Below, one piece after another: positions 1-64,000 of a stretch of DNA of 64,000 nucleotides. Location of the stretch: positions 1 to 64,000 of the forward strand of contig NZ_FOIC01000010.1 of the NCBI RefSeq assembly GCF_900111485.1, given 5' to 3'. Every line of letters begins with the position of its first letter. Position 1 is the stretch's first letter. Both the position numbers and the translations under genes were made by a program. The notes under the pieces are model-generated. The model was not told where the DNA came from. It made no database searches and worked only from the letters and a program-made list of their open reading frames with translations. The stretch comes from Natrinema hispanicum (lineage in GTDB: Archaea; Halobacteriota; Halobacteria; Halobacteriales; Natrialbaceae).

Positions 1-41
1 CTATGACTCCATGAGAAGCCTGCTAATGCTGTAGGTGCTGC

Positions 42-178
42 AGAGTGAACAAGGAACCGGGAAGAGAGGAAAGCCGAAGGATTTCCAGTGTCACGAACAC
101 GTACCTATGAACGGCCTCACCCCAAGGATGCGGAGAAATGTGCTTCGAGCACGAATAGATGCGTATCCTGTTCACTCT
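42..178 (+). ncRNA. Candidate IS110 bridge RNA in the transposase leader
   Basis: This non-coding leader lies directly upstream of an IS110-family transposase. Its two ends are complementary: bases 42-51 pair perfectly with 169-178, and after one bulged base 53-55 pair with 166-168. Inside lie further hairpins: 68-72 with 82-86, 88-91 with 97-100, and 140-144 with 148-152 around a 3-nt loop. IS110-group elements are known to encode a structured bridge RNA in a long left end, which guides donor and target recognition by the recombinase. The position, size (about 137 nt) and closed fold match that expectation. That this is the bridge RNA is inference; its loops were not matched to donor or target DNA because the left junction is outside the window. 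Confidence 0.5.
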
Positions 179-209
179 CTTCCCAACAGTATCACGCAAC
201 AACCAACCT

Positions 210-1220
210 ATGGAATACATCGGAATGGATGTCCACGATCGCTACTGCCAAGTAGCGATCTTGGACGACGATACGAACAACCCTGAAGAACGTCGGATTC
301 GAACCGAGCGCGCCGAACTCGAAGAGTTCGCGCGCGAGCACCAAGGCGCAAAGGCTGCTATTGAAGCCACACGCAACTACTGGTTTGTCTACGACTGTCT
401 CGAACCAGAACTTGATGTCTCTGTTTCCAACCCGCACAAAACAGGGCTGATCGGCGATCAAAAAGTCAAAAGCGATCGTCTTGACGCTAAACGACTCGCT
501 GTTCTCTTGCGGGTTGACGCACTCTCGACGAGCTACATTCCACCGGACGAGTTCCGCGAAGCGCGGAAACTCGTCCGTCGGCGCAAGGCGCTTGTCGATG
601 ATCGCACAGCAGCGAAAAACCGTGTTCGATCCGCCCTCGCCGATAGAGGCGTTACCTACAACGGTGACCTCTTCGGACAAGAGGGAAGGGAGTTCCTCGC
701 CGACGAGGAACTCCCGCTGTCACCTGCCGATCGGCACATCATTGAAGCCGATCTTGCTGTTATTGAGACGCTCGATGACCAAATCGAGCGTCTCCAGTGC
801 GAGATTGACGAGATCGCTGCGACGTGGGAAGAAACACAACTGCTGATGACGATTCCTGGTGTCGGTCCGGTCCTCTCCGTAACGATTACTGCGGAACTTG
901 GTGAGATTGACCGGTTCAACAATAAGAAGCAGGTTGTAAGCTATGCAGGATTAGATCCGCGTGTGCGACAGTCTGGTGAGAAAGAGACGACTGACGCAAT
1001 TACGAAAGAGGGCCCACCGGTGCTACGGTGGGCCCTCGGTCAAGCAGCACTCAATGTCGTGAAGTACGACTCGTATCTGGGGAATTATCACACGAGAATG
1101 AAACGCAGGAAAAACAGTCAGAAAGCATTGGTAGCGACAGCTCGCAAGCTGCTCGTCTCGATCTACGCGATGCTCTCACGGAAGGAGGAATACAACCCAC
1201 CTGATGCAACAACCCACTAA
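210..1220 (+). CDS. IS110-family transposase (DEDD recombinase)
   Basis: This 336-residue protein has the IS110 layout. An N-terminal RuvC-like DEDD domain carries D7 (in MDVH), E52 (in AIEAT) and D89/D92 (in KSDRLDAKRLA). A helical middle follows, and then a C-terminal Tnp20 domain with the helix-hairpin-like segment TIPGVGPVLSVTITAELGEI and the downstream SYAGLDP and QSGEK motifs that contain the serine of this family. It catalyses insertion and excision of its own element. The start at 210 is preferred because the conserved protein begins at MEYIGMDVH and the upstream extension overlaps the structured leader. Length is typical for the family. Confidence 0.9.
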   Translation: MEYIGMDVHDRYCQVAILDDDTNNPEERRIRTERAELEEFAREHQGAKAAIEATRNYWFVYDCLEPELDVSVSNPHKTGLIGDQKVKSDRLDAKRLAVLLRVDALSTSYIPPDEFREARKLVRRRKALVDDRTAAKNRVRSALADRGVTYNGDLFGQEGREFLADEELPLSPADRHIIEADLAVIETLDDQIERLQCEIDEIAATWEETQLLMTIPGVGPVLSVTITAELGEIDRFNNKKQVVSYAGLDPRVRQSGEKETTDAITKEGPPVLRWALGQAALNVVKYDSYLGNYHTRMKRRKNSQKALVATARKLLVSIYAMLSRKEEYNPPDATTH

Positions 1221-1240
1221 GACTGCTCGCTAGAGGGATC

Positions 1241-1263
1241 GCCGCGGGATTTGATCCCGCGGC
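1241..1263. repeat. Perfect 10-bp hairpin after the IS110 gene
   Basis: Bases 1241-1250 are perfectly complementary to 1254-1263, leaving a 3-nt loop. The hairpin lies 20 nt after the transposase stop, in a 277-nt gap between the transposase and the convergent pilus operon. It could terminate transcription or belong to the same class of short GC-rich hairpins seen at 27001-27047 and 32236-32372. The remainder of the gap (1264-1497) is GC-rich and low in complexity, and no gene is visible. Confidence 0.6.
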
Positions 1264-1497
1264 TAACCCGTCTCAAAGAGCGACTGCTCTGAAAAGAAAC
1301 GCTCCGCCAAGAAAAGCGTCGCTCTGCGTCGCGTCGCTCCGCTAACCTCCCGCCTATCTAATGCCCATCCCTCCGCCGTCCCGCCCACCTCCACGGTCCT
1401 GCTCGCTTCGCTGCGCGGGCTTTCGCAGGCGGTTGATGAGGAAAGTCTCTCACATCTGAGACGAACCCTAACGAATATCTACGCAAACGTGGTTAAT

Positions 1498-2163
1498 TCA
1501 GGTAGCAGGCTTCTCATAGATGGAAATCTTATTGACCTCAGTGTAGACCCTGCTGGTCCGGTTTTCCTCGGATACTGTGAAACCGACCTGACCACTACTC
1601 TGTATCGACCGATCGTCCGCCGAGATAGTGACGAGAGATATTACTGCTGTCTCAGCATCGCACCGAAGCTGTGGCCGCTTAAGAAAGACACTGCCGGAAT
1701 CGTCGCCCCGCACGACGCCACCGCCCTCGTATGCGATTCGGTCGTTGTCGACGGTATACGTGAACTCGCCTATGTTGACTGTGTCTCCCGTTCCATAGCT
1801 GGAAAACTCATCTTCCGGTATGTCGACTGTGGATCCAGTTTTTTCTATCGTGATGTTGAGTTCCGTTCCGGAACCGCTCGTTCTAACTGTCCCCTCTTGA
1901 AGTGACAGCTCGCCGCGCCGCGTGTCGATCCCATCGTATCGCATGACGTCGTTGGCATTCTCCGCGAACGCCTCCATCGCCCGCTCTGCGTTTCGGAGTT
2001 GCTCGCCCTCTTGGTAGTTTTGCATCGCCTGAAAGCCAGTCATCGATAGCAGTGTAACCGACCCGAGGATGATCGCGAAGACGAGGATGAATCCGAGGAC
2101 CTCCGATACCCCACGGTCGTTGGTTCGCCCATCCGGCCGGGGTGAATCAGTCGTTCGTCTCAT
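1498..2163 (-). CDS. Type IV pilin-like protein (DUF7289-like)
   Basis: This 221-residue protein is the last gene of the pilus operon. It has a charged N-terminus, then RG followed by VSEVLGFILVFAIILGS, which matches an archaeal prepilin signal: cleavage after glycine, then a hydrophobic helix of about 20 residues used for pilus assembly. The rest (residues 50-221) is an acidic, beta-rich exported domain with no recognised enzyme motif. I recall this N-terminal pattern from the haloarchaeal family DUF7289, which should be checked. Its start codon shares one base with the stop of the upstream gene, so the two are co-transcribed. Its likely role is as a major or minor pilin. Confidence 0.75.
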   Translation of the reverse strand: MRRTTDSPRPDGRTNDRGVSEVLGFILVFAIILGSVTLLSMTGFQAMQNYQEGEQLRNAERAMEAFAENANDVMRYDGIDTRRGELSLQEGTVRTSGSGTELNITIEKTGSTVDIPEDEFSSYGTGDTVNIGEFTYTVDNDRIAYEGGGVVRGDDSGSVFLKRPQLRCDAETAVISLVTISADDRSIQSSGQVGFTVSEENRTSRVYTEVNKISIYEKPAT

Positions 2164-2651
2164 TAGCCGGCCCTCTCGATCGTGATCTTACCGCTTTCCT
2201 TGGAAATCTCGAGGGAACCGCCGAATGCTGAGTCGTTAGGCTCGAGATTGTCGATAGCGACTGGAACGTATACTTCCGCGTCGGCGTTCGATGCTGTCAG
2301 CCGGAGGCAGTCGTTCTCAGTCGAATCATTCAGCAACTCTGCATCCCGGCATTTGTCTTTATCTAACAATTCGATGTTGTATCTCGAGTTCGCGACCGTC
2401 CGCGGATGGTCAGCAGTGACATTCACGGTCTCATCATCGGTCGCCATTCTGTCGACGCTCTCGATTTCGCCGGCGAGGCGTTCACCGATCGTCTCGAGTG
2501 ACGACTCAGCGGACCGTTCTGTTTCGGTCTCGAGGAGGGTTCCAGAACTGGTCAGCAGTGCAGCGATCAATAGCGTGGTGATCCCAATCGTGAGGACGTG
2601 TGTAATCGTGATCGACGTCCCGCGATCGGTGCGCCGTGGATTGATCTTCAT
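2163..2651 (-). CDS. Pilus-operon single-TM protein (DUF7266-like)
   Basis: This is a 162-residue protein with one N-terminal hydrophobic helix (about residues 18-38, ITHVLTIGITTLLIAALL) preceded by an arginine-rich cytoplasmic stub (RRTDRGTS). The remaining acidic domain is predicted to be extracellular and contains two cysteines (DKDKC and NDC). I recall the pattern from family DUF7266 of haloarchaeal pilus clusters. It overlaps the upstream gene by 4 nt and its stop overlaps the next start. The likely role is a minor pilin or pseudopilin. A clear GxxxE-type processing site is not obvious, so processing by prepilin peptidase is uncertain. Confidence 0.7.
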   Translation of the reverse strand: MKINPRRTDRGTSITITHVLTIGITTLLIAALLTSSGTLLETETERSAESSLETIGERLAGEIESVDRMATDDETVNVTADHPRTVANSRYNIELLDKDKCRDAELLNDSTENDCLRLTASNADAEVYVPVAIDNLEPNDSAFGGSLEISKESGKITIERAG

Positions 2652-3505
2652 TCGCCATCACCGTCGATTAGGATCGTCGAGATCGACCGCTCGTACGAAA
2701 CTTTGTCCGATTGATACGTTATGTTGCCTTCTATTTTCCATACGCCTTCGTGAGAACTGTCTGGGTTTCCATCGAATCCATCGCGCGCAACAATGTCGTA
2801 CGTACCCAGATTATCTTCAGTAATTTCAACTTCATCATATGAAACCCCTTCATCGATTAGTGAGAGTTTATTTTGAAGTTCATCAGAATCACAGTCTACT
2901 GCGGATGGGTCATCAGTTTCTCCGTTCACCAGATCGAATCGGACATCAGCCGAGTCGATCTCACAACCATCTATTTCGAAAGAATTACTATTCGATTCTA
3001 TCGTAACGTTAGTTGAGTCCTTATCTGTCGTCACATTCACCTTCTCATGATTAGTAGCATTTAGATCAAGAACGAGATAGTCGATCTTACTATCATCAAC
3101 ATCGATCTGTTCTGGCGAACCATCGATCGGCACATTCGTTGCAATATGGCCGTATTCAGCTGTCACATCGGTTAGAGACATGAACGCTGATCGGCCGTTC
3201 GCTGTTAGATTTCGATACTGATGATTAAATTTACCAGTATTTGTGATCTCATCTTCAAAATCATTACTTGACTTCCAATCATCGTTTTGATTTCCTCGGC
3301 GAGCGATTTCGATGAGATCGTCCTCGAGTCCCTGCTCAATCACCTCTGCGTCTGCCGTGCTCTGACTCGTGGCACTCGAGGAAAGCGTCTCCGTGTAGAG
3401 GACGCCATTGAACACGACGACGATGCCAAGCAGAATGAACGCCAGCGTGATCGCACCGATGAGGATCACTTGGCCTCGATTGCGGCGAGCGTTTGGAGTT
3501 ACCAT
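2648..3505 (-). CDS. Pilus-operon single-TM protein (DUF7261-like)
   Basis: This 285-residue protein has the N-terminus RRNRGQVILIGAITLAFILL, an arginine-glycine pair followed by a hydrophobic helix, as in pseudopilins. The following domain (residues 40-285) is rich in Asp, Asn, Ser and Thr, with many NxS/T sequons (for example NLT, NAT, NVT, NIT), so N-glycosylation outside the cell is plausible. The DNA of this gene is AT-richer than its neighbours (roughly 2700-3290), which suggests relaxed or diversifying selection. It overlaps both neighbours by a few nucleotides. Assignment to DUF7261 is from memory of the N-terminal pattern. Confidence 0.7.
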   Translation of the reverse strand: MVTPNARRNRGQVILIGAITLAFILLGIVVVFNGVLYTETLSSSATSQSTADAEVIEQGLEDDLIEIARRGNQNDDWKSSNDFEDEITNTGKFNHQYRNLTANGRSAFMSLTDVTAEYGHIATNVPIDGSPEQIDVDDSKIDYLVLDLNATNHEKVNVTTDKDSTNVTIESNSNSFEIDGCEIDSADVRFDLVNGETDDPSAVDCDSDELQNKLSLIDEGVSYDEVEITEDNLGTYDIVARDGFDGNPDSSHEGVWKIEGNITYQSDKVSYERSISTILIDGDGE

Positions 3506-4155
3506 ACGATCACCCGCACTTCCACGACGTTGTAGACGAGGTCGGTATTGGTCGTTTCTGGGATCGGATAATTATGATTATGATCTCCGTGAGCCGCTGG
3601 AAGCGTGATTCCATCGTCTTCGTCGACAGTCAGTGTATCCTCCTTGTACAACGTAACGACGTAACTCGCAGTCACAGCATCCGGCGACGGAGCACCCTGA
3701 TAGACCAGATATGTGGTATTGAACTCACTCTCATTTTCATATATGAGTTCGACGTTGTAACTATATCCGTTGTTTGCGAACCGCTGTTCTAGTATCGACC
3801 CAAGTTGCGACTGATTCGCGAATTCTGTCGTATTGTATGTCGTCTTTCCATCAGGCCCGGGAACGCTTGCCTTGTAGAACTGCTCTTTATCCCCGGAATC
3901 GTCGGTCGCATCCCATTTTCGGATGGTATTCGAGAGGTTCAGGTTGCCCTCCTGATCGCTGACCACGAGCGCGTCCTGGGCTTCTTGTTGTATTTGCGCC
4001 TGTACGGAGCGATCGGATAACCCGCCCGACGTTGGCGTGATCACGACCGATTGCAGGGCGAACAGTACGGCCATCAACACGACCATCGCGCTGACGAACC
4101 CCTCGAGGGTGTAGGCCTGCCCACGATCATTGTTCGGTGAGTTTTTGTCAGACAT
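3499..4155 (-). CDS. Pilus-operon single-TM protein (DUF7288-like)
   Basis: This 218-residue protein starts with a charged stub and DRGQAYTLEGFVSAMVVLMA, giving a glutamate near the beginning of the hydrophobic helix (about residues 10-36), as in type IV pilins. The rest is a predicted exported domain with NxS/T sequons and no enzyme motif. It overlaps the downstream gene by 7 nt and follows the upstream gene after 4 nt, so it is translated from the pilB-pilC message. Likely a minor pilin that builds or primes the pilus tip. I recall the pattern from DUF7288. Confidence 0.7.
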   Translation of the reverse strand: MSDKNSPNNDRGQAYTLEGFVSAMVVLMAVLFALQSVVITPTSGGLSDRSVQAQIQQEAQDALVVSDQEGNLNLSNTIRKWDATDDSGDKEQFYKASVPGPDGKTTYNTTEFANQSQLGSILEQRFANNGYSYNVELIYENESEFNTTYLVYQGAPSPDAVTASYVVTLYKEDTLTVDEDDGITLPAAHGDHNHNYPIPETTNTDLVYNVVEVRVIVW

Positions 4156-4159
4156 CGTA

Positions 4160-4699
4160 TCACCAGACCTTCACGATAAGTCTGCAGGCGGGGTCACACT
4201 TGTCGTCGCTATTCTCGATCGTGACGATCCGTGCTGAACTGGCTGCCGACTGGTTCTCATAGTTCTCGCCACCGGTCCAGTTGGCCGTTGGTGTGACCGT
4301 CTCCCCATCACTGATATTCGTGACAGTCACATTCACGTTATCGATCGGAGTTCCGTCGCTTGACCGAAGTCCGAGGTGTGCGGTGAGATCGGTCTGGTTG
4401 TACGGGTCGAGTCCGTTCTCGTCGAGTTCGTTCGGCGTCCCCGTCGACGTATCGTTCACGATCCGATCTGCGATCCGATCGGCCTGTGCCGTCTCAGCAC
4501 CGCCGACCGAGGAGTCATATGGCGTCACGAGCGCCGGGAAGAACGAGAAGACGAATGCGATCGCCAGCAGGAAGACGCCGATCCCCACGACGAAGTCCTG
4601 GGTGGTCTGGCCTCGCTCGAGCCGCGACGTCGAAATCGTTCGTGGCTGGTGGGCTCGAGTGCGGTCTTGGTCACGGTTTGCTGCCTGTTTCCCGCTCAT
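4160..4699 (-). CDS. Pilus-operon single-TM protein (DUF7287-like)
   Basis: This protein of about 179 residues has a basic N-terminal tail of some 30 residues, then RGQTTQDFVVGIGVFLLAIA, a glycine followed by a hydrophobic segment as in pilins. The C-terminal domain contains two cysteines (CDPAC) that could form a disulfide outside the cell. The start at 4699 is preferred over 4723 because it lies immediately after the pilC stop (TAA then T then ATG), giving translational coupling. I recall the pattern from DUF7287. Probable minor pilin. Confidence 0.7.
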   Translation of the reverse strand: MSGKQAANRDQDRTRAHQPRTISTSRLERGQTTQDFVVGIGVFLLAIAFVFSFFPALVTPYDSSVGGAETAQADRIADRIVNDTSTGTPNELDENGLDPYNQTDLTAHLGLRSSDGTPIDNVNVTVTNISDGETVTPTANWTGGENYENQSAASSARIVTIENSDDKCDPACRLIVKVW

Positions 4700-4700
4700 A

Positions 4701-6770
4701 TTAGGCCACCAGCGTCCAGCCAATGAGTGCGACTGACGACAGTCCGATGACGTATTTCAGGCCACTCAGCAGATCGGCATCCCGCATGTAGCCACAGATA
4801 AAGCCCGACATGATTGCCTGAAGCGTCACCGCATGGAAGAACAACACCGACAGCATATCGACGTCGATGTTCTCGCTCAGGTTTGCCCCGCTCATCGCGC
4901 CACCACCGGCACCGCCGGCACTGCTCGCTCCGGAGCCGCCCCCCGTACTCAGTCCGGCCATCGTGTCGATGAACTGTGTCTTGAGGATCGCGATCACCGC
5001 AAGCACCGTCATGAAGGTCATGATGATGATCACGATCTGCATGCGTGTGCGTGATTTGCGCTCGCGTTCGATGTCGTCGTGGTTCTCGCTTGCACGTGCG
5101 GCCGTCCGGAGCACTGCCGAAATCTGGTTTGATGCCTCCTGTGCTTCGGTAATCAGGCGTGTCGTCCGGGCGAGTCGCGGAATATGGTACTTGTTGTTGA
5201 ACTCGATGAGCGCCTCTTTCAGACTCATCCCGAAGTTGACCTTCGTGTGCATCATCTCGAATTCGCGTGCCAACTTGCCGCTCGTGGTATCGGAGACTGC
5301 CTTGAGCGACTCGAGAAGGGTGAGTCCAGTGTCGTTCGAACTCGAGAGTTTGCGAAGGTCCTCGGAGAGCTGATTGAGGACGGCGTTTCTGTGGCGGACG
5401 TTCCACTCGCGAAAGATCGCAAGCGGGATGGTGGTGATATACAGCGGCAAGTAGAGGTAGATGACCGTCCCCCAGATCGGCTTCGCCAAGAGCTGTCCCC
5501 AGGACGTGGGTGCCGACCCGGTTACGATCGCCGTCACGACGATAAGCAGGGCGATCGGAAGGGTCACGACGAGTGTCATCAGCGGATGATCCCGGAAGAA
5601 GAAATGAGGCTTTCGCAGCACTTCGATCGTTTCGTGGGTTCCTTCGCGGTTTTTGATCCGATCGAATACGCTGTATTCGCCGGTAAACTGCTCGACGAGG
5701 CCGAGACTCAACAGCCCGTCGTTTTGCCCGGTTTCGGTCCGCTGCTCGGTCGGTCCCATCGAGAGGTAGCCGTCGCCGGGTTCGTCGTGTTTGACCGTCG
5801 AGACGAGGACGAGAAAGCCGACCCCGATCATCGGAATCAGCGCGTAGACGACCATATAGAGCATCTGATCAGTCACGCTGGCGTTTGGAATCATCTTCAT
5901 CACGACCATGATGATGATGAGCAACAGCGGGAACAGCGACAGCGTCATGTACATCTCGCCGAACAACTCGAGCGTCTCGAGGGTGAGCTCCTGTTCCTGC
6001 TTTGCCGTGCGCATGTGCTTTTCTTTCTTGTCCTCGAGGAAGCTCTCCATGTCGCCGCCGCTGTTGACGATCGAAAGCATGTCGGTCAGGAACTGTGAGA
6101 GATCGTCGCTGGGCGTCTCGAGGGCCTGTTTACGGATCGCCGTTCGGTAGTCGATGTCGAAGTACTCGGTTTCTTTGACGATGCTCTGGAACTCCTTTGC
6201 GACCTCACCGTAGGTGTCGTCTGCCTGTGCCATCGCCTCGATGATCTCGAGTTGGTTTAGGCCGCCGACCGACAGCGCGTACATGAACGACACGGAGTCG
6301 GTCAGCAGCATGTTGATCTCACGTTTACGTGACGAGGCACGCGAGTAGGGGATCGCGACCATCGAGCCAAACCCGATCGCGAAGCCGATCGAGCCAAAGA
6401 GCAGACCGCTGAAAAAGACGATCGCCGGCACGCGAAGCATCTCGATGATCGTCAGCACCAGGCCGTTGCCGACCGGCATCCCGATGATTGGCTCGTTCGA
6501 GAGGATGCCGACCGCGAAGAGACTGTAGCCAAGCAGCAGTCCGATCAGCCAGAGACTCAACCCGCTGATTGCGCCGATGCCAAGCGACCGCGAGAGATAG
6601 AGTTCGACCGTATCGGTCATCCGCGCCTGGGCGAGTTTCGTCTCCACGTCAGCGACGAACTCGCTGTCGTCACCGAACAGCCGATCATATAGCGGGTAGA
6701 AGTAATCACCCAGTGCGTCGGAACTGGCCGACATCCCCGAGCCGCCACTGCTGTCGGTTTTCAGACTCAT
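4701..6770 (-). CDS. pilC: Type IV pilus membrane platform protein PilC (T2SSF)
   Basis: This is a 689-residue multi-spanning membrane protein with two type II secretion F domains. The first is at about residues 130-290 (LTDSVSFMYALSVGGL onward) and the second at about 470-600 (LSEDLRKLSSSNDTGLTLLE onward), separated by TM segments. It anchors the assembly ATPase to the growing pilus. A glycine/serine-rich loop (about residues 610-635) precedes the last helices. Its start overlaps the pilB stop by 4 nt (ATGA). The doubled domain is normal for archaeal PilC/FlaJ relatives. It could equally serve a secretion-type pilus, since no archaellin or fla genes are present. Confidence 0.9.
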   Translation of the reverse strand: MSLKTDSSGGSGMSASSDALGDYFYPLYDRLFGDDSEFVADVETKLAQARMTDTVELYLSRSLGIGAISGLSLWLIGLLLGYSLFAVGILSNEPIIGMPVGNGLVLTIIEMLRVPAIVFFSGLLFGSIGFAIGFGSMVAIPYSRASSRKREINMLLTDSVSFMYALSVGGLNQLEIIEAMAQADDTYGEVAKEFQSIVKETEYFDIDYRTAIRKQALETPSDDLSQFLTDMLSIVNSGGDMESFLEDKKEKHMRTAKQEQELTLETLELFGEMYMTLSLFPLLLIIIMVVMKMIPNASVTDQMLYMVVYALIPMIGVGFLVLVSTVKHDEPGDGYLSMGPTEQRTETGQNDGLLSLGLVEQFTGEYSVFDRIKNREGTHETIEVLRKPHFFFRDHPLMTLVVTLPIALLIVVTAIVTGSAPTSWGQLLAKPIWGTVIYLYLPLYITTIPLAIFREWNVRHRNAVLNQLSEDLRKLSSSNDTGLTLLESLKAVSDTTSGKLAREFEMMHTKVNFGMSLKEALIEFNNKYHIPRLARTTRLITEAQEASNQISAVLRTAARASENHDDIERERKSRTRMQIVIIIMTFMTVLAVIAILKTQFIDTMAGLSTGGGSGASSAGGAGGGAMSGANLSENIDVDMLSVLFFHAVTLQAIMSGFICGYMRDADLLSGLKYVIGLSSVALIGWTLVA

Positions 6771-9700
6771 GCGTCTCCGTCCTCGTCGTTGTCGTCGTCC
6801 TCGTTCGTCTCGGTCTCGGCCTCGAAGATGCCGGTATTGCTGTCGGCCAGCGCATCGCCACTGTCGGTGCTGTCGTCTTTGAAGATCGACCCGTCAGCGC
6901 TCGGCTCGCTACTCTCGAGCAGTGAGCCGTCGTCATCGCTGGGCGTGTCCGCTCCGTCGTCGCTGAAGACCGAATCATCGTCGTTGTCGAATATCGACGC
7001 GTCAGCGTCGGTAGTGTCATCCGTGTCGGTAGCAGTATCAACGGCCGCCGGCGCGTCGGCTGACCGATCAGTCTCATCTGCTGCCGTCGATTCGGTCGAT
7101 TCGTCCGGGTCGTCCGGCGGCTCCGACGTGTCGCCCCCGAGATCAATCGTCGGGGGCTCCGGCTCGGCCTCGTCGTCTGTCTCGTCTTCCTCCGTCGTCA
7201 ATCCGCTGTCGATCGTTGGCGGCTCCGGTTCAGACTCGTCGCTCGTCTCACTTGCGGTATCCGTTGCTGTCGTCTCGGCGGCAGGCGTCTGTTCACCTGC
7301 CGACGCTGCATCCGCGGCCGATTCGCCGTCGCGTTGTGCGCCGGTGTCGCTGCTCGAGCTGCCGGATGAGTCCGGATCGAAGATCGAATCGAGGTCGTCT
7401 TCCGGGAACATCGAATCGAATCCGGAATCGTTCTGTTGACCGGCTGCACCCTCGCTGTCGGTCGCCGGCTCGGTGCTCGGCTCGTCGAGTTCGTCGATCG
7501 TCTCGCCCATGTCATCGAACAGCCCGACCAGATCCTCGTCGTCTGCGTCGTCAGTGTCGCTGCCGGCACCGTCGTTATCGGCCGTCACGTCGTCCGATTC
7601 CGCGGATTGACTCGAGTCAGCTGCGGCGTCGACCGTCGCCGCTCGGCTCTCGCCGGTCGGCGATTCGGTCCCGGCGTCACTGGCGCTGTCGGTCGACGCG
7701 CTAGCTGTCTCCGGCGATGCGGGCAACTCGCCGCTCGAGTCGGTAGCCGTGTCGCCCTCGTCAGCAGTTGGTGCCGGCTCGAGCGCGCTCGGACTCTCGT
7801 CAGCGTCGGCTTCAGTATCGACACCGGTCGTCGCAGCGCCGGATTCCGCCTCGGCTGCCGACCCGGAAGCCGCTGTCTCTTCGTCGGGCTCGATGTCGAA
7901 TCCGGCATCGTCGCTGAGCCACGCCGGCTCATCGCCGACGTCGTCACCGGTGGCAAACGCCGTCGAGTCGTCGCCGAGTTCCCACTCGCCTTCGTCGATG
8001 TCCTCGTCGACGGCACCGGCGAAGTCGAACTCGTCGGTGTCAGCACGGTCGACATCGATCGGATCCTCGGCTTCGACATCACCGAGTGCGCTTGCGAGGC
8101 CACTCGGTACCTGTCCGCGGTACTCCTCGAACAACGATTCCTCGGCCCGCTCTAGGATGTCCATCGAGAGGTTGTACGTCTCGTTTGTCGCCTCGGGCCG
8201 TGGCACGAGTTCTTCTTTCTCCTGATCGACGTCGATCAGGACACTCTCCATCTCACGGAGGTCCTCGAGACTGTCCTCAAGTTGGCCGTTTGCGATCAGT
8301 GTGAGGATGGTGTCGGGGTCGTTGATAAAGGCCTGGACCGTCGCGGCGACCTGTGCATACGTGTTCAGCCCGTTCTTGATGAGGTACGCAAGGATGACCT
8401 CGCGTTTGAACAGCTCCTCCTCGAGTTTCTCTTTGCTCCAGCCGCGGTCGAACTGAATCTCCTCTAAGGTGTTCGAGTCCCCCATCTTGAGGAACTCGTC
8501 GGTTTCGGCCTGCCACTGGTAGACGTCTTGAACGTTGATCTCGTCGTGTTCGGCGTCGTAGTGGTTGATCTCGGTCAGCGACTTGTTCCGGCGGACCTTC
8601 CGGCCTTGCACTCGTGTCTGGGTCTGGATCGAGACCAGATCCAGCGCGGTGAACATCGTCTTCGAGACGTTGATCGGGTCCGTCGTGAACCGTTTGAGGA
8701 CCTCGTCGACGGAGTCGGCGTGGAAGGTCGTGTAGGTGGTGTGACCTGTCGACATGACCTGGAACAGCGTCCGGCCCTCCTCACCACGGATCTCACCCAT
8801 GACGATGTAGTCGGGACGCTGTCGCAGTGCGGCTTCCAGCAGGTCGAACTCGTCGACGTCACCCTGCTCGTCGTCGGCGAACGACGGCCGGGTGACGCTT
8901 GCGATCCAGTTGCGCTGGGGGAGTTCGACCTCGCGGGTGTCCTCGATCGAGACGATCTTCGCGCTCGAGGGGATAAACAGCGACACCGCGTTCAGCGAGG
9001 TCGTCTTCCCGGATGCGGTACCACCGGCGAAGATCAGGCTCTTATGGTTCTCGATGGCGAGCCAGAGAAACGCCATCTCGTCGAGGCTGAAGGTGTTCCA
9101 GTTGATGAGGTCGATCGGTGTGAAGGGGACGTCTTTGAACTGCCGGATGGTGTAGTTGGTCCCGTGGTCGGAGACTTCCTTGCCGAGGGTCAGCTGGGCA
9201 CGCGAGCCGTCGGGCAGCGTCGCGTCGACCTGTGGAAGCCGTTTGCTGATCCCTTTGCCCGATCGCTGGGCGAGTTTGACGACGAAATCGTCGAGTTCGT
9301 CCTCGCCGTGGTAAATGTTCGAGATGATCTGTTCGTACTCGGAATGGTAGACGAACACCGGCGAGTTGTAGCCGTCACAGGAGATGTCCTCGACGTTAAT
9401 GTCGTGTTTGATGCCGTCGATGCGCTCGTAGCCGATGAAGTCGCGTTTGAGTACGTAGAGCAGCTTCTCGACCTGATACTCGCTTATGGTGTCCGGGTCG
9501 TCGTCGAGAACCGCCGGCTCGGGGCGGACCTCCATGCCCTCGAGTTGACTCGGACCGTCGTCATCGTCGCCGTCGGCCTCGTCGTCCTCGTCGTCGAGGA
9601 GTCCCTGGAGCGTCTCGAGAACCCCTTTCGACGTGTCGTCTGCAGTCGCCTCGAAGAGATCGTACCGCTCGAGGAGTCGTCGGGCTTCGTCCTCGATGAC

Positions 9701-10663
9701 CGTCCGACGGCCGTCCTCCGTTGCCTTCTCTTTGATCCCTTCTTCGGCGTACTTGATGGCCGTCCTGAGCTTGCCCGAGAGGAACTCCTGGAGTTCCGCC
9801 TCGATCTCGTTCTGGTACGGCTCGATCATGTAGTACTTCTTTTCGTTTTCCTTCTCCGAATGGAAGATGATGACGAAGGCGTAGGGTTTGTTCACCCAGT
9901 ACCGCTCGACCTCGCGGAAGTGGGTCTTCTTCTCCATCGAGACGGCCTTCTCGAGGTCGTAGCGGTTGGTGACGGTGGTGTTGCCCGCGGCCGTCGAGAA
10001 GAACTCGTCTTCGTTGAGATCTTCCTGGACGTTGACGGTCCGCTCCTCGACGACGTCGTCGAGTTCCAGTGCGACGTCGTTTGCGGCTGCAAGCCGTTGC
10101 TCGATCGTGTCTGGATCGAATCCGAGAGCGCCTTCCGCATCGTGGGGGACGATCTCGCCGTTGCTATCGCGTGGTCGACTGCCATCGTCTTCGTAGTAAT
10201 ATTCCCACTTGTAGTGTTCCCAGAACCAGGTGTCTTTGACGACCGGCGTGGTCTCGGGGTCGACGTACTCGAGGAAGCGCTCCTGGAGTGTCCCCGCGTT
10301 GTCGCCGGCGACCGGCACCAGCTGATCCTCGAGGTCGTCGGGATGATACCCCAGATACGCTTCGGGATCGAACTCGACCTGGTCCCAGTCGTCCCCGCTG
10401 GGAACGGTCGTCCCGGCACCCGCATCCGTATCGAGGCCGAGTTGTTCGTCCCCGCCGGTGGGATCGTCCGGATAGAGGTCGGCTACCTCGTTGCCGTACC
10501 CGTACTCGGTCATGAACTCCTCCCACGTGTACTCCCCAACACGGACAGCCGAGTTCGTGCTCGGCTCTGATTCGTGGGATTGCGCTTCTTCCGACGCAGC
10601 CTCGGACGCCTCCCCCTCAGAAAAGCCCCCGGCATCCGACTGGTCGGCTTCGTCAATAGCCAT
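6767..10663 (-). CDS. pilB: Type IV pilus assembly ATPase PilB with long acidic tail
   Basis: This ATPase of about 1298 residues powers pilus assembly with PilC. The VirB11/PilB motifs are complete: Walker A GGTASGKTT near residue 552 (DNA 9001-9027), Asp box EDTRE, Walker B region YIVMGEIRG, and His box STGHTTYTTFHA. A large N-terminal domain precedes it. From about residue 860 to the end lies a tail of some 440 residues made almost wholly of Asp, Glu, Ser, Thr and Ala, which is unusually long. A short module, EPEPPTID, occurs twice in the tail. In-frame starts exist at 10684, 10672 and 10663; MAIDEADQ at 10663 is chosen as the most ordinary N-terminus. First gene of a seven-gene operon. Confidence 0.9.
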   Translation of the reverse strand: MAIDEADQSDAGGFSEGEASEAASEEAQSHESEPSTNSAVRVGEYTWEEFMTEYGYGNEVADLYPDDPTGGDEQLGLDTDAGAGTTVPSGDDWDQVEFDPEAYLGYHPDDLEDQLVPVAGDNAGTLQERFLEYVDPETTPVVKDTWFWEHYKWEYYYEDDGSRPRDSNGEIVPHDAEGALGFDPDTIEQRLAAANDVALELDDVVEERTVNVQEDLNEDEFFSTAAGNTTVTNRYDLEKAVSMEKKTHFREVERYWVNKPYAFVIIFHSEKENEKKYYMIEPYQNEIEAELQEFLSGKLRTAIKYAEEGIKEKATEDGRRTVIEDEARRLLERYDLFEATADDTSKGVLETLQGLLDDEDDEADGDDDDGPSQLEGMEVRPEPAVLDDDPDTISEYQVEKLLYVLKRDFIGYERIDGIKHDINVEDISCDGYNSPVFVYHSEYEQIISNIYHGEDELDDFVVKLAQRSGKGISKRLPQVDATLPDGSRAQLTLGKEVSDHGTNYTIRQFKDVPFTPIDLINWNTFSLDEMAFLWLAIENHKSLIFAGGTASGKTTSLNAVSLFIPSSAKIVSIEDTREVELPQRNWIASVTRPSFADDEQGDVDEFDLLEAALRQRPDYIVMGEIRGEEGRTLFQVMSTGHTTYTTFHADSVDEVLKRFTTDPINVSKTMFTALDLVSIQTQTRVQGRKVRRNKSLTEINHYDAEHDEINVQDVYQWQAETDEFLKMGDSNTLEEIQFDRGWSKEKLEEELFKREVILAYLIKNGLNTYAQVAATVQAFINDPDTILTLIANGQLEDSLEDLREMESVLIDVDQEKEELVPRPEATNETYNLSMDILERAEESLFEEYRGQVPSGLASALGDVEAEDPIDVDRADTDEFDFAGAVDEDIDEGEWELGDDSTAFATGDDVGDEPAWLSDDAGFDIEPDEETAASGSAAEAESGAATTGVDTEADADESPSALEPAPTADEGDTATDSSGELPASPETASASTDSASDAGTESPTGESRAATVDAAADSSQSAESDDVTADNDGAGSDTDDADDEDLVGLFDDMGETIDELDEPSTEPATDSEGAAGQQNDSGFDSMFPEDDLDSIFDPDSSGSSSSDTGAQRDGESAADAASAGEQTPAAETTATDTASETSDESEPEPPTIDSGLTTEEDETDDEAEPEPPTIDLGGDTSEPPDDPDESTESTAADETDRSADAPAAVDTATDTDDTTDADASIFDNDDDSVFSDDGADTPSDDDGSLLESSEPSADGSIFKDDSTDSGDALADSNTGIFEAETETNEDDDNDEDGDA

Positions 10664-10684
10664 TACATTCATACTGAAAGTCAT

Positions 10685-11064
10685 CCCTCAAAAAATTCAT
10701 CCGCCCATTACCAGTTCTGATAATTTTCTTTGGCTGTTTTCGACTGATTACCACCCACTTGCTGGCAATCTGTTCAATTCATCTAGTTGATGTTTCGGGA
10801 TATCACGGGACCGATGTGCGCGGCCGACGGCTAAATGGGACAGTCGCTCGCCAAGCCACTCACTACTCGACCGACGGCCCACGAACGAGCGTGCTGACAA
10901 CAGTGAGACAGCCCAGCGGGTCGTCACCCACATTGGAACGATCGTCTAGCGACAGCGTTCACTTCGAACCGACGGAATCGAGATGGGTCACAGCTCGAGA
11001 AGCAACTGTGAGAGTGGTGGGTTGCTGGGAAAATTCGGGGGTGACGGTTCGCTTCTCGCAAAAC
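10685..11064. other. Intergenic region between pilB and tRNA-Arg
   Basis: About 380 bases with no supportable gene. The end nearest pilB must hold that operon's promoter; an AT-rich stretch at about 10685-10750 is the best candidate. The open plus-strand frame through the region continues into the tRNA gene and tatA on the other strand, so it is not considered coding. Confidence 0.5.
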
Positions 11065-11136
11065 GGGCGTGGCGGGATTCGAACCCACGATCAGAAGGTT
11101 AGGAACCTCCTGCCCTCTCCGCTAGGCCACACGCCC
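11065..11136 (-). tRNA. tRNA-Arg(CCU)
   Basis: The minus strand folds into a full cloverleaf of 72 nt. A 7-bp acceptor stem pairs GGGCGTG with CACGCCC, a D arm follows, the anticodon stem GGAGG/CCTTC encloses loop TTCCTAA, and the T arm contains GTTCGAAT. The anticodon CCT reads AGG (arginine). U8 is present. CCA is not encoded. It lies just downstream of tatA on the same strand. Confidence 0.95.
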
Positions 11137-11152
11137 CGGCGTGAAAAGAACG

Positions 11153-11449
11153 TTAGTTGGTTTCCGTTTCGACGTCCGTCTCGTCTTCGTTAGTAACTGG
11201 CTCCGTGTCGACGAACTCGTCGTCACCGCCAGCACTGTCGTCGTAGTCCCCGGACTCGCGCATTTCCTCGAGCTCCGATTCGACCTTTTCGCGCCCCTTC
11301 TGGAACTCACCCATGGCTTCGCCGGTCGACCGTGCCAGCTTCGGAATCTTGTTGGCCCCGAAGAGCAAGATGGCAAGGAGCAGGATGACGCCCAGCTCCA
11401 TCGGTCCGAATCCGCCGGGGATGAACAGCGGTGTTAGTTCGGCTTGCAT
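11153..11449 (-). CDS. tatA: Twin-arginine translocase subunit TatA/E
   Basis: This 98-residue membrane protein has a short N-terminus, one TM helix (GPMELGVILLLAILLFGANK), the family hinge and amphipathic helix (IPKLARSTGEAMGEFQKG), and an acidic C-terminal tail. TatA forms the pore of the Sec-independent Tat pathway, which haloarchaea use for much of their exported proteome. The FGANKIPKLAR motif is diagnostic. Start at 11449 is chosen because it gives the normal short N-terminus; the upstream extension to 11476 is not typical. No tatC is nearby. Confidence 0.93.
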   Translation of the reverse strand: MQAELTPLFIPGGFGPMELGVILLLAILLFGANKIPKLARSTGEAMGEFQKGREKVESELEEMRESGDYDDSAGGDDEFVDTEPVTNEDETDVETETN

Positions 11450-11666
11450 TTCTACGCACAGCTTGTCCACTGGCAATTATAACCTTTTTGGACCACTCAG
11501 GTAATCAAGCGGCCACGACAGTCCGTCTACGAACGAGATTCGCCGAAAAATGAAGCGACACAGTTTGGCTATACTCTCGTTCCGTATCGGTTGCCGTCGA
11601 CTGCCATTCGTCGAAACCCTTCCGCGAACGAAACTGTCTTTCCCGCGTGGACGCAACGGGCTGACG

Positions 11667-12146
11667 ATGGTAACGACCGGAGACGCCGCACCCGATTTCA
11701 CCGCACCGCTTGCGAACGGCGACATCGAGGAATTTACACTCTCGGAACGGCTGGAAGACGAGGAGCCGATCGTTCTGGCCTTCTTCCCCGGCGCGTTCAC
11801 GAGCGTCTGTACGACTGAAATGTGTACGTTCCAGGATCGACTGGCCACGTTCAACGACCTCGATGCCACCGTCTACGGTGTCAGCCGGGACTCGCCGTTT
11901 ACGCTCAACGAATTCCGCGCACAGAACGACCTCGAGTTCGGCCTGCTCAGCGACTACAACAAGGAGCTCATCGACGACTACGACATCGAAATGGATTTCG
12001 CCGATCTGGGCGTCTACGGCGTCGCCAAGCGGTCGGTGTTCGTCATCGACGGTGACGGCGACGTTGCCTACTCGTGGGTCAGCGACGACCCCGGTGTCGA
12101 ACCCGACTACGACGAGGTTGAGGCCGCAGTCGAAGACCTTTCCTGA
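11667..12146 (+). CDS. Peroxiredoxin / AhpC-TSA family redoxin
   Basis: This 159-residue cytoplasmic thiol peroxidase has the thioredoxin fold. The peroxidatic cysteine sits in the context PGAFTSVCTTEMC, with a second cysteine five residues on, as in BCP/AhpE-like peroxiredoxins. It reduces peroxides using thiols. Start at 11667 (MVTTGDAAPDF) gives the conserved N-terminus; the frame upstream is open but not conserved in character. Single gene, followed by an HD-domain gene on the same strand. Confidence 0.88.
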   Translation: MVTTGDAAPDFTAPLANGDIEEFTLSERLEDEEPIVLAFFPGAFTSVCTTEMCTFQDRLATFNDLDATVYGVSRDSPFTLNEFRAQNDLEFGLLSDYNKELIDDYDIEMDFADLGVYGVAKRSVFVIDGDGDVAYSWVSDDPGVEPDYDEVEAAVEDLS

Positions 12147-12212
12147 CGACTGTCTGCGGACCAGCCCGACAACCGTCGCAGAATTTTTTTAGTCTGCCGC
12201 CGATGGGGCAGT

Positions 12213-13028
12213 ATGAGCGATTCTGCCGCCGAGGAGGATTCCCGCCGTGTTTACTCCCCCGACGACGATCACGCATTCCCCGACGAGAAGCTAAACCGGG
12301 TCCTCGAGTACATCAAGGACGACGAGGAGATCGCAGCCTATCTCGAGGCACAAAACGTCAACGCGGTCGACCGGATGCGATACAACGATCACGGGACGAA
12401 ACATATCGAGATCGTCCGTAACCGGGCACTGTGTCTGTACGACCTGCTCAAGACCGGTAACGTCGATTTCAACGGGGCTCGCCAGCAGGGACTGGCCGAG
12501 GAAGACGAATCGGTCATTATCGCCCTTGCGGCGACGCTACACGACGTCGGCCACGTCGTTCACCGCGATCGTCACGCCTACTACTCGATTTCGCTGGCGG
12601 CAGACATCCTCGATCGAGTCCTCCCCGAATTCTACGACATCGCGGAGACCGTCCGAATGAAAGGCGAAATTCTCCACGCCATTCTTTGCCATCATACCGC
12701 CGAGACGCCGCTGACGACTGAAGCCGGCGTCATCCGTGTCGCCGACGCTCTCGATATGGAACACGGCCGCTCCCGGATCCCCTACGAGTCCGGCGGTCGA
12801 GGCATCAACACCCTCTCGAGTCAGGCGATCAGCCGCGTCTCGCTCCAGCAGGGCGATACGACGCCGGTCATGGTTGAAATCGAGATGACCAACGCTGCCG
12901 GCGTCTATCAGGTTGACAACCTGCTGAAAGCCAAGCTGAAAGACTCCGGCCTTGCAGACCAGATTCGGATCGTCGCCGTCAACACGAACGAAAATCGCGA
13001 GCAGCTGGTCGAACGGATCGAGCTGTAA
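12213..13028 (+). CDS. HD-domain phosphohydrolase
   Basis: This 271-residue protein has the metal-binding HD signature: a first histidine in HGTKHIEIV (about residue 70), then TLHDVGHVVHRDRHAYYS (H and D ligands, about 112-128) and LCHHTAE (about 155). HD proteins hydrolyse phosphomonoesters or phosphodiesters, often nucleotides; the substrate here is not evident. The C-terminal 80 residues (VEIEMTNAAGVYQVDNLL) form an extra domain. A T-rich element at 12184-12190, about 25 nt upstream of the ATG, is a likely TATA box for a leaderless message. Confidence 0.85.
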   Translation: MSDSAAEEDSRRVYSPDDDHAFPDEKLNRVLEYIKDDEEIAAYLEAQNVNAVDRMRYNDHGTKHIEIVRNRALCLYDLLKTGNVDFNGARQQGLAEEDESVIIALAATLHDVGHVVHRDRHAYYSISLAADILDRVLPEFYDIAETVRMKGEILHAILCHHTAETPLTTEAGVIRVADALDMEHGRSRIPYESGGRGINTLSSQAISRVSLQQGDTTPVMVEIEMTNAAGVYQVDNLLKAKLKDSGLADQIRIVAVNTNENREQLVERIEL

Positions 13029-13091
13029 CGGACGCGAGGTCGACTCGACGAACCGCTACACTGACTTACAGCCAGTCGTATAGGACACGCA

Positions 13092-13286
13092 ATGTCGACG
13101 CAGCTTGCTGTTTTGGCGCTTCTGACCGGGTTAGCGACCGGCGCGCTGTTCCGATTCCTCAACATTCCGATCCCTGCACCGCCGGAACTCCCCGGCCTCA
13201 TGGGAATCGTGGGGATCTACCTCGGGTACAAGCTAATCGACTACCTCGGCGTCGGCGTTAATCTCCTCGAGACGATCGGCCTGTAG
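13092..13286 (+). CDS. XapX domain small membrane protein
   Basis: This is a 64-residue protein with two hydrophobic helices. It carries the XapX-like pattern, a first helix followed by FRFLNIPIPAPPELPGLMG and then GIYLGYKLIDYL. XapX proteins are small inner-membrane proteins of unknown role. It lies 63 nt after the HD gene and may share its transcript. Confidence 0.75.
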   Translation: MSTQLAVLALLTGLATGALFRFLNIPIPAPPELPGLMGIVGIYLGYKLIDYLGVGVNLLETIGL

Positions 13287-13303
13287 CGTTAGGTCCCGTC
13301 GCC

Positions 13304-13495
13304 TTATGCTGACCGGATGCCGACCGAGAGCCGCATCGCTGCCCAGATCAACAACAGAATTGCCGCAGGTGCGAATACGGTGGCAACGAACGGAAACAGA
13401 GACGATGGAAGGGTGCTGTAGAGGAGGACACCGATACCGACGAGAAGCAAGACGAGAACTACAGGAGCCCGCTGACCGGTTCGATCGTCGTCCAT
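13304..13495 (-). CDS. Small two-TM membrane protein, unknown
   Basis: This 63-residue protein has two hydrophobic segments (PVVLVLLLVGIGVLLYSTL and FVATVFAPAAILLLIWAAM) and a basic C-terminus. No family is recognised. The longer frame upstream to 13750 runs antisense to the end of sdhA, so the start at 13495 (MDDDRTGQ) is chosen. It converges on the XapX gene. Confidence 0.6.
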   Translation of the reverse strand: MDDDRTGQRAPVVLVLLLVGIGVLLYSTLPSSLFPFVATVFAPAAILLLIWAAMRLSVGIRSA

Positions 13496-13577
13496 GTGTT
13501 GACATGGAACGTCGGAGGTATAAACGGTTCTACTCGAGGCGTCGATCGTGTGGAAAATCGAACCGCGAATCGCGAGG

Positions 13578-15416
13578 TTAGTAGCTGCGCTCTTTTGGCT
13601 CGTAGGTCTTGCTCTCTCCCTCGAGAATGACCGGGCGGTAGAAGATCGAGGGTTCGCCGTCGTCCCAGGAGACGAGCGTGTGCTTGAGCCACTCGTCGTC
13701 TTTGCGTTCCTGGTGTTCCTTGCGCCAGTGAGCGCCACGGAACTCGTCACGGACGAGCGCGCCGAGCGCGATCGTCTCGGCGACGTCGATCAGGTTCCGC
13801 GTCTCGATGGTCTGCTGGAGGTCCGTGTTGAACGTCCGCGACGGGTCGTCGACGTAGACATCCTGATACTCCTCGCGGCACTCGCGGATGATTTCCAGTG
13901 CTTTCTTGACGCCGTCTTCGGTCCGGAAGACGTTCACGTAGTCGGTCATCGCCTGCTGGAGCTTCGCGCGGATCTCGGAGTGCTGGATGCCGTCGTCTTT
14001 GTCGATCAGTCCATCGACGCGTTCGCGAGCCGTCTCGACTCTCCGTTCGAGGACGCCCTCGGCGTCGGCCGTGACGCCACCGTCGGCGGCGACGCCGCCG
14101 CTCGTCTCGAGTCCCGCTGCGCCGGGGGCGACTGGGAACTCGGTGTCGGTCTCGTCCTCGACGTCGTCGCCGTAGCCCGTCCGGATCTCGGCTTCGCCGA
14201 GGTCCCCACCGGCAGCGTGGTAGCCGGCGCGCCGACCGAAGACGATCAGTTCCGGCAGGGCGTTCCCGCCCAGTCGGTTGCCGCCGTGGACGGAGACACA
14301 GGCACACTCGCCGGCCGCGTAGAGGCCGTCGATGCAGGTCTGGCCGTTCTCGTCGACTTCGATCCCGCCCATCGCGTAGTGCTGGCCGGGCTTGACCGGC
14401 ATCGGCTCGATGAGGCCGTCGACGCCCTCGAAGTCCTCTGCGAGGTGCAGAATGTTCTCGAGGCGGTCCATGATGCGCTCTTCGCCGAGGTGGCGCATGT
14501 CGAGGTGGACGTACTCGTCGTCGACGCCACGGCCTTCGTTGACTTCCGTGAGTTCGGCCCGGGCGACGACGTCGCGGCTGGCGAGTTCGCCGGAGTTGTT
14601 CGCGTAGCCGTGCTCGAACATGAAGCGTTCGCCCTCGTTGTTGTAGAGGATACCACCTTCCCCACGGACACCCTCGGAGATGAGGACACCCGTCGACGGC
14701 AGCGACGTTGGGTGGAACTGGATGAACTCCATGTCCTCGAGGGGCACGCCTGCTCGGTAGGCCATGGCCTGTCCGTCGCCGGTACAGGAGACGGCGTTAG
14801 TCGTGTGGTCGAACGCCTGGCCGGGGCCACCGGTCGCGAGGACGACGCCGTTGTTGGCCTTGAAGCCTTCAATCTGGCCGGACTGGACGTCGTAGGCGAC
14901 GACGCCGTGACACTCGCGGTCGTTGGGGTCGTCTTCGTCGGTCGTCGCCAGGTCCATGACGTACCACTCGTCGTAGACCTGAATGCCGCGTTTGACGACC
15001 TGCTCGTACATCGTGTGCAGCAGGTGATGGCCGGTCTCGGCACCCGCGTAGGTCGTCCGTGGGTACGAGAGACCACCGAACGGTCGCTGCGAGACGGTTC
15101 CGTCTTCCTCGCGGGAGAACGGCATCCCCCAGTGCTCGAGATTGATCGTCTCTTCGGGGGCGTCCTGGGCGAGGGTCTCGACCGCCGGCGCGTCGCCGAG
15201 GTAGTCCGACCCCTTCATCGTGTCGTAGGCGTGGAGTTCCCAGTCGTCGCCTTCCTGTAAGGCGGCGTTGATGCCACCTTCCGCCGCGCCGGTGTGGCTG
15301 CGGACGGGGTGGAGCTTCGTGACCATCGCCACGTCGGCTCCCGCTTCGTGCGCTGCGACCGCGGCTCGGAGGCCGGCACCGCCGGCGCCGACCACGATAA
15401 CGTCGTGTTCGTACAT
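13578..15416 (-). CDS. sdhA: Succinate dehydrogenase flavoprotein subunit SdhA
   Basis: This 612-residue protein binds FAD through the N-terminal VVGAGGAGLRAAVAA motif and attaches it covalently at the histidine of VRSHTGAAEGGI. Later family motifs are YNNEGERFM, ASRDVV, HYAMGGIEVDENGQ and GGNRLGGNALPE. It oxidises succinate to fumarate and passes electrons to SdhB, on the inner face of the membrane. It is the last gene of sdhCDBA and starts 2 nt after the sdhB stop. Start 15416 is chosen because the conserved protein begins MYEHDVIVV. Confidence 0.96.
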   Translation of the reverse strand: MYEHDVIVVGAGGAGLRAAVAAHEAGADVAMVTKLHPVRSHTGAAEGGINAALQEGDDWELHAYDTMKGSDYLGDAPAVETLAQDAPEETINLEHWGMPFSREEDGTVSQRPFGGLSYPRTTYAGAETGHHLLHTMYEQVVKRGIQVYDEWYVMDLATTDEDDPNDRECHGVVAYDVQSGQIEGFKANNGVVLATGGPGQAFDHTTNAVSCTGDGQAMAYRAGVPLEDMEFIQFHPTSLPSTGVLISEGVRGEGGILYNNEGERFMFEHGYANNSGELASRDVVARAELTEVNEGRGVDDEYVHLDMRHLGEERIMDRLENILHLAEDFEGVDGLIEPMPVKPGQHYAMGGIEVDENGQTCIDGLYAAGECACVSVHGGNRLGGNALPELIVFGRRAGYHAAGGDLGEAEIRTGYGDDVEDETDTEFPVAPGAAGLETSGGVAADGGVTADAEGVLERRVETARERVDGLIDKDDGIQHSEIRAKLQQAMTDYVNVFRTEDGVKKALEIIRECREEYQDVYVDDPSRTFNTDLQQTIETRNLIDVAETIALGALVRDEFRGAHWRKEHQERKDDEWLKHTLVSWDDGEPSIFYRPVILEGESKTYEPKERSY

Positions 15417-15418
15417 GG

Positions 15419-16291
15419 TTACCAGAACTTCAGGTTTTTCTTGACTGCTTCCCGCTTGAGCTCCTGAATGTGCTCGGTGAGCGGAATGTCTTTCGGACAC
15501 ACTTCGGTACAGGAGAACTGGGTCTGGCACCGCCAGACGCCGTGTTCCTGTTCTAAGATGCGGAGTCGGTGCTCTTTGATGTCTTCTTCCTCGCGGTCGT
15601 CCATCGCGAACTTGTAGGCCTTGTTGATCGCCGCAGGGCCGAGATACTCGTTATCGCCGGCTGCGATGTTACACGAGGACATACAGGATGCACACCAGAT
15701 ACAGCGCGTGGACATCTTGACCTTCTCGCGGTTCTCACGCGACTGACGCTGTTCTTCGAGCTTGCTTGCGTCAGGCGTGTCTTCGCTCTTGAAGTACGGC
15801 TCGACGGCGTGCATCTGGTCGTAGAAGTGATCCATATCGACGACCAGGTCCTTGACGACCTCCTGGTGTGGCAGCGGCTCGATGCGGATCGGCTGCTCTA
15901 AGTCGGAGATCTGCGTCTTACAGCCAAGTCGTTGCTTGCCGTTGACGAAGAAGGCGTCGGAGCCACAGACCGCCTGCCGACAGGAGTGGCGGAAGGTTAG
16001 CGACGAATCGTACTCGTCGCGGGCGTACATGACCGAGTCGAGGACGGTCATCCCCTTCTCGAAGGGGACGTGGAAGTCGTCGAACCGGGGTTCCTGCTTT
16101 TCCGCGACTTCGGGGTCGTAGCGGAACACCTTGATGTGGACCGTCTCCCCATCGAACTCGGCCTGACTTTCGTCACGCTCGTCGACCATGTCGCCGCCTT
16201 TCTGTTTCTCAGCTGCCGGCGATTCCGCGCCTTTCATCGCCGGGTCTTCCGGTGCTTCTTGCGTGTCGGGTTCGGCTTGTTGCGTGCTCAT
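15419..16291 (-). CDS. sdhB: Succinate dehydrogenase iron-sulfur subunit SdhB
   Basis: This 290-residue protein carries the three clusters of SdhB. The 2Fe-2S site is SCRQAVCGSDAFFVNG...GC, in which the third position is aspartate instead of cysteine, as in the E. coli enzyme. The 4Fe-4S and 3Fe-4S ligands lie in CIWCASCMSSCN and the downstream CQTQFSCTEVCPKDIP. It wires electrons from SdhA to quinone. The first 50 residues are an acidic extension common in haloarchaea. One base separates it from sdhD. Confidence 0.96.
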   Translation of the reverse strand: MSTQQAEPDTQEAPEDPAMKGAESPAAEKQKGGDMVDERDESQAEFDGETVHIKVFRYDPEVAEKQEPRFDDFHVPFEKGMTVLDSVMYARDEYDSSLTFRHSCRQAVCGSDAFFVNGKQRLGCKTQISDLEQPIRIEPLPHQEVVKDLVVDMDHFYDQMHAVEPYFKSEDTPDASKLEEQRQSRENREKVKMSTRCIWCASCMSSCNIAAGDNEYLGPAAINKAYKFAMDDREEEDIKEHRLRILEQEHGVWRCQTQFSCTEVCPKDIPLTEHIQELKREAVKKNLKFW

Positions 16292-16292
16292 G

Positions 16293-16658
16293 TTAGATCA
16301 TTCCCCCCATGACGAGTGCGACGTAGGTCCCCTGTGCGACGAGTGCAACGCCGGCGAGGGTAAGCACCGCCAGGATGACCTTCTTCTGGGTGCCCTTGAG
16401 GCCCTGGTTGACCAGCGCGTTGTAGACGCCGTTGACGCCGTGGAACGCGGCAGTGACCAGGAACAGGACCATCGTCAGGAGGTAGCCGATATTCTCCATT
16501 CGGGCCTGCGTTCCCAAGAAGGTTACCTCGTACGCGTGGTTGACGAAGTGCAGAAGGAAGAAGTGGAAGGCGAGAACGACGACGAGAAACGCCGCTGTGA
16601 CCCGCTGGAAGAACCAGCCGGTCCCGCCAGGCGTAAACGAGGAGTATCGTTCTGCCAT
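16293..16658 (-). CDS. sdhD: Succinate dehydrogenase membrane anchor SdhD
   Basis: This 121-residue protein has three TM helices. It begins with SSFTPGGTGWFFQRVTAAFL, the quinone-site serine/arginine region of SdhD-type anchors, and has histidines in the helices (HFFLLHFVNH, AAFHGVNG) that could bind heme. It anchors SdhA/SdhB and forms the quinone site with SdhC. Its start shares one base with the sdhC stop. Confidence 0.88.
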   Translation of the reverse strand: MAERYSSFTPGGTGWFFQRVTAAFLVVVLAFHFFLLHFVNHAYEVTFLGTQARMENIGYLLTMVLFLVTAAFHGVNGVYNALVNQGLKGTQKKVILAVLTLAGVALVAQGTYVALVMGGMI

Positions 16659-17083
16659 TAGAGACCCACCCCCGTCAGGAAGGTCGGAACGCTGGCGACG
16701 GTGATCGCACCCGTCAGCACCAGCGAGGCATAGAAACTCTTGTCCTGTGCCTCGAGTCCGACACCCAGATCGACCATCAGCAGGCGGAGGCCGTTTAAGA
16801 TGTGGAAGACGGCCACCGCGAGCAGGCCGATCTCGAGTAGTCGGATGAGGAACAGACTCTCGAGTCCCTGCAGCGTCGTGGTGTAGATGTCCGCTTCGTT
16901 CATGATTGCTGCTTCGTTACCGGCTGCGCCGAGAGAAGTACTCAGCACGGAAATGTGGGTAAACAGGTAGCCGATCAGGATCCATCCGGTGAACTTGTGG
17001 AAGATCCATGCCCACATCCCGGCCGAGAACTCCTTCCAGCGCCCGAAGTCCTCGACGAGACCGCGATTGTAAGACTGACTCAT
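16658..17083 (-). CDS. sdhC: Succinate dehydrogenase cytochrome b556 subunit SdhC
   Basis: This 141-residue protein has three TM helices and is the first gene of the sdh operon. [20 protein letters not shown] resembles the SdhC signature, with H residues for heme b and S/R for quinone; [17 protein letters not shown] provides the second conserved histidine. A TATA-like sequence on the minus strand (about 17112-17118) lies about 30 nt upstream of the start, so the operon message is probably leaderless. Confidence 0.9.
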
Positions 17084-17355
17084 ACGCTCATATGGTCCGT
17101 TAGACCGCGGGGGTATAGAAGTTACTTTTATCTCGTCACCGTCGCTTTCAGTCCACCCAATATATGACGGGACGATAACAGCTTTCGCCGAGCGCCGAAC
17201 TCGTTCGGGCCGGTGCGGTCGACTCGCTGCTGGCGCTGTGTCGGATCGCCATCGACAGCGGCCAGCGCGGTCTCATACGGTCTGCTGTCCCGATGTCTCG
17301 GTGGGACCGCAGTGCGGGTCGCGGTTGCACCGGAACTCACTGACAGGAGTCCGTA

Positions 17356-18438
17356 TCAGAGTTCCGATCGCGAACTCTCGGTCGTCCGCTCGCGCGAGAG
17401 CGCGGTGAGTGTATCCGGCGAGAGCCCAACCAGATGGCAGAGCGGGTTCCCCGGGTAGACGACGGGGTTCTCGAGGACGCCGACGATGAGACCGGTAAAC
17501 GGCGCTTCGACGGTGACGATGTCCTCCTCTTCTTTGAACGGGTTGGTGATGGCACAGATCACTTCGCCTTCCTCGACGAGCGCACCCCGGCCGCGTTTCA
17601 TGTCGACGATGCCACCGGCGTCGGCGCGGAGCCACGTCTTCTCGTCGTCAGTATCGATGACGGTGCGCCAGCCGGGCCAGTGGACCGACGACTCCCGGTG
17701 GAGGCCGAACTCGGCGAACACGCTTGCGACGCCGGTGAGCGCGCGATCGATCAGCCGGCGCTGGAAGCGATGGGCTTCGCCCATCTCGACGGTGATCGTG
17801 GGAATGCCGGCTTCGCTGGCTTCGCGGCGCAGCGTTCCAGATGGGCCTTCGCCTGCGATGATAACGTTCGAACTGAACGCGTTAGCGAGTCTGGCGACGT
17901 CCGATCGCTCCATGTTGGCCCGAACGTGGAGCATGTTCGTCCGCCCGCGGGTCGACGTATGGAAGTCGACGCCGAGATCACAGGGTTCGATAAAGTTCGT
18001 GAAGATCTGGTGGGCCATCCGTCTGGCACTGGTCGACCCCTCGCGCCCGGGGAACGACCGGTTCAGGTCCCGATCGTAGATCGGCAGATACCGTTCCTGT
18101 GCGATGAAGCCGGGGACGTTCATCACGGGCAGACAAACCAGCGTTCCATGCAGGATCGAGTGATCCCAGTCGTGGGCGACTTCCCGGACGACCTCGATCC
18201 CGTTGAGTTCGTCGCCGTGGGCTGCCGCCGAGAGAAAGACCGTCGGCCCCGGGTGTTCACCGTTGATCACCGTGACGGGAATCCTGACAGGGTCCCCGAG
18301 ATACGTTTCGCTGATACCGTACCGAATGTTCGCCGACTCGCCGGGATCGACGCGCCCGCCGTTGTACGTAAACGGCTCGTTCATCTCGTCGGTTTCGCGT
18401 CCGTCGTCGGGCGGTTCGGTCGCTGTGTCGTCGCTCAT
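17356..18438 (-). CDS. Succinylglutamate desuccinylase/aspartoacylase-family protein
   Basis: This 360-residue zinc-dependent amidohydrolase belongs to the M14-like family. The zinc motif HGDE (AAAHGDELNGIE, near residue 75) and the later VDFHTST (near residue 157) give the metal ligands; EMGEAHRF near residue 217 supplies the catalytic glutamate. A C-terminal barrel-like domain (GALVEEGEVICAITNPF, VEAPFTGLIVG) is common in the deacylase subfamily. The substrate is not evident. It is a single gene downstream of the divergent sdh promoter region. Confidence 0.85.
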   Translation of the reverse strand: MSDDTATEPPDDGRETDEMNEPFTYNGGRVDPGESANIRYGISETYLGDPVRIPVTVINGEHPGPTVFLSAAAHGDELNGIEVVREVAHDWDHSILHGTLVCLPVMNVPGFIAQERYLPIYDRDLNRSFPGREGSTSARRMAHQIFTNFIEPCDLGVDFHTSTRGRTNMLHVRANMERSDVARLANAFSSNVIIAGEGPSGTLRREASEAGIPTITVEMGEAHRFQRRLIDRALTGVASVFAEFGLHRESSVHWPGWRTVIDTDDEKTWLRADAGGIVDMKRGRGALVEEGEVICAITNPFKEEEDIVTVEAPFTGLIVGVLENPVVYPGNPLCHLVGLSPDTLTALSRERTTESSRSEL

Positions 18439-18645
18439 AAACGGTTCTCCGGGGGCATCACCGTGAATCTTCCCCCTTCCCTATCGCTCGAGGTGACTGT
18501 CAATCGACCAAGAACGTCGTCGTTGGCCGGTGCTCGAGCCGTTTCGTGTCACTTTCGCGGCGAACGCCAGGTTCGTTCGAACAACGGATAGCAGAATCTG
18601 GAGTTGTGGGCATACGTTTTGTACCAGGCCATGCTATGAGAACCC

Positions 18646-19398
18646 ATGGAAATTCGAGAGGCGACAGCATCGGATGCTGAGGCGATTCGCACCATCGCAC
18701 ACGACTCGCTCAACTCCACGTACACGTCGTTCCTCGCCGAGGAGACGATCGACGATGCGACCGAGCAGTGGTACGGTGACTCGTTCGTCGACGACCTCGA
18801 GGACGACCGTGTGGTCTTTCTGGTCGTCGAGGACGAGGGTGAACTCGTCGCGTTCTCCCAGAGCGAACTGGTCGGCCAGCAGATCCACGCCGGCCACCTC
18901 CTCTGGTTGCACGTCCATCCCGACCACCGCGACAGCGGCACCGGCGTTCGACTCCTCGTTCGAACCCGCGAAACGTTGCTCGAGAAGGGAGCCGACGAGA
19001 TCCAGTGTTTCGTGCTCGAGGACAACGAGATCGGCAACGAGTTCTACCGAGCCCACGGCTTCGAACAGGCCGACCAGCGCGAGATCGAGATCGGGTCGGA
19101 GACGTTCACGGAGAACGTCTACGTCGAAAGCGATCTCGAGGACGACGGCGAGTGGGGTGCGATCGACGAGGTCACGGTCGACGGTGAGACGGTCTACGTG
19201 AGCTACGGCGAAGCGGCTCGTGGTTCGAAGGCACCGTTTTACACGGCCTACCGAACCGAAGAGCGGGCGGAACGTTACGCCTGGCTCTGTGGGAACTGTG
19301 AGTCGATCGATAACGCGATGGACGCGATGGGGCGGATCGAGTGTAACAACTGCGGGAACCGGCGAAAAGCGACCCGGTGGGACTCCGCGCACCTCTAG
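18646..19398 (+). CDS. GNAT acetyltransferase fused to a zinc-ribbon domain
   Basis: This 250-residue protein has an N-terminal GNAT domain (residues 1-150) with the acetyl-CoA loop HPDHRDSGTGVRLL and the C-terminal beta bulge around FYRAHGF. A second domain (about 170-250) has GSKAPFYTAY, then CGNCES and CNNCGN, a four-cysteine zinc ribbon that resembles the haloarchaeal DUF5816. GNAT enzymes acetylate amines; the zinc ribbon may bind the protein or nucleic-acid target. Function of the fusion is not known to me. Confidence 0.85.
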   Translation: MEIREATASDAEAIRTIAHDSLNSTYTSFLAEETIDDATEQWYGDSFVDDLEDDRVVFLVVEDEGELVAFSQSELVGQQIHAGHLLWLHVHPDHRDSGTGVRLLVRTRETLLEKGADEIQCFVLEDNEIGNEFYRAHGFEQADQREIEIGSETFTENVYVESDLEDDGEWGAIDEVTVDGETVYVSYGEAARGSKAPFYTAYRTEERAERYAWLCGNCESIDNAMDAMGRIECNNCGNRRKATRWDSAHL

Positions 19399-19724
19399 GC
19401 GACTTCGAACTGGTTCTCACCCGTGTGGTGTCCGGTCGGTCACACCGGTCGCGAGCCACTGTAACGAGTGTCTATTCGATATGTACGGTTGTCTTGCAGC
19501 TGTTTGTACCCCGTTACCAGCGGCCACGTTCCCGGGCAGGTTGGAACGCGGTCTGAGACGGATCCCGTGCCGGAAAACCGATTATCATTGCTCTCGTAAC
19601 GACTGTGCGCTGTCTGTTGTCTCCGCATTACAATTGGCCGAGCCGTCGCTGCGAGAAGTACGTGGGTCGCTCTCGGCTGCACCGTCGGATGACTGCGGAT
19701 GCCTCATCGGGGTGAGTACGTCGA
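19399..19724. other. Intergenic region upstream of the flippase
   Basis: About 326 bases with no supportable gene. Open frames here carry no family pattern. The 3' part should hold the flippase promoter, but no clear TATA box stands out. Confidence 0.4.
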
Positions 19725-21194
19725 ATGAACAGGGAAGATCACATCGTTCACGGCTTCAAGGCAACGCTCGTTGCGCGTGCGATCTACATGCTCTCGAGCG
19801 CGCTGCTAATGTTCGTGCTGGCGCGGTACCTGCTCGATCCGAATGAATACGGCACACTGTACTGGGCGATTGGGGTACTGGCTATCATCCAGCTCTTTGC
19901 CGATCTCGGCCTCTCGCGGTCCGTCGCCCGGTATCTCTCCGAGTATCGTGAGACGGATCCGGGACAGGTACCGTATCTCCTCAAGACGACGGTCGCGACC
20001 AAGCTCGTTCTGATCTCGTTCGTCACGTACGTGTTGTTGCTCTATCATGAGTGGATCGCAACCGTGCTCGGTGAACCGGAAGCGGTCCCCTTTCTCGCGG
20101 CGGGCGTCCTCTATCTCGTCGCCTTTTCGTTCAGTACCTTCTCGCAAGTGGCGTTTCAGGGATTCAACCACCTCGGCTACAGCGCTATCGTGCAGGCGAT
20201 CAGCGGCGCGGGGCGGCTGCTATTCGCTGTTGGGTTCGTCCTCGCCGGCCTCGGCGCGCTCGGTGCGTTCTTCGGGTACATCGTCGGCTACGCACTCGCC
20301 GGCGTCATCGGCATGGGAATCCTCTACTATGGATTCTACAGACGGTACGATGCGGCCGACGAGTACGAGGATGGTCTCTCACGGCGGCTCCTCGAGTACA
20401 GCGTGCCGCTGACGGCGACACAAAGCGCGAACGTGATCGACAAGCAGATCGATATCGTCCTGGTCGGCCTCTTCTTAAATCCTGCCGCGGTCGCGTTCTA
20501 CACCCTCTCGAAACAGATTTCAGATTTCGTCCTTGCACCCGCCGAATCGCTTGGCTTCACCATCTCACCGAACTTCGGCGAACAGAAAGCCGCTGGCGAA
20601 CTCGAGAAGGCCAGACGGATCTACGAAACCTCGCTGACGAACGTGTTGTTGCTCTACATTCCGGCGGCAGTCGGCCTTGCGATCGTCGCGGGGCCGTTCC
20701 TGACGATGATCTTCGGGACCGACTATGCGGCGGCGGTGCCAGTGTTGCAGGTGCTTGCGGGGTTCGTCGTGTTACAAGCGATTACGAATCTGACCAGCGA
20801 CAGTTTGGACTATCTCGGTCGTGCTCGAGCGCGTGCCATGGCCAAAGGCGCAACGGCGGTCGCTAATTTCGGGCTAAACATCCTGTTGATCCCGTGGATC
20901 GGCGTCGTCGGTGCGGCGATCGCGACGGTCGCGACCCACACGGTGTACGTCGCGGTGAACCTCTACGTCGTCCACACCGAACTCGACCTGAACGTCGTGC
21001 GGCTCGCTCGCACGACGGGACTGATTTGTGCGATTACGGGTGTAATGGCGGTCACCGTCTTGCTCGTGACGCCGCTGGTCTCGAGCCTGTTCATGCTGGG
21101 CGGTGCGATCGCACTCGGTGCCATCACCTGGGCGCTGCTCGCGGTCGTAAGCGGGCTTGTCGATCCGGGCCAGGTTCGGTCGGTGATCAGTTGA
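19725..21194 (+). CDS. Flippase / polysaccharide biosynthesis membrane protein (Wzx-like)
   Basis: This 489-residue membrane protein with about 12-14 TM helices matches the RfbX/MATE-like flippase pattern: a long N-terminal block with ARYLLDPNEYGTLYWAIGVL, a central TQSANVIDKQIDIVLVGLFL, and GTDYAAAVPVLQVLAGFVVL near the C-terminus. It would move lipid-linked saccharides across the membrane, for example for S-layer glycans or exopolysaccharide. No glycosyltransferases are adjacent. An ATP-grasp gene follows after 86 nt on the same strand. Confidence 0.85.
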   Translation: MNREDHIVHGFKATLVARAIYMLSSALLMFVLARYLLDPNEYGTLYWAIGVLAIIQLFADLGLSRSVARYLSEYRETDPGQVPYLLKTTVATKLVLISFVTYVLLLYHEWIATVLGEPEAVPFLAAGVLYLVAFSFSTFSQVAFQGFNHLGYSAIVQAISGAGRLLFAVGFVLAGLGALGAFFGYIVGYALAGVIGMGILYYGFYRRYDAADEYEDGLSRRLLEYSVPLTATQSANVIDKQIDIVLVGLFLNPAAVAFYTLSKQISDFVLAPAESLGFTISPNFGEQKAAGELEKARRIYETSLTNVLLLYIPAAVGLAIVAGPFLTMIFGTDYAAAVPVLQVLAGFVVLQAITNLTSDSLDYLGRARARAMAKGATAVANFGLNILLIPWIGVVGAAIATVATHTVYVAVNLYVVHTELDLNVVRLARTTGLICAITGVMAVTVLLVTPLVSSLFMLGGAIALGAITWALLAVVSGLVDPGQVRSVIS

Positions 21195-21280
21195 TCGTCA
21201 GATGAGTCACGATGCTGTTTGGTCCCGTGTGAGCCACCTGAACTACCAATACTTATCCGACGGGTTGCTCTCTAGGCTGT

Positions 21281-22624
21281 ATGGCCGGTGCAGATCCCGT
21301 GACCGTCGGGGTATTGAGTCTTCATACGAGCAAGGAAACGAAAGCAATTCTCAACGCCGTCGAGGATCTCGGACATGACACCGAGTGGCTTCGCGCGGAA
21401 AATACGTCGATCAGCGTCGCCGACGGGAGTCCCGTCCTCGAGCCCGAGGTCGACGTGATCGCAAACCGGATGTTGCTCTCGAATACCGAACAGCCCGCCG
21501 AGGAACTGGGTCTCGCGAACACGTTCTCCCAGCTGGTGCCGACGCTCAACGAGCCAGATTCCGTGTTGACCGCGATCCACAAACTCTCGACGGCGACCGC
21601 GCTCGCGGGGAACGACGTCCGGACACCCGATGTCACACTCGCGCTAAGCGGCGATCAATTGAATGCCGCACGGAGTCGGTACGGCGAGGAGGCAGTCTAC
21701 AAGACGGCGATTGGCACCCACGGCGGCGGGACCTGGAAGGTCGGCCCCGACGATCCGATCAACGCCAAGGTCGGCAACCGGTATGCGTTCCTGCAGCAAC
21801 TCGTCGATCAGGAAGACGTCCGCCACCGCGACCTGCGTGTCTACGTCGTCGGCGGCGAGGTCGTCGCCGCGATGTATCGCTACGCGCCGGACAACGACTG
21901 GCGAACCAACGTCGCCCTCGGCGGCTCCGTCGAAAACGCGACCGATGACCTCCCCGAGGAGGCTGCCGAGATGGCCCGCCGCGCTGCCGACATCGTCGAT
22001 CTCGATTACGCCGGCGTCGATCTCGTCGAGGGCGACGACGGCTGGTTCGTCCTCGAGGTCAACCCAACGGCCGGCTTCAAGGGACTCTACGAGGCAACAC
22101 AGGTCAGCCCCGCACCCTACATCGCCAAACTGGCGATCGAACGTGCCGGCGGCGCGGTCGACGACGACCGCGTGCACGATCTCTCGAACGTTCTCGACGA
22201 CTCCCGGCCGACGGCCCAGCCGACGGAAGCGATCGCACAGGACACCGAACCGGCCGTGATCGGCTACACCGAGGAGGTCGTCCTCTCTGGCACGAGCGGT
22301 TCGAAATCGGTGCTGGCCAAATCCGACACCGGCGCGACGCGGACGAGCATCGACACGAGCCTCGCCGCTGATATCGGTGCCGGGCCGATCAAGTCCATCA
22401 CCCGGATTCGATCCGGCAGCAGCAAACAAGCCAAGAGCCGGCCCGTCGTCGACGTCGTCGTCGGCGTCGGTGGCAACCAACACACCGTCACGGCGAGCGT
22501 CGAGGACCGTGGTCACATGGACTACCCCGTCCTGCTCGGTCGAGATATCCTCGAGAACTATCAGGTCGACGTCAGCCGCCGGATCGACAGTGACGTTGCC
22601 GACACACCCGAAGAAGAGGAGTGA
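21281..22624 (+). CDS. RimK-type ATP-grasp ligase fused to an aspartic-protease-like domain
   Basis: This 447-residue protein has two parts. Residues 1-290 are a RimK-like ATP-grasp ligase, with KTAIGTHGGGTWKVG (ATP loop), VYVVGGEVVAAMYR and LDYAGVDLVEGDDGWFVLEV, followed by NPTAGFKGL (metal-binding region). Residues about 330-430 form a retropepsin/RimB-like domain with AKSDTGATRTSID (Asp-Thr-Gly) and YPVLLGRDIL. RimK enzymes add amino acids to carboxylates; the RimB-type domain is annotated elsewhere as an ATP-dependent protease. One polypeptide could both add and trim residues. Substrate is unknown. The acidic tail is haloarchaeal. Confidence 0.85.
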   Translation: MAGADPVTVGVLSLHTSKETKAILNAVEDLGHDTEWLRAENTSISVADGSPVLEPEVDVIANRMLLSNTEQPAEELGLANTFSQLVPTLNEPDSVLTAIHKLSTATALAGNDVRTPDVTLALSGDQLNAARSRYGEEAVYKTAIGTHGGGTWKVGPDDPINAKVGNRYAFLQQLVDQEDVRHRDLRVYVVGGEVVAAMYRYAPDNDWRTNVALGGSVENATDDLPEEAAEMARRAADIVDLDYAGVDLVEGDDGWFVLEVNPTAGFKGLYEATQVSPAPYIAKLAIERAGGAVDDDRVHDLSNVLDDSRPTAQPTEAIAQDTEPAVIGYTEEVVLSGTSGSKSVLAKSDTGATRTSIDTSLAADIGAGPIKSITRIRSGSSKQAKSRPVVDVVVGVGGNQHTVTASVEDRGHMDYPVLLGRDILENYQVDVSRRIDSDVADTPEEEE

Positions 22625-25271
<2,647 letters not shown>

Positions 25272-25429
25272 TCGGTCGCTCGCGATAGCACCGACACACT
25301 AACCGCACATCGCTTTTCCTGGGAGCACGCGTCACTCGGTCGGCACTCCCGACCGGATTCTCGCAGTCTACCGATCGACCGCAATCGAGCACCGCGTTTT
25401 TCATTACTCGGTGCGACCTATCGGCGACG

Positions 25430-26023
25430 ATGGCCGAGCCTGACCCCGAATCCGTCCTTCGTGAGGATCCCGTGCTGGCCGCCGTCATCGATCGCCGCGA
25501 CCCCCACCCGCTCGAGCCGGTCGAAAACGAGTTCGAACGCCTCTGCGTCTCGATCATCAATCAGCAGCTCTCGACGGCCAGCGCCGCGGCCGTCCGTGAC
25601 CGCGTCTTCGATATCCTCGAGGGTGTTGTTACCCCAGCGTCAGTACTCGACGCGTCTCGAGACGCACTCCGCGAGGCCGGTCTCTCGCGGACGAAAGTCG
25701 ACTACGTCGAAAACGCCGCCCGCGCGTTTCAAGAGCGTGATCTTACACGTGCCGGACTCGCCGATCACACTAACGAGGACGTGATCGCCGAACTCACCGA
25801 GATTACGGGGATCGGCAAGTGGACTGCCCACATGTATCTCATTTTCGTCCTCGAGCGACCGGACGTGCTCCCGCTTGGCGATCTCGCGGTTCGACGAGGG
25901 ATCGAGCAGTTGTATAACGACGGCGACGAGCTACCGCGATCCGAAATGCGTGAGATCGCCGAGCCGTGGCGGCCCTACCGGAGCACCGCGACGCGGTACA
26001 TCTGGGCGGAATACGAGGCCTGA
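25430..26023 (+). CDS. DNA-3-methyladenine glycosylase (AlkA-type, HhH-GPD)
   Basis: This 197-residue base-excision repair enzyme has a helix-hairpin-helix near residues 121-137 (ELTEITGIGKWTAHMYL) and the catalytic aspartate D151 in LPLGDLAVRRG, the HhH-GPD signature. It removes alkylated purines from DNA. It lacks the N-terminal domain of E. coli AlkA, as archaeal and short forms do. A single gene downstream of katG. Confidence 0.88.
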   Translation: MAEPDPESVLREDPVLAAVIDRRDPHPLEPVENEFERLCVSIINQQLSTASAAAVRDRVFDILEGVVTPASVLDASRDALREAGLSRTKVDYVENAARAFQERDLTRAGLADHTNEDVIAELTEITGIGKWTAHMYLIFVLERPDVLPLGDLAVRRGIEQLYNDGDELPRSEMREIAEPWRPYRSTATRYIWAEYEA

Positions 26024-26053
26024 TACCGGTTCGGACTGTTCGTCTCGAGTCGC

Positions 26054-27970
26054 TCACTCGAGGTGGTGATAGTCGAGTTCGTACCCTTCCTCGAGGGCCG
26101 CACGGACTGGCTCGCTCGGTTCGGCGACGCCCCGGCGGTGAAGCGAGAGCCCGCTCTCGTCGGCAGTGACGATGAGGTTCTGCCGCCAGGCCGGATCCGT
26201 TTCCGGGTAATCCGTCCGGTAGTGTGCGCCGCGAGACTCGGTTCGCTCGAGAGCCGTTCGGAGCACCACCTCGGCGACGACGAGACTCATCGAGAGATTG
26301 ACGGCGTACTCGAACGACCGAGAGGTGCGGTCGCCGTCGACTCGGAGGTCGGCCGTTCGCGCGCGGAGTTCCGCGAGTCGGTCTAGCCCGTCGCGCAGTC
26401 CCGTTTCGTCACGGAGAATGCCGGCGTGAGTCCACAGTAGCTCGCCGAGAGCCTCGAGGAGCGCCCTGGGAGCGACGTCGCCATCCGAAGCGGCCAGATC
26501 CGCGAGCGCACGGAACTCGCGTTCGGCCAGGGCTCGCTGGCCATCGGAGACCGTCGGCGCGTCGTCGTCCGCAGTGACCTGCTCGCTGACGTGGCTGCCG
26601 ACGAGCTTGCCGATCGCGACGGTTTCAGCCAGCGAGTTGCCGCCGAGGCGGTTTGCCCCGTGGACGCCCGCGACGGCCTCGCCGACGGCGTACAGTCCCT
26701 CGACGCCGGTTTCCCCCGTCCGGAAGTCGATGTCGACGCCACCCATCGTGTAGTGGGCCGTCGGCCCGACTTCCATCGGTTCCATCGTGATATCGATGCC
26801 GAGGTCCTCGAATCGCTCGACCATCGTCGGCAGTCGCTCGCGGATGTAGTCGGGATCGCGATGGGAGATGTCGAGATAGACACCGCCGTGTTCGGTCCCC
26901 CGCCCCTCGCGAACCTCCTGGGCGATCGCTCGTGCGACCACGTCTCTGGCGTCGAGTTCCATCTGGTCCGGTGAGTACCGTTCCATGAAGCGCTCGCCAC
27001 CGGAAGCGCTGAGCGCTTCCGAGCCTCCGCTCGCGTCACTTGCGGAGACCTCCGCATTGTAGAGTCGGCCACCCTCCCCGCGGACGGCCTCCGTCACGAG
27101 TCGGCCGTCCCACTCGTCGCCGTAGCGTTCGCCAACCATCCCGGTGGGGTGGAACTGGACGAATTCGGTGTCGAGGAGTCGGGCTCCTGCCTCGAGCGCC
27201 AGCGCCTGGGCGTCGCCGTTGTTCTCGTCGTCTCTCGAGGAGTGGCGTCGATAGGCCGCCGAGAAGCCACCCGCCGCCAGCACGACGTGGTTCGTCCGAA
27301 ACAGCAACCCGTCGCCAGTCTCCATGTCGAACCCGACCGCGCCGTCGACACGGGTGCCATCCGAGAGCAGTCGCGTGATCATCACGTTCTCGCGGTAGGG
27401 AATCTCGAGGGCCTGTGCCCGGTCGATCAGCGTCTCGAGCATGACCTCGCCCGTGCGATCGCCGACGAAACAGGTCCGGCGGTACGACTGCGCGCCGAAG
27501 TAGCGCTGGTTGATTTTCCCGTCGTCGGTTCGGGCGAACGACATACCCCACTCGTCGAGCTCGCGAATTCGGTCGGGCATGTGTTTGGCCGTCAGCTCGA
27601 CGGCCTCCGGATCGTTCAGGTGGTGGCCTTCGTTCAACGTGTCCGCTGCGTGGATCGGCCAGTCGTCCTCGGGATCGAGCGAGCCGAGGGCGGCGTTGAT
27701 CCCGCCGGCTGCCCACGTCGTGTGGGCATCGCCGTAATCTCGTTTACCGACGACGAGCGGCTCGAGACCCGATTCGGCCAGTTCGATGGCGACGCGAGCC
27801 CCGGCAGCGCCCGCCCCGATGACGAGCACCGGCGTCGTGATGACGTCGTATGCGACCTCGCGGTCACGACCGTCGGCTTCGTCCCCGCCCTGAGTCGGCA
27901 GTCGTCCGTCGACGCCACCGGCATCGCCGGCCGTCGATACACCGTGGTCCGCAGGCGGTATTTTTGTCAC
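26054..27970 (-). CDS. SdhA/fumarate reductase-like FAD flavoprotein
   Basis: This protein of about 638 residues is a paralogue of SdhA in this window. It has VIGAGAAGARVAIELAESG, the FAD-attachment-like AHTTWAAGGINAALG (histidine kept), QFHPTGMVGERYGDEWDGR, ARDVVARAIAQE, HYTMGGVDIDF and HGANRLGGNSLAET. It may be a fumarate reductase/succinate dehydrogenase or an L-aspartate oxidase-like enzyme; no Fe-S or anchor subunits are nearby. There is no ATG near the 5' end: the frame opens at TTG 28021, with GTG codons at 28009 and 27970. The last is used here and is uncertain. A 51-bp in-frame insertion (26999-27049) is described separately. Confidence 0.8.
   Translation of the reverse strand: MTKIPPADHGVSTAGDAGGVDGRLPTQGGDEADGRDREVAYDVITTPVLVIGAGAAGARVAIELAESGLEPLVVGKRDYGDAHTTWAAGGINAALGSLDPEDDWPIHAADTLNEGHHLNDPEAVELTAKHMPDRIRELDEWGMSFARTDDGKINQRYFGAQSYRRTCFVGDRTGEVMLETLIDRAQALEIPYRENVMITRLLSDGTRVDGAVGFDMETGDGLLFRTNHVVLAAGGFSAAYRRHSSRDDENNGDAQALALEAGARLLDTEFVQFHPTGMVGERYGDEWDGRLVTEAVRGEGGRLYNAEVSASDASGGSEALSASGGERFMERYSPDQMELDARDVVARAIAQEVREGRGTEHGGVYLDISHRDPDYIRERLPTMVERFEDLGIDITMEPMEVGPTAHYTMGGVDIDFRTGETGVEGLYAVGEAVAGVHGANRLGGNSLAETVAIGKLVGSHVSEQVTADDDAPTVSDGQRALAEREFRALADLAASDGDVAPRALLEALGELLWTHAGILRDETGLRDGLDRLAELRARTADLRVDGDRTSRSFEYAVNLSMSLVVAEVVLRTALERTESRGAHYRTDYPETDPAWRQNLIVTADESGLSLHRRGVAEPSEPVRAALEEGYELDYHHLE
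26999..27049. repeat. 51-bp two-hairpin insertion inside the flavoprotein gene
   Basis: Relative to SdhA (YNNE directly followed by GERFM), this gene has YNAE, then 17 extra residues of Ser, Ala, Gly, Asp and Glu, then GERFM. The extra DNA is exactly 51 bp, so the frame is kept. It consists of two adjacent hairpins: 27001-27010 with 27012-27021 (10 bp), and 27025-27030 with 27042-27047 (6 bp). It resembles the paired hairpins at 32236-32372. A small mobile or REP-like element is inferred. Confidence 0.6.
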
Positions 27971-28148
27971 CAAGTTGATGTAAGGGCTGGTCGAACATAG
28001 CTCGCTCACCAAACTATGCAAACGGCCGAAAACGAGGAAATGAGGCCAGAACTCGCGCGTTTAGAATTCTACCCGGATCAAGACACTCCGGGCGGGTGCG
28101 GCCAGTCAGGTGGTGCCCTGGGTCGACGAATCACCGGGCGGTAACAGC

Positions 28149-30719
28149 TCACTCCTCGAGATGGCGGCGACTGACGTCTTCTGGAAGGTCCGGTTCGACG
28201 TTCGCGAGTCGCATTGCATTGCCGGTCACGCCGAGGCTCATTCCCATGTCGCCGATGACGACCGCGTGGATCACCGTCACGAGGCCGATGGGTGCGCCGG
28301 CGGCCAGCACCGCCTTCACGGCCAAACTCGCCCAGATGTTCTGGCGGATGACGCCGTTTGCCGTCCGCGAGAGTCGATAGAGATACGGGAGCCGCGTCAG
28401 ATCGTCGCCCATCAGTGCCACGTCGGCCGTCTCGAGGGCCGTATCCGTCCCCGCTGCGCCCATCGCGATGCCGACGCCAGCAGTCGCAAGCGCTGGCGCG
28501 TCGTTGATCCCATCGCCGATCATGGCGACGTTGCTGCTCGTGTCGTCGGTTCCTTCTCCCTCGAGCCGCCTGATCCACTCGAGTTTCTCGTCGGGAAGCA
28601 ACTCGGCGTGGTACTCGTTGATACCGACCTGTTCGGCGATCGCGCGGGCAGTGCCCTCGTTGTCGCCGGTGAGCATCACGACGCGGACGCCTTGTTCCTG
28701 CAGTCGTGAGACCGCCCACGAGGCTTCGGGACGGACTCGGTCCGCGACGGCGACGACACCCAGCGGACCGTCCTCGGTGCCGACGACGATGACGGTCTTG
28801 CCTTCGGCCTCGAGTCGCGGGACGATCTCGCTCAGCACGTCGAGACAGCCCTCGCGGTCGCAGTCGGGCCGCGATTCGCTGGCTGTCGACGTGGCCTCAA
28901 GCGCCGTCCCGCCGTCAGTCGTGACGTGGGCGTGTTCGAGGTCGGTCAGCCCCTCGAATAGATCAGGTTTGCCGACGTAGTGCGTTTCCCCGTCGATGTC
29001 GGCGCGGATTCCCTTTCCGGTCAGCGCTTCGAATCCCGAGACGGCCGGCTCGTCGGGATCGATTCCTTGCTCGTTTGCGTAGCCGACGATCGCCTGCGCG
29101 AGCGGGTGTTCGCTGCGGCGTTCGGCCGCGCTCGCCCGCCGGAGCACGTCTCCCTCGTCGGCTCCCTCGAGCGGGATCACATCTGTCACCGACAGGTCGC
29201 CGGTCGTCAGCGTCCCCGTTTTGTCGACCGCGAGCACGTCGCTCTCGGCGACCGACTCGAGGTAGCGGCCACCCTTGATCAGGACGCCATTACGCGCGGC
29301 GCTTGTGATCCCCGAGACGACGCTGACCGGCGTCGAGATGACGAATGCGCAGGGACAAGCGATGACCAGCAGCGTCAGCCCGCGCAGGAACCAGGTGTGC
29401 CACGACGCGCCGACGACCAGCGGCGGGCCGGCGGCGACCGCGATCGCGAGTGCGACGACGACCGGCGTATAGACGCTCGCAAAACGGTCGACGAACTGCT
29501 CGCGTTTGGTCTGTTCGCGTTCGGCGTCCTCGACGAGTTTGACGATCCGGGCGATCGTCGAGTCGCTCGCCGCGTGCTCGACGTCGACCTCGAGGTAGCC
29601 CGACTCCGCGATGGTACCGGCGAAGACCTCGTCGCCCGGCGTCTTGTCAGCGGGGACGCTCTCGCCTGTAATCGGGGATTCGTCGACGGCGCTCTCGCCT
29701 TCGCGGACGGTCCCGTCAGCGGGGATCTTCTCACCTGGCCGCACGACGACGCGATCGCCGACCGCGAGGTCGTCGGCTGGGATCGTCTCCTCGGAGCCGT
29801 CCTCGCGTTTGACGGTCGCGGTGTCCGGCGAGAGGTCCATCAGTTCTCGCAGGGAGTCCCGTGCGCGGTCCATCGAGTACGTCTCGAGCAACTCGGCGAT
29901 GTTGAACAGGACGGCGAGCATGGCCCCCTCGAAGGGGTGGTGGGCCGCGACGGCGGCGATGATGCCGACGGTCATCAGGAAGTCGATGTCGAGACTCCGA
30001 TTGCGCGCGGAGTAGTAGCCGCTCCGGAAGATCGGCGCGCCGACGACGGCCGCGGTCACAATAAAGAGCAGCGTCGAGAGCTGGTAGCTCCGGCCACTGA
30101 CTGCAAAGAGGGTTGGATCGAGTCCAGTGAGGACGAACTCGAGGGCCATCCCGACGGCCACGACGATGGCACCGATGCCCGTGATAGCGGCCCGTCGGCT
30201 CTTCCAGACGGGCTCGGCGTCTGCCATCGGCTCACCGTCGGTGTCGAGCGGCGTCGCGTCGTAGCCGGCGGACTCGATCGCGTCGACGATCGACTCGGGA
30301 GCAGTCCCTTCGTCGACCGCGACGGTTACGCGGCCCGACGTGGGCCGGGTCTCGATATCGCCGACGCCGTCGGCCCCCTCGAGGGCGGTTTCGACTTTGC
30401 TCGCACACGAGGCACAGTCCATGCTGGGGACCGACACGGTCAGCTCGTCGGCGTCGCGGCTGCCATCGCCGACGATCTCGTAGCCGGCCGCGCGGACCCG
30501 CTCGCGGATCTCGCCGTCGCTCGTCTCCGTCGGATCGTATTCGACGACGAGTCGGCCGCTGGTTACGCGTGCGTCCAGCTCGTCGATTCCCTCGAGCCGG
30601 TCGACGCTGTTGGTCACCTTGCCAGCACACGACGAACAGTCCATCTCCGGGACGCGGAGTTCGAGGGTGCGGGTCGCGTCCGGCCCCTCGCCCGCGTCCG
30701 GCGGCGAAACATCACTCAT
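28149..30719 (-). CDS. Heavy-metal P1B-type ATPase, probably Zn/Cd exporter
   Basis: This 856-residue pump has two N-terminal metal-binding domains with CxxC motifs (MDCSSC near residue 28, MDCASC near 101), then TM helices with CPC (ACPCAFVISTP, near 453), the phosphorylation site DKTGTLT (near 497), the SEHPLA motif, and TGDN and GDGINDAP motifs. The last helix has IGDMGMSLGVTGNAMRL; the aspartate and pattern there match the P1B-2 class (Zn, Cd, Pb) rather than copper pumps. Likely an exporter that protects the cytoplasm. It is divergent from a small Cys-containing gene. Confidence 0.92.
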   Translation of the reverse strand: MSDVSPPDAGEGPDATRTLELRVPEMDCSSCAGKVTNSVDRLEGIDELDARVTSGRLVVEYDPTETSDGEIRERVRAAGYEIVGDGSRDADELTVSVPSMDCASCASKVETALEGADGVGDIETRPTSGRVTVAVDEGTAPESIVDAIESAGYDATPLDTDGEPMADAEPVWKSRRAAITGIGAIVVAVGMALEFVLTGLDPTLFAVSGRSYQLSTLLFIVTAAVVGAPIFRSGYYSARNRSLDIDFLMTVGIIAAVAAHHPFEGAMLAVLFNIAELLETYSMDRARDSLRELMDLSPDTATVKREDGSEETIPADDLAVGDRVVVRPGEKIPADGTVREGESAVDESPITGESVPADKTPGDEVFAGTIAESGYLEVDVEHAASDSTIARIVKLVEDAEREQTKREQFVDRFASVYTPVVVALAIAVAAGPPLVVGASWHTWFLRGLTLLVIACPCAFVISTPVSVVSGITSAARNGVLIKGGRYLESVAESDVLAVDKTGTLTTGDLSVTDVIPLEGADEGDVLRRASAAERRSEHPLAQAIVGYANEQGIDPDEPAVSGFEALTGKGIRADIDGETHYVGKPDLFEGLTDLEHAHVTTDGGTALEATSTASESRPDCDREGCLDVLSEIVPRLEAEGKTVIVVGTEDGPLGVVAVADRVRPEASWAVSRLQEQGVRVVMLTGDNEGTARAIAEQVGINEYHAELLPDEKLEWIRRLEGEGTDDTSSNVAMIGDGINDAPALATAGVGIAMGAAGTDTALETADVALMGDDLTRLPYLYRLSRTANGVIRQNIWASLAVKAVLAAGAPIGLVTVIHAVVIGDMGMSLGVTGNAMRLANVEPDLPEDVSRRHLEE

Positions 30720-30870
30720 TACTCGCGCCTACTCGCTCGTCACGCATACGGGTTATTCGGCGTGCGCCAACTCGGCACCGGCGGAGGTGGCGTCGTCGCT
30801 GTCGCGTGCTGCTCTCTGCCGTTTGGAATACGGCTCTTTATTGGATGCGTCTGATTAGCGACGGGCACTC

Positions 30871-31242
30871 ATGTTTGCGAATATCGACCTTGGGCCGCAG
30901 TGTCCCGTTTGTGAGTCTGCAATGTGGGAGTTCACGACTGCGACGGACTTTATGGGGGTCGACAACGAGCACCTGGCAGCGGATGTGACTGCCGAGGCGG
31001 AATGCTTCGATTGTGACTCGGTCTTTGCAGTTTCGGTCACAGTCGACGACGAGGACTGTCTACGGACATCCGACGGCGAGTCAGCGAGCCCACCACAGGG
31101 GTTTGGGTGGGGAACCGTTCGGTCACAGATCGTTGCCACACACGTCCTCCACGTGTGGGGCGATACCAACGATAGCTTCGGCGACCAGTATTGCCAAACG
31201 TACGACTTTCAGGACATTCGGCTCATCGAAGACCAGTCCTGA
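30871..31242 (+). CDS. Hypothetical protein with two CxxC motifs
   Basis: This 123-residue protein has CPVC near residue 11 and CFDC near residue 46, suggesting one zinc-binding site, then an acidic central stretch and a C-terminal half with no known pattern. The family is not recognised. A TATA-like element (TTTATT, 30837-30842) lies about 30 nt upstream. It lies between the metal pump and the Cys-rich HTH-10 regulator, so a role in metal handling is possible but not shown. Confidence 0.7.
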   Translation: MFANIDLGPQCPVCESAMWEFTTATDFMGVDNEHLAADVTAEAECFDCDSVFAVSVTVDDEDCLRTSDGESASPPQGFGWGTVRSQIVATHVLHVWGDTNDSFGDQYCQTYDFQDIRLIEDQS

Positions 31243-31256
31243 CCTCCTCGAGGCGA

Positions 31257-32009
31257 TCACCGACCGACGGCGATCGTCTCGTCGTACTCGAGCGAGTCGT
31301 CGGCGACGAACGCAGTCGCGAGGGTCGCTTCAGCCCGCCGGAGCCGATAGGAGAGCGTCGAGCGTGGCACGTCCAGTTTCTCTGCGAGTTCCGAGAGGTC
31401 GGTCCGCCGTGGGGTCTCGTAGTAGCCGTATTCGACGGCGGCCTGCAGTGCCGCCCGCTGTTCGGCCGGCAGTGATTTGTCCGCGTCGTCTTCTTCGCGA
31501 CCCGGGTCGAGATCGGTCAGCCGGAGTATCTCCATGCCGGCACACTCGCCGACCTCGTCGCCGAGCGCATCGAAGAAGTCACCGACCGACGCGTCGCGCC
31601 CGAGAACGATCCGCCAGCGGTAGCGCCGTCCCTCTCGATAGGTCTCGAAGAGCAGTCCTTCGCCGAGATACTCGAGTGCGAGGTGGGGAACCGACGTACA
31701 GACGTCAGTGCGATCCCAGTAGGTGTAGACGACGAGTTCGTCGCTTGAGCGATCGAGGAGTTGCGTCTCGCAGTCAGCCCCGCAGTCGTCCCTGACCAGA
31801 CAGTCCGCACAGTAGGTCGGCTCGCGGTAGGCTCCCTCGAGTGCCTCGATCCCGGCGGGCGAGCCGGTCGCATGGTCGACCCGCCAGAGGCTCTCGGGCG
31901 TGACGTGACACGCGAGCGACCGCACCGTCGTCTCCGGGTTGGCCTCGAGCACGTCCGCGACCGGATTTGTGTCAGGATCGTACTCGAGGGCGAAGACGAA
32001 CTCTCTCAT
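31257..32009 (-). CDS. HTH-10 (Bat-type) regulator with cysteine cluster
   Basis: This 250-residue regulator has a C-terminal HTH_10 domain (TDLSELAEKLDVPRSTLSYR, residues about 205-230), the DNA-binding type of haloarchaeal Bat-like regulators. The middle region has CADCLVRDDCGADC (near residue 70), four cysteines in 14 residues, plus further cysteines and histidines, suggesting a metal or redox sensor. Start 32009 (MREFVFALEYD) gives the usual N-terminus; the longer frame reads into intergenic repeats. It lies near the Zn/Cd-type pump on the same strand, so it may control it. Confidence 0.8.
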   Translation of the reverse strand: MREFVFALEYDPDTNPVADVLEANPETTVRSLACHVTPESLWRVDHATGSPAGIEALEGAYREPTYCADCLVRDDCGADCETQLLDRSSDELVVYTYWDRTDVCTSVPHLALEYLGEGLLFETYREGRRYRWRIVLGRDASVGDFFDALGDEVGECAGMEILRLTDLDPGREEDDADKSLPAEQRAALQAAVEYGYYETPRRTDLSELAEKLDVPRSTLSYRLRRAEATLATAFVADDSLEYDETIAVGR

Positions 32010-32235
32010 TACGCGACGGTAGGAGTCGACGCGACAAAGGGCTGCTGGCGAGCGACAGCAGTGGCCGAGAGCGGGGTTCGAACGACAGTGAGAGTCGCGC
32101 GATCCGGGGAAAGGAAGGCTGTCCACCGATCCCCATCGCGAGCGAACCCGACGGGTGAGCGAGCGGGCCGACGACTGATGTGGCATGACGCGAAGCGTTA
32201 CGGAACGGAAGGAGGAGGCTTTTGATCAACACTAA
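32010..32235. other. Intergenic, no gene seen
   Basis: The gap upstream of the HTH-10 gene runs from 32010 to 32396. Its first part has no supportable gene and its second part is the hairpin cluster at 32236-32372. The promoter of the HTH-10 gene should lie close to 32010-32060. Confidence 0.4.
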
Positions 32236-32372
32236 GCGGGAGCTTCGCTCCCGCGAGGTCCGAGAGAGATCCGCTCTCTCGAGATTTTGCCGAGCGACCG
32301 AGCAACGCGAGGGAGCGTCGTTCGAGACGCCTTTGGCGTCTCGTGATCACGAAAGGCGCGGAGCGCCTTTCG
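32236..32372. repeat. Cluster of four perfect hairpins
   Basis: Four GC-rich hairpins lie in 137 bp: 32236-32243 with 32247-32254 (8 bp), 32262-32268 with 32274-32280 (7 bp), 32323-32331 with 32335-32343 (9 bp), and 32350-32359 with 32363-32372 (10 bp). A 12-bp palindrome (TCGTGATCACGA) at 32341-32352 bridges the last two. Each has a different sequence but the same plan, a perfect stem with a 3-5 nt loop, and they occur in pairs. They are downstream of the acyl-CoA dehydrogenase stop at 32397, so they may also act as terminators. Confidence 0.75.
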
Positions 32373-32396
32373 AACGACAGCGCAAAAGGTTGGTTC

Positions 32397-33539
32397 TCAG
32401 TCTAAGAGTTCGCGTGCAATGATGTTCTTCTGGATTTCGGTGGTGCCCTCGTAGATCTGGGTGATCTTCGAGTCGCGATAGAACCGCTCGACGGGGAAGT
32501 CGTTGACGTAGCCGGCCCCGCCGTGGATCTGGACGGCCTCGTCGGCGACGTCGACGGCGACGCGGGAGGCGTACTCCTTGGCCATCGAGGCGAGTTTGGT
32601 GATGTCGTTGCCCTGATCGACGTTCCAGGCAGCCTTGTAGGTCAGGTTGCGCGCAGCCTCGGTCTTCGTGGCCATGTCGGCAAGCTTGTGCTGGATGGCC
32701 TGGAACTCCGAAATTGACTTGCCGAACTGCTCGCGGTCCTGTGCGTACTCGAGGGCGGCCTCGAGCGCGCCCTTCGCGATGCCAAGTCCCTGTGCGGCGA
32801 CGCCGGTGCGGGTCTCGTCGAAGAAGTGCATCTGTTGCATGAACGCGGCGTCGCGGGTGCCGATGAGGTTCTCCTCGGGGACACGGACGTCATCAAGGAT
32901 GAGTTCAGCAGTATCGGAGGCACGGATGCCCATCTTGCCGGTGATCTTCTCCGAGCTGAAGCCGTCGCGGTCGGCCTCGACGACGAGCTGGCTGAAACCG
33001 TTATAGCGGCCCTCGGCGTCGGGATCGGTCTCACAGAGGACGACGAAGAAGTCACCGACCGAACCGTTGGTGATCCACATCTTGGTGCCGTTGATCACCC
33101 ATTCGTCGCCGTCTTTTTCGGCACGGGTCGACACCGAAGAGACATCCGAGCCGGTGTCGGGTTCCGAAATCGCCGCGCCGGAGATCTTCTCGCCGGCTGC
33201 GACTGGCTCCAAGAAGCGTTCCTTCTGGTCTTCGGTCCCGAACTCGCGGATGGCTTCGGTCCCGAACGAACAGGCCATGATCGAGAGCGCGATGCCCGGA
33301 TCGTGCGAGAACAGTTCCTCGGCGATGATGACCGACTCGAGCGTTGAGTAGCCGGCCCCGCCGTAGTCGATGGGAATCGAGGCACCAACCAGCCCCATCT
33401 CGGCGGCCTCGTCGACGATGTCGTGTGGAAACGTCTCCGCAGTGTCGTACTCCTCGGCGTTAGGAACGATCTCGTTTTCGGCGAACCGGCGGACTTCGTC
33501 ACGGATCTGCTGGTGTTCCTCAGTGAGCCCAAATTCCAT
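32397..33539 (-). CDS. Acyl-CoA dehydrogenase
   Basis: This 380-residue flavoenzyme has the family signatures GAAISEPDTGSDVSS and DWVING-like WVINGTKMWITNG for FAD and substrate binding, and the catalytic glutamate in IYEGTTEIQKN near the C-terminus. It oxidises acyl-CoA to enoyl-CoA, passing electrons to ETF. It is divergent from a hydroxyacyl-CoA dehydrogenase/enoyl-CoA hydratase gene, which would act on its product. The substrate could be a fatty acyl or branched-chain acyl-CoA. Confidence 0.92.
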   Translation of the reverse strand: MEFGLTEEHQQIRDEVRRFAENEIVPNAEEYDTAETFPHDIVDEAAEMGLVGASIPIDYGGAGYSTLESVIIAEELFSHDPGIALSIMACSFGTEAIREFGTEDQKERFLEPVAAGEKISGAAISEPDTGSDVSSVSTRAEKDGDEWVINGTKMWITNGSVGDFFVVLCETDPDAEGRYNGFSQLVVEADRDGFSSEKITGKMGIRASDTAELILDDVRVPEENLIGTRDAAFMQQMHFFDETRTGVAAQGLGIAKGALEAALEYAQDREQFGKSISEFQAIQHKLADMATKTEAARNLTYKAAWNVDQGNDITKLASMAKEYASRVAVDVADEAVQIHGGAGYVNDFPVERFYRDSKITQIYEGTTEIQKNIIARELLD

Positions 33540-33654
33540 GGGACACTGTTACATAGCACCCGATAAAGGGTTTTGTAACCTGAAGTAAACTGAATAAGAG
33601 TTTCTAATTTTGACGAGGGAAACGTTGAAACGACTTCACATAGGACTACTGATC

Positions 33655-35643
33655 ATGGAGCTCGAGGATATCAACACCATCGCAGTTCTGGGAGCGGGCA
33701 ACATGGGTCACGGCATCGCGGAGGTCGCTGCCATCGCGGGCTACGACGTACGGATGCGCGACATCAACGACGAGTTCGTCCAAAACGGCTACGAGCAGAT
33801 CGAGTGGTCGCTGGGCAAGCTCGCCGAAAACGATCAGCTCACCGAAGAAGCGGCTGACGCAGCCTTAGAACGCGTCACGCCGCTGGTCGACATGGAGGAA
33901 GCCGTCGCCGACGCCGACGTCGTCATCGAGGCCGTCCCCGAACAGATGGAGATCAAAAAAGAGGTCTACACCGACCTCGAGGCGGTTGCTCCCGACCGGG
34001 CGATCTTCGCGACGAACACCTCGAGCCTCTCGATTACGGATCTCTCGGAGGTCACCGAGCGACCCGAACGGTTCTGTGGGATGCACTTTTTCAATCCGCC
34101 GATCCGGATGGATCTCGTCGAGGTCATCTCCGGGGCACACACCGCAGACGAGACGCTCGACGTCGTCGAGGATCTCGCAGACGACCTCGGGAAGACACCG
34201 GTGCGCGTCCGCAAGGACGTCCCCGGGTTCATCGTCAACCGCATCCTCGTTCCCCTGATGAACGAGGCCGCGTGGCTCGTCGAGGACGATGTCGCCACGA
34301 TCGAGGAGGTCGACGCGACAACGAAATTCGACATCGGGCTGCCGATGGGCAGTTTCGAACTCGCAGACTACGTCGGTATCGACGTCGGCTACCACGTCCT
34401 CGAGTACATGCACGAGGTCGCGGGCGAGCGCTACGAGCCGTGCCCGCTGCTGGAATCCAAGGTCGAAAGCGAGGAGTTCGGCCAGAAGTCCGGGCAAGGC
34501 TTCTACGACTACGAGGACGGCGACGGTGCGGACGTCTCGATGGACGAGGAGCTGTTCAGCGAGACCGTCAAGGAGCGCCTGCTCGCCGTCGTCGCGAACG
34601 AAGTCGCCTACCTCGTCGGTGATGACGTCGCATCGCCCACAGAGATCGACACCGCGGTCAAACTCGGCGGGCGCTGGCCGAACGGACCCGCGAAATTCGC
34701 CGACGAATACGGCGTTGAAACGCTTGCCGACGCGCTCGAGGATGCCGACGCAGAAACAGACCATCCCCGGTACGAGCCGTTCGACTATCTCGCCACTGTC
34801 GCCGAAGAAGGTGGCTTCTACGACGATACGAGCGCGGGCGAAATGACCGGTGCGCCGGACTTCGAGACGATCGAGCTGACCCATCCCAGAGACGGGGTTG
34901 CACAGATCGAACTCGACCGGCCCCAGCAGATGAACTCCATCAGCATCACGCTCGTCGAGGAACTCGATACCGCACTCGACCTCGTCGATGGCGACGACAG
35001 CGTTCGCGCACTCTTGCTGACAGGGGCCGGCTCGAAGGCGTTCTCCGCGGGCGCGGACTTCATGAGTATCGCCGGCAGCGGTGCCGACCCCTACGAGGCG
35101 ATCGAACTCTCGAAGGACGGCCAGGAGACGTTTGGCCGTCTCGAGGAACTCGAGTTGCCGGTCGTCGCCGCCATCGATGGCTACTGTCTCGGCGGCGGAA
35201 TGGAACTCGCGATGTGTGCCGACATCCGGATTTCGACCTCGCGTTCGGAGTTCGGTCAACCCGAGTTCGATCTCGGCTTGCTCCCGGGCTGGGGTGGCAC
35301 GCAGCGTCTGCAGCGTATCGTCGGCATGGGCCGTGCAAAGGAAATCATCTTCACCGCAGAGCGATTCCCCGCCGAGGAGATGGCGGAGTTCGGGTTCGTC
35401 AACGAGGTCGTCGACCCCGACGAGTTCGAGACGGCTGCACACGACTACGCCGCAAAACTCGCGGGCGGCCCGCCGCTTGCGATGCGCTATACGAAACGGG
35501 CGATGCACAAAGGCTGGGACAACCACGAAGCCGGACTCGAGATCGAATCGCTGGGCTTTGGCCACGTCGTCAACTCTGAAGACGTTCACGAGGGCATCAA
35601 CGCCTTCTTCGGCGACGACGAACCCGAGTTCGAAGGGCAATAA
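33655..35643 (+). CDS. 3-hydroxyacyl-CoA dehydrogenase/enoyl-CoA hydratase fusion
   Basis: This 662-residue enzyme for beta-oxidation has an N-terminal NAD-binding dehydrogenase (AVLGAGNMGHGIAEVAA; catalytic region CGMHFFNPPIRMDLVEV), two C-terminal HCDH domains (PGFIVNRILVPLMNEA and a second copy near residue 300), and from about residue 405 a crotonase domain (ALLLTGAGSKAFSAGAD; IDGYCLGGGMELAMCAD; PGWGGTQRL). The order, dehydrogenase first then hydratase, is the reverse of bacterial FadB and typical of haloarchaea. Start 33655 is the natural N-terminus. Confidence 0.93.
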   Translation: MELEDINTIAVLGAGNMGHGIAEVAAIAGYDVRMRDINDEFVQNGYEQIEWSLGKLAENDQLTEEAADAALERVTPLVDMEEAVADADVVIEAVPEQMEIKKEVYTDLEAVAPDRAIFATNTSSLSITDLSEVTERPERFCGMHFFNPPIRMDLVEVISGAHTADETLDVVEDLADDLGKTPVRVRKDVPGFIVNRILVPLMNEAAWLVEDDVATIEEVDATTKFDIGLPMGSFELADYVGIDVGYHVLEYMHEVAGERYEPCPLLESKVESEEFGQKSGQGFYDYEDGDGADVSMDEELFSETVKERLLAVVANEVAYLVGDDVASPTEIDTAVKLGGRWPNGPAKFADEYGVETLADALEDADAETDHPRYEPFDYLATVAEEGGFYDDTSAGEMTGAPDFETIELTHPRDGVAQIELDRPQQMNSISITLVEELDTALDLVDGDDSVRALLLTGAGSKAFSAGADFMSIAGSGADPYEAIELSKDGQETFGRLEELELPVVAAIDGYCLGGGMELAMCADIRISTSRSEFGQPEFDLGLLPGWGGTQRLQRIVGMGRAKEIIFTAERFPAEEMAEFGFVNEVVDPDEFETAAHDYAAKLAGGPPLAMRYTKRAMHKGWDNHEAGLEIESLGFGHVVNSEDVHEGINAFFGDDEPEFEGQ

Positions 35644-35834
35644 GAGCAGGTCTCGGTCCCGCTGCCGGCTGCGATTCGACCAGTACCGGTGGCATCCGGG
35701 CGTGGAGCCGCCCGACTGTCGAGGAGGCGGTCGGAGCGGCTGCTCGGTGGTGAAATCGTCGCGAGATTTATCACCCAGAGGTACCATTGATGACGCGTGG
35801 CTGTAACCGATGATGAGAACGGAGGGGTTACTTA

Positions 35835-36407
35835 ATGACTGACGGGATCGAGGTGCTCGTCGTCGACGATGAGGCCCGACTCGTCGACCTGTTCGCTGCC
35901 TGGCTCCAGAGCGACTGGACGGTCGAGACGGCCTACGATGGCGAGGAAGCGCTTGCAGCGATGACCGACTCCGTCGAGGTCGTCCTGCTCGACCGGCGGA
36001 TGCCCGGACTCTCCGGCGACGACGTCCTCGAGCGAATCCGCGAGCAGGGATACGATTCGCGGGTCGTCATGGTAACGGCGGTCGACCCGGACTTCGATAT
36101 CATCGAGTTGGGCTTCGACGACTACCTCGTCAAGCCAGTCGCAAAGGACGACCTCCTCGAGATGGTCGACGACGTCGTCGCCCGCTCGAAGTACGAGGCG
36201 GATATTCAGGAGTACTACGCACTCGTGTCGAAGAAAGCGCTGCTGGAGGCGGAGAAAACCGACCGCGAACTCGCGACCAACGCGGAGTACCAGGGCCTCC
36301 GTGACCGCGTCGACGAACTCGAGGCGCGCGCCGACGAGAGGGTCGCCGAGATGACCACGCACGACGAGTTCGTCGGCGCGTTTCAGGACCTGGAGTCCGA
36401 TGAATAG
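35835..36407 (+). CDS. Response regulator with HalX domain
   Basis: This 190-residue protein has an N-terminal receiver domain with acidic DDE (VLVVDDEARL), phosphoacceptor D in VVLLDRRMPG and the conserved lysine in YLVKPV. The C-terminal part (residues 125-190) is the helical HalX domain found behind receivers in haloarchaea. No DNA-binding domain is present, so it may act by protein contact. No histidine kinase is adjacent. A GGAGGGG sequence lies shortly upstream of the ATG as a possible ribosome-binding site. Confidence 0.9.
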   Translation: MTDGIEVLVVDDEARLVDLFAAWLQSDWTVETAYDGEEALAAMTDSVEVVLLDRRMPGLSGDDVLERIREQGYDSRVVMVTAVDPDFDIIELGFDDYLVKPVAKDDLLEMVDDVVARSKYEADIQEYYALVSKKALLEAEKTDRELATNAEYQGLRDRVDELEARADERVAEMTTHDEFVGAFQDLESDE

Positions 36408-36547
36408 CCGTCAAGTTCGAACTCGAATGGACCCCTCCATCCTCGCGTTCGGCTGCGGTGACTGCTGTTCTCTCTTCCGGTAGCGACGTCGTTGACAGGA
36501 GCGGACGAAGACGGCCTCGCTATGGCCGTGGCCGCGGACGACAGAGA

Positions 36548-37699
36548 TCAAGGTGCCTGCCGATAGATCAGATTGCGCTGGATTTCGTTTGCACCCTCGT
36601 AGATGACCGGGACCCGCGCGTCGCGGTAGACGCGTGCGATCCGGCGTTCGTCCAGGATTGATCGTCCGCCGTGGAACTGCATGGCCTGCTCGGCGATGTC
36701 GACGGCTGTTTCGGTCGCTTTCGTCTTCGCCATTGCTGCCCAGTAGCCTGCACGGTCTCTGTTTGCGACGTGGTCGCAGGCACGCCATGTGAGCGTCCGG
36801 GCGCTCTCGAACTCGAGGAGCATCTCCGCGAGCCCGTGCTGGACCGACTGGAAGTCGCTGATCGTCCGACCGAATTCCTCGCGGTCGTGAGTGAACTCCC
36901 AGGCTTCCTCGATGGCGGCCGCAGCGAGGCCGAGGCCGTGGCCGGCGACAGCAATGCGGCCGTGATTGAAAAAGTCCGCGAGCAGCATGAAGCCGGCTCC
37001 CTCCGCGCCGATCAGGTTCTCCGCGGGAATCCGGCAGTCGTCGAACTCGATGTGGGCCTGCTTGGAGGCGCGCATCGCCATCTTTTCGGGAATGTGCTCG
37101 GCGTCGTAGCCATCCGTGTCGGTCGGGACGATGAACAGCGAATGGTTCCCGTAGGGATTGTCCTCGTCATCACCCGTGCGAGCGTAGAGAGTGATCCAGT
37201 CTGCCTCGACGCCGTTACCGACCCAGTACTTCTCGCCGTTGATGACGTACTCGTCGCCGTCCCGCTCCGCTCGCGTCTGCATCCCTGCGAGATCACTCCC
37301 GGTGTCTGGCTCCGAGACTGCAAGTCCTGAGCGCTGCTTGCCCTCCGCGACCGGTCGAACGTACGTCTCACATTGCTCGTCGGTGCCGTGCTCGTAGGTA
37401 ATCTCACAGCCGAAACTCGCCAACTGTAACGTCAGCGCGATTCCTGCGTCGGCCCGGTAGAACTCCTCCGTGAGTGCGAGCAACTGCGCCAGATCGAATC
37501 CACGTCCGCCCCACTCCTCGGGAATGTCCTGTGCCACGAGACCGGCGTCCCGACCCGCCTCGAGGATCGCCTCGGGATACTCGCCGGCCTGAAAGTACTC
37601 CCGGGCGTTCGGTTCGATGTGATCGCGTGCGAACGCGCGGGCTTCGGCTTTGATCTCACGTGCGTGGTCCGGAACGAGCTGCTCGTCGAGTAGGTCCAT
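36548..37699 (-). CDS. Acyl-CoA dehydrogenase (second copy)
   Basis: This 383-residue protein is a paralogue of the dehydrogenase at 32397. It has SGLAVSEPDTGSDLAG, EYVINGEKYWVGNG and the catalytic glutamate in VIYEGANEIQRNLI. Start 37699 (MDLLDEQLVPDH) is chosen as the conserved beginning; nine residues upstream are not typical. Probably acts on another chain length or branched acyl-CoA. Confidence 0.9.
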   Translation of the reverse strand: MDLLDEQLVPDHAREIKAEARAFARDHIEPNAREYFQAGEYPEAILEAGRDAGLVAQDIPEEWGGRGFDLAQLLALTEEFYRADAGIALTLQLASFGCEITYEHGTDEQCETYVRPVAEGKQRSGLAVSEPDTGSDLAGMQTRAERDGDEYVINGEKYWVGNGVEADWITLYARTGDDEDNPYGNHSLFIVPTDTDGYDAEHIPEKMAMRASKQAHIEFDDCRIPAENLIGAEGAGFMLLADFFNHGRIAVAGHGLGLAAAAIEEAWEFTHDREEFGRTISDFQSVQHGLAEMLLEFESARTLTWRACDHVANRDRAGYWAAMAKTKATETAVDIAEQAMQFHGGRSILDERRIARVYRDARVPVIYEGANEIQRNLIYRQAP

Positions 37700-37813
37700 G
37701 CCATGGTGGATGACATCACGATGCAAATATTCGGGGGCGAACAGTGCAATCCGTGTCAGTCGCTGCCGATGGGACCGTCAGGCCGGAGTTACCCGCCGAT
37801 GCCCACAGCGGCG

Positions 37814-38191
37814 CTAGCCGGCGAATCCGGACAACAGCCACTCATTGTCGTCACCCTCCTCGTCTACGATACTCGGGGCGCTGACGAGCACGAACGCACT
37901 CTCGTCGTCACCGTTGCGGATCTGGCGCGTCGATTCGGGCGGGATCCAGAGTGCGTCGCCGGCCTCCATGTCAACCGGCTCGTCGTCGACGACGACCGTC
38001 GCCTCACCCTCGATGAGCACGTAGACTTCTTCGTGGTCGTTGGCCGTGTGATCGTGGGGTTTGCTCTTCCAGTCCGGATCACAGCGAGCGATCGTTACCC
38101 CGACCTGCTCGGTCTCGAGCGGATCGCTGAGAAAATGCATCGCACTCGAGACTTGCTCGACGTCCTCGTAGTTGACCTTCCGGTATGTCAT
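37814..38191 (-). CDS. Cupin domain protein
   Basis: This 125-residue single cupin carries the metal motif PHDHTANDHEEVYVLIEGE (two histidines and a glutamate) and a second motif around MEAGDALWIPPEST. Cupins bind a metal ion and may be enzymes or sensors. No enzyme-specific feature is seen. Confidence 0.85.
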   Translation of the reverse strand: MTYRKVNYEDVEQVSSAMHFLSDPLETEQVGVTIARCDPDWKSKPHDHTANDHEEVYVLIEGEATVVVDDEPVDMEAGDALWIPPESTRQIRNGDDESAFVLVSAPSIVDEEGDDNEWLLSGFAG

Positions 38192-38327
38192 ATTTCCTCA
38201 TTCGCGGGGGCGACAGTAAAACTATACTGTTAGCCACCACGACTCACACAGACCGCACTCGAGTCGGGAGCAGGTGCAAGGTGTTTGCGGGCCGGTGGCC
38301 AACAGTATACGCGGTCACTGCACGGCG

Positions 38328-38753
38328 CTAGTCCTGTGCGAGCGGATCGAAGCTGTCGACCGGGATGACCGAGTAGTCGACGGTCAGCGCGTCTTTGGTC
38401 GCCCGGATCTTCCCGACGAACGTCGAAATGTCCTCGAGTTCACCCTCGAGAACGAACAGTTCCATGCAGTAGTGATCGCCGACGTGGCTGTGGAAGTTCG
38501 ACGCGACGAGGTCCTCGTGTTCGTGACGCAGGTGCATCATCCGTTCTTCGACCTTCGTCGTCTCGTAATCGAACAAGACCGTCACGATGCCCATCAGATC
38601 GCGTTCCTCGAGCCGGGTGTCCTCGAACTCGCCCAGCAGGTTCCGCGAGGCTTCCCTGACGACTTCGCTCCGGCCGGTGTAGCCGTGCTCGTCGGCGAAC
38701 TGATCGAGTCGCTCCAAGAGTTCGTCCGGCATCGAAACACTGACGACTGCCAT
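38328..38753 (-). CDS. nikR: NikR-like nickel-responsive regulator
   Basis: This 141-residue protein has an N-terminal ribbon-helix-helix ([35 protein letters not shown]) and a C-terminal ACT-like metal domain with [19 protein letters not shown], which supplies the histidines and cysteine that bind nickel in NikR. It would repress nickel uptake when nickel is abundant. No nickel transporter is in the window. The start at 38753 is the family start; the extra upstream 38 codons are not. The creatininase-family gene lies 62 nt upstream on the same strand. Confidence 0.88.
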
Positions 38754-38815
38754 ATAATAAACCAACCGCCATAAACTATTAAGGATTATCATCACAACTC
38801 GAGCCGGCGATCGGC

Positions 38816-39586
38816 CTATACGTGGTCTGCAGGGAGCAGATCCTCGAACGGCTGTTCTGCGAGCCACTCACAGAGCTGTACGAGCTGGTCGCTGGCTGCC
38901 TCGAACAGCTGAGCGCCTTTTTCGGCCGTCGCGTCCGTCTGGCCGCCGAACACGCCGTTGTCGCTGTTGTCGACCGCATCGTAGAACGTTCGCGAGCCGT
39001 GTTTGACCGTCCCGGCCGCCTCGACGCTTGGCACACCGGTGTCACGGGCGTCCTCGAGACGCTCGTCGTGGACCAGCTCCGGCTCGAGGTACTGGATCAT
39101 CGCGGTCTCCTTTGGCCCGCCGTGGGGGCCGTTCTGGGCGAAGAGATCGTCGACCAGTTCCGGAATCGACTCGTCCCACATCCATTCGATCGCGTAGGCG
39201 ACCTCCGCCTGCCGAAGACGGGCACCGACCTCTCGGAGATGCTGGACGTTGCCGCCGTGGGCGTTGACGTAGATTACGCGGTCGATGCCGTGGGTGGTCA
39301 GATTCCGCGTCAGCGACTCTATGTACTGGCGAAACGCCGGCGGGTCGACCCACATCGTTCCGTGGAACTGTCGATGATGGCCGCTGACGCCGACGTTGAT
39401 CGTCGGCGTACAGAGATAGCCGGTCCGGTCGGCGGCTTCCCGTGCCAACGCCTCCGCGATCAGATGGTCGGTCGCCTCCGGCAAGTGCGGGCCGTGCTGT
39501 TCCGTCGAGCCGAGTGGCACGAGCGCGAGCGATTCCGAGTCGAAGTAGGTCTCGAGGTCCGGCCATGCTTCGTCGGCGAGGTACAT
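38816..39586 (-). CDS. Creatininase-family amidohydrolase (possibly ArfB)
   Basis: This 256-residue protein has the family metal motif [17 protein letters not shown] and [17 protein letters not shown], then [13 protein letters not shown]. In archaea, creatininase-family members include ArfB, which removes formate from an early riboflavin/F420 intermediate and needs Fe2+. ArfA, the preceding enzyme, is also in this window (47148-47918), which supports but does not prove that identity. Creatininase or other amidase activity is the alternative. Confidence 0.8.
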
Positions 39587-39888
39587 ACGTACTCTCTCAT
39601 GTGTGGATCATCAATAGCGTAGTGGGAAACCCCGGCACACGAATGGTCACCGTCCGGATACGAGAGGGAGTGTCGAGGGCAGTATCGAGATGATAGCCGG
39701 TCAGTCTGGTTAGTCTAGCCGGGCACGAGGGATAACACGTAGAACAGTGCCACTGATGGGCTGCCGTCGGACGACACAACAGCGATACGACGCTGTCCGC
39801 TACCAGCTCGAAATTCGGCGATCGACTCCGCGTAACTGCAGTCAGCCAACAGCTATATATCCCGGCACCGACTCAACCCGGCAAAGCG
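39587..39888. other. Intergenic region
   Basis: About 300 bases without a supportable gene. Its 3' end holds the promoter of the next gene. Confidence 0.4.
39854..39860 (+). promoter_or_regulatory. TATA box upstream of membrane protein gene
   Basis: The sequence TATATAT lies about 30 nt before the GTG start at 39889, the spacing expected for a leaderless transcript. This supports both the GTG start and expression of the gene. Confidence 0.6.
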
Positions 39889-40338
39889 GTGCACGACGTG
39901 ATTCCGACACTACCCGATTCGGATCGAACCCTGCTCGCCGCCTCGCTCACCTGTTTCGCCATCGCCGGCGTCGCGAACGTCGCTGTCGACGAGGTCGAAT
40001 TAACGCTCGGAGCGACCGCGCTCGCCATCGTCGGCGTCTACGGCGTCGCTCGCTATGCCCAGTCCGTCACACGGCGTACGCTCGCGCAGACAGCGCTTGG
40101 CCTGTGGCTTTCGTTTATCGGGGTCGCCGGCACGCACGCTGTCGGCCTCGAGACGGTCGGTGCCGCCATGCCGGGGCCCGCTGGGGCGACGGTCGTTGCA
40201 CTCACTGCGATCACGTGGGCAACGCTGCTTGCAGCCGCCGGCGCGACGCTCTTTCTCGGCTTCCGCGAGTACGGCTCGCCGGCCCCGGCGGACGAGCAGG
40301 TCATCGACGGCGAGACTTCCGATTACTCGACGCGGTAA
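39889..40338 (+). CDS. Four-helix membrane protein, unknown
   Basis: This 149-residue protein starts with GTG. It has four hydrophobic segments (LLAASLTCFAIAGVANVAV, TALAIVGVYGVARYA, LGLWLSFIGVAGTHAVGL, VVALTAITWATLLAAAGATL) and an acidic C-terminus. No family is recognised. Its 3' end overlaps the end of the convergent methyltransferase gene by 16 nt. Confidence 0.7.
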   Translation: MHDVIPTLPDSDRTLLAASLTCFAIAGVANVAVDEVELTLGATALAIVGVYGVARYAQSVTRRTLAQTALGLWLSFIGVAGTHAVGLETVGAAMPGPAGATVVALTAITWATLLAAAGATLFLGFREYGSPAPADEQVIDGETSDYSTR

Positions 40339-40991
40339 CTCACCGCGATTCCTTCACCAAGCGGGAGCACTACCGTTTCGAAAGCCGGATCGGCACGGAC
40401 CGTCTCGAGGTAGTCGATGATTCCTTGCGTGTGCTCGTTCGTCTCGTCCACCGGGCTGTCCTCGGCCCACGCGAGGAGATCGTCGAAGTCGATGATGCCG
40501 GCCGTGATCGCGTTGTCGGCGATGATGACGCCGCCGACAGGGATTTTCGAGCGGACGGCCTCGAACGCGTCCGCGTACCGATCCTTTTCGTGATCGATCA
40601 GGACGACGTCAAACGGTCCATCGTAGCGGTCGATCGTCGCCATCGCGTCGCCGTGTTCGTATCGTGCGATCCCGTCGTAGCCACCCGCAGCCATGTACTC
40701 GCGGGCAAGTTCGAGTTCATCCGCGTCGACTTCGGTGAGGACGATCTCGCCGTCATGTGGGAGGGCATCCGCAAACCAGTAGGCGGAGTAGCCATACCCC
40801 GAGCCGAACTCGAAGATCCGTTCAGCGCCGTTCAGTCGGGCGACAAACCGGAGAAACGCGCCGACCTCGGGGCCGACATGGGGAAAGCCCTCCGCGGTGG
40901 CGTACTCGTCCATCTCGAGCAGCGTCTCGTCGGGGTCCGGACCGACCGCACGCACGAAGCGGGCGATGTCGTCGGTGAGAACGTCGGTCAT
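40323..40991 (-). CDS. O-methyltransferase family protein
   Basis: This 222-residue SAM-dependent methyltransferase resembles catechol O-methyltransferase-like enzymes. The SAM motif is FEFGSGYGYSAYW (near residue 70), with EVDADELELA for ribose binding and VVLIDHEKDRY for metal and catalytic contacts. A C-terminal GGVIIADN motif is also typical. Target not known. Start 40991 (MTDVLTDD) is preferred. Confidence 0.86.
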   Translation of the reverse strand: MTDVLTDDIARFVRAVGPDPDETLLEMDEYATAEGFPHVGPEVGAFLRFVARLNGAERIFEFGSGYGYSAYWFADALPHDGEIVLTEVDADELELAREYMAAGGYDGIARYEHGDAMATIDRYDGPFDVVLIDHEKDRYADAFEAVRSKIPVGGVIIADNAITAGIIDFDDLLAWAEDSPVDETNEHTQGIIDYLETVRADPAFETVVLPLGEGIAVSYRVE

Positions 40992-41155
40992 GCGAGGGCA
41001 TACGGTCGCGAGCACAAATACTATCGGCCATCACTGCGCGGTTCCGGTACGGACTATCCGGCGGGCCGCCACACTGTTTGCCAGCCTGCCCAGCGCTCGC
41101 ATCCACGCGATCGACAGTATCCTTTTTGCCGCTCGGAACCGTCCTTTCGACCGAC

Positions 41156-41596
41156 ATGTCTGCCGACCACGCCCTCGCCGAGTACGTCGATAATCTGGTG
41201 TACGAACCGGTACAGGTCCACGAGCACGGCATCGACCTGACGGTCGCCGCCGTCTACGAGGTCGCCGCTCCCGGCAGTATCGACTTCGGCGGTGACGAAC
41301 TCGCAGACGCCGACCTCGAGCCGGTGTCGACCGAACTCGAAGCTCCTGACGACGAGTACGGCTGGTGGCACCTCGAGGGCGGCCAGTACGTGATCCAGCA
41401 CAACGAGTTCCTGACCGGCCTCGAGAGCGCAGCACAGCTCCAGCCGCGCAACGAACTGCTGGCCCGTGGCGGCTCGCATCCCTCGATGTTGGTGCGCGAT
41501 CATCTGCCGTTGATGCCGCTTTCTGTCGCCGACGGCGGCCTCCGGCTCAAGGAAAACGCGCGGGTATCGACAATCACAGCGTTCGGTGACGGTTAA
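41156..41596 (+). CDS. dCTP deaminase/dUTPase-superfamily protein
   Basis: This 146-residue protein has a dUTPase-like pattern: VHEHGIDLTVAAVYEV, an acidic loop, WHLEGGQYVIQHNEF, and LQPRNELLARGGSHPS, resembling the substrate-binding segment. It likely hydrolyses dUTP or deaminates dCTP, keeping uracil out of DNA. Some catalytic motifs are weaker than in well-studied members, so the exact reaction is uncertain. Confidence 0.75.
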   Translation: MSADHALAEYVDNLVYEPVQVHEHGIDLTVAAVYEVAAPGSIDFGGDELADADLEPVSTELEAPDDEYGWWHLEGGQYVIQHNEFLTGLESAAQLQPRNELLARGGSHPSMLVRDHLPLMPLSVADGGLRLKENARVSTITAFGDG

Positions 41597-41656
41597 CCGC
41601 TGAATATCGCCGTCCAACAGCGTATTTACCGTCTGGCTCCCTAGCCCCGGGTAGTG

Positions 41657-42274
41657 ATGTATCAGCACATCCTCGTTCCGACGGACGGGAGTGACGGGAC
41701 CCGTCAGTCGCTCACGCACGGACTCACACTCGCGGAGCGATTCGACGCGACGATCCATGCGCTGTCGGTCGTCCCCGAGGGGCCGCTGGGGACGCTCCAG
41801 TCCGACGAGGGACACACCGCTGCGGAGCGAGCAGTCGAGCGCGTCGAGGTCGAAGCGACGCGTGAAGGCGTCGATGTCGTGACGGCGGTCGAACAGGGCG
41901 TCCCACACGAGGAAATAATCGCGTATGCCGACGACCATGATATCGACATGATCGTCATGGGAACACAGGGCCGAACCGGTCTCGATCGGGTGCTCGTTGG
42001 CAGCGTCACCGAACGGATCGTCCGGATGGCCGACATTCCAGTCGTCACCGTCCGCCTGAACGACGAGATTCGGATCGAAGATACCGATGAGGCCGCCCGA
42101 ATCGCGCGTAAAGCCGCTGATGCGGAGGGGTACGACGACATCACTGTCAGCGATGATCCACACCGAACCAGCGCGTCCTGGATCGTCCCCCTCGAGACGG
42201 GGGCAGGGCCGCTCCACGTCCACGTTGACGCCGTGACGAGCGAAGCTCGAGTCGCGAAAGGATCGGAGCAATAA
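41657..42274 (+). CDS. Universal stress protein with C-terminal extension
   Basis: This 205-residue UspA protein starts MYQHILVPTDGSDGTRQ and has the ATP-binding GTQGRTGLDRVLVGSVTERI at residues 110-129. About 60 further residues form an extra acidic/charged segment after the Usp domain, with no recognised pattern. GTG at 41654 is an alternative start one codon upstream. Likely a stress-response nucleotide-binding protein. Confidence 0.85.
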   Translation: MYQHILVPTDGSDGTRQSLTHGLTLAERFDATIHALSVVPEGPLGTLQSDEGHTAAERAVERVEVEATREGVDVVTAVEQGVPHEEIIAYADDHDIDMIVMGTQGRTGLDRVLVGSVTERIVRMADIPVVTVRLNDEIRIEDTDEAARIARKAADAEGYDDITVSDDPHRTSASWIVPLETGAGPLHVHVDAVTSEARVAKGSEQ

Positions 42275-42310
42275 GTCTGTAGCGGACTGCAGCGAACGCT
42301 TCGAGCGGGC

Positions 42311-43876
42311 TCAGTCCTGGATGAACTCGCCGTCGCAGCGGTATTCCTGTAGCTTGGTGCTGTCTACTGGTTCGGTTTCATTGTACGGTTCCGAGGGCTG
42401 TGCCATGTAGTAGAGGTCGACCTGCTCAATGTCGGTCTCGTGAGTGCCGTTCCAACGTTCACAGAGGTGGTTCGCCAGATACGACTCGTGGTTCTTGTTG
42501 TCGCCTCCCCAGACGTTCGCGAGGTACTTCCGCCAACGAGAGGTTGGATACACGTCCTCGTGGCTCGATGGTGGGTCCCAGCTGACGTCGGACCGATGGA
42601 GCGCATCGATCTCGGAGCCGTTCTCGAGTTCGGCCGGTGCAATGAACCAGCCATCGGTTCCGAGCGGTTCTGGTGCAAACATCTGCCAGTTTTGATCGGT
42701 TTCGGTCGCCTCAAGTGCGTCCTCACCGGGTTCGGGAACCTGGGTATAGCCGACCGCCTGCGCGTTCGAGAGGATCACGAGGACGAGAAAGAGCCAGGGA
42801 ATCACCGTCGAAAATAGCGTGCGCCCGTGAGCGGCCCCTGCGGTAAGAAGTCGCTGTGGCGCTGGCACAGCGGTCGGGAGACCGCTGATCGTCGGCCCCT
42901 CGGGGAGAGACACACGGAGTCGAGACATCGCGGCGCGCAACGGTCTTGCGAGGCCGGCGCGGGTCGCCAGCACGCCCAGACCGTCCCAGACGACCGGTGG
43001 GTAAAACGGGACGAGCGCCGTGACGACAACCAGCGGGAAAATCCCGATCCGCATCGTCACGAGCATCCCGAGGTGCATGCCGGCAAACGCCGTCGCAAGC
43101 ACCGCTCGCGGACGGCCGGTGAGCAAGAGTAATAACGGCGAACTGAGCAGTAGCCCAGTCCACAGGTATGTCATCATACGCAGCAACTCGGGATACTTGG
43201 CGAGGACATCGCCGAGCAAAAACGTGAATTTATAATCGAGACTGAAGACGTAGACGACCGCCTCGCCGTTGAACCACATCTCGCCCCGACTCTTGTGGAT
43301 CGCGTTCACGACGTACATGGCTGTGACCTGGAGCAACAGCGCCATCGTCGCCACGTTCGAGACGGTTGCTCGAGGCTCGTCAGTACGGCGAGCATCGACG
43401 GCCCATCGCTCGCCCAACGGCAGGAACATCGCCCAGAACAGCAAGATACGAAGGAACGTGTCCCCACCGTTGAGGACCATCGGGTTCCGGGCGTGCAGTG
43501 AGAGGAGCAATAGCCACGAGCAGACCGTTGCCAGCCGGGTTCGGTACCCAATAGTCACCGCGGCGGCGAAGACGGCGGCGACGACAAACAACAGCGCAAT
43601 CGCCCACAGCTCACCCGAGATTGCGTGGAGTGAGTAGACGTTCGAATAGTCCGAGAACAGGGCCGCTCGTGGGAGAACGCCAGCGTCTGTGTAAAACGCT
43701 TCGAGGTCCCGCGAGCGGAGTGCGAGATCAGTAAGCAACAGGAGGCCGAGCGCGATCCGGAACACGGCGAGCGCTCGCGTATCGATCGCGAACCGATTCG
43801 CGATCCCGGCCGAGAGCCGATCAGCGACAGCCGAAAGACGGTGGCGTCCATCAGTAGAGTTGTGTCGTTCTTGCAT
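42311..43876 (-). CDS. HTTM-domain membrane protein
   Basis: This 521-residue membrane protein has several TM helices and the HTTM (vitamin K-dependent carboxylase-like) pattern, with RALAVFRIALGLLLLTDLAL, WLLLLSLHARNP and NAIHKSRGEMWFNGEAVVYV. The C-terminal 130 residues (EDALEATETDQNWQMFAPEP onward) are probably outside the membrane. Starts at 43942 and 43876 are both possible; 43876 is used. It is divergent from a DCC-family pseudogene, and HTTM and DCC genes are commonly neighbours in other genomes. Confidence 0.8.
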   Translation of the reverse strand: MQERHNSTDGRHRLSAVADRLSAGIANRFAIDTRALAVFRIALGLLLLTDLALRSRDLEAFYTDAGVLPRAALFSDYSNVYSLHAISGELWAIALLFVVAAVFAAAVTIGYRTRLATVCSWLLLLSLHARNPMVLNGGDTFLRILLFWAMFLPLGERWAVDARRTDEPRATVSNVATMALLLQVTAMYVVNAIHKSRGEMWFNGEAVVYVFSLDYKFTFLLGDVLAKYPELLRMMTYLWTGLLLSSPLLLLLTGRPRAVLATAFAGMHLGMLVTMRIGIFPLVVVTALVPFYPPVVWDGLGVLATRAGLARPLRAAMSRLRVSLPEGPTISGLPTAVPAPQRLLTAGAAHGRTLFSTVIPWLFLVLVILSNAQAVGYTQVPEPGEDALEATETDQNWQMFAPEPLGTDGWFIAPAELENGSEIDALHRSDVSWDPPSSHEDVYPTSRWRKYLANVWGGDNKNHESYLANHLCERWNGTHETDIEQVDLYYMAQPSEPYNETEPVDSTKLQEYRCDGEFIQD

Positions 43877-44033
43877 CGTCTGAGCTAGATGTCCGGGTAT
43901 CCCGAGCAGACCAGCATAAGCTTGGTGTATAGTGAAACACATTTTTGAACGACCCAGCCGTCTTCGCGCTGATGGGTGGCGATTGGGACACTGATCGGAC
44001 CCCTGAACTACAATTCCTCCGTGTAGAAAGCCG

Positions 44034-44482
44034 TTCGATGGTCTCGAGATCCCGGGGACGGAAAGATCCATTTCGCGTCTCCAGTCCGACGTCGGCCACG
44101 AACTGCTCGCGGCACACGGCCTGCCGACGGACACCCTCGAGTCGATCGTGCTGATCGAAGGCGATACTGTCGGACAGAAGTCAATACGAAGTCGGTCGCG
44201 GATTCGCGGCCGTCTCCACCGGTGACGGCCGCAGCAGAGCGACCGATCTTCACGTAGTTCTGTCCGGCAGTATGATGACTGCTATGTCTAGTCAAGTGCT
44301 GTGGCACGAATCGCCGCACACTTGGGCGGGGAATATACGCTTACGCCGTCGTTACGACACTTCCGCGACCAATTCGCGACCGTGCGTATGACTTCGTCGC
44401 CGCCCGCCGCTATCGGTGGGTCGGGCAGCAAGGGCACTGTCTGCCGTCAACTGGTGACGTTCGATCCCGGTTTCTCGAGTGA
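44034..44482 (+). pseudogene. Degraded DCC (DUF393) thiol-disulfide oxidoreductase gene
   Basis: Parts of a DCC-family protein can be read here in two frames. DGKIHFAS lies in one frame (44057-44080). QSDVGHELLAAHGLPTDTLE and IVLIEGDTV follow in another (44082-44168), with stops after that at 44223 and 44289. The C-terminal RDRAYDFVAARRYRW, HCLPSTGDV and RSRFLE then return to the first frame and end at 44480-44482. The CxxC active-site region expected near the N-terminus is missing; only an FDG-like fragment is left at 44034-44042. At least two frameshifts and a deletion make it non-functional. Confidence 0.8.
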
Positions 44483-44560
44483 GTCTGGACCGAGTTCGCC
44501 GTTCTGACAGTGGTGTTCCTCCGGTCTCGAGTCTCGGTAACACCGTTCGCGCGAAGAAAA

Positions 44561-44633
44561 GCCAGGGCGGGGATTTGAACCCCGGAAGTCTCGATTACAA
44601 GTCGAGTGCATGAACCGCCCATGCTCCCCTGGC
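44561..44633 (-). tRNA. tRNA-Thr(UGU)
   Basis: The minus strand forms a 73-nt cloverleaf: acceptor stem GCCAGGG/CCCTGGC, D stem GCAT/ATGC, anticodon stem CTCGA/TCGAG with loop CTTGTAA, and T stem CGGGG/CCCCG with TTCAAAT. Anticodon TGT reads ACA (threonine). CCA is not encoded. Positions 8 and 14 both read as G instead of U and A. Confidence 0.93.
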
Positions 44634-44645
44634 GCTGGCTGTTGA

Positions 44646-45161
44646 TTAGCCGTCCTCCTTTGAATGTGTATCGTTTTCGTCCCGGTTTTCGAGCGACCGT
44701 GACATCGTCACCCGAAACTCGTCGTACCCCTCGCGCCGATAAAAGCGACGGGCGGCCTCGTTGTTGGCCATCACCTCGAGTAACACCTCGTCGGCACCGC
44801 GCTCGGCGGCTGCCTCCTCGGCGGCTGTGAGCAACGCGGCCCCGATCCCGCGGTCGCGGAAGGCTGGTTCGACGTAGATATTCGAGAGCAGGCCACGCGT
44901 GCTGTCGAGTTCGAGGGTGCCGCGTTCGATCGTGACTGCTGCAAAGCCGACGATCTCACCCGCGAGCCGGGCGACGAGGAGGCCGTCGGCGACCTGATAG
45001 GCCGCGAGCGTCTCGCGCATGGTCTCGCGGTTCGGGTCGGCACGGACGGCCGACTCGTGGTGACGCTGGTCTCGAGCGAGTTGCACCCATAGGTCGGTGA
45101 CTGTCTCGAGGTCGTCCCGAGTGGCGAGCTCAATCGTCGGCTGCGGGTTGTTCGGGGGCAT
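44646..45161 (-). CDS. GNAT family N-acetyltransferase
   Basis: This 171-residue protein has the acetyl-CoA motif VEPAFRDRGIGAALLTAA and the C-terminal NNEAARRFYRREGYDEF pattern. It acetylates an amine of unknown identity. Its start codon lies inside the 3' end of pgk, giving a 32-nt overlap, so it is probably translated from the same message. Confidence 0.86.
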   Translation of the reverse strand: MPPNNPQPTIELATRDDLETVTDLWVQLARDQRHHESAVRADPNRETMRETLAAYQVADGLLVARLAGEIVGFAAVTIERGTLELDSTRGLLSNIYVEPAFRDRGIGAALLTAAEEAAAERGADEVLLEVMANNEAARRFYRREGYDEFRVTMSRSLENRDENDTHSKEDG

Positions 45162-46353
45162 TCTCGAGTGCGGTCACGGCAGGCAGCGGTTCGGCGGTGA
45201 GCATCCGGAGGGCAGCGCCGCCGCCGGTACTGACATGGGAAAAGCCCTCGACGCCGAGTTGCCGCAATGCGGAGGCGGTGTCGCCGCCGCCGACGATACT
45301 CATCGGCCGTTCCGTGGCGGCACCGAACAGCTGTCTGGTACCTGTCTCGAAGCACTCGTCCTCGAAGACGCCGGCCGGGCCGTTGAGGATCACCGTCTCC
45401 GCGTCCGCGAGGATGCGCTTGTAGTACTCGAGCGTCGACGAGCCGATGTCCATGGCGGCCTCGCCGTCGCCCGGCGGTAAGGCGTTGATGCCGAGTTCGT
45501 GACGGTCGCCGTCGCGGGCGACCGCGACATCCCGTGGAAGCGCGATTCGATCGCCGTAGGCATCGAGCAGATCGGCGGCACGGTCGATCTCGTCCCAGTA
45601 GCCCTGATCGTAGATGAAATCCGAACTGGCGTCGCCCAGGTCGACGCCGTCAGCGATGAGGAAGACGTTGCCGACGACGCCCGCGGTGAGGACGTGGTCG
45701 GCCAGTCCCTTCTCTAAGATCGACCAGGCGACGTCGATCGAATCGGGGACTTTCGCCCCGCCGAGAACGTAGACGCGTGGTTCGGGGGTCTCCTCGATCG
45801 AGCCAAGCACGTCGAGTTCGGACTCCATGACGCGGCCGGCATAGCCCGGGAGAACGGTCGGGAGGCCGACCAACGAGGGCTGTGAGCGGTGGGCCGCGGC
45901 GAAGGCGTCGTTGACGTAGGCATCAAGCACTGGCTCGAGACCCTGCACGAGGTGTGTCTGGGCGGCCCGTTCGGGCTCGAATTCCATGTACTCCTCGCTG
46001 TAGAATCGGGTGTTCTCGAGGACGACACAGTCGCCATCGTCGAGGTTCCTGACGGCCTCGCGAGCGGCGTTCGTAAACGTTGCGTCCACGTAGTCGACGG
46101 GCTGGCCGAGCAGTTCCGAGAGGCGATCGGCGTGGGGCTCGAGCGTGACGAACTCGTCGCCGCCGGGTCGACCCTGATGGGCGAGAACGGCGACCCGACC
46201 GCCACGTGCGACGAGCTCCGAGAGCGTATCGACGTGAGCGCGCAGTCGAGCGTCGTCTGCGAGCGTGCCATCGTCGTCGATCGGACTATTGACGTCGACG
46301 CGAACACCGACGGTAGTCCCTTCGACGTCCAGGTCGTCGAGGGTCGCGATCAT
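45130..46353 (-). CDS. pgk: Phosphoglycerate kinase
   Basis: This 407-residue enzyme interconverts 3-phosphoglycerate plus ATP with 1,3-bisphosphoglycerate. Family motifs visible are RVDVNSPIDDDG (N-terminal), LAHQGRPGG, VLENTRFYSEE, DAFAAAHRSQPSLVG, VLGGAKVPDSI, LNGPAGVFED and GGGDTASALRQLG with the C-terminal nucleotide-binding STGGGAALRML. Start 46353 (MIATLDDLD) is preferred over 46368. Length is typical. Confidence 0.95.
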   Translation of the reverse strand: MIATLDDLDVEGTTVGVRVDVNSPIDDDGTLADDARLRAHVDTLSELVARGGRVAVLAHQGRPGGDEFVTLEPHADRLSELLGQPVDYVDATFTNAAREAVRNLDDGDCVVLENTRFYSEEYMEFEPERAAQTHLVQGLEPVLDAYVNDAFAAAHRSQPSLVGLPTVLPGYAGRVMESELDVLGSIEETPEPRVYVLGGAKVPDSIDVAWSILEKGLADHVLTAGVVGNVFLIADGVDLGDASSDFIYDQGYWDEIDRAADLLDAYGDRIALPRDVAVARDGDRHELGINALPPGDGEAAMDIGSSTLEYYKRILADAETVILNGPAGVFEDECFETGTRQLFGAATERPMSIVGGGDTASALRQLGVEGFSHVSTGGGAALRMLTAEPLPAVTALENAPEQPAADD

Positions 46354-46454
46354 TATCGACCCCTCCACCGCGGCCCCCGAAAGGTCTTTCTATCGGAGAG
46401 ATCGGAGCGGCATATGCTGACACTACACACGGCACGATCGGAGCGACGCCAGCC

Positions 46455-47063
46455 TCACACCGATCGACAGTCCGCACAGACCAGCTGACCGTTGGCGTCC
46501 CACAGCGACTCCGCGAGCGAGCCACAGACCTCGCAGACGCCCTGGGTGGTGTACTCGTCGCCACCGTTGGAGAGCAACTGGGTTTCGCCCTCCGCGGTCG
46601 GCGGCGTCGCGGCAGATGCAGCCGACTGCCGGTTGCGGTCGACCGGCGGCTCGCTCGAGCGCGGGGGCGTCATCGTCGCCTGGAACGAACTCGCGGCAGC
46701 GATGACGTCGCGCTGGGTGACGACCCCGGCGACGCCGTCGTCACCCTCGACGACGACGTTGCGGATGTTCTGGCGAGCCATCGTCGTCGCGACGTCGGTG
46801 AGCGATCGGTCGAGTCCCACCGTAATGACTGGCGTCGTCATCGCGTCTTCGACGGTTAGGTCGGCTGGATCGTGCTCGTCCGCGACGAACTCGAGGACGT
46901 CCCACTCGGTCACGATGCCGACCGGCTCCGGACCGCGAACGACCAGCGCGCAACTCGTCTGCTCGTCGCGCATGAGCCCCACGACATCGAGGACGGTGTC
47001 GGACTCACTGACGCCGACGTAGTCGGTCGTCAACACGTCTCTGACGGACAGTTCCGATTCCAT
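46455..47063 (-). CDS. Two-CBS-domain protein with zinc ribbon
   Basis: This 202-residue protein has two CBS domains (residues about 1-65 and 66-125: VRDVLTTDYVGVSESDTVLD and VEDAMTTPVITVGLDRSLTD), a Pro/Ser/Ala linker, and a C-terminal zinc ribbon (CEVCGSLAE...CADC). CBS domains bind adenine nucleotides. The ribbon resembles those of haloarchaeal regulators. Partner not known. Confidence 0.88.
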   Translation of the reverse strand: MESELSVRDVLTTDYVGVSESDTVLDVVGLMRDEQTSCALVVRGPEPVGIVTEWDVLEFVADEHDPADLTVEDAMTTPVITVGLDRSLTDVATTMARQNIRNVVVEGDDGVAGVVTQRDVIAAASSFQATMTPPRSSEPPVDRNRQSAASAATPPTAEGETQLLSNGGDEYTTQGVCEVCGSLAESLWDANGQLVCADCRSV

Positions 47064-47147
47064 ATGCGAATGATTCGCACGAACGGGCTAAAAGCTACCT
47101 CCGGCACACTTAAGCAACACGGCACCGAAGTTCGGTAATTCCGCTTC

Positions 47148-47918
47148 TCAGGCTGTCTGCCACTCGAGTTCGACCCGGGTCCCGTCTGCCCGACAGGTCT
47201 CGAGGGCGTGTTTGGCGGCGAAGCCAGCCTCGTGGGCACTTTTGCCGCGGCCGACACCGACCTGCATCTCGACGTCGACGGCCTCCTCGACGTGGCCGAG
47301 TGCCTCCTCGTAGTCGTCGGCCTCGAGGTCGGGACAGACGACGATGACGTTGTCGCCGCCGACGAAAAACGAGAGGCTGTCGTGGGCATACCGCATGTGA
47401 CGCATGAGTTCGGCATACCCCTGCTCGATCTCGATGAAGGTATCGAAGGCGTTGAGCTCGTCCGTGTAGTTGCCGGTGGCGTTGATCACGTCGAAGTGAG
47501 CGATCTGGATGTCGTCGTCGGCCCGGTAGGGCTCGTCGATGACCCGCCCCTCGAGACACTCGCGGCGGTGTTTGTCCTGTGCGCTGCCGGCCTCCTGGAG
47601 GCGTGCAGTCGCGTCGGCCAGCGCTTGGACGGGGTTCGTGCCGGTCGCGATGCCGAGACTGAGCGTCACGGGATAGCGATTGCCGACCGACTCCTGTAAG
47701 AGCGCGTGGTCCTCGCGGTCGAGGCCGTTCGTGACGGCGATCATGTTGTCGAAGCGAGTGAAGAAGGTGTAGCCGCCGCGGTTGCCGACAAACTGGGAGA
47801 TGTCCGCGTACAGCCGGGACTGCATGGTCTGGAGATCGGCCTCCCGGCGCGGTTCAGGGGTCACCGTCCACGGCCCGTAGTTGTCGATCTGGACGAGCGT
47901 TACCTGCGTGTTAGTCAC
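47148..47918 (-). CDS. arfA: GTP cyclohydrolase IIa (ArfA, archaeal type III)
   Basis: This 256-residue protein has the archaeal GTP cyclohydrolase III pattern, beginning VTLVQIDNYGPWTVTPEP and RREADLQTMQSRLYADIS, with the metal motifs GGYTFFTRFDN and FFVGGDNVIVV. It opens GTP to a formamidopyrimidine, the first step toward riboflavin and the deazaflavin of F420. It stands alone on the minus strand. Confidence 0.93.
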   Translation of the reverse strand: MTNTQVTLVQIDNYGPWTVTPEPRREADLQTMQSRLYADISQFVGNRGGYTFFTRFDNMIAVTNGLDREDHALLQESVGNRYPVTLSLGIATGTNPVQALADATARLQEAGSAQDKHRRECLEGRVIDEPYRADDDIQIAHFDVINATGNYTDELNAFDTFIEIEQGYAELMRHMRYAHDSLSFFVGGDNVIVVCPDLEADDYEEALGHVEEAVDVEMQVGVGRGKSAHEAGFAAKHALETCRADGTRVELEWQTA

Positions 47919-47993
47919 TGTAGGCGATTCTTTCGAACGGCGTCGTATAAGTGATACGCAATCCAGTTCCGTGATGCGATGCGAAAACCGGCG

Positions 47994-48326
47994 TTATGCA
48001 GGAACCTTTTCGGGGTCTTTGCCCTGCGGGTGGTACTTCCAGAAATTGCCGGCGCGCATGGCCTTGCCGACGGCCTTGTGCATGTCGAGGATCGTCTCGA
48101 ACTCGGTCACGTCGTCGTCGATGTAATCGAAAATCTCGCTCATCGCGACGATCGTCTCGTGGTTGATCCGAATCGGGTAGTCGCCGTACTCGCCGACGAA
48201 CTCGTCGCGGTCAAGCGGGAAGTCCTCCTGCTCGTCGACTTTGTCCGCGATGACCCGCATGTCGAACTTGCGCATCCCCTCGCTGCCTTCCTCTCCGTCG
48301 GGATCGACTGGCCAATCGTTGCTCAT
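47994..48326 (-). CDS. DUF5785-like small acidic protein
   Basis: This 110-residue protein has SNDWPVDPDGEEGSEGMRKF at its start and FPLDRDEFVGEYGDYPIRIN and FWKYHPQGKDPEKVPA later. I recall this from haloarchaeal family DUF5785. No enzyme motif and no TM helix. Function unknown. Start 48326 gives the expected beginning. Confidence 0.8.
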   Translation of the reverse strand: MSNDWPVDPDGEEGSEGMRKFDMRVIADKVDEQEDFPLDRDEFVGEYGDYPIRINHETIVAMSEIFDYIDDDVTEFETILDMHKAVGKAMRAGNFWKYHPQGKDPEKVPA

Positions 48327-48660
48327 ACCCCGACGTGTGCAGGGGACCCGCAAAAGGATTACTCCTTGGCGCTGTCATCTCGTCGGTCGTGGACACGCTC
48401 GAGCGCGTTCACTTCACGCCGAGAACCGTAGATATAAGTTACAATAGGTCAACAGTTAGAACGGAAGTCGAACTCGAGAAGCAGGGGCGCATCGAAATGT
48501 CCCGGGTGCTGGACCCACCCGAGATGTGGCTTCCAAATCCCAAGCCGGGATTCAGTTGCCATGATTGCGTTGATTCTACCGGGATATAAACAACCCGCAC
48601 GACAGCAGAATCGCAGGACGGAAGCAGGATCGACCCAGTCACACAGGACCGGAGGTCGCG
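48327..48660. other. Intergenic region with zinc-finger gene promoter
   Basis: About 334 bases. No gene is visible in the first 250. A TATA box (48583-48590) and Shine-Dalgarno sequence (48651-48656) serve the next gene. Confidence 0.5.
48583..48656 (+). promoter_or_regulatory. TATA box and Shine-Dalgarno of the small zinc-finger gene
   Basis: GATATAAA at 48583-48590 is a good TATA box, but it is about 70 nt before the ATG, so the mRNA should carry a leader of roughly 45 nt. GGAGGT at 48651-48656, 4 nt before the ATG, is a strong ribosome-binding site. Many haloarchaeal messages are leaderless, so this leadered design is of note. Confidence 0.6.
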
Positions 48661-48825
48661 ATGGATAGCGATCCGACTGCAGGCGGCGACAGTTCGGCGC
48701 TGCCCGACTGTCCCCGTTGTGGCAAGCCGGTCGCGTTCTCGGCGGCCACCGGTCCCTACACCGGTTCGGTCAGTCCCTGTGGCTGTTCGGTCCCGCCGGA
48801 CCTGCTTGCAGACCTCTGGGACTGA
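48661..48825 (+). CDS. Small zinc-finger protein (54 residues)
   Basis: This short gene encodes ATG to TGA over 165 nt. The protein has CPRC (residues 17-20) and CGC (residues 40-42), two cysteine pairs that could bind one zinc. A strong Shine-Dalgarno sequence and TATA box precede it. Such small CPxCG-type zinc-finger proteins are common in haloarchaea and often act in stress or regulation; no specific role can be given. Confidence 0.75.
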   Translation: MDSDPTAGGDSSALPDCPRCGKPVAFSAATGPYTGSVSPCGCSVPPDLLADLWD

Positions 48826-48958
48826 CTGGCTCGACGGTCGCAAAGAAATTACAAATCGTCTAATACGAAGGAGTCAGTCAGTGTCGCGTACCCGCACTCG
48901 GCCGTGTGGGGACGCTGGAACACGAGACCGCTGAGTAATCAGAGCGGTGTCTCGCGTC

Positions 48959-49369
48959 TTACGATTCGGTTGTGTACAGATACACCGCACCGATGGCGAC
49001 GATTGCTTCGGTGACTTTCGTGATGACGGCCATCGGGTTGAGACTCCCCTGCATGTAGAACGCGTCGATGCTGAACCCTTGGAAGACGAACAGGGCAATG
49101 ATCGTGGCGATCGAATAGGCCGCCGCAACGAGATAGAGCGTCTGGTTCCAGTAGGGAGTCAGGTAGATGACGACGCCACCAAGGAAGCCAAGCCCGTTCA
49201 GGATGAACAGGATCCCCATCATCTGATTGAATCCCATGGCCCGGGGGGCGAGTACCAAATGAAGGATTCCTGTCACAACTGCTGCGAGTATCACCAGATA
49301 CCCGACCGGGTTCGATGGGAGACTGATCAGCGAGTCGGTTCGTCCTGCCGCCGTTGATTGCGCAGACAT
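48959..49369 (-). CDS. Four-helix membrane protein, unknown
   Basis: This 136-residue protein has four hydrophobic segments (VGYLVILAAVVTGILHLVLA, MGILFILNGLGFLGGVVIYL, LYLVAAAYSIATIIALFVF, AVITKVTEAIVAIGAVYLY). Histidine in the first helix and prolines between helices are visible. No family is recognised with certainty. Start 49369 (MSAQSTAAG) avoids an upstream extension with no pattern. Confidence 0.7.
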   Translation of the reverse strand: MSAQSTAAGRTDSLISLPSNPVGYLVILAAVVTGILHLVLAPRAMGFNQMMGILFILNGLGFLGGVVIYLTPYWNQTLYLVAAAYSIATIIALFVFQGFSIDAFYMQGSLNPMAVITKVTEAIVAIGAVYLYTTES

Positions 49370-49698
49370 TATCCGACTTATTAGGCCAGCACTTGATGGG
49401 TCGTACTTCGATTCCAATATTGTGGGAACGATAGCTATCTTCTATACTTATTTCATTCTATCGGCGGTATTGGTGGACAGGACGCGCGCTTTCGGAGATA
49501 TACCGGCAGTATTGTTATAGAGTGTGCGTCCCGTGACTGTGTATTCGACCGATGAACGCACACTCGGCGAGCTGATTCGACACGAAACAGGAGAAAACGA
49601 CGGGAAAGTAATACTGCAGGACAAACCGGTTCAGATCACCACCGACGACACACCCGCGAGCCCTTGTCGGTGTGACGAGACTCAGGTCCAACCAGTTA

Positions 49699-50874
49699 CT
49701 AGTCGTCGGCCGTTTCTGTATCCGCTTTCTCACCCAGCACTTCCTCGCGGTGTTCGTCGAGCAGCGGCGCGCGACCGCGGGGCTTGGGGTTCGTCTCAGT
49801 CATCTTGATCGGGTTGCCCGCGATCTCGACGTCCGTGTCGGCACCGGGCTGTTCGACCGGCACGAGCATGTCCCGCGTGTGAACGTGCGGGTCGTCGAAG
49901 ATCTCCTCGGTGGTCTGGACCGGCGCGGCTGGCACACGACCCTCGAGTTTGTCGACGAGTTCGTCGTTGGTCTGTGCGCGGGTCCACTCGGCGATCTCCT
50001 CGCGCAGCGCGTCGCGGTGCTCTAAGCGCTCGGGCGTCGTGGGGTAGTCCTCGGCGAGATCCTCGCGATCCATCACGTCGCACAGTTCCGCCCAGTGGTT
50101 GTTGTTGAACGCGGCGATGACGGCGTAGCCGTCGTCGGTCTCGAAGGCGTTGTAGGGGAACAGCGTCGGGTGGGAGTTGCCCCGGCGGGTGGGGGCGTCG
50201 CCGGTGTAGGACTGCTGGTAGATGGCGCGCTCGGTGAAGCTGATCATCGAGTCGTACATGCCGGTGTCGACGTACTGGCCCTCGCCGGTCTGTTCGCGGT
50301 GGTTGACCGCAGCCAGAATGCCGATACAGTTCAGCGTGGCGGTAAAGAGGTCGCCGACACCGGGGCCGGTCTTCGTCGGCGGGCCGTCGGGCTGGCCGGT
50401 GGTCTCCATGACGCCACCGAGCGCCTGCGCGATGAGGTCGAAGGAGGGTTGGCCCTGTCGATCGGTTTCGCCCGTGCGCGGGTCGCCAAAGCCACGGATC
50501 GAGGAGTAGATGATGTCCTCGTTGTACTCTGTGAGCGTTTCGTAGCCCAGCCCGTACTTCTCCATCGTGCCCGAGCGGTAGTTCTCGACGACGATGTCGG
50601 CTTCCTCGACGAGCGAGAGGAAATCTTCGCGGTCTTCTTCCTCGCGGAAGTTCAGCTCGATACTCTTCTTGCCGCGGTTAACACTCTGGAAGTAGCCACC
50701 GTAGGCTTCCGCCTCGGGATCGTCGACGAACGGCGGGTTCGAGCGGATCATATCACCGCCCGGCCGTTCGATCTTGACGACGTCCGCACCGAGGTCCGCA
50801 AGTAACATCGTGCAGTACGGCCCAGCCAGCACCTGGGTCAGATCTAGCACGCGAAGGTTGGAAAGTGCTCCCAT
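49699..50874 (-). CDS. mct: Succinyl-CoA:mesaconate CoA-transferase (family III)
   Basis: This 391-residue CaiB/BaiF-type CoA-transferase has RVLDLTQVLAGPYCTMLLAD at its start, followed by a KIERPGGD motif, the catalytic-aspartate region GQPSFDLIAQALGG and FTATLNCIGILAAV. Its place next to the methylaspartate-cycle genes identifies it as the transferase that activates mesaconate with succinyl-CoA. It is divergent from glmS, sharing a 177-nt promoter region. Start 50874 is the family start. Confidence 0.88.
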   Translation of the reverse strand: MGALSNLRVLDLTQVLAGPYCTMLLADLGADVVKIERPGGDMIRSNPPFVDDPEAEAYGGYFQSVNRGKKSIELNFREEEDREDFLSLVEEADIVVENYRSGTMEKYGLGYETLTEYNEDIIYSSIRGFGDPRTGETDRQGQPSFDLIAQALGGVMETTGQPDGPPTKTGPGVGDLFTATLNCIGILAAVNHREQTGEGQYVDTGMYDSMISFTERAIYQQSYTGDAPTRRGNSHPTLFPYNAFETDDGYAVIAAFNNNHWAELCDVMDREDLAEDYPTTPERLEHRDALREEIAEWTRAQTNDELVDKLEGRVPAAPVQTTEEIFDDPHVHTRDMLVPVEQPGADTDVEIAGNPIKMTETNPKPRGRAPLLDEHREEVLGEKADTETADD

Positions 50875-51018
50875 GTCTGTACGCTCTCTTCTGAAACCAT
50901 CCCCAAAACCCTTACCATCGATCATGAAGTTGGTTCGCTGTACCGCGGTTAGTGGCAACACTCACCATTTGGACACTCATAGGATGTTTAAAGAATATTA
51001 TCATGGAAGATCATTAAG

Positions 51019-51024
51019 TTTATA
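51019..51024 (+). promoter_or_regulatory. TATA box for the glmS-mcl operon
   Basis: TTTATA at 51019-51024 lies about 30 nt before the glmS ATG at 51052, fitting a leaderless transcript of the five-gene methylaspartate operon. Confidence 0.6.
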
Positions 51025-51051
51025 CCCACGTTCCTCATGGTTCTGCATACG

Positions 51052-51492
51052 ATGTCCCAAACGGTCGTCCTCGGCGTGATTGGCTCCGATGCCCACGTCG
51101 TTGGCATCACAATCTTAGAGCAAGCCTTCAGTGCAGCCGGCTTCGATGTCGTGAACCTCGGCGTCCAAACCTCCCAAGAGGAGTTCGCCGAAGCCGCGGT
51201 AGCCCACGACGCACAGGCTGTACTCGTTTCCTCGCTCTACGGCCACGCCGAGCAGGACTGCCAGGGATTCCATGACGTCCTCGAAGCGGCGGGTGTCGAT
51301 GCCGTCAGCTACATCGGCGGCAACCTCGCTGTCGGACAGGACGACTTCGAGCAAACTCGGAAGACGTTCCGGGAGCTCGGCTTCGATCGCGTCTTCGACT
51401 CTGAAACCGACCCCGAAGACGCGATCGCTGCGCTGCGCGAAGACCTCGAGATCACTCCGACCGAGTCGGAACGCGCAACTATTAGTTCTTAG
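51052..51492 (+). CDS. glmS: Methylaspartate (glutamate) mutase subunit S
   Basis: This 146-residue cobalamin-binding subunit carries the base-off B12 motif DxHxxG as GSDAHVVGITILEQA, and later SYIGGNLAVGQDDFE. With subunit E it rearranges L-glutamate to 3-methylaspartate by a B12 radical, the first step of the methylaspartate cycle. It is the first gene of the operon and is followed by glmE after 8 nt. Start 51052 (MSQTVVLG) is supported by the TATA spacing. In haloarchaea the gene is also called mamA. Confidence 0.94.
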   Translation: MSQTVVLGVIGSDAHVVGITILEQAFSAAGFDVVNLGVQTSQEEFAEAAVAHDAQAVLVSSLYGHAEQDCQGFHDVLEAAGVDAVSYIGGNLAVGQDDFEQTRKTFRELGFDRVFDSETDPEDAIAALREDLEITPTESERATISS

Positions 51493-51500
51493 ATGTCTAG

Positions 51501-52940
51501 ATGATACGAGACGAACGCATACCATCCGACGAGCTACAGCGTATCGACGAAGAGATCCGGTCGAACTGGCCGACGGGAGCCGATGTCGACTTCGAAGAAG
51601 CGATCGAGTACCACGAATCGCTGCCCGAACACAAGCGATTCGCTGACGTCCTCGAGTCGGCGGACAAACCGCTCTTACAGCCTCGAGCCGGTGTGCCCCG
51701 GCTCGACGACCAGATCGAACTGCTGGAATACCTCCACCAGGAGGGCCAGGCAGATCTGCTGCCGACCACGATCGACTCGTACACGCGTGACAACGAGTAC
51801 GAGAAGGCCCAGCAGGGCTTAGAGAAGGCCCGCGAGACGGGCGATGACACCCTGAACGGCTTCCCGGCCGTCAACCACGGCGTCGAGGGCTGCCGGAAAC
51901 TGATCGACGCGATCGACGCGCCGATCGAGGTCCGTCACGGCACGCCGGACGCCCGGCTGCTGGCGGCAATCACCTTCGCCGGCGGCTTCCAGAGCTTCGA
52001 GGGTGGCCCGATCTCCTACAACATTCCGTACACCAAACGCCACGGCCTCGAAGAGACCATCAAGCGCTGGCAGTTCGTCGACCGGTTGGCAGGAGCCTAC
52101 ACCGAACGCGGCATTCGGATCAACCGCGAGCCGTTCGGCCCGCTGACCGGGACGCTGGTCCCGCCGTCGATCGCGATCGCGATCGGGATCGTCGAGGGGC
52201 AGCTAGCGGCGACCCAGGGCGTTCGGTCGATCACGCTCGGCTACGGACAGGTCGGCAACGTCGTCCAAGACGTCGCTGCCCTGCAGGCGCTTCGGAAACT
52301 CGCAAACGAGTACCTGCCCGACGAGGTCGTCGTCACCACCGTCTTCCACGAGTGGATGGGCGGGTTCCCGCCGGACGAAGCCCGTGCGAACGGTGTCATC
52401 AGCCTCGGCGGCATGACCGCTGCCATCGCCCAGCCCGATAAGGTCATCACCAAGTCGCCCCAGGAGTTCCAGGGGGTTCCGACCAAGGAGGCAAACGCCT
52501 CGGGCCTGCGCACCACGCGTCAGGTCATCGACATGGCCATTGAACAGAAGATCGACATCGACGGCATCGAAGAGGAACAGGACCTCATCGAGCGCGAGAC
52601 CCGCTGTCTGATGGATACGATCTTCGAACACGGCGACGGCGACGTCGTCCAGGGAACGCTCAAAGCGTTCGACTCCGGGGCACTCGACGTGCCCTTCGCA
52701 CCCAGCGACAGTGCGAAGGGTGCCATCTTGCCCGCACGGGACGACGACGGTCGCGTCCGCATCTTCGAGTGGGCCGACCTCGCGATGGACGACGACATCA
52801 AAGAGATTCACAAAGCGCGACTGTCCCAGCGTGCCGACACCGAGGGGCGCAAACAGTCGTTCCGGATGGTTGCAGACGACGTCGACGCGATCAGCGACGG
52901 CAAACTCATCGGTCGCCCCCAGGGCGACGTGAAACTATGA
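51501..52940 (+). CDS. glmE: Methylaspartate (glutamate) mutase subunit E
   Basis: This 479-residue catalytic subunit has VRHGTPDARLLAAITFAGGF and RINREPFGPLTGTLVPPSIA, then TLGYGQVGNVVQDVAALQAL and EWMGGFPPDEARANGV, matching the TIM-barrel subunit of glutamate mutase. It works with GlmS and adenosylcobalamin. It overlaps the next gene by 4 nt (ATGA), so translation is coupled. In haloarchaea the gene is also called mamB. Confidence 0.94.
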   Translation: MIRDERIPSDELQRIDEEIRSNWPTGADVDFEEAIEYHESLPEHKRFADVLESADKPLLQPRAGVPRLDDQIELLEYLHQEGQADLLPTTIDSYTRDNEYEKAQQGLEKARETGDDTLNGFPAVNHGVEGCRKLIDAIDAPIEVRHGTPDARLLAAITFAGGFQSFEGGPISYNIPYTKRHGLEETIKRWQFVDRLAGAYTERGIRINREPFGPLTGTLVPPSIAIAIGIVEGQLAATQGVRSITLGYGQVGNVVQDVAALQALRKLANEYLPDEVVVTTVFHEWMGGFPPDEARANGVISLGGMTAAIAQPDKVITKSPQEFQGVPTKEANASGLRTTRQVIDMAIEQKIDIDGIEEEQDLIERETRCLMDTIFEHGDGDVVQGTLKAFDSGALDVPFAPSDSAKGAILPARDDDGRVRIFEWADLAMDDDIKEIHKARLSQRADTEGRKQSFRMVADDVDAISDGKLIGRPQGDVKL

Positions 52941-54211
52941 ATATTACAGGCATATACGCAACGCCCGGCTACTCCGGGTTCTTCTTCGACGACCAGCGCG
53001 CGATCAAGCAGGGAGCAGAACACGACGGCTTCACCTACGAGGGTGAGCCGGTCACCAATGGCTTCGACGAGATTCGCCAGGCCGGCGAATCGATCATCGT
53101 CGACGTCGAACTCGAAGACGGGACCGTCGCCCGCGGCGACTGTGCCGCGGTCCAGTACTCCGGTGCCGGCGGGCGTGACCCGCTGTTCAAAGCCGAGGAG
53201 TACGCCCCCGTCATCGAAGGCCCCGTCGCCGACGAACTCGAGGGCCGCGACGCCACTGACTTCCTCGACAACGCGGAGCTGCTCGAGGAGATGGAAGTCG
53301 ACGGCGATCGGCTCCACACGGCGATCCGCTACGGTGTCTCACAGGCGCTGCTCGGCGCGGCGGCCGAAGCCGAGAACACGACGAAGACGGACGTCATGGC
53401 CGATGCCTTGGGTACCGAGCCCGCGACGGAGCCGGTCCCCGTCTTCGGTCAGTCCGGCGACGACCGCTACACCAACACCGAGAAGATGTTCATCAAGGGC
53501 GTGCCGGTCCTGCCCCACGCGCTCATCAACAGCGTCGAGAAGATCGGCGAGAACGGCGAGACCTTACTCGAGTACGTCGAGTGGCTCGTCGAGCGCTCGC
53601 AGGAACTCGGTCCAGAAGACTACGATCCGCGCTTCCACATCGACGTCTACGGGATGATCGGCGAGATCTTCGGCGCACCGTACGACCGCGACGAAGTGGT
53701 CGACTACTTCGCCGCACTCGAGGAAGCCGCCGCACCCTACCCGATCCAGATCGAGGGGCCGATGGACGTCGGCAACCGCGAAGACCAGATCGCGGCGATG
53801 GTCGAACTCCGCGAGGGACTCGACGACGCCGGCGTCGACGTCGACATCGTCGCCGACGAGTGGTGTAACACCTTCGAGGACGTGCAGGCGTTCGTCGACG
53901 CCGGCGCGGCCGACCTCGTGCAGGTGAAGACGCCCGACCTCGGTGGCATCCACCGCAGCGGACAGGCAGTTCGCTACTGTGAAGGCACCGACACGCGGGC
54001 CTACCTCGGTGGGACCTGCAACGAAACGGAAACCTCTGCGCGTGCCTGCGCCCACGTCGCACTCGCGACGAACGCCGCGCAGGTGCTCGCAAAGCCCGGG
54101 ATGGGCTTCGACGAGGGGTACATGATCGTCGAAAACGAGATGCGACGAACGATCGCGCGACGAGCACGCAACCAGCCACAACAGACTGACGAGGTGACTG
54201 CAGATGACTGA
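52937..54211 (+). CDS. mal: Methylaspartate ammonia-lyase
   Basis: This 424-residue enolase-superfamily enzyme removes ammonia from 3-methylaspartate to give mesaconate. Visible are the start MNITGIYATPGYSGFFFDDQ, the metal-ligand region HIDVYGMIGEIF and ADEWCNTFEDVQAF, and the catalytic lysine in LVQVKTPDLGGIHRSG, which matches the Lys331 motif of the clostridial enzyme. Start 52937 overlaps the glmE stop. The ends of the gene overlap mch by 8 nt. Confidence 0.95.
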   Translation: MNITGIYATPGYSGFFFDDQRAIKQGAEHDGFTYEGEPVTNGFDEIRQAGESIIVDVELEDGTVARGDCAAVQYSGAGGRDPLFKAEEYAPVIEGPVADELEGRDATDFLDNAELLEEMEVDGDRLHTAIRYGVSQALLGAAAEAENTTKTDVMADALGTEPATEPVPVFGQSGDDRYTNTEKMFIKGVPVLPHALINSVEKIGENGETLLEYVEWLVERSQELGPEDYDPRFHIDVYGMIGEIFGAPYDRDEVVDYFAALEEAAAPYPIQIEGPMDVGNREDQIAAMVELREGLDDAGVDVDIVADEWCNTFEDVQAFVDAGAADLVQVKTPDLGGIHRSGQAVRYCEGTDTRAYLGGTCNETETSARACAHVALATNAAQVLAKPGMGFDEGYMIVENEMRRTIARRARNQPQQTDEVTADD

Positions 54212-55268
54212 TTGGACAGATCCCGATACGTTCGCACAGGCACTCGAGCAAGTCGAAACCAAAGAGAAGGGCAGTTGTTTCGAGGACTTCGAAGAAGGCG
54301 ATGTCATCGAGCACGACCCCGGGCTCACCCTCACCCAGTTCGGCAACGAACAGTGGATGGGCCAGACGCTCAACCACGACCCCGCCTACTGGCGCACCGA
54401 CGCCGCCGAGGAACGGGGCTTCGAGGAGCCGCCAGTCCACCCCGACTATCTGACCGCGGCAACGCTCGGTATCACCGTCGAAGACCTGAGTGAGAAGGGT
54501 GGGTACTTCCTCGGTCGCACCGACGTTCGCTTCCCCGGCACGCCGGTCTATACGGGTACTGAACTCCACGTCGAGAGCGAGGTCGTCAACCGCGCTACCT
54601 CGAGTTCCCGACCCGAGTACGGCATCGTCTCGTGGCGGACCCGCGGGAAAGACGCCGAAACCGGCGAGGTGCTGTGTTCCTACGAGCGCACGAACATGAT
54701 TCCGCGTCGCGAGCCCGTCGCGACTGACGGCAGTGGAGCCGCCGCTGCCGAGGAGGAAGACGACGAACCCGAGCTCCCCGACGAGTTCATCGCCCCCGAA
54801 GGCGGCTACTTCGAGGACTTCGTCGCCGCGCTCGAGGAAGCCGATGACGAAAACGCCGCCGTCGCCTATCGCCACGAACGCGGCCGCACGCAGGACGACG
54901 TGACTGTCGCCTCCTTGCCGCTGGCGACGCTCAACACGGCCAAACAACACCACAACGTCGACGTGATGTCCGACTCTCCCTCCGGTGACATCGTCACCTA
55001 CGGCGACGTGACCCGCTCGACGGCGCTGGGCCACGCTCGCTCGGACGAGCAGACCTGGCGTGAAGTCGGCTTCGACGACGAATCGTTCCATACGTTCGTC
55101 GCCGTCGGCGACACCGTCTACGCGTTTACGCGCGTCCTCGAGGCCGAAGACGACGCCTCGAGCGACGAAGCCGGTACTGTCACCTTCGAACACATCGCGT
55201 TCAACCAGGACGACGAACCTGTCTACTCGGGAACGCGAACCGCGGAGATTCGAAAGCGTTCTAACTAA
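54204..55268 (+). CDS. mch: Mesaconyl-CoA hydratase (MaoC-like, two hot-dog domains)
   Basis: This 354-residue hydratase adds water to mesaconyl-CoA to give beta-methylmalyl-CoA. Two hot-dog halves are visible: residues 20-170 with CFEDFEEGDVIEHDPGLTLT and GFEEPPVHPDYLTAATL, and residues 200-350 with HERGRTQDDVTVASLPLATL and HHNVDVMSDSPSG. An acidic linker (residues 175-200) separates them. It is the fourth gene of the operon. Confidence 0.9.
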   Translation: MTDWTDPDTFAQALEQVETKEKGSCFEDFEEGDVIEHDPGLTLTQFGNEQWMGQTLNHDPAYWRTDAAEERGFEEPPVHPDYLTAATLGITVEDLSEKGGYFLGRTDVRFPGTPVYTGTELHVESEVVNRATSSSRPEYGIVSWRTRGKDAETGEVLCSYERTNMIPRREPVATDGSGAAAAEEEDDEPELPDEFIAPEGGYFEDFVAALEEADDENAAVAYRHERGRTQDDVTVASLPLATLNTAKQHHNVDVMSDSPSGDIVTYGDVTRSTALGHARSDEQTWREVGFDDESFHTFVAVGDTVYAFTRVLEAEDDASSDEAGTVTFEHIAFNQDDEPVYSGTRTAEIRKRSN

Positions 55269-55315
55269 CACGATCGATCGTTACAAACGACCGCAGACGA
55301 CTACCAATTCAAATC

Positions 55316-56359
55316 ATGACTGACGACATTCGACTCTGCCGTACGTTCCAGACTGCACCGGCCGCCGTTCCGAAAGACGACTCCGCGAAGTATCTGCGCT
55401 CGGGTCTTGAAGCCGAGGGCTTCCAGGCCCCCGACTGGCTCGTCCCCGACATGGAAGACGGCACCGCGCCGAACATGAAAGACGAGGGCCTCGAGAACAC
55501 GATCGATCTCGTCCCGGACTACGACTTCCCCGGCGAGATCTGGCCTCGCGTCGAGTGGAGCTACGAGGACGCCTCGTTCCGCGACCGCGGTCGCGAACAG
55601 ATCGACCAGCTCGTCGGCGAAATCGGCGACGAGATCGATGGCGTCGTTGTCCCCAAGGTCGGCCGCGTCGAGGACGTCAAACGCGCCGCCGAAGCCGTTG
55701 CCGAAGCCGAGTCCGAACACGGCTACGCTGATGGCTCGATCAAACTCTCGATCATCATCGAGACCGGCCGCGCCCGCTCGGACCTCCGTGAAATCTCCAA
55801 ATTCGGTGAAGACTCCCGGCTCACCGCTCTCGTCTTCGGCCCCGTCGACTACGCGGCCGAACTGGGTGCGCGTGACCTCGGTGACGGCCGCCCGCGCTGG
55901 GACGGCCTCCTCGAGGCACTCTCGAACGAAGCCAGCGCCGCCGACCTGCTCTGTATCGGCGGCCCCTTCGACGACCTGTTCAAGGAACGCGCCGGCCTGA
56001 CCTACTACAACGCCGACGCCTATGCCGACCAGGTCGAACACGAAGCCCACCTCGGCCTCGACGGCTCCTGGTCGCTGTACCCAAAGCAGACGATCCAGGC
56101 CAACACCGTCCACATGCCCACGCCCGAGGAACTCGAGCGTGACGTGAGCAAGATCGAACGCTTCAACGAGGCCAAAGCCGAGGGGACCGGCGCGGTCACG
56201 CTCGACGGCCAGATGGTCGACGAAGCGACGTTCAAGGTCTTCCGCAACACGGTCCAGCAGGTCCGTGCGATCGACGAGACCCGCCCCGCACAGACTGAAG
56301 AATACTACGACGAGGACCTGCTCGAGCGCGCTCGCGACCTCGAGCTGTCGTACACGTAA
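55316..56359 (+). CDS. mcl: Beta-methylmalyl-CoA lyase (CitE/HpcH family)
   Basis: This 347-residue enzyme of the CitE/HpcH aldolase family splits beta-methylmalyl-CoA into propionyl-CoA and glyoxylate. Metal and CoA sites are visible in LVPDMEDGTAP, RVEWSYEDASF, IKLSIIIETGRARSDL, LVFGPVDYAAELG and GLDGSWSLYPKQTIQANTVH. It follows mch after 47 nt. In haloarchaea this gene is also called citE1 and a separate citE2 encodes malyl-CoA thioesterase; citE2 is not in the window. Confidence 0.9.
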   Translation: MTDDIRLCRTFQTAPAAVPKDDSAKYLRSGLEAEGFQAPDWLVPDMEDGTAPNMKDEGLENTIDLVPDYDFPGEIWPRVEWSYEDASFRDRGREQIDQLVGEIGDEIDGVVVPKVGRVEDVKRAAEAVAEAESEHGYADGSIKLSIIIETGRARSDLREISKFGEDSRLTALVFGPVDYAAELGARDLGDGRPRWDGLLEALSNEASAADLLCIGGPFDDLFKERAGLTYYNADAYADQVEHEAHLGLDGSWSLYPKQTIQANTVHMPTPEELERDVSKIERFNEAKAEGTGAVTLDGQMVDEATFKVFRNTVQQVRAIDETRPAQTEEYYDEDLLERARDLELSYT

Positions 56360-56442
56360 CGCGCGCAATCGGCGGCTGATTGCGATTTCACTCGCGGTTT
56401 CTTTTATCAGCGGGATGTAAGACGCATCCGCCAGAACCAGCG

Positions 56443-57621
56443 TTAGAGAGTGACCAGCGTCGCGTCCGCGGCCGCTGCCGCGGCGCGCTCGAGTAAGTCG
56501 TCGGGCTCGGCTGCGAGCAGCGGCTCGAGGCGGGCGTTGGTCTCGACGCGGCCAGGTGTGACACGGTTGCAGCCGGCATCGATCGTCGAATCGGTGAACG
56601 TCCCGATCTCGCGGGCTTTCGCGACGATGTCTGCTTTGTCCCACGTCAGCAGTGGCCGGTGAATCGGGAGCCGTGTCGCACGGCTGGTCACCCCGAGATT
56701 GCGGACGGTCTGGCTGGATTTCTGGCCGGCTGCCTCACCGGTGACGATACCGTTGGCATTGACGCGGTCGGCCAGCGTTTCGGCGGCGCGGTAGAAAAAG
56801 CGACGCAGCGAAAGCATTCGGCCCTGTTCCATCTCGTTGACCAGCAGATCAACCGTCTCACCGCCCGGGATCCGGTAGACTTGCATGTCGAAGTTCGGTG
56901 CGTACGTCGAGAGGATCCGGACAGTCTCCATCGCACGTGCTTCGTGGTCGATGCCGCCGTAATCGCCGAGATCGACGTAGGCCGGGACGACCGGGCTGCC
57001 CCGGCGCATCATCTCGTAGGCCGCGACCGGCGAGTCGATCCCGCCGCTGACCAGCGCGATGACCGGTTCCTGTGAGCCAAGCGGCAGCCCGCCCGGGCCA
57101 GGAACCGTCTCGAGGTAGATGAAAGTCAGCTCCTCGCGGACTTCGACGCCGAAGGTCAGGTCGGGATCGTCGAGATCGACTTCGGGTTCGAAGTCGTCGT
57201 CAACGGCCTCCCAGATGGCGGTCCCGCCCTCGCGAGCGATATCTTCGCTGTCGTAGGGCAGGGTCTTGTCGGCGCGGCGAGCGTCGACGGCGAACGTCCC
57301 ACCGTTGTAGCACGCGCGGGCGGTCTCCTCGAGGGCTTCGATGATCCGTGCTTTCTCGGTGCTGACGACCAGGGCGGGACTCGCGGAGACAACGCCGAAG
57401 GCGTCCGTGACGGCCGCGGTTGCGTCCTCGATGGCGTCTTCGCTCGTGTGAATCAACGGCCGGTTCCACCGGCGTTCGACCTCGCCGGGAATCGAGCGGT
57501 CAGCGAGAAGGGCCTCGATGTTTTCGACGAGGAGCCCCTCCATGTACCGCTTGACGGTGTTGCTCTTGGTGTTGACGTCCCCATGACGGACGAGGACGGT
57601 GTCGGCTCCCGGGGGATGCAT
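56443..57621 (-). CDS. thiI: tRNA sulfurtransferase ThiI
   Basis: This 392-residue protein has an N-terminal ferredoxin-like/THUMP region (residues 1-165) and a PP-loop ATPase domain with ALVSGGIDSPVAAYEMM near residue 188. The later GEAAGQKSSQTVRNLGVTS is also typical. ThiI makes 4-thiouridine at position 8 of tRNA. There is no rhodanese domain, as in many archaeal members. It converges on mcl. Confidence 0.93.
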   Translation of the reverse strand: MHPPGADTVLVRHGDVNTKSNTVKRYMEGLLVENIEALLADRSIPGEVERRWNRPLIHTSEDAIEDATAAVTDAFGVVSASPALVVSTEKARIIEALEETARACYNGGTFAVDARRADKTLPYDSEDIAREGGTAIWEAVDDDFEPEVDLDDPDLTFGVEVREELTFIYLETVPGPGGLPLGSQEPVIALVSGGIDSPVAAYEMMRRGSPVVPAYVDLGDYGGIDHEARAMETVRILSTYAPNFDMQVYRIPGGETVDLLVNEMEQGRMLSLRRFFYRAAETLADRVNANGIVTGEAAGQKSSQTVRNLGVTSRATRLPIHRPLLTWDKADIVAKAREIGTFTDSTIDAGCNRVTPGRVETNARLEPLLAAEPDDLLERAAAAAADATLVTL

Positions 57622-57702
57622 GGGCTGTGATAGATGGTTGCGACTATAAGGGGATTACGAGGTGCGTATCGGTCTCGAGCGGTCGAGCGCAGACCCACCG
57701 TC

Positions 57703-58959
57703 TCAGACGGCGGACTCGTCGACCGTCGGACTCAGACTACCAGTATAGGTGTAAATCCCGACGACGAGCACGACACCGGCCAGTAGCGGAATGACGGCAC
57801 TGAGCGCGTAGAGCACGTCGAAGCCGATCGCGTCCGCGAAGGGCAGTGAGATCAATGGGCCGAGCGCACCGCCGACGTCACCGAAGACGTTGTTGGTCCC
57901 CATCGCCCGCCCCATACGGTCCTCGGGCGTGAGATCCGCCAGCAGAGCGGTCAGGGGGCCGCCGACGCCGCCCTGTCCCGCGCCGATCAACGTACAGCCG
58001 GCGACGACGATCGCAAGCGAGTGTGCAACCGTCAGGACCGCGAACCCGGCACAGCTCGTCACGAGAAAGGCCAGCAGGACCGGAACCCGAGCGCCGACGC
58101 TGTCGCTGATTTTTCCACCGGAGATCGTGAAAACGGCTCCCGAAAGTGCCGAGACAGCCATCAGCAGGCCGGACGTACCCTGTTCGCCGTATTCGATGCC
58201 AATTCTCGCAACCTCGACGGCGAGCGTCATCGATTCGGCCTCGAGATACAACACGAGCGTCGAGAACAGCACGCCGAAGTACGCGAAGTAGAGTCCGAAG
58301 TTGACTAGCCCGATGGTTAGCGCGGGCAGGGTGGTCTCGACGTCCCACGGTCTGACCGACGAGTCGGGGCTGTCGACGTGCGTTTCGGGGACGATGACGT
58401 ACGCAATGACGCTTGCGAGACCGGCAAACGAGGCCGCAAGGACGAACGCAGCGACGTTGCTGTAGACTTCGCTGACGATCCCACCGAGGACCATGCCGGC
58501 GGGGAAGCCGAACGTGATTCCGGCGCGGACGATACCCATGCTCGTCCCGCGTGAGTCTGCCTCGCTGGTGTCGGCGGTAATCGTATACGCCGTCGCGAAC
58601 ACGAGGGCGCTGCCGACGCCCCACAGGATCCGCGCGAGGACGAACCAGAATTCGGGGACCGTAGAGGTGATCGCGACCACGTAGCCGGCGGTCGCAGCAC
58701 CCTCGATGGCAAGCCCCGCAACGAACGGCGTTCGGGTACCGATTCGATCGACGAGCACGCCGGCGGGCGCGTTCGCGAACAGCCGCGTCCAGCGGTTCGC
58801 CGAGAGGATGACGCCGACCATGAACGCCGAAATCCCGAGCACTTCGCCGAGATTCGGCAGGATCGGAAAGACGACGCCGCCGCCGAAGCCGACGAAGAAG
58901 GTACTCGCGACGACGGCATAGACGACTGAGCGGGCGGAGTCACGACTCGAGTCAGACAC
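57703..58959 (-). CDS. MFS transporter
   Basis: This 418-residue membrane protein has 12 predicted helices. The loop 2-3 MFS signature is LSANRWTRLFANAPAGVLVDRIGTRTP split by a helix end, and the second half repeats the pattern at GGKISDSVGARVPVLLAFL. Substrate is not evident; the family includes drug and sugar transporters. It stands alone, upstream of the SAM synthetase gene on the same strand, with a 215-nt gap. Confidence 0.9.
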   Translation of the reverse strand: MSDSSRDSARSVVYAVVASTFFVGFGGGVVFPILPNLGEVLGISAFMVGVILSANRWTRLFANAPAGVLVDRIGTRTPFVAGLAIEGAATAGYVVAITSTVPEFWFVLARILWGVGSALVFATAYTITADTSEADSRGTSMGIVRAGITFGFPAGMVLGGIVSEVYSNVAAFVLAASFAGLASVIAYVIVPETHVDSPDSSVRPWDVETTLPALTIGLVNFGLYFAYFGVLFSTLVLYLEAESMTLAVEVARIGIEYGEQGTSGLLMAVSALSGAVFTISGGKISDSVGARVPVLLAFLVTSCAGFAVLTVAHSLAIVVAGCTLIGAGQGGVGGPLTALLADLTPEDRMGRAMGTNNVFGDVGGALGPLISLPFADAIGFDVLYALSAVIPLLAGVVLVVGIYTYTGSLSPTVDESAV

Positions 58960-59174
58960 GAATAGTCACGATCTGGTTCGGAGCAATCACTGGATTCCGA
59001 CGAGTTTCGATTCGGACGACTGTACGTATGAGCAGTGCTTATGTATTCCGACACCTCTGTCGAGGCCGGCGCAGGCGAAGGGCCGACGGTTCGACGTGGG
59101 TCAAGCCGCCCAATCCAACGGTGACGACGGACCTCGAGTGCGTGTGACCGGGCTGCGACGCGAGACGATCGAGA

Positions 59175-60380
59175 TTAGAACGTCGTGAGTTCGCCTTCGA
59201 TCACGCTGCGAGTGATCTCGGTGACGTTAGCGAGTTCACGGTTGACGATCGCTTCGACGTCAGCGTCGACGTCGGAGACCGCAACGCCGTCGTCGGTAAC
59301 GAGCTGGACGTCGGCGACGTGGGGTTGGTCGATCGGCCGGCCGATCTGGGAGAGCAGTCGGACGCGAAGGTCACGGATGCCGTCGACCTCGCTGACGACG
59401 CTCTCGGCGATCTCCGTCGAGAGGAGGTTGTAGATCTTTCCGATGTGGTTGACCGGGTTTTTCCCGCTGGTCGCTTCCATCGACATCGAGCGGTTGGGCG
59501 TAATGAGCCCGTTCGCACGGTTCCCCCGACCGACAGAGCCGTCGTCACCCTGTTCGGCGGACGTCCCGGTGACGGTCAGGAAGATCGAGCCCTCCTCGTA
59601 GTCGTCGGCCGTGTTGACGTGGACGGCAACCTCGCGGTCAGTGTGTTCGCGAGCGACGCCATCGACGAACTCTCGGACGGACTCGACGGCCTCGATGTAG
59701 TCGTCGAGATCGGCGATGTATTCGTCGACCATCGCTGCGGCGACGGTGACGTCGATCGTATCGCCCTCGCGTTTGCCCATGATCTTCACGTCCGGGCCGA
59801 CTTCGGGGTTTTCGGCCGCGTACTCGCCGTTTAGTCGGCGCTCGGCTTCGCGGACGATCTGTTCGGTCTCGGTCAGCGGCGCGTGGCCGACGCCGAAACT
59901 CGTATCGTTTGCCATCGGGACGCTCACTTCGTCTTCGCCGAAGACTTCCTGCAGGTCGCCGCTGCCCTCACCGAGTTTGACGTCGACGACGATGTCCTCA
60001 CCGACGGTCAGGTGGGGAATCTCAGACTCGAGGTATTCGCGGGCGGCCCGTAGCGCGATGGTCTCGGCGGGGATGGCCTGCCCGTCGTAGTGTTTGGTCG
60101 CGCGGCCGACGATCAGCAGATAGATGGGGTCGACGACTTCGCCGCCGCCGAAGGCGGGTGCGGCTTCGCCCGCGACGAGTTGGGTCTCGTCGGTGTTGAA
60201 GTGGAGGACTTCACCGACACGGTCGATGTACTCGCGGGCGAGCGCTCCGGCGACGCTCTCGGCGATTCCGTCACAGATAGAGTCGGGGTGACCGATCCCC
60301 TTTCGTTCGACGATCTCGACCTCCTGATCCTCGACCGCTTGCCGGTCGATAGATTCGACTCGAATGTTCCGCTCGCTCAT
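59175..60380 (-). CDS. mat: S-adenosylmethionine synthetase, archaeal type
   Basis: This 401-residue enzyme makes SAM from methionine and ATP. It is the archaeal type (unlike bacterial MetK): [51 protein letters not shown] and [17 protein letters not shown]. It has no TM helix. Start 60380 ([11 protein letters not shown]) is the family start. Confidence 0.95.
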
Positions 60381-60464
60381 TGGCGGCACTTGACCGAGCG
60401 TGGTCGTATAACTTGCGGAAACAGATACAAGTCAGAAAATGCTTGCTGGTTATTCGAGAGTCGA

Positions 60465-61007
60465 TCAGGACTCGAGCAGCAGGCCTAGATACGACGTCCG
60501 TAACTGGTCGTCGGGATCGAGTTCCAGCCGCTCGAGGACCTCGTAGGCTCCCTCTCGAGCGTCCTCGAGGTCGGCTTCGGCTGCGACTTCGGTCTCGACT
60601 TCGACGTACTCGCCGACGTCATCGACCGAATCGAGGGTGATCGTGTACCCATCGAGCGAAAACCGTTCGCGGTCCTTGCGGACGGTCGCGGTGGGTTCGA
60701 AGCCAAGGCTTGTCAGGATTGCGTCGGTCGTCTCTGCGTCTTCGATCCCGGTTTCGAACTCCTCGCGGGTCTTCGTCTCCTCGTCGACGAGCGGGCCCTT
60801 GTAGGTGACGCGGGTTTTTTCGGCACTGTCGGCGGGGCGCTCCGAGCGAATCCGCAACGCCTCGTCGGTCTCGGCGAAATCACGATGTGGCGCGTTGTAG
60901 TAGGTATCTGCCTGGACGACCGAGCCCAGCCGTGTCGCCTCCCGTGTTTCGAGGCGGTCACGAACGGCCTCGAGATCGGCGGGTACCTTCACTTCGACCT
61001 CGTACAT
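60465..61007 (-). CDS. CYTH-domain phosphatase/cyclase-like protein
   Basis: This 180-residue protein has the CYTH start motif EVEVK and later RIRSERPADSAEKTRVTYKG, TYKGP and the YVEVETEV strand, which bind triphosphates and metal in class IV adenylate cyclases and thiamine triphosphatases. In archaea this family is often annotated as a class IV cyclase but is more likely a triphosphatase. Role not proven. Confidence 0.88.
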   Translation of the reverse strand: MYEVEVKVPADLEAVRDRLETREATRLGSVVQADTYYNAPHRDFAETDEALRIRSERPADSAEKTRVTYKGPLVDEETKTREEFETGIEDAETTDAILTSLGFEPTATVRKDRERFSLDGYTITLDSVDDVGEYVEVETEVAAEADLEDAREGAYEVLERLELDPDDQLRTSYLGLLLES

Positions 61008-61066
61008 AGTCTCGAGAACGGACGACGGTCGTAAGTATCGGTCGCTCTCGCCCGAAAACGTCGTAC

Positions 61067-61072
61067 TTAAAT
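61067..61072 (+). promoter_or_regulatory. TATA box for the FKBP gene
   Basis: TTAAAT at 61067-61072 lies about 27 nt before the FKBP ATG at 61096, as expected for a leaderless haloarchaeal transcript. Confidence 0.5.
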
Positions 61073-61095
61073 GTAGACGGGCGGACGTACAACGT

Positions 61096-62061
61096 ATGAC
61101 TGAGGATCAAGAGGCCGAGCTCGACGAGCAGGCCGATGACGTCGACGAAGAAGTAGCTGAGGAAGCCGCCGACGAAGCCGAGGGGCTTCAGGAAGGCGAC
61201 TTCGTCGAACTCGACTACACCGCCTACACCGTCGAGGACGAACAACTGGTCGACACGACCGACCCCGAAGTCGCCGAAGAAGAGGGCGTCGACGACCAGG
61301 GCCAGGAGTTCAAGCCGCGAACGATCGTCCTGGGCGAGGGCCACATCTTCGAGGGCGTCGAGGACGCCCTCGTCGGTGCCGAACCCGGCGACTCCGGCTC
61401 CGTGACGATCCCCGCCGAGGACGCCTTCGGCGAGTACGACCCGGACAACGTCCAGACCGTCAGCGCAGACAAGATCGACGAGGACGACCGTTACCCCGGT
61501 GCGAACGTGCAGATCGACGGCCAGCAGGGCTACATCAGCACGATCATCGGCGGCCGCGCCCGTGTCGACTTCAACCACCCGCTGGCCGGTGACGACGTCG
61601 AGTACGAGTACGAGATCCTCGAGGTCGTCGACGACCGCGAACAGCAGGCCGCCGGTCTCTTCGAGATGTACCTCGGGATGGAGCCCGAACTCTGGATCGA
61701 GACGGACGAAGTCGAGGAAGAGGTCCCCGTCGAACCCGACGAAGACGACGAGGACGCCGAACCCGAATTCGAGACCGAAACCGTCGAGAAGGAGACGCTC
61801 TACCTCGAGTCCACGCCCCAGATGACGATGAACCAGCAGTGGATGATGGGCAAACAGCAGATCGGTCAGGACATCATCGAGAAGGTCGGCGTCGACCGCG
61901 TCATCGTCCAGGAAGTCATCGACGGCATGGGTGGCATGGGCATGGGCGGTATGATGGGCGGCATGGGCGGTATGGGCGGCGGCGACATCGAGGACGCCCT
62001 CGAGGACGCCGACGTCGATGCCGACGAGATCGTCGAAGAGCTCGAAGGCGCAGAGGAGTAA
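61096..62061 (+). CDS. FKBP-type peptidyl-prolyl isomerase with Met/Gly-rich tail
   Basis: This 321-residue protein has an acidic N-terminus (residues 1-30), an FKBP domain (residues 30-180: GDFVELDYTAYTVEDEQLVD, ILGEGHIFEGVEDALVG-like segment and DAFGEYDP) with the inserted SlyD-type chaperone domain (GGRARVDFNHPLAG), and an extended C-terminus. The latter has a long acidic linker, then GMGGMGMGGMMGGMGGMGGG at about residues 277-297, and an acidic end. It folds other proteins. The Met/Gly tail is reminiscent of metal-binding tails of SlyD, but here with methionine instead of histidine. Confidence 0.9.
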   Translation: MTEDQEAELDEQADDVDEEVAEEAADEAEGLQEGDFVELDYTAYTVEDEQLVDTTDPEVAEEEGVDDQGQEFKPRTIVLGEGHIFEGVEDALVGAEPGDSGSVTIPAEDAFGEYDPDNVQTVSADKIDEDDRYPGANVQIDGQQGYISTIIGGRARVDFNHPLAGDDVEYEYEILEVVDDREQQAAGLFEMYLGMEPELWIETDEVEEEVPVEPDEDDEDAEPEFETETVEKETLYLESTPQMTMNQQWMMGKQQIGQDIIEKVGVDRVIVQEVIDGMGGMGMGGMMGGMGGMGGGDIEDALEDADVDADEIVEELEGAEE

Positions 62062-62307
62062 CACAGCCCGCCAAATTCTGTTGTTTTTCGAAACCGATAC
62101 TGACGAGTTCGAACGCGCGTTGGTTCCAGTTTTCACCGCGGGCAAAGAGCGGTGCATCGATGGCGCCCGGCCAGCCGTCGCTGAGTCTCGCTGGGACTGA
62201 GAGAGGCAGCCGGACGCCTGTCAGTCTGTGCCAGTGCGACCGCGACCGGCCTGCGGGCCCACCGGGCGGGACACCAGCCCGTCTCAGTTGAAGCCGTTGT
62301 CGACGCG

Positions 62308-62934
62308 TTACGCGATGTCGCGGCTCGTGTCGATCGCCACTTCCTCGGTCAACTCGAGTTTGATCGCCTCGGTCGGCTGGCGGCCGCCACGGAACTTCGG
62401 TATCGTCAGGTGATTTTCGAGTTCGGTGCCGGCGATCTCGGTCCGGAGATCGAACACGGCATCGACGGCATGGTAGGTCCGCATCCGGTTTGCGGGTTCA
62501 TTGTGGCCCTTCAGGCAGTGGAGCATGGCGATGCTGCCGGTCTCGAGCATCGTGGACTTGAGTTCGTTGAGAAAGTCGACGTAGTCGTCCGTGTCGGTCC
62601 GTTCTAAGACGTCCAGCGTGTCGATGATGAGGTTGGCACCGTCGGGGAGCGCGCCGATGAGCTGTGTCGCTTCCTCGAGGGGCGTGTCACTGGCGACGTG
62701 TCTGACCGTGGGGCTGCCGACCGAGGACGGCGAGGTCTCGATGGCGTGGCGGACGGCATCGTCGGTGCGTTCGGTCGAGAGATACAACGTTCCGCGCGCG
62801 GCCGTAAGCTCGTAGAGGAGGAGTTCGGACTGGCTGGCTGGCTCGGCAGCAAACGCGACGAGACACCCCGGCGGCAGTCCACCGTCGAGTTTGCGATCGA
62901 GCACGCTGATTCCGGTATCCAGCCGACCGACCAT
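62308..62934 (-). CDS. RecA/KaiC-superfamily protein with decayed Walker A
   Basis: This 208-residue protein has KaiC/RadA-like order: [19 protein letters not shown] at the start, then where a Walker A is expected it has [16 protein letters not shown], which lacks the GxxGxGKS/T residues. The Walker B-like region is [12 protein letters not shown]. It may bind no ATP and act as a regulator or scaffold. In haloarchaea such proteins have been annotated HTR-like. Start 62934 (MVGRLDTG) is preferred over the longer frame. Confidence 0.8.
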
Positions 62935-62935
62935 A

Positions 62936-62951
62936 CAATTGTAACCAATTG
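62936..62951. promoter_or_regulatory. Paired CAATTG palindromes before the KaiC-like gene
   Basis: Two CAATTG palindromes (62936-62941 and 62946-62951), 10 bp apart, lie between the minus-strand start at 62934 and a TATA-like element at 62964-62969. The one-turn spacing suits a dimeric regulator. No regulator is identified. Confidence 0.35.
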
Positions 62952-63102
62952 CTGTAGTGCCTGTATAACTCTTTGCCTTAGTATCATGGTCTCCGTTAAT
63001 AAGGAACATGATATGTCGCGCGCCCGGTTCGCATCTCGTGTCAACTGGCTCGCCGCCTCGAATGGAGAGATTCAAGGGGCACGCCACAGCCTACACGAAC
63101 GA

Positions 63103-64000
63103 ATGCGCCACGATCACCTCATCACGAGCAAACAATTCTCGCGGGCGGACATCGAGACCGTCCTCGATTACGCGGCCGAGATCGACGCCGACCCGTCGGC
63201 CGTCGCCGACCGTCACGCTGGGACGTTGCTCGGGCTGCTCTTTTTCGAGCCGAGCACGCGGACGAAGATGAGCTTCGAGACCGCGATGAAACGCCTCGGC
63301 GGCGATGTCGTCGATATGGGCTCAATCGAGTCCTCGAGCGTCAAGAAGGGGGAAACGCTCGCAGATACCGTCCGCGTCATCGAGGGATACGCCGACGCGT
63401 TGGTCTTGCGCCATCCCAAGGAGGGGGCAGCGACGATGGCCAGCGAGTTCGTCGACGTCCCGCTGGTCAACGCGGGGGACGGTGCGGGCCAGCACCCGAC
63501 TCAGACGATGCTCGATCTCTACACGATCCGGGAGAACGCCGGCTTAGACGATCTGACGATCGGCATCATGGGCGATCTGAAGTACGGCCGGACCGTCCAC
63601 TCGCTGGCCTACGCGCTGACGAACTTCGACGCCCACCAGCACTTCATCAGCCCGGAGAGCCTGCAGTTGCCCCGTGAGGTCGTCTACGACCTCCACCAGC
63701 AGGACGCGCCGGGAATTCGTGAACACGACTCCTTAGAGGAGATCCTGCCATCGCTGGACGTCCTCTATGTCACGCGGATCCAGCGCGAGCGGTTCCCCGA
63801 CGAAAACGAGTACCAGAAAGTCGCCGGCGAGTACCAGATCGATTCCGACACGCTCGAGGCCGCAAGCGACGACCTGACGATCATGCACCCGCTACCCCGC
63901 GTCGACGAGATCGCCCCCGAGATCGACGAGACCGAGCACGCGGCGTACTTCGAGCAGGCCCACAACGGCGTGCCGGTTCGGATGGCGCTGCTGGATCTGC
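63103..64000 (+). CDS. pyrB: Aspartate carbamoyltransferase, catalytic subunit (partial)
   Basis: The gene runs past the window end; 299 codons are visible and nearly the whole protein is present (family about 305 residues). It starts [17 protein letters not shown] and has [20 protein letters not shown] (carbamoyl phosphate site), [37 protein letters not shown] and [17 protein letters not shown], and [16 protein letters not shown] near the end. It joins carbamoyl phosphate and aspartate in pyrimidine synthesis. A regulatory pyrI may follow. Confidence 0.95.

What the first reader, a model, noticed from the sequence alone, without database searches (positions are those of the whole stretch)
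42..178. Structured leader of the IS110 element: candidate bridge RNA
The two ends of this non-coding stretch are complementary over 10 perfect bp plus 3 more after a bulge, and at least three hairpins lie between them. In IS110-group elements the region upstream of the transposase is known to encode a bridge RNA with target- and donor-recognising loops. A haloarchaeal example would extend that system to archaea living in high salt. That this RNA is a bridge RNA is inference.
Basis: partly seen in the sequence, partly recalled or inferred. Interest (0 to 1): 0.65.

Follow-up and report, generated by a model that had tools for sequence, protein, structure and literature searches.

The report
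Haloarchaeal target-guiding bridge RNA
The stretch before this salt-loving archaeon's jumping gene encodes a folded RNA whose two loops spell out the DNA site the element inserts into and the element's own ends, so it almost certainly acts as the guide RNA (bridge RNA or seekRNA) of the element, with a layout that mixes features of the two known kinds.

Summary
Window 4-1520 is a complete IS110-family element of a Natrinema-like haloarchaeon. It is inserted scarlessly at CTA|TGGAAATC; a relative carries the empty site GACATCTATGGAAAC. Window 42-178 folds as one closed RNA with two internal loops.

Loop 1 carries GAUUUCCA (80-87), a perfect 8-nt complement of the right target TGGAAATC, and CUAUG (105-109), identical to left target plus core. 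Loop 2 carries AUAGAUG (155-161), identical to the right end, and a 5-of-7 match to the left end. In 40 non-redundant haloarchaeal relatives both target guides track each element's own flanks. The signal is absent from the right non-coding end. Transposases about 97% identical carry different guides and correspondingly different targets. Helices covary.

The label 'IS110 leader' needs amending. The element has 15-bp subterminal repeats, 7- and 3-bp end extensions, and 'top-strand complement first' guide order, all IS1111-type. Yet the RNA is upstream, as in the IS110 type, and the transposase tree moderately rejects joining either reference clade. Verdict: a new variant of a known kind. Bridge/seekRNAs were published in 2024, and archaeal IS1111 elements were mentioned there without guide assignment.

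The parts
4..1520 (+). complete insertion element (TGACTCC ... AGA), 1517 bp; core TG at 4-5 and again at 1521-1522
   Evidence: empty site GACATCTA|TGGAAAC in G164 and an equivalent uninterrupted site in G395; the same ends are conserved in all relatives used
11..25 (+). left subterminal inverted repeat ATGAGAAGCCTGCTA
   Evidence: preceded by the 7-bp extension TGACTCC (4-10)
1503..1517 (+). right subterminal inverted repeat TAGCAGGCTTCTCAT
   Evidence: followed by the 3-bp extension AGA (1518-1520)
42..178 (+). bridge RNA / seekRNA core, sense to the transposase
   Evidence: fold z -2.83; covariation; guides
42..50 (+). 5' arm of closing helix (pairs with 170-178)
   Evidence: 98% of cells paired, 3 pairs with double changes
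170..178 (+). 3' arm of closing helix
73..76 (+). stem closing the target-binding loop (pairs with 112-115)
   Evidence: compensatory A-U/G-C and C-G/U-A
80..87 (+). 5' target guide GAUUUCCA, complementary to top-strand right target TGGAAATC (window 1521-1528)
   Evidence: 8/8 perfect; family columns z 5.7-7.1
88..100 (+). apical hairpin of the target loop (GUGU/ACAC)
105..109 (+). 3' target guide CUAUG (family 101-109), identical to the left target plus core CTATG (window 1-5), so it pairs with the bottom strand
   Evidence: family columns z 8.2-9.5, 90-95% match against about 30% expected
110..111 (+). position of the target-loop handshake guide (matches donor base Lext4 in 93% of relatives; mismatched in the window itself)
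   Evidence: z 6.9
125..129 (+). stem closing the donor loop (pairs with 165-169)
   Evidence: 74.5% paired with double changes
132..138 (+). 5' donor guide GGAGAAA against the complement of the left end TGACTCC (expected GGAGTCA): 5 of 7 here; 7 of 7 visible in the ATGGAAA-repeat clade
   Evidence: columns z 5.6-5.7; alignment
140..152 (+). apical hairpin of the donor loop
155..161 (+). 3' donor guide AUAGAUG, identical to right end plus core (window 1516-1522)
   Evidence: columns match 97-100%, z 5.4-6.3
162..162 (+). position of the donor-loop handshake guide (tracks target base R+3)
   Evidence: z 6.4, 75% against 32%
210..1220 (+). DEDD transposase, 336 aa; PF01548 + PF02371; motif GLDPRVRQSG
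   Evidence: sequence
1221..1502 (+). right non-coding end; no guide signal; about 95 nt longer than in relatives

Best explanation
Window 42-178 is the bridge RNA (seekRNA) of a haloarchaeal IS110/IS1111-superfamily element. It is made from the sense strand upstream of the transposase gene and folds into one closed RNA with a target-binding loop (73-115) and a donor-binding loop (125-169). In the target loop the 5' guide pairs with the top strand of core plus right half-site and the 3' guide with the bottom strand of left half-site plus core. In the donor loop the equivalent guides pair with the left and right ends as joined in the excised circle. Transposase plus RNA would hold the two DNAs together and exchange strands at the TG core, giving scarless insertion in one orientation at CTA-TG-GAAATC. 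Shown here: structure with covariation, guide-target and guide-donor covariation, a precise empty site, natural retargeting. Inferred from the published bacterial systems: transcription and processing, RNP assembly, circle intermediate, catalysis.
For: Column scan over 40 non-redundant elements: 14 of 11,284 cells exceed z 5, nearly all on two diagonals, RNA 104-108 = L-4..R+1 (90-97% match) and RNA 80-85 complementary to R+8..R+3. Mean matches 4.47/6 and 3.73/4 against shuffled 1.90 (sd 0.19) and 1.25 (sd 0.16). The signal survives permutation within clades only: 6.62/8 against 4.36 (max 5.33) and 4.25/5 against 2.26 (max 3.02). The right non-coding end is a negative control: 1 of 10,608 cells. 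The same idea applied to ISEc11 and an IS4321-like element finds matches in their right ends in the published IS1111 order. Retargeting: L056/L058, transposases 97% identical, guides TTCAACA/GGCTCTG against TGCTACA/GCTCTTG with targets to match; also L063/L074, L091/L093. Empty site in G164. Structure covariation. Handshake-type covariation in both directions, as described for IS621 (PMC11208158).
Against: No RNA expression data. In the window copy itself the left guide matches only 5 contiguous bases (4 of the 5 bases L-5..L-1), which alone is not significant (p 0.77). The 5' donor guide is 5 of 7. Some relatives match poorly (L097, L104). The column shuffles do not preserve relatedness, although the within-clade test and the retargeted pairs address this.
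Confidence: 0.94

Rival explanations
1. A structured 5' UTR that controls translation of the transposase (for example by sequestering the start region), with no guiding role.
For: It lies directly upstream of the gene; the 59-68/175-184 complement could switch with the closing helix; in relatives Shine-Dalgarno-like GGAGG/GGTGA follows the 3' arm.
Against: Does not explain why loop bases track each element's own flanking DNA and ends or change with the target between transposases about 97% identical.
Confidence: 0.03
2. The guide RNA lies in the right non-coding end, as in canonical IS1111 elements, and the leader is something else.
For: Long subterminal repeats and 7/3-bp extensions are IS1111 traits; the right end is about 200 nt in relatives and 282 nt from the stop codon to the repeat here.
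Against: No target covariation in the right end (1 of 10,608 cells); strong covariation in the leader.
Confidence: 0.01
3. The matches are an artefact of common descent or of target sequence carried within mis-drawn element ends.
For: Related sequences inflate column shuffles; multi-copy elements share similar sites.
Against: Within-clade permutation remains far outside the shuffles; ends fixed by an uninterrupted relative; retargeted near-identical pairs.
Confidence: 0.02

Closest known systems
IS1111-family elements with seekRNA (ISEc11, ISKpn4, ISPa11, IS4321), Siddiquee et al. 2024, PMC11187229
   Same: Subterminal inverted repeats (beginning ATG in the two examined here), 7-bp left and 3-bp right extensions, guide order top-strand complement first then bottom-strand match (published order; reproduced here on ISEc11 and an IS4321-like element), 330-350 aa transposase with GL-P----SG motif, site- and orientation-specific insertion.
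   Different: RNA upstream of the transposase instead of downstream; transposases do not group with ISEc11/IS4321-like (AU p 0.017); two long non-coding ends.
IS110-group elements with bridge RNA (IS621, ISCro4; Durrant et al. 2024 PMC11208160; Hiraizumi et al. 2024 PMC11208158; PDB 8wt6, 9t56)
   Same: RNA in the left end, sense to the transposase; target loop 5' of donor loop; 3' ends of all guides at the dinucleotide core; reciprocal handshake positions; DEDD plus serine domains; distant sequence similarity to IS621 and ISCro4.
   Different: Guide order reversed relative to the transposase strand; 13-18-bp subterminal repeats instead of 2-3 bp; right end not short; core TG instead of CT.
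ISHvo10 and ISAcp5 (named in PMC11187229)
   Same: Diverged IS1111-type elements with long non-coding regions on both sides; ISHvo10 is, by its name, haloarchaeal.

Membership tests
bridge RNA / seekRNA (IS110 superfamily guide RNA) | non-coding RNA in a non-coding end of a DEDD-transposase element | tested here: met
   PF01548 and PF02371; structured non-coding leader
bridge RNA / seekRNA (IS110 superfamily guide RNA) | loop segments complementary to both strands of the target, covarying across elements | tested here: met
bridge RNA / seekRNA (IS110 superfamily guide RNA) | second loop complementary to the element's own ends | tested here: met
   3' donor guide 97-100% by column; 5' donor guide partial in this clade
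bridge RNA / seekRNA (IS110 superfamily guide RNA) | RNA expressed and bound by the transposase | not testable with these tools
   needs small-RNA sequencing and pull-down
bridge RNA / seekRNA (IS110 superfamily guide RNA) | reprogrammable insertion | tested here: inconclusive
   natural retargeting seen in near-identical pairs; no experiment
IS1111 group | long subterminal inverted repeats (7-17 bp) with 7-bp and 3-bp extensions | tested here: met
   15 bp; TGACTCC and AGA
IS1111 group | guide order: top-strand complement precedes bottom-strand match | tested here: met
IS1111 group | guide RNA in the right (downstream) end | tested here: not met
IS1111 group | transposase inside the IS1111 clade | tested here: not met
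   AU p 0.017 against grouping with ISEc11/IS4321-like; small sampling, long branches
IS110 group (IS621 type) | guide RNA in the left (upstream) end | tested here: met
IS110 group (IS621 type) | guide order: bottom-strand match first; repeats absent or 2-3 bp | tested here: not met
IS110 group (IS621 type) | transposase groups with IS621 | tested here: inconclusive
   AU p 0.043 against, long branches

The most novel reading that the evidence does not exclude
The haloarchaeal elements form a third architectural class of RNA-guided IS110-superfamily elements: IS1111-type ends and guide order combined with a leader-encoded RNA and a transposase outside both reference clades. If so, guide order follows the type of end rather than the position of the RNA, and the RNA has moved between ends more than once. 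The class would work in cytoplasm at multi-molar salt.
Probability: 0.6. Interest if true: 0.6.

Novelty: new variant of a known kind. Interest (0 to 1): 0.52.

Why it matters
Published work ties RNA position (upstream or downstream), repeat length and guide order together as the division between IS110 and IS1111. Here they come apart: the RNA is upstream, with IS1111-type repeats and guide order. That bears directly on how the RNA moved between ends in evolution. It also gives dozens of ready guide-target pairs in haloarchaea, some in named strains, for testing programmable recombination in a high-salt archaeon, where genetic tools are few and RNA-DNA pairing works under unusual ionic conditions.

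Tried and rejected
No Rfam family matches. The first genome-contig scan with the window protein found nothing; a scan with a relative gave 10 haloarchaeal loci. One scan of viral contigs found no relative. The two contigs carrying the element (C71, C81) first looked like two copies; relatives show their flanks are adjacent, so they are two sides of one insertion. RNAalifold on all 39 leaders found only 12 pairs because the 5' part is misaligned between subtypes; helices were tested separately. One structure string was typed one column off and repeated correctly. An early covariation scan with about ten mis-anchored ends was replaced. A right-end RNA was tested and rejected. Antisense transcription considered: on the antisense strand the guides would have their 5' ends at the core, unlike IS621 as published, so the sense strand is preferred (inference). 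Nearest bacterial relatives in rhizobia have short ATGAAAGA repeats and a longer downstream non-coding region; their guides were not resolved. No structure prediction was made, since Pfam and the PDB relatives already fix the fold.

Full report
What was checked. The outer helix 42-51/169-178 exists and the stretch folds better than shuffles, z -2.83. No Rfam family matches. The downstream gene is a 336-aa DEDD transposase with PF01548 and PF02371.

The element and its site. The same 1527 bases end contig C81 and begin contig C71 of the genome. In relatives of the same genus the left flank from C81 and the right flank from C71 are neighbours, and aligning the joined flanks gives the uninterrupted site GACATCTA|TGGAAAC in G164, with GTCTA|TGGAAAC in G395. 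So this is one scarless insertion, apparently split by the assembler. The element runs from TGACTCC (4-10) through a 15-bp repeat (11-25) to its partner (1503-1517) and AGA (1518-1520), with core TG on both sides. It interrupts the 3' part of a secreted or pilin-like reading frame (261 aa in G164; cut short at window 1498-2163). The genus is probably Natrinema: relative G338 appears to be Natrinema versiforme (same-length plasmid with a hit at the same coordinates).

The family. The transposase has relatives in 85 of 392 genomes sampled from the order. Nearly all intact relatives examined have 12-18-bp subterminal repeats about 180-220 nt upstream and mostly 170-220 nt downstream of the gene. 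Forty non-redundant leaders were aligned.

Guides. Each leader column was compared with each flank position over the 40 elements, against 2000 row shuffles. Two diagonals stand out: RNA 104-108 is identical to the top strand L-4..R+1, and RNA 80-85 is complementary to the top strand R+8..R+3; 14 of 11,284 cells exceed z 5. Mean matches are 4.47 of 6 and 3.73 of 4 against 1.90 and 1.25 shuffled. Many low scorers are one-base alignment slips; the free search gives mean longest exact matches of 6.8 and 6.2 against 3.5 and 3.8 shuffled. Permuting only inside clades leaves the signal far outside the shuffles. The right non-coding end gives nothing. In the window copy the 5' guide GAUUUCCA is a perfect complement of TGGAAATC; the left guide matches CTATG, which alone would be unremarkable. 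A remnant of the same element in another genus (L006) has left flank TACCTATG, matching the window guide at eight bases.

Donor loop and handshake. RNA 155-161 AUAGAUG equals the right end plus core, and across relatives these columns follow each element's own right end (97-100%). RNA 132-138 pairs with the left end at 5 of 7 positions here; relatives of the ATGGAAA type show CGAGUCA, 7 of 7. The base after the core in the donor loop tracks the target base R+3 (z 6.4) and a base after the core in the target loop tracks the donor (z 6.9), the reciprocal handshake pattern described for IS621 (PMC11208158). The window itself mismatches at the target-loop handshake base.

Structure. Closing helix, target-loop stem, target apical hairpin and donor-loop stem are kept with compensatory changes, and the donor apical hairpin is kept.

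Natural retargeting. L056 and L058 have 97% identical transposases but guides TTCAACA/GGCTCTG and TGCTACA/GCTCTTG, each matching its own site; L063/L074 and L091/L093 are further cases.

Placing it. Published IS1111 elements have long subterminal repeats, 7- and 3-bp extensions, a downstream RNA and top-strand-complement-first order; IS110 elements have an upstream RNA, the opposite order and no or short repeats (PMC11187229; PMC11208160). The same search applied to ISEc11 and an IS4321-like element found the expected IS1111 order in their right ends, so the method reads order correctly. The window element has IS1111 repeats, extensions and order, but an upstream RNA. Its transposase clade (99/99 support) groups with rhizobial and 400-aa bacterial transposases, not with ISEc11/IS4321-like (AU p 0.017) and not clearly with IS621 (p 0.043); branches are long and sampling small. 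The literature held here names archaea only in passing and ISHvo10 as having two long non-coding ends, without guides. A haloarchaeal small-RNA survey reports abundant RNAs antisense to IS110 transposase genes in Haloferax volcanii, a different thing (PMC5892119).

Shown and inferred. Shown by sequence: the fold, guides, their covariation with targets and ends, precise insertion, retargeting. Inferred: that the RNA is transcribed and processed, binds the transposase, and drives strand exchange from a circle.

Noticed in passing
window 1300-1435: The right end of this copy is about 95 nt longer than in relatives and carries a dispersed haloarchaeal sequence (1393-1421), identical or nearly so in dozens of genomes. 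One other occurrence (L027) lies near short ORFs without clear identity; nature unknown.
   Followed up: partly
L025 (G020:C3) 1501-1594 (+) and 1609-1672 (-): A decayed leader relative whose 5' and 3' halves lie in opposite orientation, broken inside the target-loop hairpin; perhaps an inversion remnant.
   Followed up: partly
window 1498-2163 (-): Secreted or pilin-like ORF (221 aa) whose 3' end is replaced by the element; intact 261-aa version in G164.
   Followed up: partly
window 59-68 / 175-184: A 10-bp complement that overlaps the closing helix and ends shortly before the transposase start; related GGGRCGC/GCGTCCC pairings are visible in relatives. Possible pseudoknot or switch coupling RNA fold and translation.
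   Followed up: partly
L051-L103 leaders: Two RNA subtypes: a compact donor loop (window type) and one with an extra GC-rich hairpin branching from the donor loop.
   Followed up: partly
G000 contigs C71 and C81: Both contigs contain the full element and stop a few bases past its far end, although the site is single; could reflect excised circles or another copy missed by the assembly.
   Followed up: no
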